From Verrucomicrobiota bacterium (GTDB lineage: Bacteria; Verrucomicrobiota; Verrucomicrobiia; JADLBR01): 64,000 nucleotides of DNA. Where the stretch lies: the NCBI GenBank assembly GCA_029560585.1, contig JAKQKQ010000190.1, forward strand, positions 1-64,000, in the 5' to 3' direction. Shown one piece after another: positions 1 through 64,000 of the stretch. The notes under the pieces were generated by a model. It was not told where the DNA came from. It saw nothing but the letters and a program-made list of their open reading frames with translations, and did no database searches. Each line of letters starts with the position of its first letter. The first letter of the stretch is position 1. A program made the translations under genes and the position numbers.

Positions 1-42
1 CGCGAGCCGGGGCCATCGGCTTCGGCTCCGCCGGGGGCAAAA

Positions 43-71
43 GCGGTGTCGCCGCTTCGCTCTGCCACCGC
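43..71. repeat. Hairpin of a short intergenic repeat; no gene seen in 1-217
   Basis: The bases GCGGTG (43-48) and CACCGC (66-71) form a small stem around a GC-rich loop. I see no convincing gene between 1 and 217. The frame downstream of the ispB stop stays open for 38 codons but has no start. The block looks like a dispersed palindromic intergenic repeat, but no second copy occurs in the window. Confidence 0.3.
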
Positions 72-217
72 AGTCCATAACGGCCCCGCTCCCAGCAGTT
101 TTACCCTGAATAATCCGGCGCGTGGACGAACTTGATCAGCCCCACCCCGAAGATCAGATCAAGAATTGCCGCGTCCGAATCCTTCAGCAAAGGAACGCCA
201 ACCAGCGACAGCGAACC

Positions 218-1276
218 TCACGCCCCCGCGCCCGCCAAGACGCCGATGTGCCCGTCAACCGCGCTGAGCAGCCGGCGCAATGCCACCACATAGGGATTGG
301 GCTTCACGGCGTCCAGCAGCGCAGCCGCCGCACTCAATTCTTCGCGGATGGCCGCCACTGCCCGACAGAAACACCCCGTCGCATGCAATTCCGCGATGAA
401 CTCGCACCTCTGGATCGGATCGCCCTGGAGCAGCACTGCCCGTATCCGGTCCACGTCCCCGCCCTTTGCCTCGGCGAGGCGCAACAGCACGGGCAGCGTG
501 AATTTCCCTTTCTCGAGATCCGTGCCCAGCGTCTTGCCCGTGTTCTGTTCCGTCCCCACCAGATCAAGGCAATCGTCGTACATCTGATACGCGAGGCCAA
601 GCCGCGCGCCATATTCGCGAAATGCCGCCACCGCCTCGACGGACGCCCCGGCCAGCTCCGCCCCCAATTCCGCCGCCACGGCGAACAGTGCCCCCGTCTT
701 CATGCCGATCAACCGCCGGTACTCCGCCTCCGTCAAGGAAAGATCAAACTGCCGCCGGGTCTGCAGGATCTCACCCTGGCACACGTCGCTCGCCGCATCG
801 GCAATCCGCCGCGACACCACATTCGAATCGAATCGCGTACAGAGCTTCAGCGCGTGCGCAAACAGGCAGTCCCCAAGCAACACCGCCGTCTCCGGACCCC
901 ACCTCGCCCCCGCCGTCGGCCCCCCCCGACGCGTCTCCGCCCTGTCCATCACATCATCGTGCACGAGCGACGCCAGATGGATAAGCTCCACAATGACCGC
1001 GAGATCGGTGTGCCCGGGCCGTATCTCCCCCGCCGCGCCCCCAGTCAAAATCGCCAGCGCCGCCCGCAGGCGCTTGCCGCGCGACTCGCACGCGTACACC
1101 ACGAAGCTCACCACCCCCGGATCAAATGACGCCGCCTGCGCACGGATCGCCGCATCCACGCCCGCCAAATGCGGCCCCATTAAACCCCACGCCAGCGACA
1201 GGTCCAGATGCGACGCCAATACCGGCACCCCCGACCCGCCAAGGCCCGCCACACGCCGCCGCCGCGCAACTCCCAT
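218..1276 (-). CDS. ispB: Polyprenyl diphosphate synthase (trans-isoprenyl transferase)
   Basis: This 352-residue protein belongs to the all-alpha isoprenyl diphosphate synthase family, which condenses isopentenyl diphosphate onto an allylic primer to make the side chain of quinones or the lipid carrier of cell-wall synthesis. GKRLRAAL near the N-terminus is the family GKRLRP-type motif. The first aspartate-rich motif DDVMD (D107, D108, D111), followed by RGG, and the second, YDDCLD (D234, D235, D238), bind Mg2+ and substrate. Both are intact, so the enzyme should be active. Length is normal. Chain length cannot be read from the sequence. The chosen ATG would sit almost on the predicted transcription start; an internal start at M33 is possible. 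Confidence 0.9.
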   Translation of the reverse strand: MGVARRRRVAGLGGSGVPVLASHLDLSLAWGLMGPHLAGVDAAIRAQAASFDPGVVSFVVYACESRGKRLRAALAILTGGAAGEIRPGHTDLAVIVELIHLASLVHDDVMDRAETRRGGPTAGARWGPETAVLLGDCLFAHALKLCTRFDSNVVSRRIADAASDVCQGEILQTRRQFDLSLTEAEYRRLIGMKTGALFAVAAELGAELAGASVEAVAAFREYGARLGLAYQMYDDCLDLVGTEQNTGKTLGTDLEKGKFTLPVLLRLAEAKGGDVDRIRAVLLQGDPIQRCEFIAELHATGCFCRAVAAIREELSAAAALLDAVKPNPYVVALRRLLSAVDGHIGVLAGAGA

Positions 1277-1282
1277 CCCCTC

Positions 1283-1311
1283 ATTCTACGGACCCCCGCG
1301 CCAACCGTCAA
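1283..1311 (-). promoter_or_regulatory. Sigma-70-like promoter of ispB
   Basis: On the minus strand TTGACG (1311-1306) is followed by a 17-base spacer and TAGAAT (1288-1283). The predicted start of transcription falls at about 1276, the first base of the ispB ATG. The mRNA would therefore be leaderless unless translation starts further in. Confidence 0.5.
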
Positions 1312-1415
1312 TCGAGGTTTCAGAAAACATTGAAAGCCACGGGGGATCACCGCACCCAGAACCCCGCCCTTGATTTCGCCGCACCCCGACAGCAGAATCC
1401 CCCCGCTCGCAAGGA

Positions 1416-2450
1416 ATGAAATACTCCGCCGCCCCAGATGCCACCGAACCCGCTGCGCTCGGAGCGACCACCATCGCCCGCCTCCTCGGCCACATTCGCA
1501 CAGCCCGCGCCGAGCTGGATCGCTTCAATCGCCTCGACCTCCCGGCCTACGACGAGTGGATGTCTGCCCGGTTCGGGACCCTCCTCGGGGCCGTGCGCGA
1601 ACTCCGCGCCCGCGCCGACGAGATACAAGACAACCTGGACCGCATCGACGGTCTGGCCTTTGAGGAGAATCTCCCCCACCACCGGGCCTACGCCCGCCTC
1701 TTCGACAACTACATCGGGCCCGAGTGGTTTGCCGAAGACACGGGCCTGCGGCTCAGCGACCTCGAGGCCGACGACGGGTCGCCCGAAGACGAGGGCGACG
1801 ATGACCCCTACCACGACCAACTCGCGGAGGCCTTCGCCGAACTCATGGGGCCCTACGCCGACCCGGACGAAGAGACCGCGGTGATCGCGGCCCGGGAGGA
1901 GCGCATGCGCATCTGCTACAGGCAACTCGCGCGCCGCCTCCACCCCGACCACCGCCAATCCGGCGACGGTGGCCCGTGGATCGAACTCTGGCACCAGGCC
2001 CAGGAAGCCTACAATCAGGGCGACGTCGCCCGCCTCGAGGTCCTGCTCACTCTGACCGAGATGGAGTCCGGCGAATTGGCCATGCCCAACGGGCGAGACG
2101 AGGCCGCCGCACTCATTAGGAAACTCCGCCACACGCTCGCCCACCTCAGCCAACAGATCGAGGCCGGCACCGCCCACGACGCCTGGAATTTCGCCTCGAG
2201 GACCGACCGCGCCCCGCTTGAACTATCGTTCGAGCGCGAAAAACTCCGGGAGCGACTCACGCTCGAGAGACGCGTTCTCGCGCTCGAGCGCAAGCTCAGG
2301 CGCTGGTCCCGGCCACCACGGATCGGGCCACCCCAGGCCTCCCGCCCGTCGTTCTCCGTCTCGGCGCGCGCGCGCCTCGGCGCCTGGATCCAGCTGGAGT
2401 TTCCGTTCGTCAAGGACCTCGACCGCCTCCACCCACTCCACCTCAATTGA
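1416..2450 (+). CDS. J-domain-like (DnaJ-type) protein
   Basis: A 344-residue soluble protein. The segment RQLARRLHPDH around residues 168-179 carries the HPD tripeptide (H176-D178) preceded by a basic helix, as in J-domains, which stimulate the ATPase of DnaK/Hsp70. The flanks are acidic or coiled: residues 1-110 are helical, about 110-150 are very acidic, and the C-terminal third is rich in Leu/Glu/Arg and predicted to coil. No zinc-finger or C-terminal substrate domain of classical DnaJ is seen, so this is a J-like protein, not DnaJ itself. AAGGA directly abuts the ATG. The gene overlaps the next one by 4 bases (TTGA), implying translational coupling. Confidence 0.6.
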   Translation: MKYSAAPDATEPAALGATTIARLLGHIRTARAELDRFNRLDLPAYDEWMSARFGTLLGAVRELRARADEIQDNLDRIDGLAFEENLPHHRAYARLFDNYIGPEWFAEDTGLRLSDLEADDGSPEDEGDDDPYHDQLAEAFAELMGPYADPDEETAVIAAREERMRICYRQLARRLHPDHRQSGDGGPWIELWHQAQEAYNQGDVARLEVLLTLTEMESGELAMPNGRDEAAALIRKLRHTLAHLSQQIEAGTAHDAWNFASRTDRAPLELSFEREKLRERLTLERRVLALERKLRRWSRPPRIGPPQASRPSFSVSARARLGAWIQLEFPFVKDLDRLHPLHLN

Positions 2451-4465
2451 GCAGGCCCCGCCGGATCACCAAGGACACGTCGGCGGTGCCCCGTCACGGC
2501 CACCGCCCCCGATGGGTGCGCGCTCGCCGCTGCCCGCGGTCGGCCCGGTCTCTTCCCATCATTGGAGCTGTCGCGCTTTGGGCCTCGCTCGCCCCGCGGG
2601 CGACCGCCTCGCCAGACACCTCCATTCCCCCACCCGCCCACGAAATCCACCGACTCATCGAGGGCGACTGGGCGGCCGCCTGCGGCCAGCTGCGCGCCGC
2701 TCTCATCGCCGCCTATTCGCCCCAGGCCTGCGAGTCCGACTCCTTCGCCGCCTGGCTCGACCTCCAGCGCTGGTTCGACCTCATAGCCCGCAACGAACTC
2801 GACGAGGTTGCGCGCCTCGCCTCGCGCCACCTCCGCTGGCAGCCCGCCGAACGCCGCATCATCGTCTCCCCGACCGGCGCCGCACCGCCCGCAGAGAACG
2901 TCGAACCGCTCTCGAACGAGATGCTCCAGCAAACGGTCAGGGATTCCCGATTCGCAGAATCTGCCCTCCCCGCCATCGCCCCCCGCGACTTCAAGCCCGC
3001 AGACCATCCCGTCGGACAACGGATCGAACGGCGCCGCCTCGAGGGGCTGCTGGCCGACGCCGAACTCGGACGGGAATTATTCCAGGCGCTCCGCGACGAG
3101 GACTTCCCGCCCCCCATCGTCGAGTTCCTCGCGCGTGCCCGCGAAGCCGCCCCCGATCTCTTCGCGCAATTCCGCCGCCTCGCCGTCGCGATCGCCGTCG
3201 TATATGATCAGCCGCCACCTCCCAACTGGCCACACCCCCAGGTCAAACCCGAGGCCGTGCCGCGCGTCCATCGCACCCCATTCGAGATCTACGGCTTCTG
3301 GATCCAGTGCCAGCAACTGGGCCGCCTCTTTCTGGACGTGCGCAGACTCGAGGTCGAGCAACTGACCCACGTCGTCGATGCCCCAGTCCGCGAGTCGGAA
3401 TTCATGTGGGCACAGGCACAGGTCACCCTGCCGCGCTACCGCTTCGCCGAAGCTTTCGACCTTGTCCGCTATGACCTCGATCGGCTCAGGAACCGGGCAT
3501 TCATCTGGCCGGGCGGCGACTACTCGCTCCGCTCGATCCATGCGGCCGGCGGCATCTGCGTGGACCAGGCGTACTTTGCCATGCTCGCCGGCAAGGCCAA
3601 GGGCCTGCCCACCCTCTTTTTCTCGGGACAGGGGCCCGATGGCGGCCACGCGTGGTTCGGCTTCATGAAACGCGACGATGCATGGCTACTGGACTGCGGC
3701 CGCGAGCGCAATCGCGGCGAACCCGTCGGCATCGCCCTCGACCCCCAGACGTGGCAGCCCATCAGCGACCACGACCTCAAGTTCCTCGCCAGCGGTTTCC
3801 GCGACACCGCCCCCTATCGCGTCTCGCGGCGGCACATCGCCGTGGCCCGCCTCTTCGCCCAGATCGGCGATCGCCGGCACCAGCTCTCCGCCCTCGAGAA
3901 CGCCATCGCCGCCTGCCCTCAAAACCCCGAAGCCTGGGACACCGTCACCACCCTCCTCCAGGCCAAGTGCTCTGAAACCCGGGCCCCGGCCGACCGCGAG
4001 GCTCTGCGCAAACACGCCGCGGACGCCGCCACCCAGTTCGCCTCGGAGACCGACATCCGCGTCCGCTATCAGCAGATGCTCGCCGACCTCGCCAGGGAAT
4101 CGGGTGATGTCGCAGAGGCCAACCGAATCACAGATGCCATCGTCCGCGAAAACCGGGGCGACCGCAGCGACCTCAGCGCCAAAGCCGCATGGCAACCACT
4201 GAAACACCTCCTCGACACGGGCGACATCCAGCGCGCCTACCCCGCCTACCGCAGTACCGTCGACCGGCTTGCGCGCACCGGCGGAGGCAATCTCTACTTC
4301 CAGATCGTCGTCCCATTTGTCTTGACCCTGCAGGATAAAGGCGAGACCGCCCTGGCTGAAGAGGCCCTTCTCATCGCGCGTAAAGCATTGCGCCCGAAAC
4401 CGTTGAGTCCTTTGGATACCCACATGGCCCAATTGCGGGATCGGTTGCGCCGCCCGGATCAATAA
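2447..4465 (+). CDS. Exported transglutaminase-like protein with C-terminal TPR-like region
   Basis: This 672-residue protein starts at a TTG that overlaps the stop of the upstream gene; no ATG exists nearby in frame. The N-terminus has a basic stretch and then a hydrophobic segment ending in an AxA-like site (about residues 30-55), which suggests export. The middle contains a papain-like transglutaminase core: GGICVDQAY with Cys371, GGHAWF with His401 and LLDCG with Asp416, correctly ordered for a Cys-His-Asp triad. After about residue 455 the sequence is helical and repeat-like (TPR-type). In bacteria such domains act as proteases or in cross-linking; the substrate is unknown. It sits just upstream of the penicillin-binding-protein fusion, so an envelope role is plausible. 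Confidence 0.6.
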   Translation: MSRPRRITKDTSAVPRHGHRPRWVRARRCPRSARSLPIIGAVALWASLAPRATASPDTSIPPPAHEIHRLIEGDWAAACGQLRAALIAAYSPQACESDSFAAWLDLQRWFDLIARNELDEVARLASRHLRWQPAERRIIVSPTGAAPPAENVEPLSNEMLQQTVRDSRFAESALPAIAPRDFKPADHPVGQRIERRRLEGLLADAELGRELFQALRDEDFPPPIVEFLARAREAAPDLFAQFRRLAVAIAVVYDQPPPPNWPHPQVKPEAVPRVHRTPFEIYGFWIQCQQLGRLFLDVRRLEVEQLTHVVDAPVRESEFMWAQAQVTLPRYRFAEAFDLVRYDLDRLRNRAFIWPGGDYSLRSIHAAGGICVDQAYFAMLAGKAKGLPTLFFSGQGPDGGHAWFGFMKRDDAWLLDCGRERNRGEPVGIALDPQTWQPISDHDLKFLASGFRDTAPYRVSRRHIAVARLFAQIGDRRHQLSALENAIAACPQNPEAWDTVTTLLQAKCSETRAPADREALRKHAADAATQFASETDIRVRYQQMLADLARESGDVAEANRITDAIVRENRGDRSDLSAKAAWQPLKHLLDTGDIQRAYPAYRSTVDRLARTGGGNLYFQIVVPFVLTLQDKGETALAEEALLIARKALRPKPLSPLDTHMAQLRDRLRRPDQ

Positions 4466-4534
4466 GCAAAACGCTGTGTTTGACAAATACCGCTGACGCA
4501 AAGAGTTTTAATGCTTATCTAGTATCTAGGGCCC

Positions 4535-7500
4535 ATGCGACGAATTAGGAAAAGAAGGGAACCCCGAACCGCCTTTGGCCGGGGCGCCGACCCCGCATTG
4601 TGGGGCGAACCGCCACCACCGCGCCCAAAGGCCACTCTGGCCGTCTGGGTCAAGCGCATCTGCCTGGGCGGCATCATCGCCGCCACATGTGCCGTGGCCA
4701 TCTCCATCGCCGTCCTGGGGGCCCTCGCCGCGAAATATCGCGATGCCGCCGAAAAGATCGACCTTGCCCGCCTCAGCGAATTCAGCGAGACGACGATCTT
4801 CTACGACCGCCGAGGCCAGGAGATCGGCAGGCTCTTTTTCGAGGACCGCCAGGTCCTCCAACACCACGAGATACCCGACATAATGCGCTGGGCCATTCTC
4901 GCGGCCGAAGACGCCAACTTCTACAAGCACGGGGGGATCGATTACCGCGGCATTCTCCGGGCCGCGCTCGCCAATATCCGCAAGGGCCGGGCCACCCAGG
5001 GCGGCAGCACCATCACCCAGCAGCTCGCCAAACACGCCATCGGGATCTTTGCCAGAAAACTCGACCGCAAACTCACCGAGTTCTTCTTGGCCAAACGCAT
5101 CGAGGCCAAATTCTCTAAAGACGAGATCCTCGACCTCTACATCAACCGCATCTACTTCGGCAAGGGATACTACGGCCTCGCCGCCGCCGCCAACGGCTAT
5201 TTCCACAAGAAACCCCACGAGCTCACCCTGGGCGAGTGCGCCATGCTCGCCGGTATCGTGCGCGCCCCAAACACCTACTCCCCCCGCGGCAACATCGGGC
5301 GCGCCACCGAAAAGCGCAACCAGGTCCTGGATCGAATGATCGACGTCGGCTACATCAAGCACGCCCAGGCTGCCGAGGCCCGCGCCGAGAAGATCACCGT
5401 GCATGGCCCCGGCAACGCGGGCGTCTACTCGTTCCACATGGCCCAGGCCCTGAAGGAACTCCGGCAGATCCTCCAGGTCAGCCCCGAGGATGACGTCCCC
5501 GGCGGCCTCCGCGTCCACACCACCATCGACCTCGAACTCCAGAAGCTGGTCGAGCAATCCCTCGTGGCCAAACTCGCCACCGTCGAAGCCGCCCTCAAGA
5601 CCGCCGGCCCCGCGCGCCCTTCCGGCTCCGATCCGCTCGCCGAACTCGACACCAACCCAAACGATAAACCCGAAACGTCCCCCGCCGCCGAGCTGCCCCC
5701 CGGCACAGACACGGATCCCCTCCAGACGGCGTTCGTCTGCGTCGATGGCGAATCCGGCGCCATGCGCGTCCTCGTCGGAGGGCGCGATTTCAAGCAGAGC
5801 CAGTTCAACCGCGCCACCATGGCTCGGCGCGGCAACGCCTCCCTGCTCCAGCCCTTCTTCTATTCCCTCGCCATGCAGGACCTCTCGCTGCACCCGGCCT
5901 CCATGATCGACGCCACGTATCTGGATGAGACCCTCGCGTCCAAGGGCCAGGACACCGGTCTCGGCGATCCCCTCAAAGACATCTCGAAACGCTTCCTCAC
6001 GGTCCAGCAGGCCCTCGCCCTCGCCAATTCCTCGTGCGCCCTCCGCGTGGCCATCCAGCTCGGCCTACCGCGCATCGTCGGCTGGCTCGACGCCGCGGGC
6101 ATCAAACCCGAGACCCAGCCCAAATCGCTCGAGGATATCCCATCCCTCACGCTGGAGCAGATCGCCTCGCTCTATCAGGCGCTCGCCCACGGCGGCGTCC
6201 GCCGACGCCCCTATCTCATAGAGAAGATCACCAGCGCCGAGAACGAGGTCATGTACCAGTCCCAGGTCGATGCCGGTACCCGCATCGTCGACCCGCTCGT
6301 CGCCCAGCACATGACCCTCACGCTCCAGTCCGCAACCCGCGACGGCATCGGCCGCAGCCTCGCCATCGACCACGGCTTCGCGCAGCCCATCGCCAGCATG
6401 ACAGGCCGCTCGCCCAGGAACCGGGACGCCTGGTTCGTAGGCTACACCCCCGAACTGGTCGGCGCCCTCTGGGTCGGATACGACCAGCCCCGCCCGATCA
6501 CCGATGGCCCCGTCGTCCGAAACGTCGCTATCCCCCTCTGGGCCACCGCCATGGGCGAGGTCATCCGCCACATGCCCGCCGGCACCTCCTTCACGGTTCC
6601 CGATCAGCTCGCCAAGGTCGAGGTCGATCAGCGCACCGGCGTCATCCAGGGCCTCGGATTCCTCACCCCCGCCCCCGGCAACATCTTCGTCTATCTCCGC
6701 CGCGACCAGATCGACGAGGCACGGAAGGCTAGCCGCGAGACCGCCTCCCGCGTCCAGCAGCCCTCCGATTGGTCCAGTTGGCTGACCACCCTCCTCAACG
6801 AGGGCGACGAGTCCCCGAACAGGCCAACGCTCGGACTCCCCGGTGCCCGCGAGATCCCCCAGGTCGCGCGCTGCCGACTGCCCGCCCTCCGGGGCGACAT
6901 CCTCACACGAGATGGCCAACCGCTCGCCACCATGATCCAAAGCCAGAGCCTCGTGCTCAGGTGGCCCACCGACAGCAACTTCCACACGGAGGACGACTAC
7001 ATCCGCTGGGTCAAGGAACGGCTCGTCGATGCGTCCGAATGGGTCGCCGCCCCGATCCTGTTGCCCGAAGAGGACCTGCGAAACCAATTCCGCCTCCATC
7101 GCTTCCGCCCCCTGACGGTGGCCGAGAATGTCCCGCCCGAGCGCGTCACCGAATTCCCCAAGAGCCCACTGGTCCAACAGGGATTCGCGCTGCAGGGTGT
7201 CCCGCGCCGCTTCTACCCGAATGGCGCATTCTTCTCTCAATCCCTCGGCCACATCAAGCGCACCGCCACCGTCAACGACAGGGCCTACTACCCCGGCGAA
7301 CCCATCTACGACGATTACGAGGGCGCCTCGGGGCTCGAAAAACTCTTCGACACGGACCTCCGCGGCAAGGATGGCCAGATGACCATCGTCACCAATCCGG
7401 ACGGATTCCCAAGAAAGGCCTGGATCGACTGGCAGGCCACCACCGGCAATAACATTCGCACCACCATCGACCGCAGCCTCCAGACCGCCGCGGAGGATGC

Positions 7501-8572
7501 CATCGGCACGGTCCGCGCCGGCGCCGTCGTCGTCCTCGACGTCAACAACGGCGATGTCGTCGCCATGGCCTCCCAGCCCCAGTATAACCCGAACGACTTC
7601 ATCCCGTTCCTACCCGAGGAGCGCTGGCAAGAACTGGTCTCCTCCGAGAAGAATCCCCTCCTCAACCGCGCCTATCGCCAGCACCATCCTCCCGGCTCCG
7701 CGTTCAAGCTCGTCACATCACTCGCCGCCAGCCGCGCCGGTGTCCTGGATCCCAACCGAAAATTCACGGTCAACGGCTTTTTCGAGGTCGCCGGTCTCCG
7801 CTACGAGCTCCCCATCGAAAAAGATACTGTCTCGTATCAGGCCGCCCTCGCGCGGTCCTTCAACAGCTATTTCATGGACCTCGGTCTCCGGACGGGCCGC
7901 GAGACGCTCATCGATACCGCCCTCCAGTTCGGCATCGGCCGCGTCACCGGCTTCATCCTCCCCGGCGAGGTTCCGGGCCTCATGCCCGACTCCAACTTCA
8001 CCATGAAACGCCACCAGCGGATATTCGGCCCCGGCGATATCACCAACACCTCCATCGGCCAGGGCGATGTCCTCGTCACCCCCCTCCAGATGGCCAACCT
8101 CGTCGCCGCCATCGCAAACGGCGGGACCCTTTATCGCCCCCGCCTCGTGCGCCAGATCGAATCCCGCGGTGGCAAGACCACCAACCGCTTCGACCCCGCC
8201 GAAATCCGCCGGATCGAGATTGATCCCACGGCCCTGAACATCATCCGCGAGGCCATGGTCGCCGCAACCGAGTGGGGCACCGGTACGCGGGCGAAAGTCC
8301 CCGACGTCAAAGTCGCCTGTAAGACTGGCACCGCACAGATCGGCTCCAAACTCGCCCCGCGCCAGGTCGCCTGGATGGTCGGCTTCCTCCCCGCCGATCA
8401 GCCGCGCTACGCCTTCGCCGTCATGGTCGAGGGCGACTACGACCAGGACCTGCACGGTGGCTCTGACGCGGGCAGCCTCGTCGGCCAGATATTCAAGTCC
8501 GAACCGGTCAGGCCCCTCCTCACGGCCATGCCGCCCAAGGCGCAGCTCGTGAGCCCCAGCGATGGCCCCTGA
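4535..8572 (+). CDS. Penicillin-binding protein fusion: GT51 plus degenerate class A transpeptidase plus PBP2-type transpeptidase
   Basis: A continuous 1345-residue ORF. Residues about 38-62 form the only membrane anchor. A GT51 peptidoglycan glycosyltransferase follows, with intact motifs EDANFYKHGG (E125) and GGSTITQQ (157-163) plus the KDEILDLYIN region. Next comes a class A transpeptidase fold (about 395-640). Its motifs are altered: SxxK is SLLQ (S436, Q439), SxN is SSC (499-501) and KTG is MTG (622-624), although NRDAWFVGYTP is retained. From about residue 785 a PBP2-like half begins with the LRGDILTRDG pedestal motif and ends in a transpeptidase with SAFK (S1055, K1058), SFN (1108-1110) and KTGT (1263-1266), all intact. 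The protein should therefore polymerise glycan and cross-link with its second transpeptidase only. The normal length is about 650-850 for PBP1a and 600-650 for PBP2. Confidence 0.9.
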   Translation: MRRIRKRREPRTAFGRGADPALWGEPPPPRPKATLAVWVKRICLGGIIAATCAVAISIAVLGALAAKYRDAAEKIDLARLSEFSETTIFYDRRGQEIGRLFFEDRQVLQHHEIPDIMRWAILAAEDANFYKHGGIDYRGILRAALANIRKGRATQGGSTITQQLAKHAIGIFARKLDRKLTEFFLAKRIEAKFSKDEILDLYINRIYFGKGYYGLAAAANGYFHKKPHELTLGECAMLAGIVRAPNTYSPRGNIGRATEKRNQVLDRMIDVGYIKHAQAAEARAEKITVHGPGNAGVYSFHMAQALKELRQILQVSPEDDVPGGLRVHTTIDLELQKLVEQSLVAKLATVEAALKTAGPARPSGSDPLAELDTNPNDKPETSPAAELPPGTDTDPLQTAFVCVDGESGAMRVLVGGRDFKQSQFNRATMARRGNASLLQPFFYSLAMQDLSLHPASMIDATYLDETLASKGQDTGLGDPLKDISKRFLTVQQALALANSSCALRVAIQLGLPRIVGWLDAAGIKPETQPKSLEDIPSLTLEQIASLYQALAHGGVRRRPYLIEKITSAENEVMYQSQVDAGTRIVDPLVAQHMTLTLQSATRDGIGRSLAIDHGFAQPIASMTGRSPRNRDAWFVGYTPELVGALWVGYDQPRPITDGPVVRNVAIPLWATAMGEVIRHMPAGTSFTVPDQLAKVEVDQRTGVIQGLGFLTPAPGNIFVYLRRDQIDEARKASRETASRVQQPSDWSSWLTTLLNEGDESPNRPTLGLPGAREIPQVARCRLPALRGDILTRDGQPLATMIQSQSLVLRWPTDSNFHTEDDYIRWVKERLVDASEWVAAPILLPEEDLRNQFRLHRFRPLTVAENVPPERVTEFPKSPLVQQGFALQGVPRRFYPNGAFFSQSLGHIKRTATVNDRAYYPGEPIYDDYEGASGLEKLFDTDLRGKDGQMTIVTNPDGFPRKAWIDWQATTGNNIRTTIDRSLQTAAEDAIGTVRAGAVVVLDVNNGDVVAMASQPQYNPNDFIPFLPEERWQELVSSEKNPLLNRAYRQHHPPGSAFKLVTSLAASRAGVLDPNRKFTVNGFFEVAGLRYELPIEKDTVSYQAALARSFNSYFMDLGLRTGRETLIDTALQFGIGRVTGFILPGEVPGLMPDSNFTMKRHQRIFGPGDITNTSIGQGDVLVTPLQMANLVAAIANGGTLYRPRLVRQIESRGGKTTNRFDPAEIRRIEIDPTALNIIREAMVAATEWGTGTRAKVPDVKVACKTGTAQIGSKLAPRQVAWMVGFLPADQPRYAFAVMVEGDYDQDLHGGSDAGSLVGQIFKSEPVRPLLTAMPPKAQLVSPSDGP

Positions 8573-8612
8573 TCGGTGGTTCCCCCCTCCCCATTGACAG
8601 TACATCACCGCG

Positions 8613-10499
8613 ATGAATGCCCCCCAAGAGGCCGAACCCCGCAAGTCCCACGCCGCTGTCCTCGGGGCCCTCGGGGTCGTGTTCGGCGACATCGGCACAA
8701 GCCCCCTATACGCCCTCAGGGAGTGCTTCACGGGCCAACATGGGCTGCCCGCACAACCCGAGATCATCCTCGGCGTCATGTCCATGGTGTTCTGGACGCT
8801 GGTCCTCGTCATCTCGATCAAGTACCAGGCCCTGGTGCTGCGGGCTGACAACCGTGGCGAAGGGGGGATCCTCGCCCTGATGGCGCTCGTCACCGCGCAC
8901 TTTCGCTCCGGCGGCAAGCGCTGGCGATCGTTCACCGTCCTGGGCATCTTCGGCGCATCCCTGCTCCTCGCCGATGCCATGATCACCCCGGCTATCTCCG
9001 TGCTCGGTGCCGTCGAGGGTCTCGGTGCCGTCAGGGCGGCGTGGCATCCGTGGATCCTCCCCCTCTCGATTGGCATCCTCGTGATCTTGTTCGCAAACCA
9101 GCACCGGGGCACCGGCCAGATCGGGCTCATCTTCGGCCCCGTCATGATGGTCTGGTTTCTGGTCCTTGGCGCGCTCGGCCTCGCCTCGCTCGTGAAAAAC
9201 CCTTCGGCGCTGTGCGCCATCGACCCGCGCCATGCCATCGGCATCTGTTTCAGCGACCCGACCCGCGCCTTCGTCGTCCTCGGTTCGGTGTTCCTCACCG
9301 TCACCGGCGCCGAGGCCATGTACGCCGACATGGGCCACTTCGGCACCCGGGCGATCCGCACCGGATGGTTCGCCATCTCTATGCCCGGCCTGCTGCTCAA
9401 TTACTTCGGCCAAGGCGCCCTCCTCCTCCGCGACCCCGGCGCCGCCGAACACCTGTTCTACGCGGTGGCACCGCCATGGGCGCGCCCCGCCCTACTCGTC
9501 TTGGCCACCGTCGCGACCATGATCGCGTCCCAGTCCGTCATCGCAGGAGCGTTTTCCTTGGCCACGCAGGCGGTCCAGCTCGACCTCACGCCCAGGCTCA
9601 TGGTCCGGCGCACCTCCGCGCACGCCTACGGGCAGGTCTACGTCCCGGCCATCAACTGGCTGCTCATGGTCGGCACCGTCTATCTGGCAATCGAGTTCGG
9701 CTCCTCTTCGAATCTCGCCGCAGCCTATGGCGTGGCGGTCTCGCTCGACATGACCATCACCACCCTGCTGCTTGCCATCGCCGCTTACACCGTCTGGGGA
9801 TGGACGCCGTGGAAGGTCGCCGCCATCATCGCCGTCTTTCTGCCCCTGGACACCGCCTTCGTCTCTTCCAACCTCGTCAAGATCGCCTCCGGCGGTTGGC
9901 TGCCGCTGCTCGTCGCCCTCCTGGGCACGACCGTCATGACCACGTGGTCCCGCGGCCGTGCCCTCGTCCGCCGCCGCATGGAGCTGGACATTCCCGAGCT
10001 GGAGATTTTCCTCAAAGACATCCGTCGCCGGAAACCGCACCGCGTCCAGGGCACCGCCGTGTTTCTCACGGAAGACGCGAGGCGCGTCCCGCGCGCGCTG
10101 CTCCACAATTTCCTCCACAACAGGATCGTCCACGAGAACGTCCTGCTCCTCAGCGTGCGAACCACGCTGGAACCCACCGTCTCCGACACCGACCGGATCA
10201 GGGCCGAGGATCTCGGCGATGGCATCCACAGGGTCACGCTGCATTACGGATTCATGCAGCAGCCCAACGTCCCGAGGGACCTCGCCCTGCTCGCCGAAGG
10301 AATCCGCCCCGCCCCCCAGACCACCTCCTACTTCCTCGGGCGCGTCCAGGTCAGCCTCCGGCACGAGGGCAAGAGCGACATGGCCATCTGGCGCCGCGGC
10401 CTCTTCGCGTGGCTCGCCCGCAACGCCATGAACACCCCAGACTATTTCCGCCTGCCCCACAATCGGGTCATCGAGCTTGGCGCCCTCGTCCCGCTCTAG
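8613..10499 (+). CDS. kup: Kup-family low-affinity K+ uptake protein (first copy)
   Basis: A 628-residue inner-membrane protein matching the Kup/HAK/KT family in length and layout. It has about twelve hydrophobic segments in the first 440 residues, the N-terminal signature GVVFGDIGTSPLYALREC, and a hydrophilic cytoplasmic tail. Kup proteins import K+ with H+. The ATG lies 40 bases after the penicillin-binding-protein gene, so cotranscription is possible. A close paralogue follows 227 bases downstream. The two copies are collinear with matching ends (ELGALVPL) but differ throughout, so this is an old tandem duplication, not an assembly artefact. Confidence 0.93.
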   Translation: MNAPQEAEPRKSHAAVLGALGVVFGDIGTSPLYALRECFTGQHGLPAQPEIILGVMSMVFWTLVLVISIKYQALVLRADNRGEGGILALMALVTAHFRSGGKRWRSFTVLGIFGASLLLADAMITPAISVLGAVEGLGAVRAAWHPWILPLSIGILVILFANQHRGTGQIGLIFGPVMMVWFLVLGALGLASLVKNPSALCAIDPRHAIGICFSDPTRAFVVLGSVFLTVTGAEAMYADMGHFGTRAIRTGWFAISMPGLLLNYFGQGALLLRDPGAAEHLFYAVAPPWARPALLVLATVATMIASQSVIAGAFSLATQAVQLDLTPRLMVRRTSAHAYGQVYVPAINWLLMVGTVYLAIEFGSSSNLAAAYGVAVSLDMTITTLLLAIAAYTVWGWTPWKVAAIIAVFLPLDTAFVSSNLVKIASGGWLPLLVALLGTTVMTTWSRGRALVRRRMELDIPELEIFLKDIRRRKPHRVQGTAVFLTEDARRVPRALLHNFLHNRIVHENVLLLSVRTTLEPTVSDTDRIRAEDLGDGIHRVTLHYGFMQQPNVPRDLALLAEGIRPAPQTTSYFLGRVQVSLRHEGKSDMAIWRRGLFAWLARNAMNTPDYFRLPHNRVIELGALVPL

Positions 10500-10706
10500 G
10501 AATCTGTCGGACATGGGCCGACAGATTCCTCTGGCAAAACCGCCTGTTTGTTTGAATGTGAACGAGTTCGACAAGATGACAGATCCCGACGCCACGATCG
10601 TGAGCGGGCGATGCCTCGTGTTCCGCATGCATCGCAACCGGTTAAGTTTCAGGCGGTTTTGCATACTAGCAGCCTGTCGGACTTTACAAAGTCTGACAGG
10701 CTGCTA
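10498..10706. repeat. MITE-like nested palindromic element between the kup genes
   Basis: The element starts at the kup stop codon. It consists of a perfect 13-bp hairpin (10498-10510 with 10518-10530, loop 7), a 3-base gap CTG, and an inner inverted repeat GCAAAACCGCCTG (10534-10546) matched by its complement at 10650-10662. After a 4-base gap comes an 18-bp hairpin with one G-U pair (10667-10684 with 10689-10706). Both outer hairpins contain CTGTCGGAC. No transposase is encoded. The first hairpin could also end transcription of the upstream kup. The same architecture and spacings recur at 57278-57502. Confidence 0.6.
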
Positions 10707-10725
10707 GGCACGCGGAAAGGCAAGC

Positions 10726-12612
10726 ATGACCAGTGCAGCCGACCCGCATCGACCCATGCAGCGCGGCCTCGTGCTCGCGGCGCTGGGCGTCGTCTTCGGC
10801 GACATCGGAACCAGCCCCCTCTACGCGCTCAGGGAATGCTTCACGGGTCACCAGGGGCTCCCGCTCGCGGCCGACACGATCCTCGGTGTGCTGTCCATGG
10901 TCACGTGGACGCTCCTGCTCGTGATTTCGGTCAAATACATGATCTTGGTGCTGCGTGCAAACAACCGGGGCGAGGGCGGAGTCCTCGCTCTCATGGCGCT
11001 GGTCACGACCTACTTCCGCCAGGGCGGGCGGCGATGGCGATCCATCACGGTGCTCGGCATCTTTGGCGCATCGCTCCTGGTGGCTGACGCCATGATCACA
11101 CCGGCGATCTCGGTGCTCGGCGCCATGGAGGGCATCGGGGCAATGAAGCCCCATTGGAGCGGCCTCGTGCTGCCCGCTTCCATCGGTATCCTCGTGGCCC
11201 TCTTTGCCACGCAGCGCTTTGGAACCGGTCGCATCGGCATGGTCTTTGGGCCGGTCATCGTCATCTGGTTCCTGGCCCTCGGCCTGATCGGCCTCTGGCA
11301 AGTGTTCGCTTCCCCATCGGTGCTTGTGGCATTCGATCCGCGACACGCGATCGGCTTGTGCATGCATCATCCCGGCCATGCCTTCGCCGTCCTCGGCTCG
11401 GTCTTCCTGACCGTCACCGGTGCCGAGGCCATGTACGCCGACATGGGCCACTTCGGCACCCGGGCGATCCAGACCGGCTGGTTCCGCATCGCGCTCCCGG
11501 GCCTGCTGCTCAATTACTTTGGCCAAGCCGCGGTCCTGCTGCGCGATCCCGCCACCGCCCCACACCTGTTCTACGAGACCGCCCCCCCGTGGTCCCGCCC
11601 GGCCCTGATCGTGCTCGCGACGATCGCCACCGTCATCGCGTCCCAGGCCGTCATCTCAGGGACCTTTTCGCTCGCCACCCAGGCCGTCCAACTCGATCTC
11701 ACCCCGCGCCTCGTCGTCCAGCGCACTTCGGCCACCGCCTACGGGCAGGTCTACGTCCCGATGATCAACTGGATGCTCATGGTCGGAACCGTCTACCTCA
11801 TGCTGGAGTTCAGATCCTCCTCGAACTTGGCCGCCGCCTACGGCATCGCGGTTTCCATCAACATGCTCTTCACGACCCTGCTCCTGGCCGTGGCCGCGCA
11901 CCTGATCTGGCGGTGGCCCATCTGGCGCGTCGCCCTCGCCCTGCTCGCCTTCGTGGCGATCGACGCCCTCTTCGTGGCGTCAAACCTCCTGAAAATCGAA
12001 TCCGGCGGCTGGATCCCTCTCTTGATAGCCGCCGCTGGCACCGCCATCATGACGACGTGGTCTCGCGGCCGCGCCCTCGTCCGCGCGCGCATGGAAAAGG
12101 ACATCCCCGACCTCGAGGTCTTCCTCCGCGATGTCAGGCGCCTTGAGGGCGCTCGCATCCCCGGGACCGCCGTCTATTTCACCGAGGATCCCACCCGAGC
12201 CCCCCGCGCCTGGCTCCATAACTTCATACACAATCGCGCCCTGCATCAGTCCGTCATCCTCCTGACCATCAAGAGTTCCCTCGAGCCCTACGCCGACGAG
12301 GAAGATCGCATCACCTGCGAAGACCTTGGCGACCGCATATTTCGCGTCGCCGTGACCTACGGGTTCATGGAGCAACCCGATGTCCCAAAGGCCCTGGCGT
12401 CCCTTCCCGATGACGTGAGGCCCCAGCCCAACCGCACATCCTACTTCCTCGGACGCGTCCAGGTCAGCCTCCGGCACGAGGGCAAACGCGATATGGCCTT
12501 CTGGCGCCGTGGCCTCTTCGCGTGGCTCGCCCGCAACGCCATGAACACCCCCGATTACTTCCGACTCCCACCCAATCGCGTCGTCGAACTCGGCGCGCTG
12601 GTGCCCCTCTGA
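10726..12612 (+). CDS. kup: Kup-family low-affinity K+ uptake protein (second copy)
   Basis: Also 628 residues, collinear with the upstream copy, with the same N-terminal GVVFGDIGTSPLYALREC block and the same C-terminal LFAWLARNAMNTPDYFRLP block. The membrane segments and cytoplasmic tail correspond one to one, so it should also be a K+/H+ symporter. The copies differ most near the N-terminus and in the tail, which could give different affinity or regulation. The palindromic element between them probably separates their transcription. No K+-responsive regulator is visible nearby. Confidence 0.93.
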   Translation: MTSAADPHRPMQRGLVLAALGVVFGDIGTSPLYALRECFTGHQGLPLAADTILGVLSMVTWTLLLVISVKYMILVLRANNRGEGGVLALMALVTTYFRQGGRRWRSITVLGIFGASLLVADAMITPAISVLGAMEGIGAMKPHWSGLVLPASIGILVALFATQRFGTGRIGMVFGPVIVIWFLALGLIGLWQVFASPSVLVAFDPRHAIGLCMHHPGHAFAVLGSVFLTVTGAEAMYADMGHFGTRAIQTGWFRIALPGLLLNYFGQAAVLLRDPATAPHLFYETAPPWSRPALIVLATIATVIASQAVISGTFSLATQAVQLDLTPRLVVQRTSATAYGQVYVPMINWMLMVGTVYLMLEFRSSSNLAAAYGIAVSINMLFTTLLLAVAAHLIWRWPIWRVALALLAFVAIDALFVASNLLKIESGGWIPLLIAAAGTAIMTTWSRGRALVRARMEKDIPDLEVFLRDVRRLEGARIPGTAVYFTEDPTRAPRAWLHNFIHNRALHQSVILLTIKSSLEPYADEEDRITCEDLGDRIFRVAVTYGFMEQPDVPKALASLPDDVRPQPNRTSYFLGRVQVSLRHEGKRDMAFWRRGLFAWLARNAMNTPDYFRLPPNRVVELGALVPL

Positions 12613-12669
12613 ATCCGAAAAAGCCGTGATTGCCTTCGCCCTCCCGCTGTGGTGGGATCTTTCCCCTGA

Positions 12670-15088
<2,419 letters not shown>

Positions 15089-15091
15089 CCC

Positions 15092-15880
15092 ATGCGACGC
15101 GCAATCCCCATCGCGGTGGCCGCCATCGCGGCCGTCACGCTCGTCAGCGGTCCCTGTGCCGCCCAAACCCACCCCACGTTGCTCCGATGGCTCGGCCACG
15201 GCTTCTTCGTCTTGGCCACCCGCAACGACATCAAGGTCGCCATCGATCCGTTCGAGGACTCCGCCCTAGAATACGTGCTGCCCGAGCAGATTTCCGCCAA
15301 CGTCGCCCTCGTCACCCGCGAGTCCAGGCTCTCCGATGCCACGACCCGCCTTTCGGGTAACCCGGAGGTCTTCCGCAGCACCACCGCCACCGGAATCAAC
15401 CGCGGCAGCGGGCTCACCTTCGTCGGAATCCCCACCTACGTCGAGCCAGACCGAGGCGCCCTGGGCGGCCGAAACATCGTCTTCGTCTTCGAGGCCGATG
15501 GCCTCCGCTTCGCTTTCGCCGGCGTGCTCAACCAACGCCTCGAGTCCTCCCAGATCCGGACCGCGGGCACCATCGACATCCTCGTGGCCGGCTTTGGCCC
15601 TCGCCTCGGCCCGGCCGGCCTGCTTGCCACCGCGGCCGAGCTCGGCGCCAAGGTCGTCATCCCCGCCGCCTACCGCACGCCATTGTCGGGAGACGTTGGC
15701 GCCCCGGACATCGCCCCGCTCGCCGATCAGGCCAGGCGCTTTGATACAACCACCATTCCCCTCTCCAAAGCCGACCTCCCCAATAAAACCGAGGTGTGGA
15801 TGCTCGCCATCCCCGACCCCGGACGCCGAAAGGCCGAGGGCATCGATTTCCCCGGCATGCGGGAGAAGAATTCGGAGTGA
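15092..15880 (+). CDS. Exported metallo-beta-lactamase-fold protein (UlaG-like) lacking the metal ligands
   Basis: 262 residues with a signal peptide (hydrophobic residues about 5-22, then AQT). The mature start WLGHGFFVL..DIKVAIDPF resembles the beginning of UlaG/YtnP-type metallo-beta-lactamase-fold hydrolases. Where the family has a THxHxDH metal motif, this protein reads TRESRLSDA: no histidine remains, and no later histidine cluster replaces it. The fold is probably kept but hydrolase activity is unlikely. It lies 3 bases after kdsA and 5 bases before purD, inside an apparent operon. The function is unknown; a binding or structural role is inferred. Confidence 0.5.
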   Translation: MRRAIPIAVAAIAAVTLVSGPCAAQTHPTLLRWLGHGFFVLATRNDIKVAIDPFEDSALEYVLPEQISANVALVTRESRLSDATTRLSGNPEVFRSTTATGINRGSGLTFVGIPTYVEPDRGALGGRNIVFVFEADGLRFAFAGVLNQRLESSQIRTAGTIDILVAGFGPRLGPAGLLATAAELGAKVVIPAAYRTPLSGDVGAPDIAPLADQARRFDTTTIPLSKADLPNKTEVWMLAIPDPGRRKAEGIDFPGMREKNSE

Positions 15881-15885
15881 CCCCT

Positions 15886-17160
15886 ATGAAGATACTCGTC
15901 GTGGGATCCGGTGGCCGCGAGCACGCGCTTTGCTGGAAGCTTCGCCAGAGCCCCCAACTGCGCCAGCTCTGGTGTGCGCCCGGCAACGGCGGCACGGCCG
16001 CCATCGCCGAGAATGTCCCCATCAAGGCCTCGGACATCCCGGCGCTCGCCAGATTTGCCGAGACCAACGGCACCGACCTGACCATCGTCGGCCCAGAAGC
16101 CCCACTCTGCGACGGCATCGTGGACGCATTTCGCGCGCGCGGACTGCGCATCTTCGGGCCCGATCGCAACGCCGCGCGCCTCGAGGGCAGCAAGGTCTTC
16201 GCCAAGGAGGTCATGGATCGCCTCGGCGTCCCCACTGCGCGGTCTGGCACCTTTGCCGATCCTGCGGCAGCCCGCGACTTCGGCCACAGGCTCGGGTTCC
16301 CCCACGTCGTCAAGGCCGATGGTCTCGCTGCCGGCAAGGGCGCCATCATCGCCCCAGATGCCGCGGCGGCCGACGCCGCCATCCGGCAGATCATGGAAGA
16401 AAAGGCCTTCGGCGCGGCCGGGGAACGGGTCGTCGTCGAAGAATTCCTCGATGGCGAGGAGGCCTCTCTCCAGCTCCTGGTGTGCGGTCGCGAATGGGTG
16501 GTCCTGCCCACATCCCAAGACCACAAGCGCGTCGGCGATGGCGACACCGGCCCCAACACTGGCGGCATGGGCGCCTATTCCCCCGCCCCGATCCTTGAGG
16601 GCGCCGCGCTCGCCGAAGCCGAAAATCGTATCGTCGGGCCTCTGCTCGAGGGATTCCCATCGCTTGGCATCGACTATCGCGGCTTGCTCTACGTCGGACT
16701 CATGATCGGCCGCGGCGGCCCCAAGGTCCTGGAATTCAACTGCCGGTTCGGTGACCCGGAGACGCAGGTCCTGATGCCCCGCATCGAAGGCGACCTTGCC
16801 ACCCTGCTGCTCGGTTGCTCCGAAGGCCACCTCGAGCGTTCGTCCTTCGCCCTCTCGCCGAAGTCCGCACTCTGCGTTGTCGCGGCCGCCCCCGGTTACC
16901 CCGGCGATTACCCCACCGGCCAACCCATATCCGGCCTCGACCAGGCCGCGGCGCCCGATGTCGCCATCTTCCACGCCGGCACCCGCAAGGATGGTGATCG
17001 CATCATCACCGCCGGCGGGCGCGTTCTGGCAGTCGCCGCCACGGGCAAAGACCTCCGCACCGCCCGCGACAGGGCCTACGCATCCATCAGCAAGATCCAT
17101 TTCCCAGGGGTCCACTACCGCACCGACATCGGCGCGCGCGCTGGGATCAACAACCTTTGA
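15886..17160 (+). CDS. purD: Phosphoribosylamine-glycine ligase (GAR synthetase)
   Basis: This 424-residue ATP-grasp enzyme joins phosphoribosylamine and glycine in de novo purine synthesis. The start is the ATG giving MKILVVGSGGREHALCWKL, the diagnostic N-terminus; a longer in-frame reading exists but precedes this motif. GPEAPLCDGIVD, HVVKADGLAAGKGAI, ATP-grasp VVVEEFLDGEEASL, GGMGAYSPAP and FNCRFGDPETQ follow in order. Length is normal. It is the last gene of the pyrG-kdsA-purD run. Its end overlaps the converging oxidoreductase gene by 14 bases. Confidence 0.96.
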   Translation: MKILVVGSGGREHALCWKLRQSPQLRQLWCAPGNGGTAAIAENVPIKASDIPALARFAETNGTDLTIVGPEAPLCDGIVDAFRARGLRIFGPDRNAARLEGSKVFAKEVMDRLGVPTARSGTFADPAAARDFGHRLGFPHVVKADGLAAGKGAIIAPDAAAADAAIRQIMEEKAFGAAGERVVVEEFLDGEEASLQLLVCGREWVVLPTSQDHKRVGDGDTGPNTGGMGAYSPAPILEGAALAEAENRIVGPLLEGFPSLGIDYRGLLYVGLMIGRGGPKVLEFNCRFGDPETQVLMPRIEGDLATLLLGCSEGHLERSSFALSPKSALCVVAAAPGYPGDYPTGQPISGLDQAAAPDVAIFHAGTRKDGDRIITAGGRVLAVAATGKDLRTARDRAYASISKIHFPGVHYRTDIGARAGINNL

Positions 17161-18607
17161 GCGCCCACCCGTTCTGATAGGTGGCCTTGAGCAGGCCGTT
17201 GGCATCCTCGCTGTTGGTGAAGCGCATATTGGGGCCGTCCCATTTCAAATAGGCGCCGGTGCGAATGGCGATGTTGCCGAGGAGCACCATCTCGGTGAGG
17301 GGGCCGCCACAATCGGGCCAGTGCTCGCTCGCGGCCGGACCACCGCGGATGGCCTCGATCCATTCGCCGTAGATGCCGCTGCGGCGTTCGAGCGTCGTGG
17401 GGGGCGCGATGAAAGCCTGCATTTTGGATTCCGGGATCAGGCACGGCACGCCGCCGGAACCCGTCGAGAGCATCTTGCCCCGATCGCCGACATACATCAC
17501 GCCATCCTTGGGCAGGGCGCGCCCAACCTCCAACTCCGGCGGTCGCGGCGGACGTAACCCCCCATCGTACCACGTGACACGCACCGGTGGCATGTTCTCG
17601 CGGGCCGGGTATTCCCACGTCACGATCGAGGCCAGCGGCCAGCTCTCGCCCATGAGTCGCGAGCACGTGGCGCTGACGGCATCGGGGTGACCGAGCTTCA
17701 GGGCTCGGCGCGGAGTATTGAAAAAGTGGCAACCCATATCCCCGAGCGCGCCGGTTCCAAAATCAAACCAGCCGCGGAAATTCCACGGGTGGTAAACCGC
17801 ACCCGCGATGTAATCATCGCCCCTGGGTCGCTTCTTGTTCCGTCCGCCGGTCCCGACGATCTGTTCGATGGCGTAATGCCCCTCTGGCCATTTTTGTCTG
17901 AACGGGCGCTTCGGCGCAGGGCCCAACCACTGGTCCCAGTCAAAGTGCCGGGGCACGGGATCCTCGCCCGGCGGCCGCTCCATCCCCTGTGGCCACAGCG
18001 GCCGATCCGACCAGATGTGGACCTCGTGGACATCACCGATCGCACCGCCCCACACCAACTCGCACGTGCGGCACCCCGCATCGGTCCAGGCGGGCGCCGC
18101 GGTCATTTGCGTGGCGACGCCGGCTTTCCTAGCCGCCCCAACCAGCACGCGCGACTCCTCGATCGTCCGGGTCAGCGGTTTGACGCACAGGACATGCTTC
18201 TTCCGCTTGAGCGCTTCGATCGCGACTATGGCATGCGTGTGATCTGGCGTGCCAATGTACACGGCATCGATCCTGTCCCCCTCGGCATCGAACATCTCGC
18301 GAAAATCACGGTAGCGCCGCGCCCCGGGATACTTCTCGAACATGGGCGCCGCGTAGACGTCGTCGATGTCACAAAGCGCGGTCACCCGAAACCCGGCCCC
18401 GACGCATAGTGGGATCTGGGCGCGACCAATCCCCCCGATGCCCACAGCGGCGAGGTTTACCGAGTCACCCGAGGATGCGGCCGACGGCGATTCTGGCGCG
18501 CCGATGGCCCTTCCGCGCAGGATCTGAAAGGCCGCAAGCGCCGCGCTGGCCCTCAAGAAGTCACGCCGGTCGAGCCGAGCGGCGCCGGGTTCAATTCCTT
18601 CGGCCAT
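17147..18607 (-). CDS. Tat-exported Gfo/Idh/MocA-family oxidoreductase
   Basis: About 486 residues. The start chosen puts RRDFLRASAALAAFQIL, a twin-arginine signal, near the N-terminus; a longer reading would bury it. A Rossmann fold follows (GIGGIGRAQIPLC, then LCDIDDVYA), with the nucleotide-pocket segment YIGTPDHTH and CVKPLTRT replacing the usual EKP motif. The C-terminal half has the large beta-sheet domain of the family and FDWDQWLGPAPKRPF, common in PVC members. Such proteins are NAD(P)-dependent sugar or sugar-acid oxidoreductases in the periplasm; the substrate is unknown. It converges on purD and overlaps it by 14 bases. Confidence 0.85.
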   Translation of the reverse strand: MAEGIEPGAARLDRRDFLRASAALAAFQILRGRAIGAPESPSAASSGDSVNLAAVGIGGIGRAQIPLCVGAGFRVTALCDIDDVYAAPMFEKYPGARRYRDFREMFDAEGDRIDAVYIGTPDHTHAIVAIEALKRKKHVLCVKPLTRTIEESRVLVGAARKAGVATQMTAAPAWTDAGCRTCELVWGGAIGDVHEVHIWSDRPLWPQGMERPPGEDPVPRHFDWDQWLGPAPKRPFRQKWPEGHYAIEQIVGTGGRNKKRPRGDDYIAGAVYHPWNFRGWFDFGTGALGDMGCHFFNTPRRALKLGHPDAVSATCSRLMGESWPLASIVTWEYPARENMPPVRVTWYDGGLRPPRPPELEVGRALPKDGVMYVGDRGKMLSTGSGGVPCLIPESKMQAFIAPPTTLERRSGIYGEWIEAIRGGPAASEHWPDCGGPLTEMVLLGNIAIRTGAYLKWDGPNMRFTNSEDANGLLKATYQNGWALKGC

Positions 18608-18683
18608 GGCACAGTGTAGCAAACGCCCCATGGGAGAGCGAGCAGGATAAACGCCGCGCGCAACATCACTCCCCCCCAAAGGA

Positions 18684-19622
18684 TCACAGCACCCGCAAGC
18701 CCTCCCGCTCGGCCACCTCGATCGCCGAACGGTGCTCGCGTTCCGAAAGTGGCCGATCCAGCGGCGGATACTCATTCGCACGATAGCACGGATGGTATTG
18801 GTCCATGATGTTCACCGCAGTGCGGGGCGACACTTCCCGTGCGAGGAATTCGAGAATCTGACGGGCTTCGTCGTCCAACCCCGGCAACACCAGATGCCGC
18901 ACCAGCAGGCCCCGGCGTGCCAGACCATCGGACCCAACGACCAGATCGCCCACCTGTCGCCACATCACGCGCACCGCCGCCCGGTTCACCTCGGGGTAAT
19001 CTTCAGCCTTCGAATATCGGCGAGCCGCCAGCGCCGTCGCATACTTCATGTCTGGCATATAGATGTCGACGACCCCGTCGAGCAGCGCGAGCGCCTCGGG
19101 GCTATCGTAGCCGCCCGTGTTGAACACCACCGGAAGCCGCAGACCGCGATCCGCCGCGATCACAAGGGCCCCGAGAGCCTGTGCGACGACATGGCTGGGG
19201 CTAACCCAATTAATGTTGTGGCACCCCAGAGCCTGCAAACGCAGCATCATATCGGCGATCTCTTCCGCCGTCGCCTCGCGACCCACGCCCTGCTGGCTGA
19301 TGTCCCAGTTCTGACAGAAGACGCAACGCAGGTTGCACCACGCGAAAAAAATCGTGCCCGATCCCGCCCAGCCCCGCAGGCATGCCTCCTCGCCGTGATG
19401 CGGCCCCCAAGACGAAACCACGGCCAATGCCCCCGTCCGGCACGCGGTTCCAGCCGCAGAGGCGAGGCGGTCCTTGCGGCAATAGCGCGCACAAAGATCG
19501 CAGTGTCTCAGCCGATCCCGCGCCGCAACCGCGCGCCGACCCAGTTCCCCCGTCCGATGCAGCGCCGCGTACGCCGGCTCAAATCCGACCGCCTGGCCCC
19601 CCGCTCGCGCACGATCCGCCAT
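18684..19622 (-). CDS. Radical SAM protein of the PflX/COG1313 type
   Basis: 312 residues from the ATG giving MADRARAGG. The N-terminal part carries extra cysteines (CDLCARYC, TACRTG) and HHGEEACLRGWAGSGTIFF. The radical SAM cluster CNLRCVFCQNW (CxxxCxxC) follows. The pattern matches the PflX family, whose members resemble pyruvate-formate-lyase activating enzymes; the target is unknown. No glycyl-radical enzyme is visible in the window. A long GC-rich extension upstream of the chosen start is open but unlikely to be translated, as the family begins close to the first cysteines. The gene is transcribed toward the oxidoreductase and may be cotranscribed with it (76-base gap). Confidence 0.75.
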   Translation of the reverse strand: MADRARAGGQAVGFEPAYAALHRTGELGRRAVAARDRLRHCDLCARYCRKDRLASAAGTACRTGALAVVSSWGPHHGEEACLRGWAGSGTIFFAWCNLRCVFCQNWDISQQGVGREATAEEIADMMLRLQALGCHNINWVSPSHVVAQALGALVIAADRGLRLPVVFNTGGYDSPEALALLDGVVDIYMPDMKYATALAARRYSKAEDYPEVNRAAVRVMWRQVGDLVVGSDGLARRGLLVRHLVLPGLDDEARQILEFLAREVSPRTAVNIMDQYHPCYRANEYPPLDRPLSEREHRSAIEVAEREGLRVL

Positions 19623-19847
19623 CACACATATAGCATAGCGAGATTCCGCCGCGCGCGCCAAAACACAGCGAGGCGCGCCGGCCGCATGACTTCCCCTGTT
19701 TTCCGGCCCTGGACCGCTGGAGCACATGCTTCGGCCCCCGCTCCCTCCACAGAGCGTGAAGCCAGAACTGCAACGGAATGACGTGGCAATAGAAAAAGCC
19801 CCGGCCCCCAGGCCCGGCACGCGACCCGTGCCCGGCCAGCAAATCCC

Positions 19848-19877
19848 TTGGACACATTAGCCCTCTGGCCCTATTAT
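19848..19877 (+). promoter_or_regulatory. Sigma-70-like promoter of secA
   Basis: TTGGAC (19848-19853), an 18-base spacer and TATTAT (19872-19877). Transcription would start about 8 bases before the secA ATG at 19892, leaving no room for a normal Shine-Dalgarno sequence. Confidence 0.4.
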
Positions 19878-19891
19878 TGTCATTTTCCGTT

Positions 19892-22852
<2,961 letters not shown>

Positions 22853-22861
22853 GCCCAAACC

Positions 22862-23845
22862 ATGCCCGACCCCACACGGCTCGAGTCGATCGTCCGCCAG
22901 TTCGGGCGCAAACGCATCCTCGTCGTCGGCGACGTCATGCTCGACATCTTCATCCGCGGCAAGGTCTCGCGCATATCACCCGAGGCCCCGGTACCGGTCA
23001 TCGATGTGCAGAAAGAGGAGGCCTATCCCGGCGGTGCCGCCAACGTCGCCCGAAACATCGCCGCCCTCGGCGCCAAGGTTTCCCTCCTCGGGCGCGTCGG
23101 GCACGACGCCCACGCGGACTGCCTCTCCAGCGTCCTGGCGGCCGCCGGCATCGATACCTCTCTGCTCCTCAAGTCCGACTCCGTCCCGACCACCGTCAAA
23201 ACACGAGTCATCGCGCGCACGCAACAGGTCGTCCGGGTCGATAAAGAGAAACGGGAGAAACTCGCCGGCGCCGATCTCGACGCCGCCCGTGCGGCCATCG
23301 GCCGCGCCGCTCCCAGCTCGGACGCGGTTATCGTCGAGGACTACGGCAAGGGCATGGTCACGCTGCCCTTGGCCGAGGCCGTCGCCGCCGCCTGTAGCAA
23401 ACATCAGCGGATCTGGACCGTGGACCCCAACCCCGACAATCCCATCGTCTGGCCGTCGCCCACCGCCGTTAAACCAAACCGCAACGAGGCCTTTCTCGCG
23501 GCCAACCTCCCCGTCAGCGAAGACCCCGGCGCGCTCGGCCCGCTGGGCGCGCGCCTGCTCGACCTCTGGCGCGCGGGCATGGTCCTGATCACCCTCGGCG
23601 AACAGGGCATCGAGCTCTTTGAGCGCGGCGGCGGCCGCTACCACAGCCCGACCAAGGCGCGCGAGGTCTTTGACGTCTCCGGCGCGGGCGATACCGCCAT
23701 CGCCGTCTTCACGCTCGCGCTGGCCTCCGGCGCAACCCCCGTCGAAGCCACGGAACTCGCCAACCATGCCGCTGGCGTAGTTGTCGGGAAACTCGGAACC
23801 GCCACCCTCACGCCAGACGAATTGCTCGCATCCTTCCGGGCATAG
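22862..23845 (+). CDS. rfaE1: D-glycero-beta-D-manno-heptose-7-phosphate kinase
   Basis: This 327-residue PfkB-family sugar kinase corresponds to the N-terminal half of HldE. It adds the 1-phosphate to heptose 7-phosphate in ADP-heptose synthesis for the LPS core. VVGDVMLDIFIRGKVSRISPEAPVPV is the family start, YPGGAANVARN the sugar site, and DVSGAGDTAIAVF the catalytic motif. The adenylyltransferase half of HldE is absent, so a separate RfaE2 should be encoded elsewhere. The next enzyme of the pathway, GmhB, lies at 28525. It is probably coexpressed with secA. Confidence 0.92.
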   Translation: MPDPTRLESIVRQFGRKRILVVGDVMLDIFIRGKVSRISPEAPVPVIDVQKEEAYPGGAANVARNIAALGAKVSLLGRVGHDAHADCLSSVLAAAGIDTSLLLKSDSVPTTVKTRVIARTQQVVRVDKEKREKLAGADLDAARAAIGRAAPSSDAVIVEDYGKGMVTLPLAEAVAAACSKHQRIWTVDPNPDNPIVWPSPTAVKPNRNEAFLAANLPVSEDPGALGPLGARLLDLWRAGMVLITLGEQGIELFERGGGRYHSPTKAREVFDVSGAGDTAIAVFTLALASGATPVEATELANHAAGVVVGKLGTATLTPDELLASFRA

Positions 23846-23983
23846 CGAACAGGCATCGGCCACCGTCCGCCGGGTGCTGGACCGCGCCCCGAAGAAACTC
23901 ACAATCGCCGGGACCCTCGTGCTGGCGGATTATCGGGTTGCATCGTGGCACTTGTCCGATGACCGTCTATATTCGCCGCTATC

Positions 23984-25888
23984 ATGCCGGGACAGACGAG
24001 GCCGAACGCCGATGCGCTGCTGGAAGCCCTGACCGAGGGCACGGCCGGCGAAATCGGCCTGCCATTCTTCAAGGCGCTCGTGGGGGGATTGGTGGATGCG
24101 CTCGGCATCCACGGGGCTTGGGTCACCGAGTATCTGCCGCAATCCGATCGACTGCACGCCATCGCGTTCCTGCTCGGAGGCGAATGGGTGCCCCATTACG
24201 AGTACGACGTCCGTGGCACCCCGTGCGGCGCCGCCCTCGAAAAGAAAGATCTCGTCATTTTCGCGGATCGCGTCCTCGAGGTTTTCCCCGAGGAAAACGA
24301 CCTCCGCTCCATGGGTGCGGTCAGCTACATGGGCGCACCGCTCTTCGACGAAGGGGGCATCACCATACTCGGCCACCTGGGTGTCCTCGACACTCGCCCG
24401 ATGCCTGATACCGAGCGCTACGCCCGCGTGTTCCGCATCTTCGCAAATAGGGCGGGGGCGGAACTCCGGCGCCTCCGGCTGGAAAGGGCGCTGCGCGCCA
24501 CGACCGCCGAACTCGAGGCCGTGCTGCACAGCGCGATGGATGCCATTCTCATCCTCGACGAGGAACGCGTCATCGTCCGGGCGAATCGCGCGGCCGCGCG
24601 AGCACTGGGCTGCGCCGACCCCCGTGGTGAAATGATCGACCGATTCCTGCCCGTTAGCGGAGCCGAGAAACTCGACGCGTTGCTCCTGCAGTTGGAGAAC
24701 CCCGCGTCTGCCGGACCGGAACAGCTGTGGATCCCCGGGGGCGCAGAGGTGCAACCGGTCGGCGGCGACCCGTTCGCCGTCGAGGGCACCCTCTCACGTT
24801 TCATCCTGGATGACCGGCGCTATGTCACCGTGATCATGCGCAACATCAGCGACCGTCTCGCCGCCGAGGCGAGGCTCGCGGACCTCAGCGGCCAGACGGC
24901 ATATCTGCGCGAGGAGGTTGAGCGACACTTCGGCGAGATACTTGGCGAGAGTCCTGCAATGCGTCGGGTGATCGAAGAAATCGGCGAGGTGGCCGGGACG
25001 GACGCCACCGTCCTGATTTCCGGTGAGACTGGCACCGGCAAGGAACTCGTCGCGCGGGCGGTGCACCGTGCGAGCCGCCGCGCCGACAAACCCCTGGTGA
25101 CGGTCAACTGCGCAGCCATTCCCCCACAGCTTATCGAGAGCGAGTTCTTCGGCCATGAGAAGGGGGCCTTCACCGGCGCCACCGCCAAACGGGATGGGCG
25201 CTTCGCCCTCGCCGATCGGGGCACCATCTTTCTGGACGAGATCGGCGAATTGCCCATGGAGCTTCAGCCGAAACTCCTCCGCGTCCTGCAGGAGGGCGAA
25301 TTCCAGCCCGTCGGCAGTTCGCATACGCGCAGCGTAGACGTGCGCGTCATCGCGGCCACCAACCGTGACCTTCGGAAGGAAACCGAAGCCGGGCGCTTCA
25401 GGGAAGACCTCTATTATCGGCTCAGCGTCTTTCCCATCCACATCCCCGCCCTGCGGAACCGTATCGCGGACGTCGGGCATCTGGCCCACGAGTTCGCACG
25501 CCGCTGCGCCCAGCGCGATGGGCGTCGGCCTCCCGTCATCACCGGGCACGACATAGAGCGGCTCTGCGGCTACGCATGGCCCGGCAATGCCCGAGAACTG
25601 GCCAACGTTATCGAGCGAGCCATGATCACCGGCGATGGCACTCGTCTAAATCTGGACCGTGCGCTCCCCACGGGGGATGCGGTGGCCCCGCACGTACCAT
25701 CCGACACCAGCGTCGGGGGGAAAGTGCTCACGGAAAAAGAACTCAGGGCACTAGAGATCACCAATATCCGGCGCGCGCTCAACGCGGCGAACGGGCGCAC
25801 CTCAGGACTCAACGGCGCCGCAACCCTGCTCGGCATCAAGCCCTCCACCCTCCGCTCCCGAATCAAGGCCCTCGGGATTCAACGCTAG
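23984..25888 (+). CDS. Sigma-54-dependent transcriptional activator (GAF-PAS-AAA+-Fis)
   Basis: 634 residues in four parts: an N-terminal GAF-like sensor (about 5-170), a PAS-like domain with [19 protein letters not shown] (about 175-300), an AAA+ sigma-54 interaction domain, and a Fis-type helix-turn-helix ([20 protein letters not shown], to the end). Walker A is GETGTGKE (347-354) and the sigma-54 contact loop GAFTGA is intact (394-399), so it can open sigma-54 holoenzyme complexes. No receiver domain is present; the signal is probably a ligand or redox state sensed by GAF/PAS. A sigma-54 promoter with paired palindromes lies just downstream, and this protein is the obvious candidate activator. 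Confidence 0.92.
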
Positions 25889-25987
25889 GGACTTTGCAGC
25901 CACGAAAGCCCCCTGGAGCAAGGGCACCGTACGACCATGCGCTCGGACGGGAAACTCAACCCCGGCCAAAAACTTCCCCAGCGACTC

Positions 25988-26039
25988 GCGAGATCTCGCC
26001 CATGCCGCTCGCGATTTTTCGCGATCCGCGAGATCTCGC
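25988..26039. promoter_or_regulatory. Two palindromic upstream activator sites
   Basis: The 12-bp palindrome GCGAGATCTCGC occurs at 25988-25999 and again at 26028-26039, exactly 40 bp centre to centre (about four helical turns). The surrounding 20-mers (25981-26000 and 26021-26040) match at 18 of 20 positions. Between them lies a smaller palindrome around CGCGATTTTTCGCG. The second site is centred about 92 bp upstream of the -12 element at 26125. This is the usual enhancer arrangement for a sigma-54 activator. Confidence 0.65.
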
Positions 26040-26111
26040 CGCGGCCGATCACCGCCCATCCCCCGATTCAAAGTGTTCTCCCGCAACATGTTCGGTCTAC
26101 CGCAATCGTCT

Positions 26112-26127
26112 TGGCACGCCCCCTGCT
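26112..26127 (+). promoter_or_regulatory. Sigma-54 promoter of the OsmC-like gene
   Basis: TGGCACGCCCCCTGCT matches the -24/-12 consensus TGGCACG-N4-TTGCW at every fixed position except one (C instead of T at 26123). GG (26113-26114) and GC (26125-26126) have the required 10 bases between them. Transcription would start near 26138, about 57 bases before the start codon. Confidence 0.75.
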
Positions 26128-26194
26128 CCAGTCCACCCGTGGCCGCGATGAATGCGGTCGAACCATGAAAGACAATCGGAAAGGAACCAGCACA

Positions 26195-26758
26195 ATGAAA
26201 ACGATACAACAGAGTAAAGTGATTAACGGTGTGGACACCATGGCGCTGAACCAAACGGTCGCCGCCATCAAAACGGACCCCGAGTTGGCCCAATTCAAGT
26301 TTCGTGCGAAAAACCGCACGATCCACGGTGGCCACAATCAATCCGAGGTGAAGGAGTTCTACGGCGCGAAGCAAGAGCACCGCGCCGATAAGGAACCCTT
26401 CGTCCTCGACAACGACGAACCCCACGTGTTGCTCAGCGGCGATGTCGGCCCCAACCCCGTGGAGTACGCGATCCAGGCGCTGCTCGGATGCATGACCACC
26501 ACGACGATGTACAAGGCGGCCGCCCAAGGCATCGAAATCGAGTCGATCCGGTCCGAGGTCGAGGGCGACATCGATCTGCACGGCCTCCTCGGCCTAGATC
26601 CCGATGTCCGGCCCGGTTATCAGGAGATCCGCGCCACGCTCCGCATCAAGACCAAGGGCCCCGCGGACAAGATCCGCAACCTGTACCGGTTCTCACCGGT
26701 TTATGACACCCTGTCTCGCCCCGTGCCCATCAAGATCGACGTCCAGTTCGAGGATTGA
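26195..26758 (+). CDS. OsmC/Ohr-family protein, single-cysteine type
   Basis: 187 residues from the ATG at 26195, which has AAGGAA 7 bases upstream; an earlier in-frame ATG at 26165 lacks this. NPVEYAIQALLGCMTTT places Cys99 at the peroxidatic-cysteine position of OsmC/Ohr proteins, which reduce organic hydroperoxides using two cysteines. The second site, normally CPV..TL, reads SPVYDTLS with Ser167, so the resolving cysteine is missing. Activity as a thiol peroxidase is uncertain; it may use another thiol or have another role. It is a single-gene unit controlled by the sigma-54 promoter upstream and closed by a terminator-like hairpin. Confidence 0.8.
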   Translation: MKTIQQSKVINGVDTMALNQTVAAIKTDPELAQFKFRAKNRTIHGGHNQSEVKEFYGAKQEHRADKEPFVLDNDEPHVLLSGDVGPNPVEYAIQALLGCMTTTTMYKAAAQGIEIESIRSEVEGDIDLHGLLGLDPDVRPGYQEIRATLRIKTKGPADKIRNLYRFSPVYDTLSRPVPIKIDVQFED

Positions 26759-26773
26759 GGTGACCCATCACTA

Positions 26774-26800
26774 GGGGCCGGGCCGCAATGGCCCGGCCCC
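26774..26800 (+). terminator. Terminator-like hairpin after the OsmC gene
   Basis: GGGGCCGGGCC (26774-26784) pairs perfectly with GGCCCGGCCCC (26790-26800) across the loop GCAAT, 15 bases after the stop codon. The following sequence is pyrimidine-rich but has no strong T run, so termination may be partial. Confidence 0.55.
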
Positions 26801-26954
26801 CCTCATTCTCGCACTTGTCCTCTCGGGCCAACGAATCGGCCAAGGATCTGGGGAACATGATGAACCGATTCATCGCGGCCCGCCCGCAACGTTCCTACAA
26901 AAACCAAGCACCGGCATGCAAGATGTCCCATCGGCCAGGGGCCAAGCTGTGACC

Positions 26955-28355
26955 ATGACTCACACTGGCCACGCTCGATCCCGGTACTCATCCCTCGCCA
27001 TCGGTTCTGCTGACGACTTGCTTTTCGGTCTCGCCCAGCGCCCCGTGAGGACGCGGTCGGGACTCGAGATCGGGGCAGGCGCAGTGATCCCAGAGATCAA
27101 TTTCACGCTCCCATCCATCGAGGTCGATGCCGGGAACATGCCGGAGATCCGCCGCCACTATCGCGAGATCATCGAGGGCACCCTGTCGCGCGCCGCGGAA
27201 CTTCTGGCACCCGGCGTCCTGGTCGAATTCGAGACTGTCCCGCCCATGACGGCCAATCCGGACTATGGCATGGAGATCGTCGATATCCTTCTGGAGGGCA
27301 TGGCGGCGGCCCACGATCGCCACGGTCTCAAGGCCGCGCTCCGCGTGACGCCCAACGATAACCGCGAGTTCTCCCGCCCACCCCGGATGCGGGACGGGGT
27401 TCACCTCGAAAAGATGCTCCAGTTTTTTGATCGCGCCGCAGCGCGCGGCGCCGACCTCTTGAGCATCGAGTCGGTTGGAGGAAAAGAACTCCACGACGAG
27501 GCACTCATGCTCTGCGACCTGCCCATGGTCATCTTCTCACTCTGCGTGCTGGGCGCCCGCGACATGCGATTCCTGTGGTCGAATCTCGCCACCATCGCCG
27601 ACACGCGCGGCGCACTCTGCGCCGGAGACACCGCCTGCGGGTTTGCCAACACAGCCATGGTGCTCGCCGAAAAAAGGATGATCCCCCGGGTCTTCGCGGC
27701 GGTGGTCAGGGCGGTCAGCGCCGTGCGTTCGCTCGTGGCCTACGAGTGCGGCGCCATCGGCCCGGGCAAGGACTGTGGCTACGAGAATGTGTTTCTGAAG
27801 GCCATCACCGGTTGCCCCATGGCGATGGAGGGCAAGACCGCCGCATGCGCGCACCTCAGTTCCGTGGGCAACATCGCCGCGGCAACCTGCGACACGTGGT
27901 CCAACGAGTCCGTGCAGAACGTCAAGCTCCTCGCCGCCATGGCCCCGGTGTGTTACATGGAGCAATTGGTCTACGATTGCCGCCTCATGAATCAGGCGCT
28001 CTCGGAAGGGACCGGTTCCGCCCGCACCCTTCGGCGATGGATGGTTCGCTCCGATGCCCCCCTCGATCCCCAGGCGTTCATCCTCTCACCCGAGTCCGCC
28101 ATCGAGGTCGCCCGCTCGATCGTCGCGGCCCCATCCGACTACCTCGCCGGCGTGGCCGCGGCACGCACCGCCGTGGGGCTCCTGCGCGATGCCGCGGCCG
28201 CCGGCAACCTCTCCCTCGATCCCCGCGAAACCCCATGGCTAGACACCATGGATGCCGCCCTCGCCGGACTCCCCGCCGACGAGGGTGCGTTCATCGCACA
28301 GCAGATCGAAAATGCCGATCCCGACAAGTGGCTCCCGGCCCAGTACGGGCTCTGA
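26955..28355 (+). CDS. mtaB: Methanol:corrinoid methyltransferase MtaB homologue
   Basis: About 466 residues. MtaB moves the methyl group of methanol to the corrinoid of MtaC. Family blocks are plain: SADDLLFG, LEIGAGAVIPEINF, GADLLSIESVGGKE, SLVAYECGAIGPGKDCGYEN and MEGKTAACAH. The zinc ligands known for Methanosarcina MtaB (Glu164, Cys220, Cys269) correspond to Glu172, Cys228 and Cys274, with the same 56-residue gap and a 3-residue deletion in the second gap. The enzyme therefore looks functional. No MtaC or MtaA is seen anywhere in the window. Starts are ambiguous: ATG 26955, GTG 26949 (GGGG nearby) or ATG 26916. Confidence 0.88.
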   Translation: MTHTGHARSRYSSLAIGSADDLLFGLAQRPVRTRSGLEIGAGAVIPEINFTLPSIEVDAGNMPEIRRHYREIIEGTLSRAAELLAPGVLVEFETVPPMTANPDYGMEIVDILLEGMAAAHDRHGLKAALRVTPNDNREFSRPPRMRDGVHLEKMLQFFDRAAARGADLLSIESVGGKELHDEALMLCDLPMVIFSLCVLGARDMRFLWSNLATIADTRGALCAGDTACGFANTAMVLAEKRMIPRVFAAVVRAVSAVRSLVAYECGAIGPGKDCGYENVFLKAITGCPMAMEGKTAACAHLSSVGNIAAATCDTWSNESVQNVKLLAAMAPVCYMEQLVYDCRLMNQALSEGTGSARTLRRWMVRSDAPLDPQAFILSPESAIEVARSIVAAPSDYLAGVAAARTAVGLLRDAAAAGNLSLDPRETPWLDTMDAALAGLPADEGAFIAQQIENADPDKWLPAQYGL

Positions 28356-28524
28356 GCCTGGATCAAACGCGCACCCACCGGTCTCCCAAGCGTTGCGCCA
28401 CCCGATGGCATATCCCATTGGGAAACACCTCCCCCTTCGAGCATTGGGGCCGACGGCCCGGTATCGGCCGCCATACCATTGACCCATCTCCGCAATTTCT
28501 TTAACCTGTCCCACGTCCAACGCT

Positions 28525-29073
28525 GTGCGCGCACCACCCAACAGCTCTACCTCCAAGCGCCGCGCGGTCTTTCTCGACCGCGATGATACCCTCATCCCCG
28601 ACATCCCCTACCTCGGGGACCCCGCGAGGGTCACGCTTCTTCCCGGAGCACGCGACGCCCTCGTTCGTCTCCACGACGCCGGGTTCCTCCTGATCATGGT
28701 CTCAAACCAGTCCGGCGTCGCCCGCGGGTTGATCACCTACGATCAGGTCCGCACCGTGAATGCCGAGGTCGCGCGCCAGCTGCTGCCGGCCCCCATCGAC
28801 GCCACCTATTTTTCGCCGGACGGCCCCGATGAACCTTCGGAGACTCGAAAGCCCGCCCCCGGCCTGCTTCTCCGCGCCGCCCGCGAACACAACATCGATC
28901 TGGCCCGCAGCTTCATGGTCGGCGACAAGGTCTCCGACATCGAATGCGGTCGCAGGGCCGGGTGCCAGACCGTGCGCATCGCTGCGGGGCCACCCCCGCC
29001 AACGGAACCTTCGCCCAATTTCACCGCAAGCGGCCTGGCCGAGGCGTCAGAATGGATCCTGCACCAACCATGA
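28525..29073 (+). CDS. gmhB: HAD-family heptose bisphosphate phosphatase
   Basis: 182 residues starting at GTG. FLDRDDTLIP carries the two catalytic aspartates of the HAD family (the usual DRDGT reads DRDDT), VSNQSGVARGLI is motif II, and KPAPGLL..FMVGDKVSDIECGRRAG covers motifs III and IV. The sequence matches GmhB, which removes the 7-phosphate from heptose 1,7-bisphosphate. The cysteine zinc loop found in many GmhB proteins is absent, so histidinol-phosphatase-like substrates cannot be excluded. The stop overlaps the kdsB start (ATGA), which supports an LPS role. Confidence 0.83.
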   Translation: MRAPPNSSTSKRRAVFLDRDDTLIPDIPYLGDPARVTLLPGARDALVRLHDAGFLLIMVSNQSGVARGLITYDQVRTVNAEVARQLLPAPIDATYFSPDGPDEPSETRKPAPGLLLRAAREHNIDLARSFMVGDKVSDIECGRRAGCQTVRIAAGPPPPTEPSPNFTASGLAEASEWILHQP

Positions 29074-29801
29074 ATGTCCTCGCTGTAATCCCGGCCCGGA
29101 TGGCCTCGACACGCTTCCCCGGCAAACCTCTGGCCACGCTCGCCGGCAAGCCGATGATCCAATGGGTCTGGGAGCGCGCGCGCAAGGCCAAGACCCTATC
29201 ACGCATCGTCATCGCCACCGACGACGCCCGCATTTTGGATGCCGCCCGCGCGTTCGGCGCCGTGGCCGAGATGACCGGCCCCAACCACCCCAGCGGCACC
29301 GACCGCGTGGCCGAGGTGGCGGCGCACCACCGCTGTGCGCTCGTCGTCAATATCCAGGGCGACGAGCCCCTCATCGATCCTCGCATGATCGACCAGGCCG
29401 TCCGGTCCCTCGCGAAAAACCGCCGCTTTGGAATGGCCACCCTCTGCCGCCGAATCCAGAACCCCGACGATATCTCCGCCCCTCAAATCGTGAAAGTCGT
29501 CCGGCGCAAGGACTCCGAAGCACTCTACTTCTCTCGCTACCCCATACCCTTCGCACGCGATCCCGCCGATGGCCCACCCGACCATTTCAAGCATATCGGC
29601 CTCTACGTCTACCGTGCCGCGGTCCTCCGGCGCTTGGTCAAGCTCCCCGTCTCCCCCCTGGAGCGCGCCGAAAAACTCGAGCAACTGCGCGCCCTGGAAA
29701 GCGGTGTCCGCATCCTGTGCCCAGAAACGCAATTTGACTGCGCCGGAGTTGACACCCCCGAAGACCTCGCCCGCGCCGAAGCCCTGCTGGCTCCCAGATA
29801 G
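29070..29801 (+). CDS. kdsB: CMP-Kdo synthetase (3-deoxy-manno-octulosonate cytidylyltransferase)
   Basis: 243 residues from the ATG overlapping the gmhB stop. KdsB activates Kdo with CTP for LPS assembly. The N-terminus VIPARMASTRFPGKPLATLAGKPMI is the nucleotide-binding signature; VVNIQGDEPLIDP, YFSRYPIPFAR, KHIGLYVYR and ERAEKLEQLR are family blocks. Length and order are normal. It completes a Kdo pair with kdsA (14261) and uses the product of pyrG. Confidence 0.97.
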   Translation: MNVLAVIPARMASTRFPGKPLATLAGKPMIQWVWERARKAKTLSRIVIATDDARILDAARAFGAVAEMTGPNHPSGTDRVAEVAAHHRCALVVNIQGDEPLIDPRMIDQAVRSLAKNRRFGMATLCRRIQNPDDISAPQIVKVVRRKDSEALYFSRYPIPFARDPADGPPDHFKHIGLYVYRAAVLRRLVKLPVSPLERAEKLEQLRALESGVRILCPETQFDCAGVDTPEDLARAEALLAPR

Positions 29802-29841
29802 CCATCGGCTGTCGCCAAGCCCCAATACCCTTCACCCTGCA

Positions 29842-30038
29842 GGGAAAGTGACATCGGCGTCCAGCCGATGCGCCACCAGGGCCCACATGGCCGAGACGGC
29901 CATGCCACTCATGTGCACAGCGCTGTGCTGAGCGCGAAACCCAGGCACCGAATCGTCGCAGCCTGCTTGCAGCCGACTCCGTGCGCGCTCCAACGTCCCA
30001 TTTTCATCCCCGGTGGTCCGGCAGCCGCCGGATGGAAT
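29842..30038. repeat. Chain of intergenic hairpins, copy 1 of a dispersed repeat
   Basis: Downstream of kdsB lie consecutive palindromes: CATCGGC/GCCGATG near 29862, CATGGCCG/CGGCCATG (29886-29904), GCACAGCGCTGTGC (29915-29928), a GCCTGCTTGCAGC unit near 29963, and 30010-30038. The last is a 29-base segment identical in reverse orientation to 40869-40897. No ORF of quality is present. The 265 bases from 30039 to 30303 are AT-rich and hold the amtB control region. Confidence 0.55.
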
Positions 30039-30102
30039 CGCCCTCAACCAGTGGGCCCATGAAATCGCGGCGTGTCTAGTTTTATACATGCTATAGTGGT
30101 CA

Positions 30103-30121
30103 TTATAGATCACATCTATAA
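30103..30121. promoter_or_regulatory. Inverted repeat, possible activator site for amtB-glnK
   Basis: TTATAGAT (30103-30110) is repeated inverted as ATCTATAA (30114-30121) with 3 bases between. It lies about 112 bp upstream of the sigma-54 -12 element, a normal enhancer distance. It does not match the usual NtrC consensus (TGCACC with GGTGCA), of which only one half-site is visible near 30157. Confidence 0.4.
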
Positions 30122-30210
30122 ATGAAAACAGAACATGTTTATTCATATCTATTTCTGCACCAAGTTCTTCCTGTGTTTCAAAAGAAAAATAATTCTCTCA
30201 ATACATTGCT

Positions 30211-30226
30211 TGGCATGGCTATTGCT
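30211..30226 (+). promoter_or_regulatory. Sigma-54 promoter of amtB-glnK
   Basis: TGGCATGGCTATTGCT differs from the consensus TGGCACG-N4-TTGCW at one position (T for C). GG (30212-30213) and GC (30224-30225) are spaced correctly. Transcription would start near 30237, leaving a leader of about 67 bases that contains AAGGAGA before the amtB ATG. Confidence 0.8.
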
Positions 30227-30303
30227 AACCAGACTTGAATACGATCTGCGGCCGACTGAAATGACTGCGGAGAAGGAACAAAACATAAGAAAAGGAGACG
30301 AAG

Positions 30304-31758
30304 ATGAACACGTGGATGAAACTCGGAGGGCTGGTGACTCTAGCCATCGCGCTGCTGACGGGGCCGCTGGTGGCCCAGGAGGCGGCCGGGCCAACACTAG
30401 AGCAACGGATCGCGGGTGTTGAGGCCTACGTGAACAATGTCGACCCCGCAGGAAGCAAAGTCGTGGGGATACCCGGCCCTGGCCATAACGCCTGGATCAT
30501 GGCATCGGCCGCGCTGGTCCTTTTCATGACTCTGCCGGGGCTCGCCCTGTTCTACGGAGGGCTGGTCCGCCAGAAGAACGTGCTCTCGGTGCTAGCCCAA
30601 TGCCTGGGCATAGCGGGGGCGGTGACCATCCTGTGGTTCCTCTGCGGATACAGCCTGGTCTTCGGCACCGGCTTCAACAGCCCGTGGTTGGGGGGCATTG
30701 AGAAGCTCTTCTTCAAGGGCGTGGGGCCGGCGCCGAACACGACGTACTGTTACTGGGTCTCGGAAAACGTGTTCGCCATGTTCCAGCTCATGTTCGCCAT
30801 CATCACGCCCGCCCTGATCATCGGGGCCATCGCCGAGCGCATGAAGTTCTCGGCCCTGATGGCGTTCGTGATCGCGTGGATGTTCGTGGTGTACTTCCCC
30901 TTGGCCCACATGGTCTGGGGCGGTACCGGCCTCATGAATGGCGTCTGGAACGCCGATGCCAAAATCCCGGCCATCGACTTCGCCGGAGGCACGGTTGTTC
31001 ACATGTCCTCGGGTTGGTCGGCGCTGATCCTGTGCCTGATCCTGGGACCGCGGCTGGGATTCCGCAAAGAGGCCATGCCACCGCACAGCATGGTGTTGTG
31101 CATGGCGGGGACCGGGATGCTCTGGTTTGGCTGGTACGGCTTCAATGCCGGCAGCGCGCTCGCGGCCGACGGCATCGCCGCGACCGCCTTCACAACCACC
31201 ACGCTCTGTACCGCGACCGCATCCTTCACCTGGGCCATGATCGAGTACATCGTGCGCCAGAAGGCCAGCGTCCTGGGCTTCTGCTCGGGGGCGGTCGGCG
31301 GCCTGGTCGTTATCACCCCGGCCGCGGGCTTTGTCGACGCGGGTGCCGCCATGCTGATGGGCGTTGCCGCTGGCGCGGTGCCTTTCTTCGCCTGCACGGC
31401 CCTGAAGAAGGCCCTCCACTACGATGACGCGCTGGACACCTTCGGCGTCCATGCCGTCGGCGGCACGCTGGGTGCCCTCCTGACGGGCGTCTTCGCCAAC
31501 CCAGCAACAAACCCGAACCTCGTCAGCGATGCCTATGCCGCCAAGAATGGCCTCAAGGCGCTGGCCGAGAGCGGCACGGTATGGGTCCCCCAGCTCCAGG
31601 CCATCGGCATCACCCTGGTGCTCGCCATCGTCGGAACCACCGTCATTGCACTGGTCATCAAGGCGATAATCGGCCTGCGCCCGACGGAAGAGGATGAGGT
31701 CCAAGGCCTCGACCTCGCCAACCACGGCGAAGAGGGATACATTCTCGCGATCAAGTGA
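30304..31758 (+). CDS. amtB: Ammonium transporter AmtB
   Basis: 484 residues with a cleavable-looking signal (hydrophobic residues about 8-23, then AQE) and eleven membrane segments. The channel histidine pair sits in GGTVVHMSSGW and DTFGVHAVGGTLGA; FYGGLVRQKNVLS and the AERMKF region match the family. It conducts NH3/NH4+ into the cytoplasm and is gated by GlnK. AGGAGA precedes the ATG. It forms an operon with glnK 35 bases downstream, driven by a sigma-54 promoter, as expected for nitrogen-limited expression. Confidence 0.97.
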   Translation: MNTWMKLGGLVTLAIALLTGPLVAQEAAGPTLEQRIAGVEAYVNNVDPAGSKVVGIPGPGHNAWIMASAALVLFMTLPGLALFYGGLVRQKNVLSVLAQCLGIAGAVTILWFLCGYSLVFGTGFNSPWLGGIEKLFFKGVGPAPNTTYCYWVSENVFAMFQLMFAIITPALIIGAIAERMKFSALMAFVIAWMFVVYFPLAHMVWGGTGLMNGVWNADAKIPAIDFAGGTVVHMSSGWSALILCLILGPRLGFRKEAMPPHSMVLCMAGTGMLWFGWYGFNAGSALAADGIAATAFTTTTLCTATASFTWAMIEYIVRQKASVLGFCSGAVGGLVVITPAAGFVDAGAAMLMGVAAGAVPFFACTALKKALHYDDALDTFGVHAVGGTLGALLTGVFANPATNPNLVSDAYAAKNGLKALAESGTVWVPQLQAIGITLVLAIVGTTVIALVIKAIIGLRPTEEDEVQGLDLANHGEEGYILAIK

Positions 31759-31787
31759 ACGGCCACCCATTGCGACAGAGGAGTTAA

Positions 31788-32132
<345 letters not shown>

Positions 32133-32177
32133 CGAAAGCACATTCGGCCCGGCGCTGGCGGGCAACAATGAAGGGAA

Positions 32178-32208
32178 CGGCCCCGCCCTCGTGGCGGGGC
32201 CGTTTTTT
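32178..32208 (+). terminator. Rho-independent terminator of amtB-glnK
   Basis: CGGCCCCGCC (32178-32187) pairs perfectly with GGCGGGGCCG (32193-32202) across a 5-base loop and is followed by six Ts. It lies 46 bases after the glnK stop. Confidence 0.9.
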
Positions 32209-32317
32209 CAGGAGCGGGACCCCACGTCTCGCGGGAAATCCCCCTGATGGTGCGCGTGGCCCGATTCCGCCGGGAGGCCCGCGGCCTCGCGGAGACAGCC
32301 CACCGGATCTCCTATTC

Positions 32318-32869
32318 TCAGGCCAGGGTCTCCAGCAGTCGTTTGCGCGCGGGCGGGAGCGCGTGAAAGTTGTGCCCGAAGATAGCGACAAAGCGGGGCG
32401 CGGGGATCTCGTCGTCGCCGGACCCGAGGCCGAGCAGTTCGAGCAATCGCCACTCGAAGCGCGCCATCACCCGTAGGCTGGCGGCATGCCCATTCAGATG
32501 GCCGAGCGCCAAACGCAGCAAGTCGTAAATCTCCGGCACCGGGTGATCCCGGTCCACGCACATCCCCACCAGCCCCGCAAAGTAACACGCCAGATCGAAT
32601 CGCGCAAAATCGCCCCGCATCCCGGAAAATGGATCCAGGAGCACCGCTTCCTGGACCCATGCCCGAAACCCCCGCCCCGGGGGCTTCAGGACGACCTCCG
32701 CCTCGTGCAACAGATCCAGGGTGGAAGCGAGGGCACACGAGGCCCCCATGGCCCCTTTCGCCAGCGCATCGATCCGCCCTCTCCCGCGACAGAGCAATCG
32801 CAGCGAGAGCGACGTCTCGCCGCTCCGCTCGCGCCCCAGCACGATCGCCCTGTCAGAATACGGGGTCAT
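32318..32869 (-). CDS. recO: DNA repair protein RecO (short form)
   Basis: 183 residues. The N-terminal OB-fold start (SDRAIVLGRERSGETSLSLRLLCRGRGRIDALAKGA) is typical of RecO, which loads RecA with RecR and anneals ssDNA. The helical middle follows, with FEWRLLELLGL near the end. RecO proteins are usually 230-260 residues and many have a zinc cluster; that part is missing here, so the C-terminus is shortened. It is last in the phoH-HD-ybeY-recO run and overlaps ybeY by 4 bases. Confidence 0.75.
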   Translation of the reverse strand: MTPYSDRAIVLGRERSGETSLSLRLLCRGRGRIDALAKGAMGASCALASTLDLLHEAEVVLKPPGRGFRAWVQEAVLLDPFSGMRGDFARFDLACYFAGLVGMCVDRDHPVPEIYDLLRLALGHLNGHAASLRVMARFEWRLLELLGLGSGDDEIPAPRFVAIFGHNFHALPPARKRLLETLA

Positions 32870-33300
32870 ACCCTCGCCGTAAGGCAGGCCACCAGGCGCT
32901 CTTGCGCGGCGTGCATCCGCCGCCGATCCGCGGGCAGGCCATCATCGTAGCCGCACAGGTGAAGCCAGCCATGCACCGCATAGCGCAACACCTCCTCCGC
33001 AAATGGGATGCCGCGCCCGCGCGCCTCGCCATGGGCAACGTCCGCGCAGACCAAGATCTCGCCATGCTCGAACGTGATCACGTCCGTGGGCCCCGCGTGG
33101 CCCAGAAAGCGTCCGTTCGCCGCCGCCATCGCCCGCGATCCCAGGAACACGACCGAAACCTCCGGGTGCGCCAGCGGCCGCAGCCGCGCGAGCCGTTCAA
33201 GCTGCGGGCGCAGTCTTCTGAGGGGCAACCGGTAGCGACGCTGACGATTGATCAGGGCCACGGCGACCCCGATCCTTCTCTCCTGATCGTTCGTCCTCAT
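32866..33300 (-). CDS. ybeY: Endoribonuclease YbeY
   Basis: 144 residues. YbeY is a zinc-dependent RNase in 16S rRNA 3' maturation and 70S quality control. The motif HGWLHLCGYDD is present with two of the three metal histidines; the third (usually GYDH) is aspartate here, which can still bind metal. VSVVFLGSRAMAAANGRFL and GPTDVITFE match the family. The start overlaps the end of the HD-protein gene by 104 bases, so the two are tightly coupled. Its place after PhoH is the conserved bacterial arrangement. Confidence 0.88.
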   Translation of the reverse strand: MRTNDQERRIGVAVALINRQRRYRLPLRRLRPQLERLARLRPLAHPEVSVVFLGSRAMAAANGRFLGHAGPTDVITFEHGEILVCADVAHGEARGRGIPFAEEVLRYAVHGWLHLCGYDDGLPADRRRMHAAQERLVACLTARV

Positions 33301-34807
33301 CCTTCGGGTACGCTATGCGACCATGCATCATGGTCTTCAGGTTGGCCGCCAGTTTTTCCGCCACCGCCTGTACTTCGCTCAGCGAGATCGGGCACTCGTC
33401 CAGTTGCCCGTCGGCGATGCGCTTGCGCGCGATGCTGTCCACGAGTTCCTCGATCCGCTGGGGCGTCGGCTTCTCCAGGCTGCGCGACGCCCCCTCGACG
33501 GCATCGGCCAGCATGAGGATGGCCGTCTCGCGGCTGCGCGGCTTGGGGCCCGGATAACGAAAGGTGCTCTCCTGCACCTCGGGCACGTCGTCCTCCCGCA
33601 TCTGGAGTATGCGGACTCCCTCGAGCGCGTCGCGCTGCTGCTGCCGCGCCCGGGCATAGAAGTAGCTCACGAGGGTCGTCCCGTGATGCTCTAGGATCGC
33701 ATCGACGATGTGCGAGTTGAGCTTGTGTTTCAGCGCGAGGTCCACCCCCTCCTTGACGTGCGAGGTCACGATCAGCGCGCTCATGCTAGGTGACAGCTCG
33801 TCGTGCGGGTTCTCGCCCGATCCGATATTCTCGACGAAGTACTCGGGTTTGACGAGCTTCCCAATGTCATGGAAGAGGCAGACCACCCGGCACTGGAGGG
33901 AATTCGCGCCGATCGCCGCGGCGGCCGCCTCCGCGAGGTTGGCCACCACGAGGCTGTGGTGGTAGGTGCCAGGCGCGCGCGTCGCCATCTCCTGCAGCAG
34001 GGGATGGTTGAGGTCGGCCATCTCCAGCCACGTCACATCGATGGTGATGTCGAAGAGCCACTCGAAGGCCGGCAGGATCGCGTTGACAATGAACCCGGTG
34101 AGAAGGCCCGCCGCCGCCGCCCAGGCGGCGAATCGGAAGGCCTCGGCCGCCGGCACGTCACCGGTCATCCCAAAGGCCAGGGCGCAGACCATCGCCGCCG
34201 CACCACAGAAGAGACCAGCCCGTATGATGTTCTGTCGCTTGCGCACCCGCCGGGTGCAGATCACGGCCATGAGGCCCACGAAAAGACCGGCGCTCGCCAC
34301 GACCTCAAACCGCTCTCCGATCGCCACGGCCGCCAGCAGCGTCCCCGACACCGCGCCAAAAATCCCGGCCACCGGCCCAAGGAGCACCGAGAGCATCATC
34401 GGGGCGAATGCCGCGGGCACCAGGTGCACCCACATCCCCGTTTCCTCACGGAACAGCACCACGCCGCGCGCCGCGCCGAGATGGATCAGGATGACGAGGT
34501 AGATGAGAAGGATCCGGGAGTTGCGCGAGGCGAACTCGGGGCACAGGAATGGCAGCACCAGCAGGGAGCCCGCGAACACCAGCGCGGCCTCCATGAGCGC
34601 CGCCATCCAGCCGCCAGGCCCGGACGCCCTCGCCAAACACAAGAGGCAGATCGCCGCACAGGCCGTTGCCACGAGCGCCAGGCGCCAGCCGGCCCCCGTC
34701 TCGAGCCACTGCCGCCACTCCGCCACGGTCGGCCGACGCCGCTGCTTCCCGCAGGAGAGCCCCTGCCTCACCAACCTGTGCCTCTGGAACAAACTGAGAA
34801 GATTCAT
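33197..34807 (-). CDS. 7TM-HD phosphohydrolase (PgpH-like)
   Basis: 536 residues from MNLLSLFQRHRLV. Several membrane segments occupy about residues 40-245, followed by a cytoplasmic HD domain with HHSLVVANLAEAA, CLFHDIGKLVKPEY and LEHHGTTLV. Family members such as PgpH hydrolyse c-di-AMP. The large extracellular domain that normally precedes the membrane part is missing, so this is a short form (relatives are about 700-850 residues). The tail after about residue 500 is charged and overlaps ybeY. It lies between phoH and ybeY, the usual location. Confidence 0.85.
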   Translation of the reverse strand: MNLLSLFQRHRLVRQGLSCGKQRRRPTVAEWRQWLETGAGWRLALVATACAAICLLCLARASGPGGWMAALMEAALVFAGSLLVLPFLCPEFASRNSRILLIYLVILIHLGAARGVVLFREETGMWVHLVPAAFAPMMLSVLLGPVAGIFGAVSGTLLAAVAIGERFEVVASAGLFVGLMAVICTRRVRKRQNIIRAGLFCGAAAMVCALAFGMTGDVPAAEAFRFAAWAAAAGLLTGFIVNAILPAFEWLFDITIDVTWLEMADLNHPLLQEMATRAPGTYHHSLVVANLAEAAAAAIGANSLQCRVVCLFHDIGKLVKPEYFVENIGSGENPHDELSPSMSALIVTSHVKEGVDLALKHKLNSHIVDAILEHHGTTLVSYFYARARQQQRDALEGVRILQMREDDVPEVQESTFRYPGPKPRSRETAILMLADAVEGASRSLEKPTPQRIEELVDSIARKRIADGQLDECPISLSEVQAVAEKLAANLKTMMHGRIAYPKDEDERSGEKDRGRRGPDQSSASLPVAPQKTAPAA

Positions 34808-34821
34808 TTCGTGCCGTCCGT

Positions 34822-35796
34822 TCAAAGCGTCAATGATGTCTTCCGATTGCCCCGGAGATCCCTGTAGGCGGCGATGACCCTCTGCACGATCTCGTGTCGC
34901 ACCACGTCGCCCTCGCCGAATTCGTGAATCCCCACCCCCGCCACCGAACCCAGGGCCTGGATCGCCTCGATCAATCCCGACTTTCGGGAGTGGGGGAGAT
35001 CGATCTGCGTCGGATCGCCCGTGACAACGCACTTGGACTCTTGGCCCAGCCTCGTGAGGAACATGAACATCTGCTCGCAGCTGGCATTCTGGCCCTCGTC
35101 GAGGATCGCGAAACAGCGGTGGAGCGTGCGCCCCCGCATGTAGGCCAAGGGGGCAATCTCAAGGGTGCCCCGGTCCATCAGCCGCTGAACCTCCTCGAGA
35201 TCCATCATGTCGTATAGGGCATCGTAGAGTGGCCTGAGGTAGGGCAAGAGCTTCTCCTGCAGGTCGCCCGGAAGAAACCCCAGCGACTCACCTGCCTCCA
35301 CCGCCGGACGTGTCAGGATGATCCGATCCGCCCTGCCCTCTCGCAGGGCCTGCAGCGCCATGGCCACCGCAAGGTAGGTCTTGCCCGTCCCCGCGGGACC
35401 CATCGCCAATACGACAGAGTTCTCTCGAATCACCCCAAGATACCGCTCTTGGCCGAGCGTCTTTGGCACCACCGGCGGTTTCTTTGGCGAGATCCGGATG
35501 GTGTCCGACAGCATCCGGTTCAGCTGGGATTCGTCGCCCTGGGCGACCAGGTTCAGGGCATAGACAAAATCGTGCTGCCGGATCGCCACGCCCTGCCCCC
35601 GGGCCGAACTCAGTTCCCCAAAGAGCCTCCGCGCCTTGTCGATCTGGTCAAGCCGACCAGATATCTTCACGCAGCCGCCCCGGCTGTTCAGCCTCACATC
35701 CAGCCGATCCTCGATCAGATGCAGGTTCCGGGGGTCATTCACGTAAAGTGACTCTAGGTTCCGCGGATCGTCGAAATGAAGGGTGTCTTCGGCCAT
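34822..35796 (-). CDS. phoH: PhoH-family ATPase (PhoH-like, YbeZ type)
   Basis: About 324 residues. GPAGTGKTYLAVAMA is Walker A, ILTRPAVEAGESLGFLPGDLQEKL is the PhoH signature, CFAILDEGQNAS is Walker B and VVTGDPTQIDLP follows. YbeZ-type PhoH proteins act with YbeY in RNA metabolism. The start is set at MAEDTLHF; a GTG 21 bases upstream is an alternative. It leads the operon phoH, HD protein, ybeY, recO. Confidence 0.93.
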   Translation of the reverse strand: MAEDTLHFDDPRNLESLYVNDPRNLHLIEDRLDVRLNSRGGCVKISGRLDQIDKARRLFGELSSARGQGVAIRQHDFVYALNLVAQGDESQLNRMLSDTIRISPKKPPVVPKTLGQERYLGVIRENSVVLAMGPAGTGKTYLAVAMALQALREGRADRIILTRPAVEAGESLGFLPGDLQEKLLPYLRPLYDALYDMMDLEEVQRLMDRGTLEIAPLAYMRGRTLHRCFAILDEGQNASCEQMFMFLTRLGQESKCVVTGDPTQIDLPHSRKSGLIEAIQALGSVAGVGIHEFGEGDVVRHEIVQRVIAAYRDLRGNRKTSLTL

Positions 35797-35840
35797 TGGA
35801 GGTATGCCCCGGCCCACGTGCCGGGTCGCGCATGATTACG

Positions 35841-35889
35841 GACGGCGACGCGAGCCCCAGCCCTTCCCTGGCTGGCAGCCGTCGCCGTC
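35841..35889. other. Two-tier hairpin upstream of phoH; 35797-36180 has no gene
   Basis: GACGGCGACG (35841-35850) pairs with CGTCGCCGTC (35880-35889), and inside it CCAGCC (35857-35862) pairs with GGCTGG (35870-35875). It may be the phoH leader or a repeat. The rest of 35797-36180 has no convincing ORF and holds the pcm promoter. Confidence 0.4.
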
Positions 35890-36140
35890 AAACATGCTCA
35901 GATTCGCGCTCACGGATTAAAATCGTCCAGAGAAGCCTACACCGGCGCCCCCGAAAACTCAATCCGCCGTTTGGCGAAAGCAGCTTGGGTGAAACCCCCG
36001 ATCAGCCCAAGGGAAGCACATCTTTTCATAGCATTCTTAAAATGTTACAGGCAAACAAGTTACGAGTGTTTCTCCCCGGCAGACCCGTGCCTGATCAGAT
36101 GGGAACCATCGTTTTACCGACAACGCACTCGCTCGATCAA

Positions 36141-36170
36141 TTGGAGGAAACCCTCATCGGTGCGTATATT
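36141..36170 (+). promoter_or_regulatory. Sigma-70-like promoter of pcm
   Basis: TTGGAG (36141-36146), an 18-base spacer and TATATT (36165-36170). The predicted transcript starts about 4 bases before the ATG at 36181, so it is nearly leaderless. Alternatively the true start is the ATG at 36301. Confidence 0.4.
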
Positions 36171-36180
36171 GTAGTTAGGT

Positions 36181-36930
36181 ATGGCGGGCGTCGTTCCTAA
36201 GACGATGTGGCCGAGCTTGTTCTACGCTGGCATCTGGCTCAACGCCGCCTTGGGATGTGCCCGTGGAGGCGCAGAAGACCCCGCCGAAGGCCGTCGCCGA
36301 ATGGTGGAACAACAGATCATTGCGAGGGGCGTGAAGGACCAGCGGGTCCTGGATGCCATGCGCTCGGTTCCCAGGCACCTGTTCGTGCCCGAGGGACTGA
36401 TCCGCGAAGCTTATGGGGATTACCCATTGCCCATAGGCCACGGGCAGACCATAAGCCAACCCTACATCGTCGCGCTCATGACGGAATTGCTCCGGGTCGA
36501 GCCAGGCCACAAGATCCTCGAGATTGGCACGGGCAGCGGCTACCAAGCCGCCGTCCTCGGGCACATCACGACGAATGTCTTCACCATCGAAATCGTGAGG
36601 GAACTCGCCGATGAGGCCCGCGGGCGCCTGACTCAGTTTGGCTTTCCTCCCAACCGCGTCATCTGCGGCGATGGCTACGCCGGGCTGCCTTCCGAGCAAC
36701 CATTTGACGGCATCATCGTGACCGCCGCCCCAGATCACGTGCCGGCCCCCCTGGTCGAGCAACTCAAGCCCGGTGGCCGACTGGTCCTCCCGGTGGGCGA
36801 AACCTTTGGGCATCAGGAACTCAAGGTCATCGAGAAACAGCGAAACGGCAAACTGATTGAGACCAACATCATCCCGGTCCGGTTCGTCCCCCTGACCGGC
36901 GAGGGCGTTGAACACGGTGTCGGGCGGTGA
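36181..36930 (+). CDS. pcm: Protein-L-isoaspartate O-methyltransferase
   Basis: 249 residues. It methylates isoaspartyl residues in damaged proteins using SAM. LEIGTGSGYQAAVLG is motif I, GDGYAGLP and FDGIIVTAAPDHVPAPL follow, and QTISQPYIVALMTELL precedes. The first 40 residues include a hydrophobic run (WPSLFYAGIWLNAALGC), so the protein may be exported or lipidated. If translation starts at M41 (MVEQQIIARG) it is cytosolic and of standard length. Confidence 0.92.
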   Translation: MAGVVPKTMWPSLFYAGIWLNAALGCARGGAEDPAEGRRRMVEQQIIARGVKDQRVLDAMRSVPRHLFVPEGLIREAYGDYPLPIGHGQTISQPYIVALMTELLRVEPGHKILEIGTGSGYQAAVLGHITTNVFTIEIVRELADEARGRLTQFGFPPNRVICGDGYAGLPSEQPFDGIIVTAAPDHVPAPLVEQLKPGGRLVLPVGETFGHQELKVIEKQRNGKLIETNIIPVRFVPLTGEGVEHGVGR

Positions 36931-37015
36931 CCTGACACTCCAACCTGGGCACTCCAACAGGTTGCCGTCGAATAATCAAAAGCCCTGGGGAACGCTCGTC
37001 GCCCGTCCTGTCGGC

Positions 37016-37044
37016 TTGCTTCGGCATCCCTAAATCACTAGACT
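37016..37044 (+). promoter_or_regulatory. Sigma-70-like promoter of the PEP-CTERM gene
   Basis: TTGCTT (37016-37021), a 17-base spacer and TAGACT (37039-37044), 15 bases before the chosen ATG. The -10 matches at four of six positions. Confidence 0.3.
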
Positions 37045-37059
37045 GAGTTCTTGGGAAAA

Positions 37060-38001
37060 ATGACTGCCAGGATGGATGTCCGATACCTGTGCCTAGCGAT
37101 CGTGTTCCTCGCCACGGGCACCCGTGCGCCAGCCATCTCCTTTGTCTTCGACTACAATTACGATTCAGCCGGTTTCTTCAGCGGGGCCAACACGAATCGC
37201 CGCAGTACCCTCGAGGCCGCCGCAAGTTTTTTTGAAACGTATCTGACCGATGATCTCCTGGTCCTCGACGCCACGAATTCGGGCAACCCTGCAAATACCT
37301 GGGCCGCCCGTTTCACCGATCCGTCGGATGGCTCGAGCCTCAGGGCCATTACCAATCTCGTCGTCCCGGCCGACACCCTGACGGTGTTCGTCGGGGCCCG
37401 CGATCTGCCAGGCAGCGCGATCGGGCAAGGGGGACCCGGCAGCTACTGGATCTACGGCACCGCCTCATGGCTGGAGACCGTCATTGCCCGCGGCGAAATG
37501 GGTGCCCTCGGCCCCACCACCAATGACTTCGGGCCATGGGGCGGTGCGCTCTCATTCGATTCCGGCGTGAACTGGTATTTCGACAACGACGTCAGCACGA
37601 TCGAGGCGTTCCCTTCCACCAACGACTTCTATTCTGTGGCCGTCCACGAGCTGGCCCACCTGCTAGGCTTCGGCCTCTCACCGTCATTCACCCGCCTCGT
37701 CTCAGGCCTGTCTTTCACCGGTGCGGCATCGGTCGCCGAATACGGTGGTGACGTCCCCATGTACAACTCCGGCCACTGGCTCACGAACGCGATGAGTTCG
37801 ATCTTCGCTGGTCTTGGCCAGCAGGAGGCCGCGATGGATCCCGACTTGCTGGTGGGCACCCGCAAGTACTTCACCGATCTTGATGCCGCCGCGCTCACCG
37901 ATATCGGCTGGCAACTGGCCATCCCAGAGCCCCCCACTTTCTCCCTCGCTGCAGGCCTCGTCGCGATCATGGCCATGCGGCGACGGCTCCAACGCAAGTA
38001 G
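37060..38001 (+). CDS. Exported PEP-CTERM protein with a metalloprotease-like HExxH domain
   Basis: About 313 residues. A signal peptide (hydrophobic CLAIVFLATG) precedes a region with VAVHELAHLLGFG (His196, Glu197, His200, Gly203), a metzincin-like zinc site, and YFTDLDAAALTDIGW, often found in bacterial matrixin-like proteins. The third zinc histidine expected after HExxHxxGxx is not obvious (Leu206), so protease activity is uncertain. The C-terminus has PEP (about 291), a hydrophobic helix and MRRRLQRK, the PEP-CTERM sorting signal processed by exosortase in EPS-making bacteria. No exosortase is in the window. Confidence 0.8.
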   Translation: MTARMDVRYLCLAIVFLATGTRAPAISFVFDYNYDSAGFFSGANTNRRSTLEAAASFFETYLTDDLLVLDATNSGNPANTWAARFTDPSDGSSLRAITNLVVPADTLTVFVGARDLPGSAIGQGGPGSYWIYGTASWLETVIARGEMGALGPTTNDFGPWGGALSFDSGVNWYFDNDVSTIEAFPSTNDFYSVAVHELAHLLGFGLSPSFTRLVSGLSFTGAASVAEYGGDVPMYNSGHWLTNAMSSIFAGLGQQEAAMDPDLLVGTRKYFTDLDAAALTDIGWQLAIPEPPTFSLAAGLVAIMAMRRRLQRK

Positions 38002-38132
38002 CCCGCGGCCCGGCTCCCGCCGCACCCTCGATCGGCCCGGACCCGCCCTGTCTCACCGCCATCGGACGCACATGTCTTGGACTATTCGATGTTGATTGTT
38101 GCCCCGTGCGATCGCGCGTCTACCCTCGCCCC

Positions 38133-38939
38133 ATGCGTCTCTACCGACACCTCGGTTCCGATGATCGACCCGCCTATGCCGCCCAGATGGCCGACGGCAC
38201 CTTCCGCCGCGTCGAAGGGGCACCATTCGGCGACCTCAGCGTCACCGACCAGGCCGTTCGCCCAGGCAGACTCCTCGCGCCGATCACCCCCCCAAACATC
38301 CTCTGCATCGGCCTGAACTACCGCCGCCACGCCGAAGAGACCAAGGCGCCGCTGCCCGAATACCCCGTCATGTTCATGAAGTCGACCGGAGCCATCCAAA
38401 ACCCCGGCGACCCAATCCTGATACCGCGTCATCTCCGCAGCGAACGGGTCGACTATGAGTGTGAACTGGCCATCGTCATCGGCCGACGCTGCAAGAACGC
38501 CCCGCGGGAGCGCGCGCTGGATTATGTCCTCGGCTACACCTGCGCGAACGACGTGAGCGCCCGGGATTGGCAGATCAAATGGGGTGGCAGCCAGTGGTGC
38601 CGGGGCAAGACATTTGACACGTTTTGCCCCATTGGCCCATGCATCGTCACGCGCGACGATATCCCAGACCCCGCCGGCCTGCGGATCCGGACCACCGTCA
38701 GCGGCGAAATCCTTCAGGACTGGAATACCTCCGACATGATCTTTGACGTGGCCACTCTCATCGCATTCCTCAGCGGCAGCACCACCCTCCTGCCGGGAAC
38801 CGTCATCCTCACGGGCACCCCCCACGGCGTGGGCATGGCCCGCGAACCCAGACGATGGCTCCGCCCGGGCGATATCGTGAGCATCGAGATCGAAAAAATC
38901 GGCGCCCTCATCAATCCGGTCGCCGAAGAACCCGCCTGA
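38133..38939 (+). CDS. Fumarylacetoacetate hydrolase-family protein
   Basis: 268 residues. ILCIGLNYRRHAEE, VMFMKSTGAI, VDYECELAIVIGRRCKN (metal-binding acids) and YTCANDVSARDWQ are the FAH core blocks. TLLPGTVILTGTPHGVGMAREP near the end is typical of FAHD1/YcgM-type proteins, which act on acylpyruvates or oxaloacetate or on catabolic enol-acids. The substrate cannot be assigned. It is followed at 25 bases by a lipoate-ligase-family gene. Confidence 0.87.
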   Translation: MRLYRHLGSDDRPAYAAQMADGTFRRVEGAPFGDLSVTDQAVRPGRLLAPITPPNILCIGLNYRRHAEETKAPLPEYPVMFMKSTGAIQNPGDPILIPRHLRSERVDYECELAIVIGRRCKNAPRERALDYVLGYTCANDVSARDWQIKWGGSQWCRGKTFDTFCPIGPCIVTRDDIPDPAGLRIRTTVSGEILQDWNTSDMIFDVATLIAFLSGSTTLLPGTVILTGTPHGVGMAREPRRWLRPGDIVSIEIEKIGALINPVAEEPA

Positions 38940-38964
38940 ATTACGTCTGGAACGAATCAGTGCC

Positions 38965-39618
38965 ATGCTGCGCTTCATTCACCACGGCCCCGGTGATCCC
39001 GCCTGGAACATGGCGGTCGACGAGGCACTTCTGCGCCACTGCTCGATCCCCGTGCTCCGCATCTATGGCTGGACGGTCCCCGCCGTATCCATCGGCTACT
39101 TCCAGAGCCTCGCGGTCGCCCCCCCAGACCGTCCCTTCGTCCGCCGGTTGACGGGGGGCGGACTCGTCGATCACGCCCATGACATGACCTACACGGTGGT
39201 TCTGCCGCCGGACCATCCCCTCGTGGCCGCCGGCACCGCCACCAGCTACAGGCTGCTCCACGAGGCCATCGCCCGGGCACTCAAAAGTCACGACGTCGCG
39301 TGCTCTCTCGCCGCGGATTGCTCGGGCGGAGCGTCCGCCGCCTGCTTCCAGAAACCCGTCCGATTCGACGTGGTCGCCCCCGACGGGCGCAAGCTCGCCG
39401 GAGCCGCCCAGCGGCGCTCGCGACACGGCGTCCTGCACCAGGGCAGCATCCTCGTCCCCCACCTGCCCAAACCATTTGTCGAAGCGCTGCTGCACGAAGT
39501 GGCAACAATCTTCGGCCGAGACACGCGATCCGACGACCTCTCACCCGACGAACGCGCCACCGCCACCGATCTCTCCATCAGCCGCTATGGCACCGACGAT
39601 TGGAATCGGCGGCGATGA
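38965..39618 (+). CDS. Lipoate-protein ligase A-family protein
   Basis: 217 residues of the BPL/LplA/LipB fold. PGDPAWNMAVDEALL opens it, VRRLTGGGLVDHAHDMTYTV is the substrate-binding RRxxGGG block, and DGRKLAGAAQRRS carries the expected catalytic lysine. Such proteins attach lipoate or octanoate to E2/GcvH proteins. Only the catalytic domain is present, without the C-terminal domain of E. coli LplA, so it may be an octanoyltransferase (LipM-like). It probably shares an operon with the FAH-family gene. Confidence 0.82.
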   Translation: MLRFIHHGPGDPAWNMAVDEALLRHCSIPVLRIYGWTVPAVSIGYFQSLAVAPPDRPFVRRLTGGGLVDHAHDMTYTVVLPPDHPLVAAGTATSYRLLHEAIARALKSHDVACSLAADCSGGASAACFQKPVRFDVVAPDGRKLAGAAQRRSRHGVLHQGSILVPHLPKPFVEALLHEVATIFGRDTRSDDLSPDERATATDLSISRYGTDDWNRRR

Positions 39619-39703
39619 TCCCCCCGCCGAACCGCCTCCTCTGGCTCCCCGAAACGCGCCTTGCCTCGCGCCGAGACCACGCTTTCATTAGTCGATTCAG
39701 ATT

Positions 39704-40831
39704 ATGGACTGGCTCGCCCTCGGAATAACCGTGCTGAAGTCCGCCGTCGTCATCGGAGCCGCGATGGGCGTCGTCGCCTACAGCGTGCTCGCCGAGCGCA
39801 AGGTCAGCGCCCTCATCCAAGAGCGCGTCGGGCCCAACCGGGTCGGCCTGCCCTTCATCGGCCTCGGCCGATCAATCGGCCTCGGCCAGCCCATCGCCGA
39901 CGCTTTTAAACTCATCCTCAAAGAACAGTTTACCCCCGCCCATGTGAATCGTCTCTATTTCTGGATCGCGCCCGTGCTCGCCGTGGTTCCCCCGCTTCTC
40001 GTCCTGGGCCTCATCCCATTCGGTAGCGTGCTCGACCTCAGGCCGCTGGGCATCGACCTGTCGATCTCCTGCGTGGTCGCGGACATCGACGTTGGCCTCC
40101 TGCTGGCGTTGGCCGTCGCCTCCCTGAGCGTCTACGGGATCGTGATCGCCGGATGGGCCTCTAACTCGAAGTATCCGTTGCTCGGCGCCCTGCGCTGCAG
40201 TGCCCAGCTCATATCCTACGAGGTGTCGTTGGCCCTCTCCGTGATCCCCGTCCTTCTCGTCACCGGATCACTGAACCTGACGGAGATCGTCGAGTATCAG
40301 AAGGTGGCCGGGTGGCTCGCGCTGCCAGTCTTCGCCGATGGCTGGTCCGCCGCATCCTTCGCGCTCTGGATTCCAATGGGAATCTCGTTCCTCATCTTCC
40401 TCGTCTCCACCTTCGCCGAGACCAACCGCCTGCCTTTCGATCTTCCAGAATCCGAAACCGAGCTCGTTGGTGGCTACCACACCGAGTACTCTGGCATCCG
40501 TTTTGCCATGTTCTTCCTCGGCGAATACGTCGCTCTCGTCGCCGCGTCGGCGCTGGCGGTCACCCTCTTCTTCGGCGGGTGGAGTCTCCCCGGTCTCGGC
40601 TTCCCACTGCTCCCGGCCGGCGATGGAAACCTCACAGCCGGCCTAGCCAACATCGCCGTCTTTGCCGCCAAGGCCGCTGCCTTCATCTTCTTCTTCATGG
40701 CCATTCGCTGGACTCTGCCCCGCTTCCGCTACGACCAGCTCATGCGCCTCGGCTGGAAAGTGTTCCTCCCGCTCTCCATCGCCAATGTCCTCCTGACCGC
40801 CGTGATCATCGCGCTCGTCGAACGGCGATAA
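39704..40831 (+). CDS. nuoH: NADH-quinone oxidoreductase subunit H
   Basis: 375 residues with eight or so membrane helices. ERKVSALIQERVGPNRVG, QPIADAFKLILKE, NRLPFDLPESETELVGGYHTEYSG are the quinone-site blocks of NuoH. It is part of the membrane arm of complex I. No other nuo gene lies beside it: upstream is a lipoate-ligase-family gene, and downstream the stop overlaps an ATG (TAATG) whose frame closes after 27 codons in repeat DNA. In most genomes nuoI would follow. Confidence 0.95.
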   Translation: MDWLALGITVLKSAVVIGAAMGVVAYSVLAERKVSALIQERVGPNRVGLPFIGLGRSIGLGQPIADAFKLILKEQFTPAHVNRLYFWIAPVLAVVPPLLVLGLIPFGSVLDLRPLGIDLSISCVVADIDVGLLLALAVASLSVYGIVIAGWASNSKYPLLGALRCSAQLISYEVSLALSVIPVLLVTGSLNLTEIVEYQKVAGWLALPVFADGWSAASFALWIPMGISFLIFLVSTFAETNRLPFDLPESETELVGGYHTEYSGIRFAMFFLGEYVALVAASALAVTLFFGGWSLPGLGFPLLPAGDGNLTAGLANIAVFAAKAAAFIFFFMAIRWTLPRFRYDQLMRLGWKVFLPLSIANVLLTAVIIALVERR

Positions 40832-40868
40832 TGTCATCGGCCTCAGTCCCAGGCGATCTGGAACTCAG

Positions 40869-41188
40869 ATTCCATCCGGCGGCTGCCGGACCACCGGAAG
40901 GGGAAAATTCGTAGCGAAGCCGCTTCCGGCTTCGGCGTTCGCTCGGCCGCCATGGGCGGGACGCCCGTGCCACAGGACCGTGGCATGGGCATCTTGCCCA
41001 TGGCCCCCGCCGAAGGGCGCAAGCCCTTCGCTACACTCCTTCGTTAGGCCATATTTTCGAGCTATATCCCATGCCCCGTCGGCCCGCCTGCCGGCGGGCA
41101 TTCGGGGCACCACCGGGAATGGAAATGAGACGTGGGAGCGCGCTTGCGCGCGATCCGCGCATGGAATCGCCTGCAAGCAGGCTCCTAC
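40869..41188. repeat. Intergenic hairpin array with a REP-like inverted pair; copy 2 of the dispersed repeat
   Basis: 40869-40897 is identical to the reverse complement of 30010-30038. Further hairpins follow (GAAGCCG/CGGCTTC near 40916, GCCATGGGC units near 40950-41010, GCCCGCC/GGCGGGC near 41083-41100). Two REP-like 23-mers, 41132-41154 and the inverted 41166-41188, share GGAGC-ss-GCTTGC-ss-GCGAT. ACCACCGG occurs at 40890-40897 and 41109-41116. I see no gene in 40832-41322. Confidence 0.6.
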
Positions 41189-41322
41189 GATTCGGCATGA
41201 ATTCTCGAGTCATCCCACCGGAGTGGCTTTGAGCCCCGCGAGACCATGGGCCTAGCCCCTGCACCCCCCCGGGTGCATCGCCTTCGCGAGCCGACACACC
41301 ACGAATCGCCCAACCCCGCAAC

Positions 41323-42555
41323 TCAGTTCATCTGGTCGGCCGGCTTCGCGTCGCCCGACGGCTTCGCCTCGTCCTTCACCGGCCCTGCCTTCTTCGACTC
41401 TTCCTTTGGAGGTTCGACTTTCGTCGGCTCTTCTTTCGGAGCCTCGTCCTTCTTGGGCTCTTCCTTCTTCTTCAGGATGTCCGCCCGATTCTTCAGGAAG
41501 AAGGACACCCGGCTCTCGTCGAGCTTGTAAACCCATGCCGCCATGGCCTTGGCGCCATCGAGCTTCTTCTTCAGATCTTCCTGCTTCTTCTTGAACTCGT
41601 CATCCAGCCGCTTCTTGTCCGCGTCCTTCTCGTCCTTGCCTGCCTCCCGCTTCTCGGGAATCTTGGCTGACACTGACAGCTGCGCGAAATATCGGTTCTC
41701 GGAATCCTTGGCGCCGATTTTGAGGACGTAAGTAAAGTCATCGAAGGTCTTGATCTCGACCACCCTGGCTTTGTCCAGGCCCGAATCGGACGGTTTCGTG
41801 TCTGAGGCCACCACATCAGAGAACGTGGCGTAAGACATCGGATTCTTGGCGGTATAACCATGGGTCGCCTCGTCAAATTCCTCCCCAGCCACCGCACCCA
41901 CCAGTTTGAAATCATCCGTGTCCTTCGCTCGCGAAAGTGCCCAGATCACCTTCCCATCCGGGCCATTCACGGAGAGTGACTTGGCCGCCCCCACCTCCGG
42001 CAAGTCCCGCTTGATCCAGTCCAAAGGCGCCGTCGTGACACGATAGAACGATTCGGAGACCAGCCAGGCACTGTCGGAGCCCGCCGCCTTCACGAAGCGC
42101 CCACTTCCATTCGCCGGACGCTTGCCGATAATGACCTTGATGGGCTCCTTTGCGCCCTCTTTCCAGAATTCGACGAGCGTCCCTTTGCCCTCGCCCTCGC
42201 CGGGCGGTTCCAGTTCCAACCGCCCCATCTGCGATGGCCCGGCCATCACCTTCTGCACCGACTTCAGTTCCCACATGTTGCGCAGGACCTCGCTGACTCG
42301 CTCGAAATCGGCCGGATAACCCCACCGCTCGGCCACCCCCCACTTGCCATCCTTGCGCTCGACCGTCGCCTTGTTGGTCGTGCCCACGATCACGATCTTG
42401 GAAATCTCGTTCAGCGGGAAGCCCGGGAGCACCTTCCCCCCGGCCATGCCGCTCTGGCCCTCAAGCGCCCCGGCGCGCCAGCGGGTGACGCCCAAGCCAA
42501 GGGCCACCAAAACCGCGGCCACCCCAAGGATGATCAAAAGTTGCTTCTGCCTCAT
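41323..42555 (-). CDS. DUF4340-type membrane-anchored protein of the Gld-like ABC cluster
   Basis: 410 residues. An N-terminal helix (LLIILGVAAVLVALGLG) anchors the protein, followed by beta-rich repeats around KIVIVGTTNKATVERKDGKWGV and KVIIGKRPANGSGRFVKAAG that fit the DUF4340 family. The last 60 residues are low-complexity Lys/Glu/Pro (KKEEPKKDEAPKEEP). It overlaps the GldG-like gene by 4 bases and is last in the operon. DUF4340 proteins commonly accompany GldG-type genes; their role is not established. Confidence 0.8.
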   Translation of the reverse strand: MRQKQLLIILGVAAVLVALGLGVTRWRAGALEGQSGMAGGKVLPGFPLNEISKIVIVGTTNKATVERKDGKWGVAERWGYPADFERVSEVLRNMWELKSVQKVMAGPSQMGRLELEPPGEGEGKGTLVEFWKEGAKEPIKVIIGKRPANGSGRFVKAAGSDSAWLVSESFYRVTTAPLDWIKRDLPEVGAAKSLSVNGPDGKVIWALSRAKDTDDFKLVGAVAGEEFDEATHGYTAKNPMSYATFSDVVASDTKPSDSGLDKARVVEIKTFDDFTYVLKIGAKDSENRYFAQLSVSAKIPEKREAGKDEKDADKKRLDDEFKKKQEDLKKKLDGAKAMAAWVYKLDESRVSFFLKNRADILKKKEEPKKDEAPKEEPTKVEPPKEESKKAGPVKDEAKPSGDAKPADQMN

Positions 42556-44510
42556 GACGCCTTCTCCCGCCTGCGGGCAACCAGCGCCAGTGCCACCCCC
42601 GCAACGGCGACCAGCAGCGGCATCCCCGCGATGTTGATCCACTTTATCGTCGTCTCGAGCGACTCAACGTCCTGCCTGAATTCTTTCCTCACCTGCTTCA
42701 GCTCCATCCGGACTTGCGCGCGCCGCTTGTGGAATCGCTCCACCTCAGCCTGTTGCTCCGGCGAAAGGATCATCGACTGGCTCGCCTCTTTCTTGCCCCG
42801 CTGCAGTTCGCCCAGCCGTTGCTCCGTCTCTTCGAGATCCCGCTCGAGCGAATTGATCTTTTCCTGATAGCGGGACTGCGCCTCCGCCTCCATCTTCTGG
42901 ATCCTCGTGAACGGCCGACGCTGCGATCCGCGACTCCGGACCCCGATCAGGCGCGTGTCGCCACCGAGCTGATCCACCATGTTTTGCACCAGGGCGAGGT
43001 TGCCGTTCGCCGGCATCACGATCCGCTGGCCAAAGAGATTGCCCGTCCGCACCGAGAATTGATCGGAGAGGAAGTCCGAGTCCGCCACGACGATCACCGC
43101 CGTCTCCTCCTTGCACTCCTTCAGGCTCCCGTCGGCCTTGCCAGCGTCCTTCTTCCCTTCATCCTTCTTGTCGCCTTCCGCTTTCGCGGCGTCCTTCTTG
43201 TCCCCATCCTTCTTGTCGGCGTCCTTCTTCTCACCGGGTTTCCCGTCGGGAAACGCCGTCTTGAACTTGCCGCGCAGCCGCACCGCCAGCGCGTACTCGG
43301 TGTTGGACGGCGCAAAATCCTTCAGGATCTGCTTTTCGGAAAACCGGGCCGTCATCGAATCGACGAGCTGCGATTGCCTGGAGCTCTTGATCAGCGTCTC
43401 CATCTGGAGCCCCTCGGCTGGCTTGCCAGACAGCGCCCCCACAAACGGCAACATCAGGTCATCGATGCCGCTCGTGATCACGTCCTTCGCGTCAAGCGCC
43501 TCGGACGTCAGCCGCAGCACGACCGGCACGACGCTTGGCCCGCCATCCCGGTTGAAAATGCTGCGGAATTCCATGTCCGCCACCACCTTGCCCGGCTCCA
43601 GGGTGATTCCCCACCCCGCGAACAGTTTCGTGAGCGTCGAGCTGTCCTGTGGCCCGCCCATCATCATCTGCTGCTGCTGCCCGCCCCCCGCCGACAGGCA
43701 CATCGGATCGACGAAGACCAGCAGCCGCCCGCCGCGCATCAGGAACTGGTCGATCGCGTACTCCGACTCCTCGGATATGCCAGCGGGGTGGACCACGACC
43801 AGCAACGTCACCTCCTTGTCGATCTCGGTGGCCGACGATTGAATCTCGCGCACGTCAAAATCGCCCTGCAGGTCCGACAGGAACGCCCACGGTTCGCTGC
43901 CCCGCTGCCCCATCTGCATCATCATCGGGTTCGGCATGTTGCCGAAGACCGGCAATGAGCTCATCACGCCGATCACGGCCTTCTTCGGTCTCGAGACCTG
44001 GGCGATCAGGCGGGCGATGTCATACTCCAGCAGATCCTCGCGGCTCGGCGAAAGGAACGGGACCGCGGCCACGTGATCGAGGCAGCTCGCCGCCAACCCG
44101 AGGTAGATCGAGCGGTCGAGTTCCACCGCCTGGGCGCTCACCCCATCCAGCTCGGCCGAATCCGCGGCATCCGAATCCGGTTTCGGGTCGAACTTCTGCA
44201 ACACGATCTTGCCGCCCGAGGCACCCTTGATCTCCAGAAGGAGGTCTTCCACCTGACGGGCGTAGGCCTTCATGAAAACCGGCATCGACTCGTCCCCGGT
44301 CGCATAGAACCTCAGCGCCACCGGCGTATCGAGACTCTTGATAAGTTCGCGCGTGCCTTTGGACAGCGTGAAGAGCCGGCTCTCGGTCAAGTCGATCCGC
44401 GCCCGGATCGAACCGAAGATCCAGTTGGCGGCCACGACGATCACGAAGATCCCCGCGACACCGGCCGCGGAATACAGCCAAGTCTGGAGCTGTTTCTTTT
44501 TCTCGGACAT
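42552..44510 (-). CDS. gldG: GldG-like ABC transporter auxiliary protein
   Basis: 652 residues. An N-terminal membrane helix, then RIDLTESRLFTLSKGTRELIKSLDTPVALRFYAT, the start of the GldG/ABC_transp_aux family, and a second C-terminal helix (MPLLVAVAGVALALVA). GGRLLVFVDP marks the core fold. A Lys/Asp/Ala insert (DADKKDGDKKDAAKAEG and following) occupies about residues 420-470, and a coiled coil about 560-630. In Bacteroidota GldG works with GldA and GldF in gliding; in this phylum no motility role can be inferred. Confidence 0.83.
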   Translation of the reverse strand: MSEKKKQLQTWLYSAAGVAGIFVIVVAANWIFGSIRARIDLTESRLFTLSKGTRELIKSLDTPVALRFYATGDESMPVFMKAYARQVEDLLLEIKGASGGKIVLQKFDPKPDSDAADSAELDGVSAQAVELDRSIYLGLAASCLDHVAAVPFLSPSREDLLEYDIARLIAQVSRPKKAVIGVMSSLPVFGNMPNPMMMQMGQRGSEPWAFLSDLQGDFDVREIQSSATEIDKEVTLLVVVHPAGISEESEYAIDQFLMRGGRLLVFVDPMCLSAGGGQQQQMMMGGPQDSSTLTKLFAGWGITLEPGKVVADMEFRSIFNRDGGPSVVPVVLRLTSEALDAKDVITSGIDDLMLPFVGALSGKPAEGLQMETLIKSSRQSQLVDSMTARFSEKQILKDFAPSNTEYALAVRLRGKFKTAFPDGKPGEKKDADKKDGDKKDAAKAEGDKKDEGKKDAGKADGSLKECKEETAVIVVADSDFLSDQFSVRTGNLFGQRIVMPANGNLALVQNMVDQLGGDTRLIGVRSRGSQRRPFTRIQKMEAEAQSRYQEKINSLERDLEETEQRLGELQRGKKEASQSMILSPEQQAEVERFHKRRAQVRMELKQVRKEFRQDVESLETTIKWINIAGMPLLVAVAGVALALVARRREKAS

Positions 44511-44550
44511 AATGATTCCGACGCCTCCTATTGAAATTGCCCGGCCCCCG

Positions 44551-45327
44551 TCAGCCCGATCGCTGGGCGCGCAAAATGACGGAGGTCGTGAACAGGCTGA
44601 ACCCGATCAGGCTCAGGAAAAACGCCACATCCCGCAGGTCCAGCACGCCCTTCTGGAATGCGTAGAAATGCGTCATCACGCTGAACGACGCGATGAAATC
44701 AACCAGGCCAGAACCGCCGCGCAGCAGCTTCTGTATGATATCCGTCACCACCGGAAAACCGGCAAGGATCAGGAAAAGCAGGACCACGACCGCGATGATA
44801 AAGCTAATCACCTGATTCCGGGTCATCGCCGAGGTCATGCACGTGACGGAGAGATAGCCCCCCGCGAGCAAGAAGCTGCCGCAATAGCCGCAGATGATCG
44901 CCCCGAGGTCCGGGTCGCCCAGGAAAGCCGCGCTCAGCACGATCGGGAAGGTCAACACCAGCGCCAGCGCGAGCACCGCCCACGACGCGAGAAACTTGCC
45001 CACGATCGCCTGCCACGGGGTGATGGGCATGGTCAACAGCAACTCCATCGTCCCGAGCCGGTGCTCTTCCGCCCAGAGGCGCATGCCCACCGCCGGCACC
45101 AGAAACAGATACAGCCAGGGGTGCCACGAGAAGAATGGCCAGCTCAGCGAGGCCTCCCCGCGCTCGAAGAATCCTCCCGCCATGAATGTGAAAAATCCCG
45201 TCAGCGCCAGAAAAATCACCACGAAAACATAAGCGACCGGAGACAGGAAATAGCCGTACAGCTCACGCTTGGCGACCGTGGCGACGTTACGACACGCAGT
45301 GCAGCAGTTCGCGTTCATTGCGTCCAA
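44551..45327 (-). CDS. gldF: ABC-2-type permease (GldF-like)
   Basis: 258 residues with about six membrane helices. VAKRELYGYFLSPVAYVFVVIFL is the typical N-terminus of GldF-like ABC-2 permeases, and LWAEEHRLGTMELLLTMPITPWQAIVGKF is the coupling-helix segment. It should form the channel with the ATPase encoded 4 bases upstream. The GldG-like gene follows 40 bases downstream. Confidence 0.88.
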   Translation of the reverse strand: MDAMNANCCTACRNVATVAKRELYGYFLSPVAYVFVVIFLALTGFFTFMAGGFFERGEASLSWPFFSWHPWLYLFLVPAVGMRLWAEEHRLGTMELLLTMPITPWQAIVGKFLASWAVLALALVLTFPIVLSAAFLGDPDLGAIICGYCGSFLLAGGYLSVTCMTSAMTRNQVISFIIAVVVLLFLILAGFPVVTDIIQKLLRGGSGLVDFIASFSVMTHFYAFQKGVLDLRDVAFFLSLIGFSLFTTSVILRAQRSG

Positions 45328-45331
45328 TCCC

Positions 45332-46273
45332 TCACTTCACGGTGTCCGGGCGGGTGATGGCCCGGAAGACTTCGTCCAGGCGGCCCTCCTCGGTGTGCAA
45401 CTCGCGCACCGACCAGCCGCTCTTCTTCGCGATCTCAAAAACCTCGCCCGCGATTCCATCGGATCTCGCGCCCGCCTTGGGCTCGATGCGCGCGACCACG
45501 GCGCCACCCTCGGCCTGGGCCTTTACGGTTCCGACCCCCTTGAGAGCGCCCTCCACCGCCTCGGGCGCGACGCCGGTCACCCGCAGCACCACCGCCCCAG
45601 CCGTCGGAGCCTTGCGCTTCAAATCGCCCGGCGTGCCATTGGCCACGATCTGGCCGCGGTCAATGATGATCGCCCGCGTGCACGCGGCCTCCACTTCCTC
45701 CAGAATGTGCGTCGAGAAGATGATCGTCTTTTCCGCGCCCATCCGCCGGATCAAGGTGCGCACCTCTTGCTTTTGGTTCGGGTCCAGGCCGTCGGTGGGC
45801 TCGTCCATGATCAGCACCGGAGGATCGTGAAGGATCGCCTGCGCCAGGCACGTGCGGTGCCGGTAGCCCTTCGAGAGGGTCTCGATCTGCTGGTGCACCA
45901 CCCTCTGCAACGAGCAAGTCTCGATCGAGCGATCGACCGCCTGTTTCTTCCGCGCGCCGTCAAAGCCCCGGAGATCGGCGACGAATTCCAGGAATGCGCG
46001 CACCGTCATGTCGGTGTATAGTGGTGCGTTCTCCGGCAGGTAGCCGATCAGCCGCCTCGCCGCCAGCTGGTCCTCCCAGGCGTCGTGCCCGCCCACCGTC
46101 ACCTTGCCGTCCGAAGGCGGCACGTATCCCGTGATCATCCTCATGGTCGTCGATTTCCCGGCGCCATTAGGGCCGAGAAAACCGAGGATTTCGCCCTTCG
46201 TCACGGTGAAGGAAACGTCCCTTACCGCACGGATAGGCCCGAAAGACTTCGATAGACCCTTAACTTCAATCAT
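45332..46273 (-). CDS. gldA: ABC transporter ATP-binding protein (GldA-like)
   Basis: 313 residues from MIEVKGLSKSFGPIRAV. GPNGAGKST is Walker A, LSKGYRHRTCLAQAILHDP is the ABC signature (written LSKGY rather than LSGGQ), VLIMDEPTDGLDPNQ is Walker B and IFSTHILEE the H-loop. The C-terminal domain of about 80 residues follows. It leads the four-gene operon ending with DUF4340. Upstream in-frame codons are open but lack family similarity. Confidence 0.93.
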   Translation of the reverse strand: MIEVKGLSKSFGPIRAVRDVSFTVTKGEILGFLGPNGAGKSTTMRMITGYVPPSDGKVTVGGHDAWEDQLAARRLIGYLPENAPLYTDMTVRAFLEFVADLRGFDGARKKQAVDRSIETCSLQRVVHQQIETLSKGYRHRTCLAQAILHDPPVLIMDEPTDGLDPNQKQEVRTLIRRMGAEKTIIFSTHILEEVEAACTRAIIIDRGQIVANGTPGDLKRKAPTAGAVVLRVTGVAPEAVEGALKGVGTVKAQAEGGAVVARIEPKAGARSDGIAGEVFEIAKKSGWSVRELHTEEGRLDEVFRAITRPDTVK

Positions 46274-46315
46274 GGCTGTGATCTTCCGAAAGAAAACGCT
46301 GATGATAGGCGCCCC

Positions 46316-46341
46316 GCAAAAATTACAACTAAAATTTTTGC
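46316..46341. promoter_or_regulatory. Perfect inverted repeat between the divergent gldA-like and corA genes
   Basis: GCAAAAATT (46316-46324) and AATTTTTGC (46333-46341) flank an 8-base spacer, an AT-rich island in a GC-rich intergenic region. On the minus strand TTGTAA overlaps it and TATCAT lies 15 bases on, a possible though tightly spaced promoter. This could be an operator or a bidirectional terminator. Nothing else stands out in 46274-46500 except a GAGCCGC/GCGGCTC hairpin near 46460. Confidence 0.4.
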
Positions 46342-46500
46342 CCGCGGTTTCTCTGGCGGTGCCAGAGGCCCTTCTGAAAGCGACTTGGCCTTGCCGTTGA
46401 TCCACCCTATCTTTCCGTCGCCGGTGATGAAAACGCAGAACACGGGAACCGAGAGGAGCCGCCCGGGGCGCGGCTCTCGCCCGGCCCGCGGGGGCCTCCC

Positions 46501-47421
46501 GTGAGCGTGGTTCCACCGGCCATTGCGCCATACCTGATCGCCGAGCGGGGCGATTTCAGATGGTTTCATGTCGAAGACGTGAATGGCCCCGCGCTGCCCG
46601 CCCTCGCGGCCGAGCTACACCTGCACGAATTGGCGGTCGAGGATTGCAGGCAGACTGGCACCCGCGCGAAGCTCGAGGACTACGGGGACCACCTCTTCAT
46701 CGTCGTGAACACCATCCATTTCGAGCTGGAGGAAAAGTCGTGCTGGTTCGGGGAGTTTGACATCTTCGTTGGCAAAGATTTCGTGGTCACCTCGCATGAC
46801 GGCCCCAGCCGCACCGTGGCGCTGGTGAAGCCCCGGTTCGAAGCGCTGGCGAAACTCGCCCACCCGGCGCGGCTCGTGCACGCCCTCCTCGGGGTTATCG
46901 TGGGCCGCTACATGCCCGTCCTCGATAGCATCGAAGACCACATGGACGCCATCGAGGAAGAGGTATTCTCCCGGCCATCCCCCGGCATGCTGGGCGAACT
47001 GATCAGGATGCGCCGGGCGCTTGTGGAATTCCGGCGCGTCTGCACGACGATGCGCGAGGTGGCGCACCTGCTGCTCGATCGGCAGGAGTCCTGGCTGCGT
47101 TCCCACCAAGCCTATTTCCGAGACATCTATGACCAGGTCCTGCGGTCGCTGGATTTCGTCGACACCTACCGCGACATCCTCACCGGCCTCATGGACATCC
47201 ACCAGACCGCCATCGCCAACCGCACGAATGACATCATGAAGGTCCTGACGATCTTCGCCACGCTCGCCACGCCATTCATCGTGATCTCTGGCTTCTACGG
47301 TATGAATTTCGACATCCTGCCCTTCGCGCACCATCCACTGGGCGCGGTGTTTGCCACGGCCATCATGCTCGCCATCGGCCTCGGCATGCTCTGTTACTTC
47401 CGGAGCAGGAAATGGATCTGA
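46501..47421 (+). CDS. corA: CorA-family Mg2+/Co2+ transporter
   Basis: 306 residues starting at GTG. The N-terminal cytoplasmic domain contains LHELAVEDCRQTGTRAKLEDYGDHLFIV, typical of CorA. The long stalk helix follows, and the pore helix ends in GFYGMNF (Gly267-Asn269), the GMN signature. The tail FRSRKWI is short and basic. It imports Mg2+ down the membrane potential as a pentamer. An mgtE remnant at 57100 suggests one Mg2+ system has been lost elsewhere in the window. Confidence 0.93.
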   Translation: MSVVPPAIAPYLIAERGDFRWFHVEDVNGPALPALAAELHLHELAVEDCRQTGTRAKLEDYGDHLFIVVNTIHFELEEKSCWFGEFDIFVGKDFVVTSHDGPSRTVALVKPRFEALAKLAHPARLVHALLGVIVGRYMPVLDSIEDHMDAIEEEVFSRPSPGMLGELIRMRRALVEFRRVCTTMREVAHLLLDRQESWLRSHQAYFRDIYDQVLRSLDFVDTYRDILTGLMDIHQTAIANRTNDIMKVLTIFATLATPFIVISGFYGMNFDILPFAHHPLGAVFATAIMLAIGLGMLCYFRSRKWI

Positions 47422-47428
47422 GCGCCCG

Positions 47429-49150
47429 ATGAGACGCCGCTGCCTCGACGTGGCAATCCTCCCGCCCAAGCTCCTTGCATTCCTTATCGCCTCGTCGTCC
47501 GCCATCCCGGCCAATGTCGCGACCCAATATCGCCCTCACGAACTTGACTTCGTCGCGGCCCACGAATCAGCCGACGCCTTTGATCCCGACCGTTCACCGC
47601 TGATCGTCCGTTTGACTCACGAGTCTGGTCGAAGCCTCTCCCTGCGCGGGTTTTGGGATGGCGCCCGCACCTGGCGCGCGCGCTTTCAGCCCGAACTTGC
47701 GGGCCGATGGACATGGTCCTCCTTCTCGGACGATCCCACCGACGCCGGCCTTCACGGTCGCGCGGGCGAATTCACCGTCGCGCCACCGGGCGCCGACGCC
47801 CCCGAGCAACAGCGCCATGGGGGTATCCTCCGTGTCTCGGCCGATCACACGCACCTGACCTATGCCAACGGCACGCCCTTCTTCTGGCTGGCCGACACCT
47901 GGTGGGGCATGCCCTCCGATCGCGCCACACCCGAGCATCTGGGCAAGCTGATCGCGAAGCGTCAATCGCAGGGCTTCACCGCCGGCCAGATGCACGGTCA
48001 CCGAAACCTCGACTCGGCCGATGGGTCCGACGTTTTCCAGCTTATGGAGGCCGGGGGCGAGCCCGCACTCGCCTATTGGCGCAAGACCGATGCCTACTAT
48101 CGACTCGCCGAGGGGCTAGGCTGGCACCTCTGCGTCGGATTCTACGGGTACGTCTCCGAACGCAAGTACTCCCTGAAAACACACCACCGCCTCTGGGCCT
48201 ACTTCCTCGCCCGCTACGGCGCTTACCCCGTCACATTTCTGATCACGCAGGAATACAACCAGCCTTACGAGACACCCGGCCCAAACGGTAAGACCCTGTA
48301 CGATCCCACCCGCACCCATGGGCCGTTCTTTACGGCGCTAGGAGGATGGATCCACGACCGCGATCCTTACCGGCGCGCGATGACCGCCCACTCCGCCGTC
48401 CGAAGCCGTGAGAAGTTTGATGCTTGGCCCGAACCGTGGTACGGCTTCGCACTCCTCCAAAATGGCCACTTCTCTCGCCCAGATCCAGCCTACTACCGCT
48501 CGGTCTGTGCCCGCGAACCGAGCAAACCCGTCATCGAGGGAGAGATGAACTACGAGGGCTTTTCCCGCACAAACGCCCCGCCCTTGACCATCGATGCGGC
48601 CGTCATCCGCATGTCCGCCTATGGTGCCGTCCAATCCGGGTGCGCCGGCTATTCCTACGGTGCCCAAGGCCTTTACGCACACATCACCAACCCGAAACTG
48701 CCCGGCCCCACCGCCCGCTGGGGCCCCGTTCTCACTTGGGACCAGGCGCTCGAACTCGAGGGTGCCCGGCATCTCGCGCACCTCAGTGGCCTGTATCGCT
48801 CGCTCTCCTGGTGGCGCCTCCGCCCTCTGCCCAAGGCCGTCGATGACTCCGATGCCGCCCTGGCCAAGACCGATGGCGACGGCCTCTGTCTTATCTATTT
48901 CCTCCCCTCGCCAAAACCCCGCCCCGCCCCATCTCGACTCATCGGCTTTGGGAAACCTGGAATCTCACTCACCGCTCAGTGGTTCGACCCCCGCACCGGC
49001 CAAACAACCATCGCCTTTCCCCCCGCGTGGGACGACAATGGCCTGGATCTTCCGCCTCGCCCCGACATCCAAGACTGGATCCTCATCCTCCGGCGCCACC
49101 CGCTGGTGCTCCCCGCCGCGACGCAAGCGCGCGGTGCATCCACTCCGTAG
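47429..49150 (+). CDS. DUF5060/DUF4038 glycoside-hydrolase-like protein, exported
   Basis: 573 residues with a hydrophobic N-terminus (LLAFLIASSSAIPANVA). Residues about 50-135 resemble a DUF5060 beta-sandwich (FWDGARTWRARFQPELAGRWTWSS). The central part (LTYANGTPFFWLADTWWGM, GFTAGQMHGHRNL, FLITQEYNQP, KPVIEGEMNYEG) is a DUF4038 TIM barrel of the clan that includes polysaccharide-degrading glycosidases. Glutamates in QEYN and EGEMNYEG are the likely catalytic pair. The C-terminus is a small beta domain. It starts 7 bases after corA. The substrate is unknown; plant or algal polysaccharide is likely in this phylum. Confidence 0.75.
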   Translation: MRRRCLDVAILPPKLLAFLIASSSAIPANVATQYRPHELDFVAAHESADAFDPDRSPLIVRLTHESGRSLSLRGFWDGARTWRARFQPELAGRWTWSSFSDDPTDAGLHGRAGEFTVAPPGADAPEQQRHGGILRVSADHTHLTYANGTPFFWLADTWWGMPSDRATPEHLGKLIAKRQSQGFTAGQMHGHRNLDSADGSDVFQLMEAGGEPALAYWRKTDAYYRLAEGLGWHLCVGFYGYVSERKYSLKTHHRLWAYFLARYGAYPVTFLITQEYNQPYETPGPNGKTLYDPTRTHGPFFTALGGWIHDRDPYRRAMTAHSAVRSREKFDAWPEPWYGFALLQNGHFSRPDPAYYRSVCAREPSKPVIEGEMNYEGFSRTNAPPLTIDAAVIRMSAYGAVQSGCAGYSYGAQGLYAHITNPKLPGPTARWGPVLTWDQALELEGARHLAHLSGLYRSLSWWRLRPLPKAVDDSDAALAKTDGDGLCLIYFLPSPKPRPAPSRLIGFGKPGISLTAQWFDPRTGQTTIAFPPAWDDNGLDLPPRPDIQDWILILRRHPLVLPAATQARGASTP

Positions 49151-49186
49151 CAATCACTCTTGATGGTTTCTATTTCGCTGGACTGA

Positions 49187-49414
49187 TTATCTCTGGTGCA
49201 ATGTCCACGAGGTGTTGGTCATGCCCTCAAGGTCCAGCGGCACGAGCGTTCCGCTGGCGTCCAGGCGATGAAGGGAAAGCGACTGGGCGAGGCGCACGAG
49301 ATCCTTGGCGGAACGATTATAGGGAGTCAGGCTCCAACTCGCCGTGAATCGGATCTTCCCGGCGTGGTCCAATATTTTCACACCATCGTCATCAAAGTGA
49401 AACGTGACCTCGCT
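49187..49414 (-). pseudogene. Protein-coding remnant after the kinase gene
   Basis: Downstream of the kinase stop, in another frame, about 75 codons read as protein-like sequence (EVTFHFDDDGVKILDHAG, then DLVRLAQSLSLHRLDASG and VPLDLEGM) ending at a stop. The second block resembles the tail following WD40 propellers in PVC kinases (from memory, not searched). There is no clear start or ribosome site, so I read it as a remnant of a replaced or rearranged C-terminus. A small genuine gene is an alternative. Confidence 0.3.
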
Positions 49415-49418
49415 CGCG

Positions 49419-52193
49419 CTATGGCTCCGCCGCTGCCTTTGCGGCCTTGGCTTTCTGGATCTCATCCAACTCTTTTATCCACCGGGCGGCTTCTTCGGGC
49501 CGGCCGGTCTCTTCGTAGAACCATGCCAATCGGGCCAGTGGCTCCCACAGGAATTGTCCACCAAGCTCATAACTATCAGCCCTGTTTTGATTTGCGATGA
49601 CACCTTCGGCACCGGCGAGGAGCAGCGGCTCAGCCTCCTTATATCGCTTCTGTTTGAACAGGCACCCCCCCAGTATACTCTGAACGAAGCCGATGCGGTG
49701 ATGATTTGGGTATTTCTTTTCAAAGATGCCCAGACACTCACGGGCGGCGACCTCGCCCCGGGCAGATTGATGAATGGCATAGAGCGTCCACGCATGCCAG
49801 AGCAGCGCATCCCGCAGCACGGGATCATCCGCGGACACCCTTTTGCGCAGGATGGTCAGGCGTTCGGCTTGCACCGGTGCTGACGCCCCAAAGCAGGAGT
49901 ATTCGAATAATATCCCGTCAAGCTTGGCGAGCGCGTCTTCCCGTTCGAGCGCAGGCCACTCCGGATGACGCCGGACTAGTCCGAGCTCTTCCTCCGCCAG
50001 CAGGCAGGCTTCATCGCGCTTGCGATTAGCCATGAGGACATCGATCAGGTTGTACATATGGTCGGGCAACTCCAGATGATCGTTCCCCAGCCGTTTTCTC
50101 GCGTTTGCCAATTCTTCCCGCCGGGTGGTTTCGATGCCGGTCAGGGATGTATCCGGCTCGGGAATGCCGGATTTCTTCGCCTTTTCGGCCTTCTCGAAAT
50201 CATTCTGTATTTCCTTCCACTCGGCCGCCCTTTGCGGCTGGTGCGTGACCTTGTAAAAGTCGGCCACCCGGGCAATGGTCTCTCCTAGGAAGAGGCCGCG
50301 CCAATCGGCCCCGATTTCGGCTTCATGCTTCTTCACTCCCTCATAGGCCGAGAGCAAAAAAGGCTCAGCTTCGGTATATCGCCTCTGTCTCATCAGGCTT
50401 TCGCCCAGCATTCCTTGAACCCAGGATTTTTGAGCTTCATCCGTCGCCGTCCGCTCAGGTGTCGCCAGAAATTCGCGGGCGACGGTTTCGGCTTCAACAT
50501 ACCTGTTGGCGAAGAGGAGCGACCAGGCAAGTTCGCCCAGCGCATCTTTCACTCTGCCTTCATCGTTTTGTGCGCGCAGGAGTTGGAGACGTTCCTTCTG
50601 GACGGAAATGGCTTCCTCAAATTGCGAGAGCGGCTTCAATGATTCATTGAGTGCGTCAAGTGCGGTGATCCTCCCAGCCGCGCTCCAGTCAGGATGACTG
50701 CGATACAACGCGACCGCCTGCTCGGCCCACTCACGCGCTTCGGATATTTTGTCGCGTTCCTTCAGCACATCCACCAGCCGGAGCATGATTGCCGGCAATT
50801 CCGGGTTGTCGTTCCCGAGCCGCTTTTTCGCCAGGGTCACCGCTTCCCGCGCGGAGAATTCCGGGTCGTTTCGATGCAGCCACATTGAAATCCCGAACCC
50901 GAGCAGCAGCGCGGCAGTGACCGCGCCCACCGCGAGGACAGTTCGCCTATTGCGCCGGGCCAGCTTATGAAGCCGGTAGAAGAGGCTTGGCGGGCGGGCC
51001 GATACAGGTTCGTCCTTGAGATGCCGCTGAATGTCTCTGGCCAGTCCGCTGGCCGTTTCATAGCGGCGCGAGCGGTCTTTTTCGAGGCACTTCATCACCA
51101 CCCAGTCCAGGTCGCCGCGCAATTCCGTGACCAGCTTGGGCGCATCGAGGCCGCGTCGCTGCGCCACCGTGCTCAGATCCTTACCCGGCATCGCGTTCAA
51201 GCGCGTGGATGGGCGGGCCGGCTCCGTTTCCCGGATGGTCCGGCGCATTTCATCAAGGCCGATGGCAAGCAGCTCTTGGGCGTCGAAGGGGGTTTTGCCG
51301 CTGAGCAGTTCATAGAGCAACACGCCAAGGGCATAGATGTCGCTCCGCGTGTCCACATCCAGGCTGCTGATCACCGCCTGTTCCGGGCTCATATAGGCTG
51401 GCGTGCCGATGAATTGCTCGAAAGCGGTGAAAACAGTCTTGTCGGTGAGCTGCTGGCCGCTGGTGGCTTTGGCGATCCCGAAATCAATCACCTTGGGCAC
51501 CGGCACCCCGTCGTTGACTGTCACCAGGATGTTCGACGGCTTGATGTCCCGGTGAATGATGCCCTTCTGATGCGCATGCTGGATGGCGCCGCAAACCTGC
51601 ATGAACAAGTCCAGCCGTTCGCGGATCGGAAGTCTCTTTTCGTCGCAATAATCGGTGAGCTTGATCCCGCGCACCAGCTCCATCACGAAGTAGGGCCGGC
51701 CCGTCTCGGTGGCCCCGGCGTCCAGCACTTTGGCGATGTTCGGGTGATCCATGAGCGCCAGGGCCTGGCGCTCGGCCTCGAAGCGGGCGATGACGCTCCC
51801 GGTGTCCATGCCCAGCTTGATGACCTTGAGCGCCACCCGACGGCGCACCGGCTCCTCCTGCTCGGCCATGTAGACCACCCCGCAGCCCCCCTCACCGATT
51901 TGCTGGAGGAGCTTGTAGCGGCCGATGCGGTCCCCGGCCTTCTGCACGGGGGCTGCGCCGGCGCGTGCGGCGGGACCGGCGGCCGCGCCGGGCCGAGATG
52001 GCCGCTCCCCGGCGGGAACGGTGTCGAAAAAGCCCTCCGCCTCGGCGTGCGCCCGCAACAGCGCCTCGACCCGCCGCCGCAGCGGCTCGTCCCCGGTGCA
52101 GGCCTGGGCCAGGTAGGCCTCCCGTTGCGCCGGTGAGGTCAGTTCGAGGGCCGCGTTGAATACCAGCACTTCCTTTCGCGTCGGTTCGCTCAT
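49419..52193 (-). CDS. Membrane Ser/Thr protein kinase with periplasmic TPR region
   Basis: 924 residues from MSEPTRKEVLVF; TTGGAGGT precedes the ATG. The N-terminal 100 residues are a helical lead seen in PVC kinases. The kinase domain (about 105-370) has GEGGCGVVY, VALKVIK, HRDIKPSN (Asp216) and KVIDFGIAKA with GTPAYMSPEQA, so it is complete. A single membrane helix lies near residues 418-438, followed by about 490 residues of TPR-like repeats that probably face the periplasm. The gene is preceded by an ECF sigma factor on the same strand, 106 bases upstream. Kinase-controlled ECF sigma factors are known. Confidence 0.9.
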   Translation of the reverse strand: MSEPTRKEVLVFNAALELTSPAQREAYLAQACTGDEPLRRRVEALLRAHAEAEGFFDTVPAGERPSRPGAAAGPAARAGAAPVQKAGDRIGRYKLLQQIGEGGCGVVYMAEQEEPVRRRVALKVIKLGMDTGSVIARFEAERQALALMDHPNIAKVLDAGATETGRPYFVMELVRGIKLTDYCDEKRLPIRERLDLFMQVCGAIQHAHQKGIIHRDIKPSNILVTVNDGVPVPKVIDFGIAKATSGQQLTDKTVFTAFEQFIGTPAYMSPEQAVISSLDVDTRSDIYALGVLLYELLSGKTPFDAQELLAIGLDEMRRTIRETEPARPSTRLNAMPGKDLSTVAQRRGLDAPKLVTELRGDLDWVVMKCLEKDRSRRYETASGLARDIQRHLKDEPVSARPPSLFYRLHKLARRNRRTVLAVGAVTAALLLGFGISMWLHRNDPEFSAREAVTLAKKRLGNDNPELPAIMLRLVDVLKERDKISEAREWAEQAVALYRSHPDWSAAGRITALDALNESLKPLSQFEEAISVQKERLQLLRAQNDEGRVKDALGELAWSLLFANRYVEAETVAREFLATPERTATDEAQKSWVQGMLGESLMRQRRYTEAEPFLLSAYEGVKKHEAEIGADWRGLFLGETIARVADFYKVTHQPQRAAEWKEIQNDFEKAEKAKKSGIPEPDTSLTGIETTRREELANARKRLGNDHLELPDHMYNLIDVLMANRKRDEACLLAEEELGLVRRHPEWPALEREDALAKLDGILFEYSCFGASAPVQAERLTILRKRVSADDPVLRDALLWHAWTLYAIHQSARGEVAARECLGIFEKKYPNHHRIGFVQSILGGCLFKQKRYKEAEPLLLAGAEGVIANQNRADSYELGGQFLWEPLARLAWFYEETGRPEEAARWIKELDEIQKAKAAKAAAEP

Positions 52194-52299
52194 GGGCACA
52201 ACCTCCAATGCTTCCACCTCTTCATGCGCCCTTTTCCCCGAAAAACGGACATCGGAACCGAAAAATCCTCGCGGCCGGCGGGTGGCCCCGCGCCCCGCG

Positions 52300-52827
52300 T
52301 CAGGCCTGGCTGCGGATATGCTCGAAGAGCCAGGCTTTGGCGTGCGCCCAATAACGCTGGATGGTCTTTTCGGAAACGCCGAGGGCGGCCGCAGCCTCGG
52401 CATTGCTCAACCCCGTGAAAAAGCGCAGCTTGACCACCCGCGCTTGGACCGGGTCTTCGGCTTCCAGGACCTCGAGCGCCTGATCAACAAGCAGGATCTT
52501 GTCGTCGTCGGCGGGCGCGACGATGTTTGACTCCTCGATTCTCACGAGCGCCTGTCCCCCGCCGTGGCGCAGCCGCCGCTTGCGCCGGGCGTTCTCCACC
52601 AGGATGCGTCGCATGGCCTCGGCGGCCGCGGCGAAGAAGTGTGTGCGATTCTCAAAGCGGGGATTTTCCCGCCCCACGAGCCGAAGCCAGGCCTCGTGGA
52701 CAAGCGCCGTGGGCTGGAGCGTATGGCCCAGGGCCTCGCAGGCCATCTTGTGGGCCGCAAGCCGATGCAGCTCGTCGTACACGAGCGGCAGTAATTCATC
52801 GGCGGCCTTGGGATCGTCCGGTTGCAC
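52300..52827 (-). CDS. ECF-type RNA polymerase sigma factor paired with the kinase
   Basis: 175 residues. Region 2 reads LQPTALVHEAWLRLVG..FENRTHFFAAAAEAMRRILVENAR and region 4 GLSNAEAAAALGVSEKTIQRYWAHAKAWL, with the helix-turn-helix intact. The LVHEAWLRL and RRILVENARR form is typical of the ECF group found with Ser/Thr kinases in Planctomycetota, Acidobacteriota and Verrucomicrobiota. There is no anti-sigma factor nearby, which fits control by phosphorylation. It is followed by the kinase gene on the same strand. Confidence 0.9.
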   Translation of the reverse strand: MQPDDPKAADELLPLVYDELHRLAAHKMACEALGHTLQPTALVHEAWLRLVGRENPRFENRTHFFAAAAEAMRRILVENARRKRRLRHGGGQALVRIEESNIVAPADDDKILLVDQALEVLEAEDPVQARVVKLRFFTGLSNAEAAAALGVSEKTIQRYWAHAKAWLFEHIRSQA

Positions 52828-52966
52828 GGCTTACAGAATCCGCGTGACTTCTATGGTCCAGGTGGAGTCTTGGAGTCAGTGCCCCGGCGCCTCCGTGTCC
52901 TCTTGCGGGAGGGCCTCCCGCCCCGGCTCTCTCGGTTGACGGCTTCGCATTATCAATCGTGTGAAT

Positions 52967-53100
52967 CTAACGGTCGGACCATCTGAGGTCGAGCATTGTC
53001 CGCCAGGTCCCCGTGCCACCGCACTTCACCTGCGCCACATTGTCGAAGAATGACTTGGTCTGGTAGCGACAGGTCGATTCTTGAGGCCATTTCGGTCTTG
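52967..53100 (-). pseudogene. Short protein-like fragment in the gap between sigma factor and PQQ gene
   Basis: In 52828-53116 no full gene is visible. One minus-strand frame reads QESTCRYQTKSFFDNVAQV, then CGGTGTWRTMLDLRWSDR and a stop, which looks like the end of a protein. It has no start. It may be a decayed gene or a repeated element; I do not recognise it. Confidence 0.2.
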
Positions 53101-53116
53101 ACGCATGGGATCGGGG

Positions 53117-54982
53117 TCAGTGTTTCACCCGAAGGTCGTACACGGCCAGCAGATCCCCGTGCCGCAGATACAGCATCCCGCGATGGATCACGGGATGTGC
53201 CCACGCGGGCCCTTTGCCCTGCAGCGGGGTGAATTCGCCCCGCGCCCGATACGCTTCCGGAGACGCCTCCACCAGATAGATCGGCCCGCGATCATAGCGA
53301 AATAGGATGCGCCCATCCGCGTAGAGGACGGCCGCCGAGCCGCGCCCCGCCGCCTTCGCCTTCCACATGATCTCGCCAGTTGCAACTTCAAGGCATGCCG
53401 GATCGCCCTTGTTCATCCCGTCTCCCCCGTAGAGATAGCGCCCGATCATCACCATGCCGCCGTGGTGATTCTGCAGCACGTTGCCTGGCAGAAAATATGC
53501 CTCATCGGCGCGCCAGGCATCTCCTTCTCGTTTGATATGCAACAGGGCGCAACCGGTGTTGTAGGCCGTGGTGGTGATGACGTGATCGCCGCAGACAAAC
53601 GGCGTCGGGATATTGGCGACGGAGTTGGCGATCGGATTGTAGCCCCAAAGAAACCGTCCGGTCTGGGCCTCGACCCCCACCACGCCTCGGCCGAGGAGCT
53701 GCACGTACTGGGGAACGCCCTGGATCGTGGCCATCACCATGGAACTGTACGCGGCCCCATCCTTCCCCTTCGGCCCAAGTTCCGGCACCGCGCACCGCCA
53801 GATTGTCGCACCCGTGGCTTTGTCGAGCGCGACGATCGCGGCGTCTGGCCCGCCCGGTGTGCAAAGGAGCCGGCCCCCATCGACAAGCGGGGACTCGCTG
53901 AACTTCCAGCCCGACATCATCCTCCCACCAAAATCCTTCGCCAGATTGCGTGCCCAGCGGATCGCCCCATCCGACACTGACGCGCAGACCAGATCGCTAT
54001 CCGTGCCAAGGGCGTAGACCCTGTCACCATCGATGGTCGGGGCACATCGCGGTCCGTCCTGATGGGGTGGACCGACCCGGGTGGCCCAAAGCTCGCGCCT
54101 CGTTGCCAGATCGACACAGATCAAAAACTGTGTCTCGCCACCAGGGGCCGCGCGATCGCCCATCGTGAAGAGTCGCCCTCCGACGATCGACACACCCGAG
54201 TACCCCTTGCCCAATCCCTCGATCTTCCATGCCAATGGCGGCCCACCCGCGGGCCATTCTTTCAGGAGACCGGTCTCCCCGCAGATCCCGTCACGTCGTG
54301 GACCCCGGAAACCCGGCCAATCGGCATCCGCCACCTGAGGCAGTTGCGCCTCCAGCATGGCCCCCGTGCCCCCTGCCCCGCCGCGCTTCCCTCCCCCAGC
54401 CCCCGCGCCCTCGATAGCCGCGATGACCCCCTCGAGCCGATCGGCAATCGTCGCCGCATCCCCCTTCATCTGCTCTTTCAGAAAAGGAAGGACCGGCTTC
54501 GCCTCCGCACCGATGCTGCCGAAAATAAGGCCGATCCGAACCTTCGCGGACGCGGGCATCTTCTTGAACCCTTCGACCAATTCGGGCAGCGCGTCAGCCC
54601 CTATCATGGCAAGAGTCTCCGATGAGGCGGTGCGCAACCACGGGCTCTCGTGATCCATCTGCGCGACGAGCGCCGCCGCCGCCGGCTTCGCCGCCTTGCC
54701 CAGCGCCCCCAAAGCGTCGGCCGCAGCCACCCGCGTCTCGGCCACCGGATCCGACATCGCCGCCGTCAGCGCCTCAACGACCCGACCCACTTCCTCACGC
54801 CGATTGCCGCTTCGCGCCTCCGCCACCCAGTATTCGATCGGCTTGCCCAGATACATGGCGGCTGCAGAGGGATTCAAAGTGGCACCCGGTTCCACCGCAA
54901 CAGAAGGCACCGCCTGAACAACCACGAGGCAGGTCACCACCGCGCGAACGACCCGGGCCCAGTTTTGATTCCACTCGCACAT
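53117..54982 (-). CDS. Exported HEAT-repeat plus PQQ-type beta-propeller protein
   Basis: 621 residues from MCEWNQNW (GAGG precedes; an ATG 39 bases upstream is also possible). A signal peptide (VVTCLVVVQAVPSVAVE) is followed by a helical HEAT-like part (about 45-190: VAAADALGALGKAAKPAA and similar) and then a PQQ-like eight-blade propeller starting WPGFRGPRRDGI, with blades such as GRLFTMGDR and CVDLATRRELWATRV. WPGFRGPRRDGI is the common opening of planctomycetal/verrucomicrobial PQQ-repeat proteins. These probably bind rather than catalyse; no alcohol-dehydrogenase motif was seen. It is divergent from the sialidase-like gene. Confidence 0.8.
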   Translation of the reverse strand: MCEWNQNWARVVRAVVTCLVVVQAVPSVAVEPGATLNPSAAAMYLGKPIEYWVAEARSGNRREEVGRVVEALTAAMSDPVAETRVAAADALGALGKAAKPAAAALVAQMDHESPWLRTASSETLAMIGADALPELVEGFKKMPASAKVRIGLIFGSIGAEAKPVLPFLKEQMKGDAATIADRLEGVIAAIEGAGAGGGKRGGAGGTGAMLEAQLPQVADADWPGFRGPRRDGICGETGLLKEWPAGGPPLAWKIEGLGKGYSGVSIVGGRLFTMGDRAAPGGETQFLICVDLATRRELWATRVGPPHQDGPRCAPTIDGDRVYALGTDSDLVCASVSDGAIRWARNLAKDFGGRMMSGWKFSESPLVDGGRLLCTPGGPDAAIVALDKATGATIWRCAVPELGPKGKDGAAYSSMVMATIQGVPQYVQLLGRGVVGVEAQTGRFLWGYNPIANSVANIPTPFVCGDHVITTTAYNTGCALLHIKREGDAWRADEAYFLPGNVLQNHHGGMVMIGRYLYGGDGMNKGDPACLEVATGEIMWKAKAAGRGSAAVLYADGRILFRYDRGPIYLVEASPEAYRARGEFTPLQGKGPAWAHPVIHRGMLYLRHGDLLAVYDLRVKH

Positions 54983-55045
54983 ACGCCTCGGGACTCTGCA
55001 TAGGTTCGACCACGAAAACAATCCGGCAACAATACGTCAGGCGGC

Positions 55046-55065
55046 GGCAGGCAGGATTGCCTGCC
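55046..55065. repeat. Short hairpin in the divergent intergenic region
   Basis: GGCAGGCA (55046-55053) pairs perfectly with TGCCTGCC (55058-55065) over a 4-base loop, just upstream of the PQQ gene. It resembles widespread short intergenic palindromes and may also influence either flanking promoter. Confidence 0.4.
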
Positions 55066-55105
55066 TCGCGGCTACGGGGATTTTCGAGCAACCCCTGATC
55101 GGGTC

Positions 55106-55135
55106 TTGCCGGAACCTTCCATGGCAAAATAGAAT
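55106..55135 (+). promoter_or_regulatory. Sigma-70-like promoter of the sialidase-like gene
   Basis: TTGCCG (55106-55111), an 18-base spacer and TAGAAT (55130-55135), with a leader of about 25 bases before the ATG at 55167. Confidence 0.35.
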
Positions 55136-55166
55136 ACAATCCTCGCAAATCCAAACCCACCACCCT

Positions 55167-57068
55167 ATGCCCCTCAAGCTCCTGCCATCCCAAACCGTGC
55201 ACCCCACATTCGTGGCGCGCCTGCTCTGGTGCCTGATCCCGATGCTCATCCACATCCCGGTCGCGTCGGCGGACGCCGCACCGCGTATCGCGCTGGAGGA
55301 TTTCCGCATCGAGCCCATGTCGCTGCGCCCAAATGAATCGTTTGTGGTGCGCGCCCGGGCCGTTGCCAAAGGGATCGCGCTGGGGAGCTTTCTCCTCCGC
55401 ACGGCAGACCAGGTGAAGGCGGAGGACGCGCTCCCCGGATTCCCGCTCCGGGCGAACGGCTACCGCTATGTCGCCGAAGGCAAGACGTACCACATTTCTG
55501 ATAATGGTTCGCTGGACCGCGACAAGTCGGAAGGCGGTATTGCGATCGAGATCAGCACGCGCGGGTGGAAGCCCGGTCGGTACCCCCTGGCATTCTTTGC
55601 CAGCAGCCGACCGGCGCCGGGCCCATTCGTGGCCGCGCGGCACGATTTCGCCGTGACGGTGGGCGCCGACAAGGTGTCGATCGAAGACCTTGGGGGCAAT
55701 TCGCTGGCCAAGAGTCGCGCCATCGCCGATTTCGCCGTGACGCCAGGGACCATCGCGGCCGGCCAAGCGGTCGAACTGACGGTGCGCTTCACCCCGGAGA
55801 CCATCGCAAGCTTCGAGGTGGGCGATGCCCTCCATGTCGCGCCGTCCGACGTCCTTCCGGGCTTCTCCTATGACACGGACAAGAGGCGCTCCTTCCTCAA
55901 AATTTCGCCGAACCCTTCGTCGAAGGATGCCACATCCTCAACATCCGGCACGCTGTCGCACCAATTCGACACGCGCGGCTGGGCACCGGGCGCGCACCAC
56001 CTCCTCCTGCAGGCCCTCGGGCCGTCGGGACGCGCGGTCGATGAGCGCCCGTTCGCCATCAAGGTCATCGGCCCGAAGGACCACCTCCAGGTCACCGTCG
56101 AACCATCGACCCTCCTCGGCCCAGGGACGCATTTCGGACGCTTCCTCAGGTTGCGCGACGGGACGCTTTTCTGCGCCGACCAAGTCTCACGCGATGGCGG
56201 CCGCACCTGGCAACAGGCCCCGGGCGGTTTCGGCGAAGGCGCCGAACAGTTCCGCGACGGGAGCGTGATCGGGCTGGCCTATCGTTGCCTGCCTATCAAG
56301 GACAGGGATGGTTGGTATTCCGTCGCGCGATACACCTCCAAGGATGGCCTCCGCTTCGAAACGGATCAGGCGGAAATGTTCGTCCCCGAGGCCAAGGGCG
56401 CGATGGGTCATGGGCCACACGTCGGCCCGCTGTTCATGAGGTCGTTGCTGGAGCGGACCCATGGCTCGCTGGTGGCCTACATGGCCGGCTGGTTCAAGAG
56501 CGATACCGCGCTGTGCCCCTACGGCCACGGCCGCCCCTACTCCCGCAGCTACACCTGTGAATCTGCCGACGGCGGGCGCACCTGGCGGTACCTTTCCACG
56601 ATCGGGTACGAACCGATCGGCAGCGAGGGCTACAATGAGGGGTCCATGCGCAGCCTCCCCGACGGCTCATGGCTCGCCGTCATGCGCACCGGCAACGCGT
56701 CCGACCTGAATTGTCAGGACAACCCCATCATGTGGTCCGCAAGCCGCGACGAGGGCCGGACGTGGTCAAAGCCGCAGCGGACCGGCCTGCAGGGTTGCTA
56801 TCCCAGCCTGGCCGTCCTGGGCGACGGATCCCTGGTGATGAGCTATGGTCGCCCCGGCGCTATGATCGCGTTCAGCGCCGATGGAGGACGCACGTGGACC
56901 GATATCACCTGCGTCGATGCCACGACCCAATCCGGCTACACCGATGTGGTGGAAATCGAATCGGGCCTCCTCCTCGTCGGATTCGGCACGCGGGGATACC
57001 TCGATCCCAGCACACGCGAGCGAACGGATGGCCTCCGACTCGCCCGCGTCCGATGCGCGAGCCGCTGA
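55167..57068 (+). CDS. Exported sialidase-superfamily (BNR/Asp-box) protein
   Basis: 633 residues with an N-terminal hydrophobic segment (LLWCLIPMLIHIPVASA). Two beta-rich N-terminal domains (about 45-320), each ending in a TRGW.PG block, precede a propeller with four Asp boxes: SRDGGRTW, SADGGRTW, SRDEGRTW and SADGGRTW. The family includes exo-alpha-sialidases, and many members in this phylum are uncharacterised glycan hydrolases or binding proteins. The arginine triad of sialidases was not clearly seen, so the activity is open. It is divergently transcribed from the PQQ gene. Confidence 0.75.
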   Translation: MPLKLLPSQTVHPTFVARLLWCLIPMLIHIPVASADAAPRIALEDFRIEPMSLRPNESFVVRARAVAKGIALGSFLLRTADQVKAEDALPGFPLRANGYRYVAEGKTYHISDNGSLDRDKSEGGIAIEISTRGWKPGRYPLAFFASSRPAPGPFVAARHDFAVTVGADKVSIEDLGGNSLAKSRAIADFAVTPGTIAAGQAVELTVRFTPETIASFEVGDALHVAPSDVLPGFSYDTDKRRSFLKISPNPSSKDATSSTSGTLSHQFDTRGWAPGAHHLLLQALGPSGRAVDERPFAIKVIGPKDHLQVTVEPSTLLGPGTHFGRFLRLRDGTLFCADQVSRDGGRTWQQAPGGFGEGAEQFRDGSVIGLAYRCLPIKDRDGWYSVARYTSKDGLRFETDQAEMFVPEAKGAMGHGPHVGPLFMRSLLERTHGSLVAYMAGWFKSDTALCPYGHGRPYSRSYTCESADGGRTWRYLSTIGYEPIGSEGYNEGSMRSLPDGSWLAVMRTGNASDLNCQDNPIMWSASRDEGRTWSKPQRTGLQGCYPSLAVLGDGSLVMSYGRPGAMIAFSADGGRTWTDITCVDATTQSGYTDVVEIESGLLLVGFGTRGYLDPSTRERTDGLRLARVRCASR

Positions 57069-57099
57069 CCCGACATCCGCCGCCCCAGATGGGCGAACC

Positions 57100-57285
57100 T
57101 CACAAAAGCGTCCCGGACATGATCACCCAGCCAACAGCGAAATAGATCACCAGCCCCGTCACGTCCACGCGCGTCGCCACAAACGGCGCCGAGGACACCG
57201 CCGGATCAAACCCCAGCCGACGCAACAGGAACGGCAGCATCGAACCGGACAGCGTGCCCCACATGACGACGCCCACTAGCCCGGA
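57100..57285 (-). pseudogene. C-terminal remnant of an MgtE-family Mg2+ transporter
   Basis: The minus-strand frame ending at 57100 reads [40 protein letters not shown] and LVIYFAV, the last two helices of the MgtE channel with the conserved DPA and D..G positions. Upstream of about 57285 the similarity stops abruptly and the MITE-like element begins. The rest of mgtE (about 400 codons) is not in the window. The remnant is 61 codons plus stop and has no start. Confidence 0.7.
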
Positions 57286-57502
57286 TATTTTACGGCCGTC
57301 AGGCCGTGAAATTCCGGGCTCTGGGAAAACCGCGCCATGAAAGACATCTATTGGGAAAGGTCTGGCAAAGACTGGGATCTTTCTCGGTTGCAGAGTGTGT
57401 TTTTCGAACCGGTGGCCCAGGACCCTTCAAAATCGCGTTTTTCGGAGCGCGGTTTTCCTTTGAGCCTGCATATTTCCCGCGGAAGCGTGAAATGTGCAGG
57501 CT
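57278..57502. repeat. Second MITE-like nested palindromic element, abutting the mgtE remnant
   Basis: Left hairpin 57278-57320, gap CTG, inner repeat GGAAAACCGCGC (57324-57335) matched inverted at 57447-57458, a 4-base gap, then the right hairpin 57463-57476 with 57489-57502 (13 of 14 paired). Both hairpins carry ATATTT and GTGAAAT and end in GGCT. Gap sizes (3 and 4 bases) and the CTGGnAAAACCGC junction equal those at 10498-10706. A 55-codon ORF (57337-57504) crosses it and is probably chance. Confidence 0.6.
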
Positions 57503-57513
57503 AGAGCGGTGGT

Positions 57514-58413
57514 CTAGCGTCCGGCCGACAACCAGCCCAGGGAAACGAGAAAGGCGTCGGCAGCCGCGAGGGTCTCGCTGTAGAATCTCTCGCCACCTTT
57601 GGCCTGGTTGAAAAATCCGTGCCCCTGGCCCTCGTAGAGTTTCAGATCGCACCGGGCGCCTACAGAGCGCATCTCGGACTCGAACTTCTTGGCTGTCGCG
57701 ACCGGCACAAGCTTGTCCTCGGTGCCGAGAAAGATGATTGTCGGCGGGGCGCCTGGGCCAACGTTGTGCGCCGGAGAAAACTCCCTGTACCGATCCCCGC
57801 ACCGCGCGTGACCCCACCCTTCCGGCGGCGGGCCATTATTGAACACCGGGTTGAACAGCAGGAGTGCGTCCGGTTTGGCGCTTACCTTTGTATCATCGGC
57901 CGGATCGTTGCAGCCGCCGATGAACGCCGTGGCGGCCGCGAGATGACCGCCGGCCGAACCCCCGCCCGCCGCAATCCGCGACGCATCGATCCCCAATTCC
58001 CCCGCGTGCGCCCGCACCCAGCGCATCGCCGATTTCGCATCGCAAATGCAGACCTCCGGCGGATCCTGATCTTTCTTCCCCAGTAGCCGGTACTCGACCT
58101 CGATCGCCACCATCCCGCGCTTTGCAAGATGACCGCAGTGACCCCCGAATTGCCCGGGCACGCCCCCCACCCAACCCCCGCCATGGAAAAACACGGCAGC
58201 CGGACGGCGGTCCGCCGCCGAATGATCCTTGGGGGAAAACACGTACAGCTTGAGCGTTCGCCCGCCCGCCAAGGTCTTGTAAACGCGCGCTGTTGCCCCA
58301 GCCTCTTCAAGCCTCAGGGCACCCGACGCCGATCCCGGTTCGGCCCATGATGCCCCGACGACCAAGGCGCAGCACAGAATCCCCAAAATCCGGACGAGTG
58401 GGAAAGCCCTCAC
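57514..58413 (-). CDS. Exported alpha/beta-hydrolase (esterase, BD-FAE type)
   Basis: 299 residues with a signal peptide (ILGILCCALVVGASWAEP). HGGGWVGG is the oxyanion-hole motif, GGSAGGH carries the nucleophile Ser153, FLGTEDKLVPV provides the acid and EGQGHGFFN the histidine, completing a Ser-Asp-His triad. The family hydrolyses small esters and, in polysaccharide-degrading bacteria, acetyl or feruloyl esters. It is 12 bases from the MITE-like element, which lies just beyond its 3' end. Confidence 0.87.
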   Translation of the reverse strand: MRAFPLVRILGILCCALVVGASWAEPGSASGALRLEEAGATARVYKTLAGGRTLKLYVFSPKDHSAADRRPAAVFFHGGGWVGGVPGQFGGHCGHLAKRGMVAIEVEYRLLGKKDQDPPEVCICDAKSAMRWVRAHAGELGIDASRIAAGGGSAGGHLAAATAFIGGCNDPADDTKVSAKPDALLLFNPVFNNGPPPEGWGHARCGDRYREFSPAHNVGPGAPPTIIFLGTEDKLVPVATAKKFESEMRSVGARCDLKLYEGQGHGFFNQAKGGERFYSETLAAADAFLVSLGWLSAGR

Positions 58414-58461
58414 GCCAGCCTCGATGTCCTCCCCGGCGAAAACCAGGGCCAGGCCCCTATG

Positions 58462-58824
58462 CTATGCGGCGGCCTTCTGCGGTGCGGCGGCCTCGACGAT
58501 CTTCGCGAACGTCGCGGGATCCGACACCGCGATGTCGGCGAGCACCTTCCGGTCGAGCTCGATGCTCGCCTTCTTCAGCGCCTCGAACAACCGACTGTAG
58601 GTGACGCCCAGGTCCCGGCACGCCGCGTTGATCCGCGTGATCCACAGCGAGCGGAAGTTCCGCTTGCGGGTCTTGCGGTCGCGGTAGTGCCAGTACTTCG
58701 CCTTCATCTGGGCATCCTTGGCGTAGCGGAACAGCTTGCTCCGCCTGCCACGGTACCCACTGGATGCCTTGATGACTTTCTTGCGCCTCGCCCTCGAGGC
58801 CGGTGAATTTGTAGCCCTTGCCAT
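58462..58824 (-). CDS. rplT: 50S ribosomal protein L20
   Basis: 120 residues. [36 protein letters not shown] and [27 protein letters not shown] are the L20 signature. L20 nucleates 50S assembly and represses its own operon in many bacteria. It is third in infC-rpmI-rplT. Length is normal, with a short extension [10 protein letters not shown]. Confidence 0.98.
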
Positions 58825-58847
58825 GTCTCAGATCCTCTCTCGGCCCA

Positions 58848-59060
58848 TCAATGCGAGAAGGGCAGCAATTCCACGACGTGATCCTTGAGCCTCGAATCCA
58901 CCGTCGTGGTGCGGGACAGGCTGCGCTTGCGCTTGCGGCTCTTGCTGGACAAAAGGTGCCGACGGCCGGTCTTGTGGCGCACGATCTTGCCACTGCCGGT
59001 CACCTTGAACCTCTTGGCCACCGCCTTGTTCGTCTTCGATCTCGCCACTTTCTTGCGCAT
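58848..59060 (-). CDS. rpmI: 50S ribosomal protein L35
   Basis: 70 residues starting at MRKKVARSKTNKAVAKRF, with GGAGG 8 bases upstream, so the longer in-frame reading was rejected. KRFKVTGSGKIVRHKTGRRH is the L35 signature. It lies between infC and rplT as in nearly all bacteria. Confidence 0.97.
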   Translation of the reverse strand: MRKKVARSKTNKAVAKRFKVTGSGKIVRHKTGRRHLLSSKSRKRKRSLSRTTTVDSRLKDHVVELLPFSH

Positions 59061-59082
59061 CAAATCCTCCTGTCGGCCCACC

Positions 59083-59718
59083 TCACTCCTGCGAGTCGTC
59101 GTGATCCTCCGGCTCCTCCGGCTCCTCGACGGCCTCCTCGTGCGGCAAGCTATACTTTCGCACCCGCTTGTGCTGCGGCAGGGGCGCCACCATCACCACA
59201 ATGACTCGAGAGCCGACCCTCTTCGGGTCGCCCTCGGCCAGTCCGACGTGGCTCAATGCCCCGCAGACGCCCCGGACCATCTCTGGCCCAGAGTCGATCT
59301 GCACCATCTCACGGCCGCGAAACATGAGAGTCAACTTTACCTTCATCCCCTTGTCAAGGAAGACCTCGGCATTTCGCAGCTTGGTCAGCCGGTCATGCGG
59401 GGCGATGTTCGGCCGGAACTTGATCTCCTTGACCTTGCCGCCGTGCTGGTGCTTGCGGGATTCCCGCTGCATCTTCGCCTGCTGGAACTTGTACTTGCCA
59501 AAATCGATGATCTTGCAGACGGGCGGATTGACGTTCGGCGCAACCTCCACGAGATCTAGGCCCGCCGCCTTGGCCCGGGACATCGCCTCCTCGATCCGCA
59601 GGACACCGAGCTTTTGCCCCTCGTGATCGATCACGAGGACCTCGCGGGCCCTGATCCGATGATTGGCGCGAATGCGACTGGCGCCGTCGAAGCGATTGAA
59701 CCTATGTGGATGTATAAT
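59083..59718 (-). CDS. infC: Translation initiation factor IF-3
   Basis: IF-3 releases subunits and checks start-codon pairing. The reading frame upstream of the first GTG (59634) continues as NHRIRAREVLVIDHEGQKLG, the conserved IF-3 N-terminus, with no ATG, GTG or TTG. Two ATT codons lie in frame, at 59718 (AAAAGGGG 3 bases upstream) and 59673 (no clear ribosome site). AUU is the classic autoregulated start of infC. I place the start at 59718 (about 211 residues) with moderate confidence. KIIDFGKYKFQQAKMQRESRK and EIKFRPNIAPHD follow. The tail is a Glu/Asp-rich extension (EEAVEEPEEPEDHDD). Confidence 0.85.
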   Translation of the reverse strand: MIHPHRFNRFDGASRIRANHRIRAREVLVIDHEGQKLGVLRIEEAMSRAKAAGLDLVEVAPNVNPPVCKIIDFGKYKFQQAKMQRESRKHQHGGKVKEIKFRPNIAPHDRLTKLRNAEVFLDKGMKVKLTLMFRGREMVQIDSGPEMVRGVCGALSHVGLAEGDPKRVGSRVIVVMVAPLPQHKRVRKYSLPHEEAVEEPEEPEDHDDSQE

Positions 59719-59721
59719 ATG

Positions 59722-59785
59722 CCCCTTTTGTTGGATTCACAGAATGAGAGTCGGCGTCACGCGCCTACACAACCCCAAAAGGGGG
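59722..59785 (-). promoter_or_regulatory. infC leader: possible ribosome-site switch
   Basis: Read on the minus strand, CCCCCTTTTGGGG (59785-59773) can fold on itself, or its CCCCTTTT can pair exactly with AAAAGGGG (59729-59722), the ribosome-binding region of the upstream AUU start. A palindrome CGCGCCCGGGCGCG (59794-59807) precedes it. A switch between these forms could control translation. Confidence 0.4.
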
Positions 59786-59907
59786 CCTTCAACCGCGCCC
59801 GGGCGCGGGACATTCTTACGTGGCGCTGCAACACTTCGATCAAGCTAAAAACTACTACCTTTTACGCTTTGAGGGGCCCCGGCGCAAGCGAAATCTGTGG
59901 CCCCCGG

Positions 59908-60843
59908 TCAATCCAGGCGCCGCCGGAACCACTCGATTGTCTGTCGCATCCCCTCCTCTAGGCCAACGCGCGGCTCCCAGCCGAGGATCGCCTTGGCCCG
60001 GCCTATGTCGGGGCGCCGCTGCTTGGGGTCGTCCACCGGCAGCGGCTTGTACACGATGCGGCTGCCGGCACCCGTCATCTCTATGATTTTCTGAGCAAAG
60101 GCCTTCACGGTGAGTTCCGTGGGGTTTCCGACATTGACCGGCTCGCGGAAATCGGACTGGGAAAGGCGGTAGATGCCCTCGATGAGATCCGAGACAAAGC
60201 AGAAGCTGCGGGTCTGGGAACCATCGCCAAAAACCGTCAGATCCTCGCCGCGCAGGGCCTGACCGACGAACGCGGGCACGACGCGCCCATCCCGCAGTCT
60301 CATCCTTGGCCCATAGGTATTGAAGATGCGCACGATATGCGTCCGGACACCGTGCGAACGGTGGTAGGCCATGGTGATCGCCTCGGCGAAGCGCTTGGCC
60401 TCGTCGTACACGCCCCGGGGGCCGATGGGGTTCACGTTGCCCCAGTAGTCCTCTTGCTGCGGATGCACCAGGGGGTCGCCGTAGACCTCGGACGTCGAAG
60501 CCAACAGAAAACTCGCCCCCTTGGCCCTGGCCAAGCCGAGCGCCTTGTGCGTCCCGAGCGCGCCCACCTTGAGTGTCGGAATCGGCAACTCGAGATAGTC
60601 TATCGGGCTGGCGGGCGATGCGAAATGGAAGACGAAATCGACGGGCCCCGGCAGGTAGATGAACTCCGTCACATCCTGTTTGATGAACTTGAAATTCTCG
60701 TTGCCGGCCAGGTGCTCGATGTTCGCGACGTTGCCGGTCAAGAGGTTGTCGATGCCGATGACGCGATGGCCTTCGGCCACCAGGCGATCGGTCAGGTGAG
60801 AGCCGAGGAATCCCGCGGCCCCGGTCACGACTGAAACGGGCAT
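59908..60843 (-). CDS. uxs: UDP-glucuronate decarboxylase (UDP-xylose synthase)
   Basis: 311 residues of the extended short-chain dehydrogenase family. [12 protein letters not shown] is the NAD motif, [12 protein letters not shown] a UXS block, [14 protein letters not shown] and [12 protein letters not shown] carry the Ser/Tyr/Lys catalytic set, and [11 protein letters not shown] follows. It makes UDP-xylose for surface polysaccharide. RTRSFCFV reads [14 protein letters not shown] as in true UXS proteins. It is 30 bases from midA on the same strand. Confidence 0.9.
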
Positions 60844-60873
60844 GTGTCCCCTTTAAGTGCGGGCCGCCAAAGC

Positions 60874-62019
60874 TCAATCGAAAAAGCGGGCGAACCTGAA
60901 TCCCGCCAGGGGCTCATCCGCGGCCATTCCCTTGGAGAACCCGGCGACCGCGAACTGCCGGCCCATGCCCTCCGGGTGCGCGATCGTTCGAAAGGCTGCC
61001 GCCAGATCCGGCGCCCCGGCCACCCCGTCCAGACGTCGCAAGTCCTCTTCCAAGACCCCGACCGCAAAATGGTGCTGGTCGGCAATGCCCAAGAAATCCG
61101 TGCCCGCCCCGTGGGCGCCGCCGGCCAATTCCGTCCAGTTGACGTGGGCGGTGATGTCCTGCTCGCCGGGCAAAGCGAGAACGTCGGCTGACATGCGATG
61201 CCGGTGGTACGCGCGGATCGTGCCATCGGGCCGCGCCGGGTCGTAGTATTGTTCTTGCGGCATGCCATAATCAAACGCTAGCACCACCCCCGCCGCCAGG
61301 GCCGCTGAAACCGCGCCCAACCACGGCCGCAGGCCTTCGTGAACCTCCGTCGAATAGCCATCGATCGGGGGCAGCGGCAGCCGGGCGACCATGCCCGCAA
61401 GGCCCGGCGCTCCAATGGGCCCTTCGGCCCAATCGAAGCGATCGCCCCGCCAAATCACCCGCATCTCCCGCCACGCGCCCCGCACAAGACGGATCCGCGG
61501 CACCGGAAAAGCATCCAGCAGCTCGTTGCAGAAAAAGGCACCGGCCACCGGCGCGGCGGCCAGCGCCTCCAGCGACGCGACGTGTTCCAGCTTTTCCACG
61601 AGCCCCGCCGCCGAAAGCGTGGCGCGCTGCCGATCGCGCCAGTGCCCAAACGGCTCGATGATCACGCAGCGCGCCGCGCCGAACAGCGCCGGAGCAAATT
61701 CCCGGCACCACACCAACACACCCGCCGCGAGCCGCCCGCTGTGTGCCCCCTGCTCTATCAGCCAGAATGGCTTCGGCCGATCCAGCCTCACCCAGACCTC
61801 AAGAATCTGCTGCGCGAGGATGTGCCCAAATAACCGCGATACCGCGACGCTCGTGAGATAGTGCCCCTCCCGCCCAACCTCCGCCAACGGCCCGACGTAG
61901 AATCCCTCGCGCGGATCGTAGAGGCACATCTCCATGAACCGACGAAATGTCAGGCCATCATCTCCCCCCTCGGCCCGAATCCGCTCCACGAGCCCGGACC
62001 TGTCGCCGGCCGCGCTCAC
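60874..62019 (-). CDS. MidA-type SAM-dependent methyltransferase (DUF185)
   Basis: 381 residues from the GTG that overlaps the thiE stop. RFMEMCLYDPREGFY, HYLTSVAVSRLFGHILAQQ, FFCNELLDAFPV and GEQDITAHVNWTELA are MidA/NDUFAF7 family blocks. The mitochondrial homologue methylates an arginine of complex I subunit NDUFS2. A link to complex I is therefore possible (nuoH is in this window) but is inferred only. The SAM glycine motif reads EQGAHSGRLA. Confidence 0.82.
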   Translation of the reverse strand: MSAAGDRSGLVERIRAEGGDDGLTFRRFMEMCLYDPREGFYVGPLAEVGREGHYLTSVAVSRLFGHILAQQILEVWVRLDRPKPFWLIEQGAHSGRLAAGVLVWCREFAPALFGAARCVIIEPFGHWRDRQRATLSAAGLVEKLEHVASLEALAAAPVAGAFFCNELLDAFPVPRIRLVRGAWREMRVIWRGDRFDWAEGPIGAPGLAGMVARLPLPPIDGYSTEVHEGLRPWLGAVSAALAAGVVLAFDYGMPQEQYYDPARPDGTIRAYHRHRMSADVLALPGEQDITAHVNWTELAGGAHGAGTDFLGIADQHHFAVGVLEEDLRRLDGVAGAPDLAAAFRTIAHPEGMGRQFAVAGFSKGMAADEPLAGFRFARFFD

Positions 62020-62666
62020 CCGACCTCCAGCAGGATCTCCTTCAGCGCCCGGCAGTACTCGCTGGGCCGCCCGGCCTTGAGAATGCCCGAGACAACGACC
62101 ACGCGCCGCGCCCCCGCCTTCAGCACATCCCTGAGGTTCTCGATCTTCACGCCGCCGATGCAAAACACCGGAAGCCCCGCCCCGGCCGTCACTCGGGCCA
62201 CGTCGCACAACCCGATCGCCGGATAGTCCGGTTTGGTGGGCGTGGCGAACAGCGGCCCGAAACCGATATAATCCGCCCCCTCCTCTGCGGCTGCAAAGGC
62301 CTGCTGCGGCGAATGCGTCGATTTCCCCACGATCGATTGCGGTGCCACACGCCACGCGGCCAGCCTCCGGGCATCGCGCACCGGCATGTCATCCTGCCCC
62401 ACGTGCGCGCCAGCGGCCCCTACCGAACCCGCCGCCACCGGGTCGTCATTGATGATCAGGGGCACCCCGCCGTCCCTCAAGATCGGCAGGATCGCGCGCC
62501 CCATCTCGATCACCCTCTCCGCGGGCAGGCCCTTGGCCCGCAACTGCACGATGTCGGCACCGCCCGCAACCAATTCTCGAGCGTAGAACTCGACCGGGCG
62601 GTCACCGAGATACCCGGTGTCGATGATCGCGTAGAGCCGCGCCTGTTCCAGGATCGGGGTCGTCAC
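62016..62666 (-). CDS. thiE: Thiamine-phosphate synthase
   Basis: 216 residues from the GTG overlapping the rodZ-like stop. LYAIIDTGYLGDRPVEFYARELVAGGADIVQLRAKGL is the family start, LIINDDPVAAGSVGAAGAHVGQDDM the phosphate site, and GKSTHSPQQA, YIGFGPLFATPTK and VFCIGGVKIEN follow. It joins the thiazole and pyrimidine phosphates. The usual family form QLRxK is kept. No other thiamine genes are nearby. Confidence 0.93.
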   Translation of the reverse strand: MTTPILEQARLYAIIDTGYLGDRPVEFYARELVAGGADIVQLRAKGLPAERVIEMGRAILPILRDGGVPLIINDDPVAAGSVGAAGAHVGQDDMPVRDARRLAAWRVAPQSIVGKSTHSPQQAFAAAEEGADYIGFGPLFATPTKPDYPAIGLCDVARVTAGAGLPVFCIGGVKIENLRDVLKAGARRVVVVSGILKAGRPSEYCRALKEILLEVG

Positions 62667-63577
62667 CTCGGGAAAAAAAACTCCTGCACCACGGCTTCTT
62701 TGCTCAGCCGGGCGGGCGGCGCACCGTTCTCGCTCACCATCAGCGCCGACGCCGGCCGCGCCTTGACGTAGATGCGCTCCCCCTCGCAATTGATCCGCTG
62801 GTGCGCGCCGACGATGCCATCGAAAAGGGGTTCGTCGTCATTGCCATTGACCACAACCTTCACGAACGCCTCCTCCTCGGCCACGAGTTCCAGACGCATC
62901 ACGGGCCGCACAGGTTCCGCACGGGGGATGTTCTCGACCATCGGCTCGGGGACCGGTTCTGCCACGGGCACCGCAGCCGGAGGCGCGACCGGTTTGGCGG
63001 ACGGTATGCTCGGGGTCTCCACGGGCGGTGGTGTGGCCGATTCCGCCGACACGGCCGCCGACGGCCTCGCGCCGCCCGCCGGTCGCGCCTCCGACGCGGG
63101 CGCGGCCTGCGCCACCTCCGCGCGGGGCGGCGATACCGGCACTTCTTCCTCGGTGCCCCAGATCCGCCACCCCACCCAACCCGCGATCGCAAGCAGGATA
63201 ACCGCCACCGATCCCATCAGGTTCCCTCCCACCGAACGAGTCACCGGTTCGCGCACCTTCCGAACCACCGGCGTCGGGAGCTTCTCGATCGCTTCCATCG
63301 GCCTCACGGCCGGCACGAACTCGCTGATCCTTCCGTCAAGCCGCTCCACCATCCGCCGCTCATCCAGCCCCAGCGCCTTCGCGTAGATCCTCACGAACCC
63401 GCGCACGCACGCCACACTCGGAAAATGCGCGTAGTTGTCATTCTCCAGATCCTGGATCTGATCCGCTCGGATCTTGGTGACCTTCGCCGCCGCCTCCACC
63501 GTCCAACCCCGCAACTCGCGGAACTTCCGCAACTCCACGCCCAGGGGCGAACCGTCACTGCCACTCTCCGTAATCAT
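62663..63577 (-). CDS. RodZ-like membrane protein with Cro/CI-type HTH
   Basis: 304 residues. Residues about 12-75 are a helix-turn-helix domain (LRKFRELRGWTVEAAAKVTK, FVRIYAKALGLD) of the RodZ type. A membrane helix lies near 120-140 (GSVAVILLAIAGWVGWRIW), then an Ala/Pro linker to about 225, then a beta-rich domain like DUF4115. RodZ links MreB to the elongation machinery. In a window that also encodes a PBP2-containing fusion this is suggestive, though MreB is not present here. Confidence 0.8.
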   Translation of the reverse strand: MITESGSDGSPLGVELRKFRELRGWTVEAAAKVTKIRADQIQDLENDNYAHFPSVACVRGFVRIYAKALGLDERRMVERLDGRISEFVPAVRPMEAIEKLPTPVVRKVREPVTRSVGGNLMGSVAVILLAIAGWVGWRIWGTEEEVPVSPPRAEVAQAAPASEARPAGGARPSAAVSAESATPPPVETPSIPSAKPVAPPAAVPVAEPVPEPMVENIPRAEPVRPVMRLELVAEEEAFVKVVVNGNDDEPLFDGIVGAHQRINCEGERIYVKARPASALMVSENGAPPARLSKEAVVQEFFFPR

Positions 63578-63595
63578 ATTAATCCTGACACCAGA

Positions 63596-64000
63596 CTACT
63601 CTGGACCCATGAATACCTCGCGCGGCTTGGCCCCGTTCTCCGGGCCAACGATGCCGCGTCGCTCCAGAACGTCCATGATCCGGGCCGCGCGGGTATAGCC
63701 CAGCCGGAGTCGGCGTTGCAACAAGGATGTGGATGCCTTCCCCTCCTGCCGCACCACCTCGATGCACTGCGCCACGATCTCCTCGTCCTCGTCGTCCTCC
63801 GTCGACTCGGAGGAGGTGCTCTTCATCTTCTCGTGAACCGACTCCTCGTAGGCCGCCGGACACTGCTTCCGTATGAACTCGACCACCCGGTGCACCTCTT
63901 CGTCGGACACGAACGCCCCTTGGGCGCGGATGAGCTTCGGCGAACCGGGGGGGAAAAACAGCATGTCGCCCTTGCCCAGGAGATTCTCGGCGCCCCCGTC
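63596..64000 (-). CDS. ftsK: DNA translocase FtsK, C-terminal part (continues beyond the window)
   Basis: The visible 3' end encodes DMLFFPPGSPKLIRAQGAFVSDEEVHRVVEFIRKQ, the end of the FtsK motor, and the winged-helix gamma domain (LLQRRLRLGYTRAARIMDVLERRGIVGPENGAKPREV) that reads KOPS on DNA. An acidic stretch (ESTEDDEDEE) lies between. The frame is open through base 64000, so the 5' part is outside. Nineteen bases separate it from the rodZ-like gene. Confidence 0.95.
   Translation of the reverse strand, partial: DGGAENLLGKGDMLFFPPGSPKLIRAQGAFVSDEEVHRVVEFIRKQCPAAYEESVHEKMKSTSSESTEDDEDEEIVAQCIEVVRQEGKASTSLLQRRLRLGYTRAARIMDVLERRGIVGPENGAKPREVFMGPE

Follow-up and report, generated by a model that had tools for sequence, protein, structure and literature searches.

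Organization of the fused protein

Class A penicillin-binding proteins (PBPs) and PBP2 are normally separate proteins. In the window, by which we mean the whole 64,000-nucleotide stretch of DNA analyzed here, units of both kinds are encoded in one long ORF (the fusion), whose middle and last transpeptidase domains are referred to as TP1 and TP2:

4535..8572 (+), whole fusion ORF, 1345 aa, ATG start, 0 internal stops; a single ORF in 17 genomes
4637..4738 (+), sole N-terminal membrane anchor, about aa 35-68; only Kyte-Doolittle segment >1.5
4823..5338 (+), GT51 transglycosylase, aa 97-268; Pfam PF00912 (Transgly), E 2.2e-60
4907..4936 (+), GT51 motif 1, EDANFYKHGG, with catalytic Glu125; Glu/Asp/His invariant in 16 fusions and 15 stand-alone class A PBPs
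5000..5035 (+), GT51 motif 2, GGSTITQQLAKH, kept among fusions
5066..5080 (+), GT51 motif 3, RKLTE, with second conserved Glu182; Lys179 and Glu182 invariant
5720..6649 (+), inactive class A transpeptidase domain TP1, aa 396-705; Pfam, TIGR02074, motif alignment and structure matches; dN/dS ~0.1
5840..5851 (+), broken SxxK, S436-L-L-Q439; alignment to class A relatives
6023..6031 (+), broken SxN, A497-N-S499; alignment to class A relatives
6398..6406 (+), broken KTG, M622-T-G; alignment to class A relatives
6650..6871 (+), linker, aa 706-779, without transmembrane segment; helices and low-confidence loops in models
6878..7405 (+), PBP dimerisation (pedestal) domain, aa 782-957; Pfam PF03717 (PBP_dimer), E 3.7e-19
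7520..8494 (+), PBP2-like transpeptidase TP2, aa 996-1320; Pfam PF00905, Foldseek matches to PBP2 structures
7697..7708 (+), intact SxxK, S1055-A-F-K1058; motif reading
7856..7864 (+), intact SxN, S1108-F-N; motif reading
8321..8329 (+), intact KTG, K1263-T-G; motif reading

An initial sequence-only reading had described one unbroken ORF with a single N-terminal anchor and three recognizable units, and the Pfam and TIGR02074 domain matches, together with the one hydrophobic segment of the 1345-aa product, agree with that description. The Pfam Transpeptidase model (E 2e-71) has its best stretch at aa 996-1320 and a second, weaker one in the middle domain, TIGR02074 covers aa 105-677 including the middle domain (E 5e-149), and PBP1a structures align through TP1 in sequence comparison. 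By Kyte-Doolittle analysis, aa 70-780 contain no hydrophobic segment, and a transmembrane helix directly before the pedestal is absent. AlphaFold models of aa 60-995 (pLDDT 80.9, pTM 0.57) and aa 396-1335 (pLDDT 85.6, pTM 0.63) gave confident domains with an uncertain mutual arrangement. Foldseek matched the GT51-TP1 part to PBP1b/PBP1a (E 4e-33) and the C-terminal half to PBP2 (E 5e-40).

Conservation and distribution

Searches of 384 genomes of the class Verrucomicrobiia recovered the fusion in 17, spanning six family codes and eight genus codes; nearly all of these are draft assemblies, and some of the 17 fusions are cut by contig ends. Here and below, orders are inferred from group codes, and genome content from searches and fetched stretches. 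The genome under study (G000) carries a second copy on contig C104, a 1380-codon frame 47% identical to the first, and a sister genome (G001) holds orthologues of both, the first 85% identical over its full length and the second cut at a contig end. The only near-full-length public match came from JADLBR01 isolate SJ186, a Verrucomicrobiia bacterium (85% identical). Two equal-scoring copies in G135 (C9:26217-30047 and C10:119462-123292) represent either a recent duplicate or an assembly duplication.

No fusion was found outside the class among 388 genomes drawn evenly from the phylum, a sample in which rare cases could be missed; the only matches at E <1e-140 there were those of G000, G008, and G042, which all belong to the class. 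Gemmatimonadota and Shapirobacteria gave long matches (L029, L037, L050, L062, L063, and L074), but these were rejected as fusions in other phyla, being tandem pairs of ordinary class A PBPs. The fusion was undescribed in the literature searched, in which most subscription journals were missing.

The fusion is conserved and real, and not an artefact. Sequencing, frameshift, or assembly error is ruled out by its presence as one ORF in 17 genomes, and close relatives with two adjacent ORFs, an arrangement at odds with the initial reading, were looked for and not found. Contamination of the draft genome is unlikely because G001 has orthologues of both copies, and a pseudogene is ruled out by the dN/dS ratios given below.

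The middle transpeptidase

Column-by-column alignment showed TP1 to be without the Lys of SxxK, the Asn of SxN, and the Lys of KTG in 16 of 16 fusions, which extends to the relatives the three losses originally noticed in the window copy. Gln occupies the SxxK Lys position in 14 of the 16, with Tyr or Ser in the remaining two; the SxxK Ser position is Ala in 11, Ser in four, and Tyr in one, and the KTG Lys position is Met in 15 and Tyr in one. The window copy keeps Ser436, and alignment to class A relatives confirmed the replacement of its SxxK Lys by Gln439 and of its KTG Lys by Met622. For SxN, the loss of Asn stands, but the register first assigned (Ser499-x-Cys501) was two residues off; the true position is Ala497-Asn498-Ser499, at which both Ser and Asn are lost. 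Residues such as Met622, Leu438, Asp482, Gln491, and Gln548 are conserved among the fusions, whereas stand-alone class A PBPs do not conserve them.

TP1 is constrained, under purifying selection. Its dN/dS was 0.113, 0.110, 0.103, and 0.110 in the four close pairs that cover it fully and 0.193 in a fifth (57-codon part only), alongside 0.07-0.13 for GT51 and 0.04-0.20 for TP2 in close pairs; these values are approximate because some dS exceed 1, near saturation. With catalytic residues lost, fold conserved, and purifying selection acting, TP1 has the properties of a pseudo-transpeptidase, and no fusion read carries in this attached domain the SxxK, SxN, and KTG of a class A transpeptidase.

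The GT51 and PBP2-like modules

Glu125, Asp126, His132, Lys179, and Glu182 of the GT51 domain are invariant in the aligned fusions (n = 16), and the fusion has in this respect the GT51 with catalytic motifs of a class A PBP. At the other end of the protein, TP2 has an intact SxxK in all fusions read, an intact SxN in all except that of G167 (SYD), and KTG or, in G003, KSG. A pedestal and a transpeptidase with three motifs, as in PBP2/MrdA, are present. The initial reading had likewise taken the last transpeptidase to have all three motifs; in the window copy they are S1055AFK, S1108FN, and K1263TGT, and the motifs of both GT51 and TP2 are kept across fusions.

Relation to other wall enzymes

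A search for stand-alone mrdA, rodA, and class A PBPs elsewhere in the genome found all of them. A separate mrdA adjoins rodA on C271, ftsI and ftsW are on C2, and there are three further class A PBPs (C5, C284, and C155) plus a 246-codon GT51 frame on C304. The fusion is an addition to these enzymes and not a replacement. A reading of its last unit as the organism's own PBP2 is not supported, given the separate mrdA by rodA and the position of the fused half in a separate PBP2-like clade.

In the tree, the fused PBP2 halves form one clade that includes an unfused protein of G042 (support 100/100); their sister is a set of stand-alone PBP2-like proteins (joint branch 99/100), and mrdA genes lie outside. 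The fused N-terminal halves also form one clade (100/100), which intact class A PBPs separate from a second dead type. Profile scores were 497.6 bits for TIGR02074 (PBP1A family), just below the curated NCBIfam cut-off of 508.75, and 413.9 bits for TIGR03423 (MrdA), below the curated cut-off of 455. Measured against MrdA, the fused half is without its own membrane helix before the pedestal, does not group with mrdA, and falls short of the curated cut-off. Since defining features of both fail, we file the fusion as neither a class A PBP nor an MrdA.

The fusion shares with class A PBPs (PBP1a/PBP1b, TIGR02074) the N-terminal anchor, a GT51 with conserved Glu residues, and the transpeptidase fold, its nearest solved sequence relatives being PBP1a (4oon, 3udf) and its nearest folds PBP1b (5hlb, 3vma), but it has lost SxxK, SxN, and KTG in TP1 and has a whole PBP2-type module added behind. 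With PBP2/MrdA (TIGR03423; nearest solved 8yjx, 7kis, and 6g9p) it has in common the pedestal and transpeptidase with three motifs, whereas the fused half has no membrane helix of its own and lies in a clade apart from the genome's mrdA. The stand-alone secreted PBP2-like proteins of the class, sisters of the fused half, also have intact motifs but are encoded by a separate gene with an apparent signal peptide. As in RodA-PBP2 and FtsW-FtsI (SEDS plus class B PBP), a glycan polymerase is coupled to a class B-type transpeptidase; in the fusion, however, the polymerase is GT51 rather than SEDS and is covalently joined. By its motifs, the fusion most likely acts as a class A and a class B enzyme joined into one synthase.

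A possible two-protein counterpart

By eye, the stand-alone PBP2-like proteins have no anchor and appear to start with a signal peptide whose end is an A-x-A-like site, although some of their N-termini are long and hard to interpret. An elongasome operon was considered for their genes and was not seen in the four loci checked, where the neighbors were not mre or rod genes. In those genomes, the catalytic Ser of one type of class A PBP is replaced by Thr in every sequence read (43 of 43, L242-L284). Most of these sequences have also lost the SxxK Lys; where it remains, the Thr nucleophile might still support some activity. All 43 genomes with this Thr-type class A PBP also hold a stand-alone PBP2-like protein. 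The pair resembles a version of the fusion divided between two proteins. The combination of a class A polymerase whose own crosslinker is disabled with this kind of PBP2-like crosslinker would thus exist both as separate proteins and within a single chain.

A dead class A PBP and a secreted PBP2-like protein occur together only within what seems to be a single order, where they appear to have been inherited jointly, and for their co-occurrence we therefore do not assume many independent events; the two-protein state is probably one inherited state. A single class A inactivation shared with the fusions was not rejected (AU p = 0.0875). The unfused, secreted-looking PBP2-like protein of G042 (L167:4853-6784) falls inside the fusion clade and possibly arose by fission, an origin that the tree favors by this nesting, though not significantly (AU p = 0.10).

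Proposed mode of action and alternatives

Bifunctional class A PBPs on the one hand and pairs of a SEDS protein with a class B PBP on the other are treated as the two routes by which bacteria build crosslinked wall. The best reading of the fusion is the self-contained polymerase/cross-linker originally proposed, which is supported by the conserved fusion, the dead TP1, and the intact GT51 and TP2 motifs. We consider it probable that the protein is a three-module peptidoglycan synthase without a SEDS partner. The membrane-anchored N-terminal GT51 would polymerise lipid II, TP1 would be kept beside it as a non-catalytic body or support, and the PBP2-type TP2 behind would crosslink the product. 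Because the PBP2 half has no membrane anchor of its own, it would need the fusion for its placement beside the polymerase. We thus infer activity of GT51 and TP2, a scaffold role for TP1, and independence of the synthase from SEDS proteins; it would work alongside the RodA-PBP2 and FtsW-FtsI of the same cell.

The fusion might instead be processed after export, leaving the PBP2 half as a free periplasmic transpeptidase, with fusion just ensuring equal amounts of the two. The unfused sisters, with an apparent signal peptide and without an anchor, are consistent with this, as are the unfused secreted copy in G042, the low-confidence loops of the linker, and the linker being less conserved than every other part in three of the five close pairs. 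Yet one ORF is retained in all 17 genomes, and the linker has conserved stretches (e.g., the W-S-D-W-L region) and is under purifying selection in five of five pairs (dN/dS 0.07-0.22), which makes processing unlikely. That the dead TP1 is a functionless evolutionary leftover, tolerated as a spacer, would fit the loss of all its catalytic motifs and of a held Ser (Ala in 11 and Tyr in one of 16); we regard this as quite improbable, given a dN/dS of ~0.1, as low as in the catalytic domains, and the positions held in fusions only (such as Met622, Leu438, Asp482, Gln491, and Gln548).

In known RodA-PBP2 complexes, the PBP2 transmembrane helix contacts RodA. The fused half has an intact pedestal, and RodA and FtsW are both present, so that it could still work with RodA or another SEDS polymerase, GT51 being a second polymerase in the same complex. 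The missing transmembrane helix before this half and the separate class B partner that the genome already provides for each SEDS protein argue against such a complex, and we hold it to be very unlikely.

The fusion shows that two wall enzymes, normally separate, can be one machine. If the three-module synthase is correct, this class A-class B fusion separates the two roles of TP1, catalysis and polymerase support, makes the coupling of polymerisation and crosslinking testable in one construct, and provides a class B-type crosslinker without a SEDS partner.

Genes flanking the fusion

Six fusion loci (the second copy of G000, G130, G088, G083, G135, and G003) share their immediate upstream neighbor, each time a member of a single protein family that seems to start with a signal peptide:

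L153:4743-7181, Lon-like protein directly upstream of fusion
L156:9140-11338, Lon-like protein directly upstream of fusion
L161:9431-11890, Lon-like protein directly upstream of fusion
L162:3237-5387, Lon-like protein directly upstream of fusion
L163:8986-11115, Lon-like protein directly upstream of fusion
L164:7030-9045, Lon-like protein directly upstream of fusion

The family profile matched the Lon protease domain weakly (1xhk, E 1e-4; best Lon_C, E 6e-4), and by eye the protease Ser and Lys of this Lon-like (S16) protein are apparently not conserved. The family occurs in 16 of 369 genomes, a draw from which two fusion genomes may have been absent, and 14 of the 16 have the fusion (Fisher p ~1e-20, uncorrected for kinship). 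A different gene (2447-4465) precedes the window copy, but the Lon-like family has another member in G000, on C120. We suggest, tentatively, that the class may use a third kind of wall synthase in addition to the two named above, in which a GT51 polymerase whose transpeptidase is disabled leaves crosslinking to a PBP2-like enzyme that has no anchor. One order would have this synthase as two proteins and others as one chain, and the secreted Lon-like protein would serve specifically to regulate the fused form.

The ORF at 2447-4465, just upstream of the window copy, encodes 672 aa without a Pfam match and has no detectable similarity to the usual upstream partner. Downstream genes vary among fusion loci. 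Three fusions have a related Cache-PAS sensor protein downstream (L164:896-3103, L162:9232-10353, and L155:4085-5143), one of which is a histidine kinase with a receiver. In the window, tandem similar 628-aa membrane proteins lie downstream (8613-10499 and 10726-12612) and resemble Kup potassium transporters by eye.
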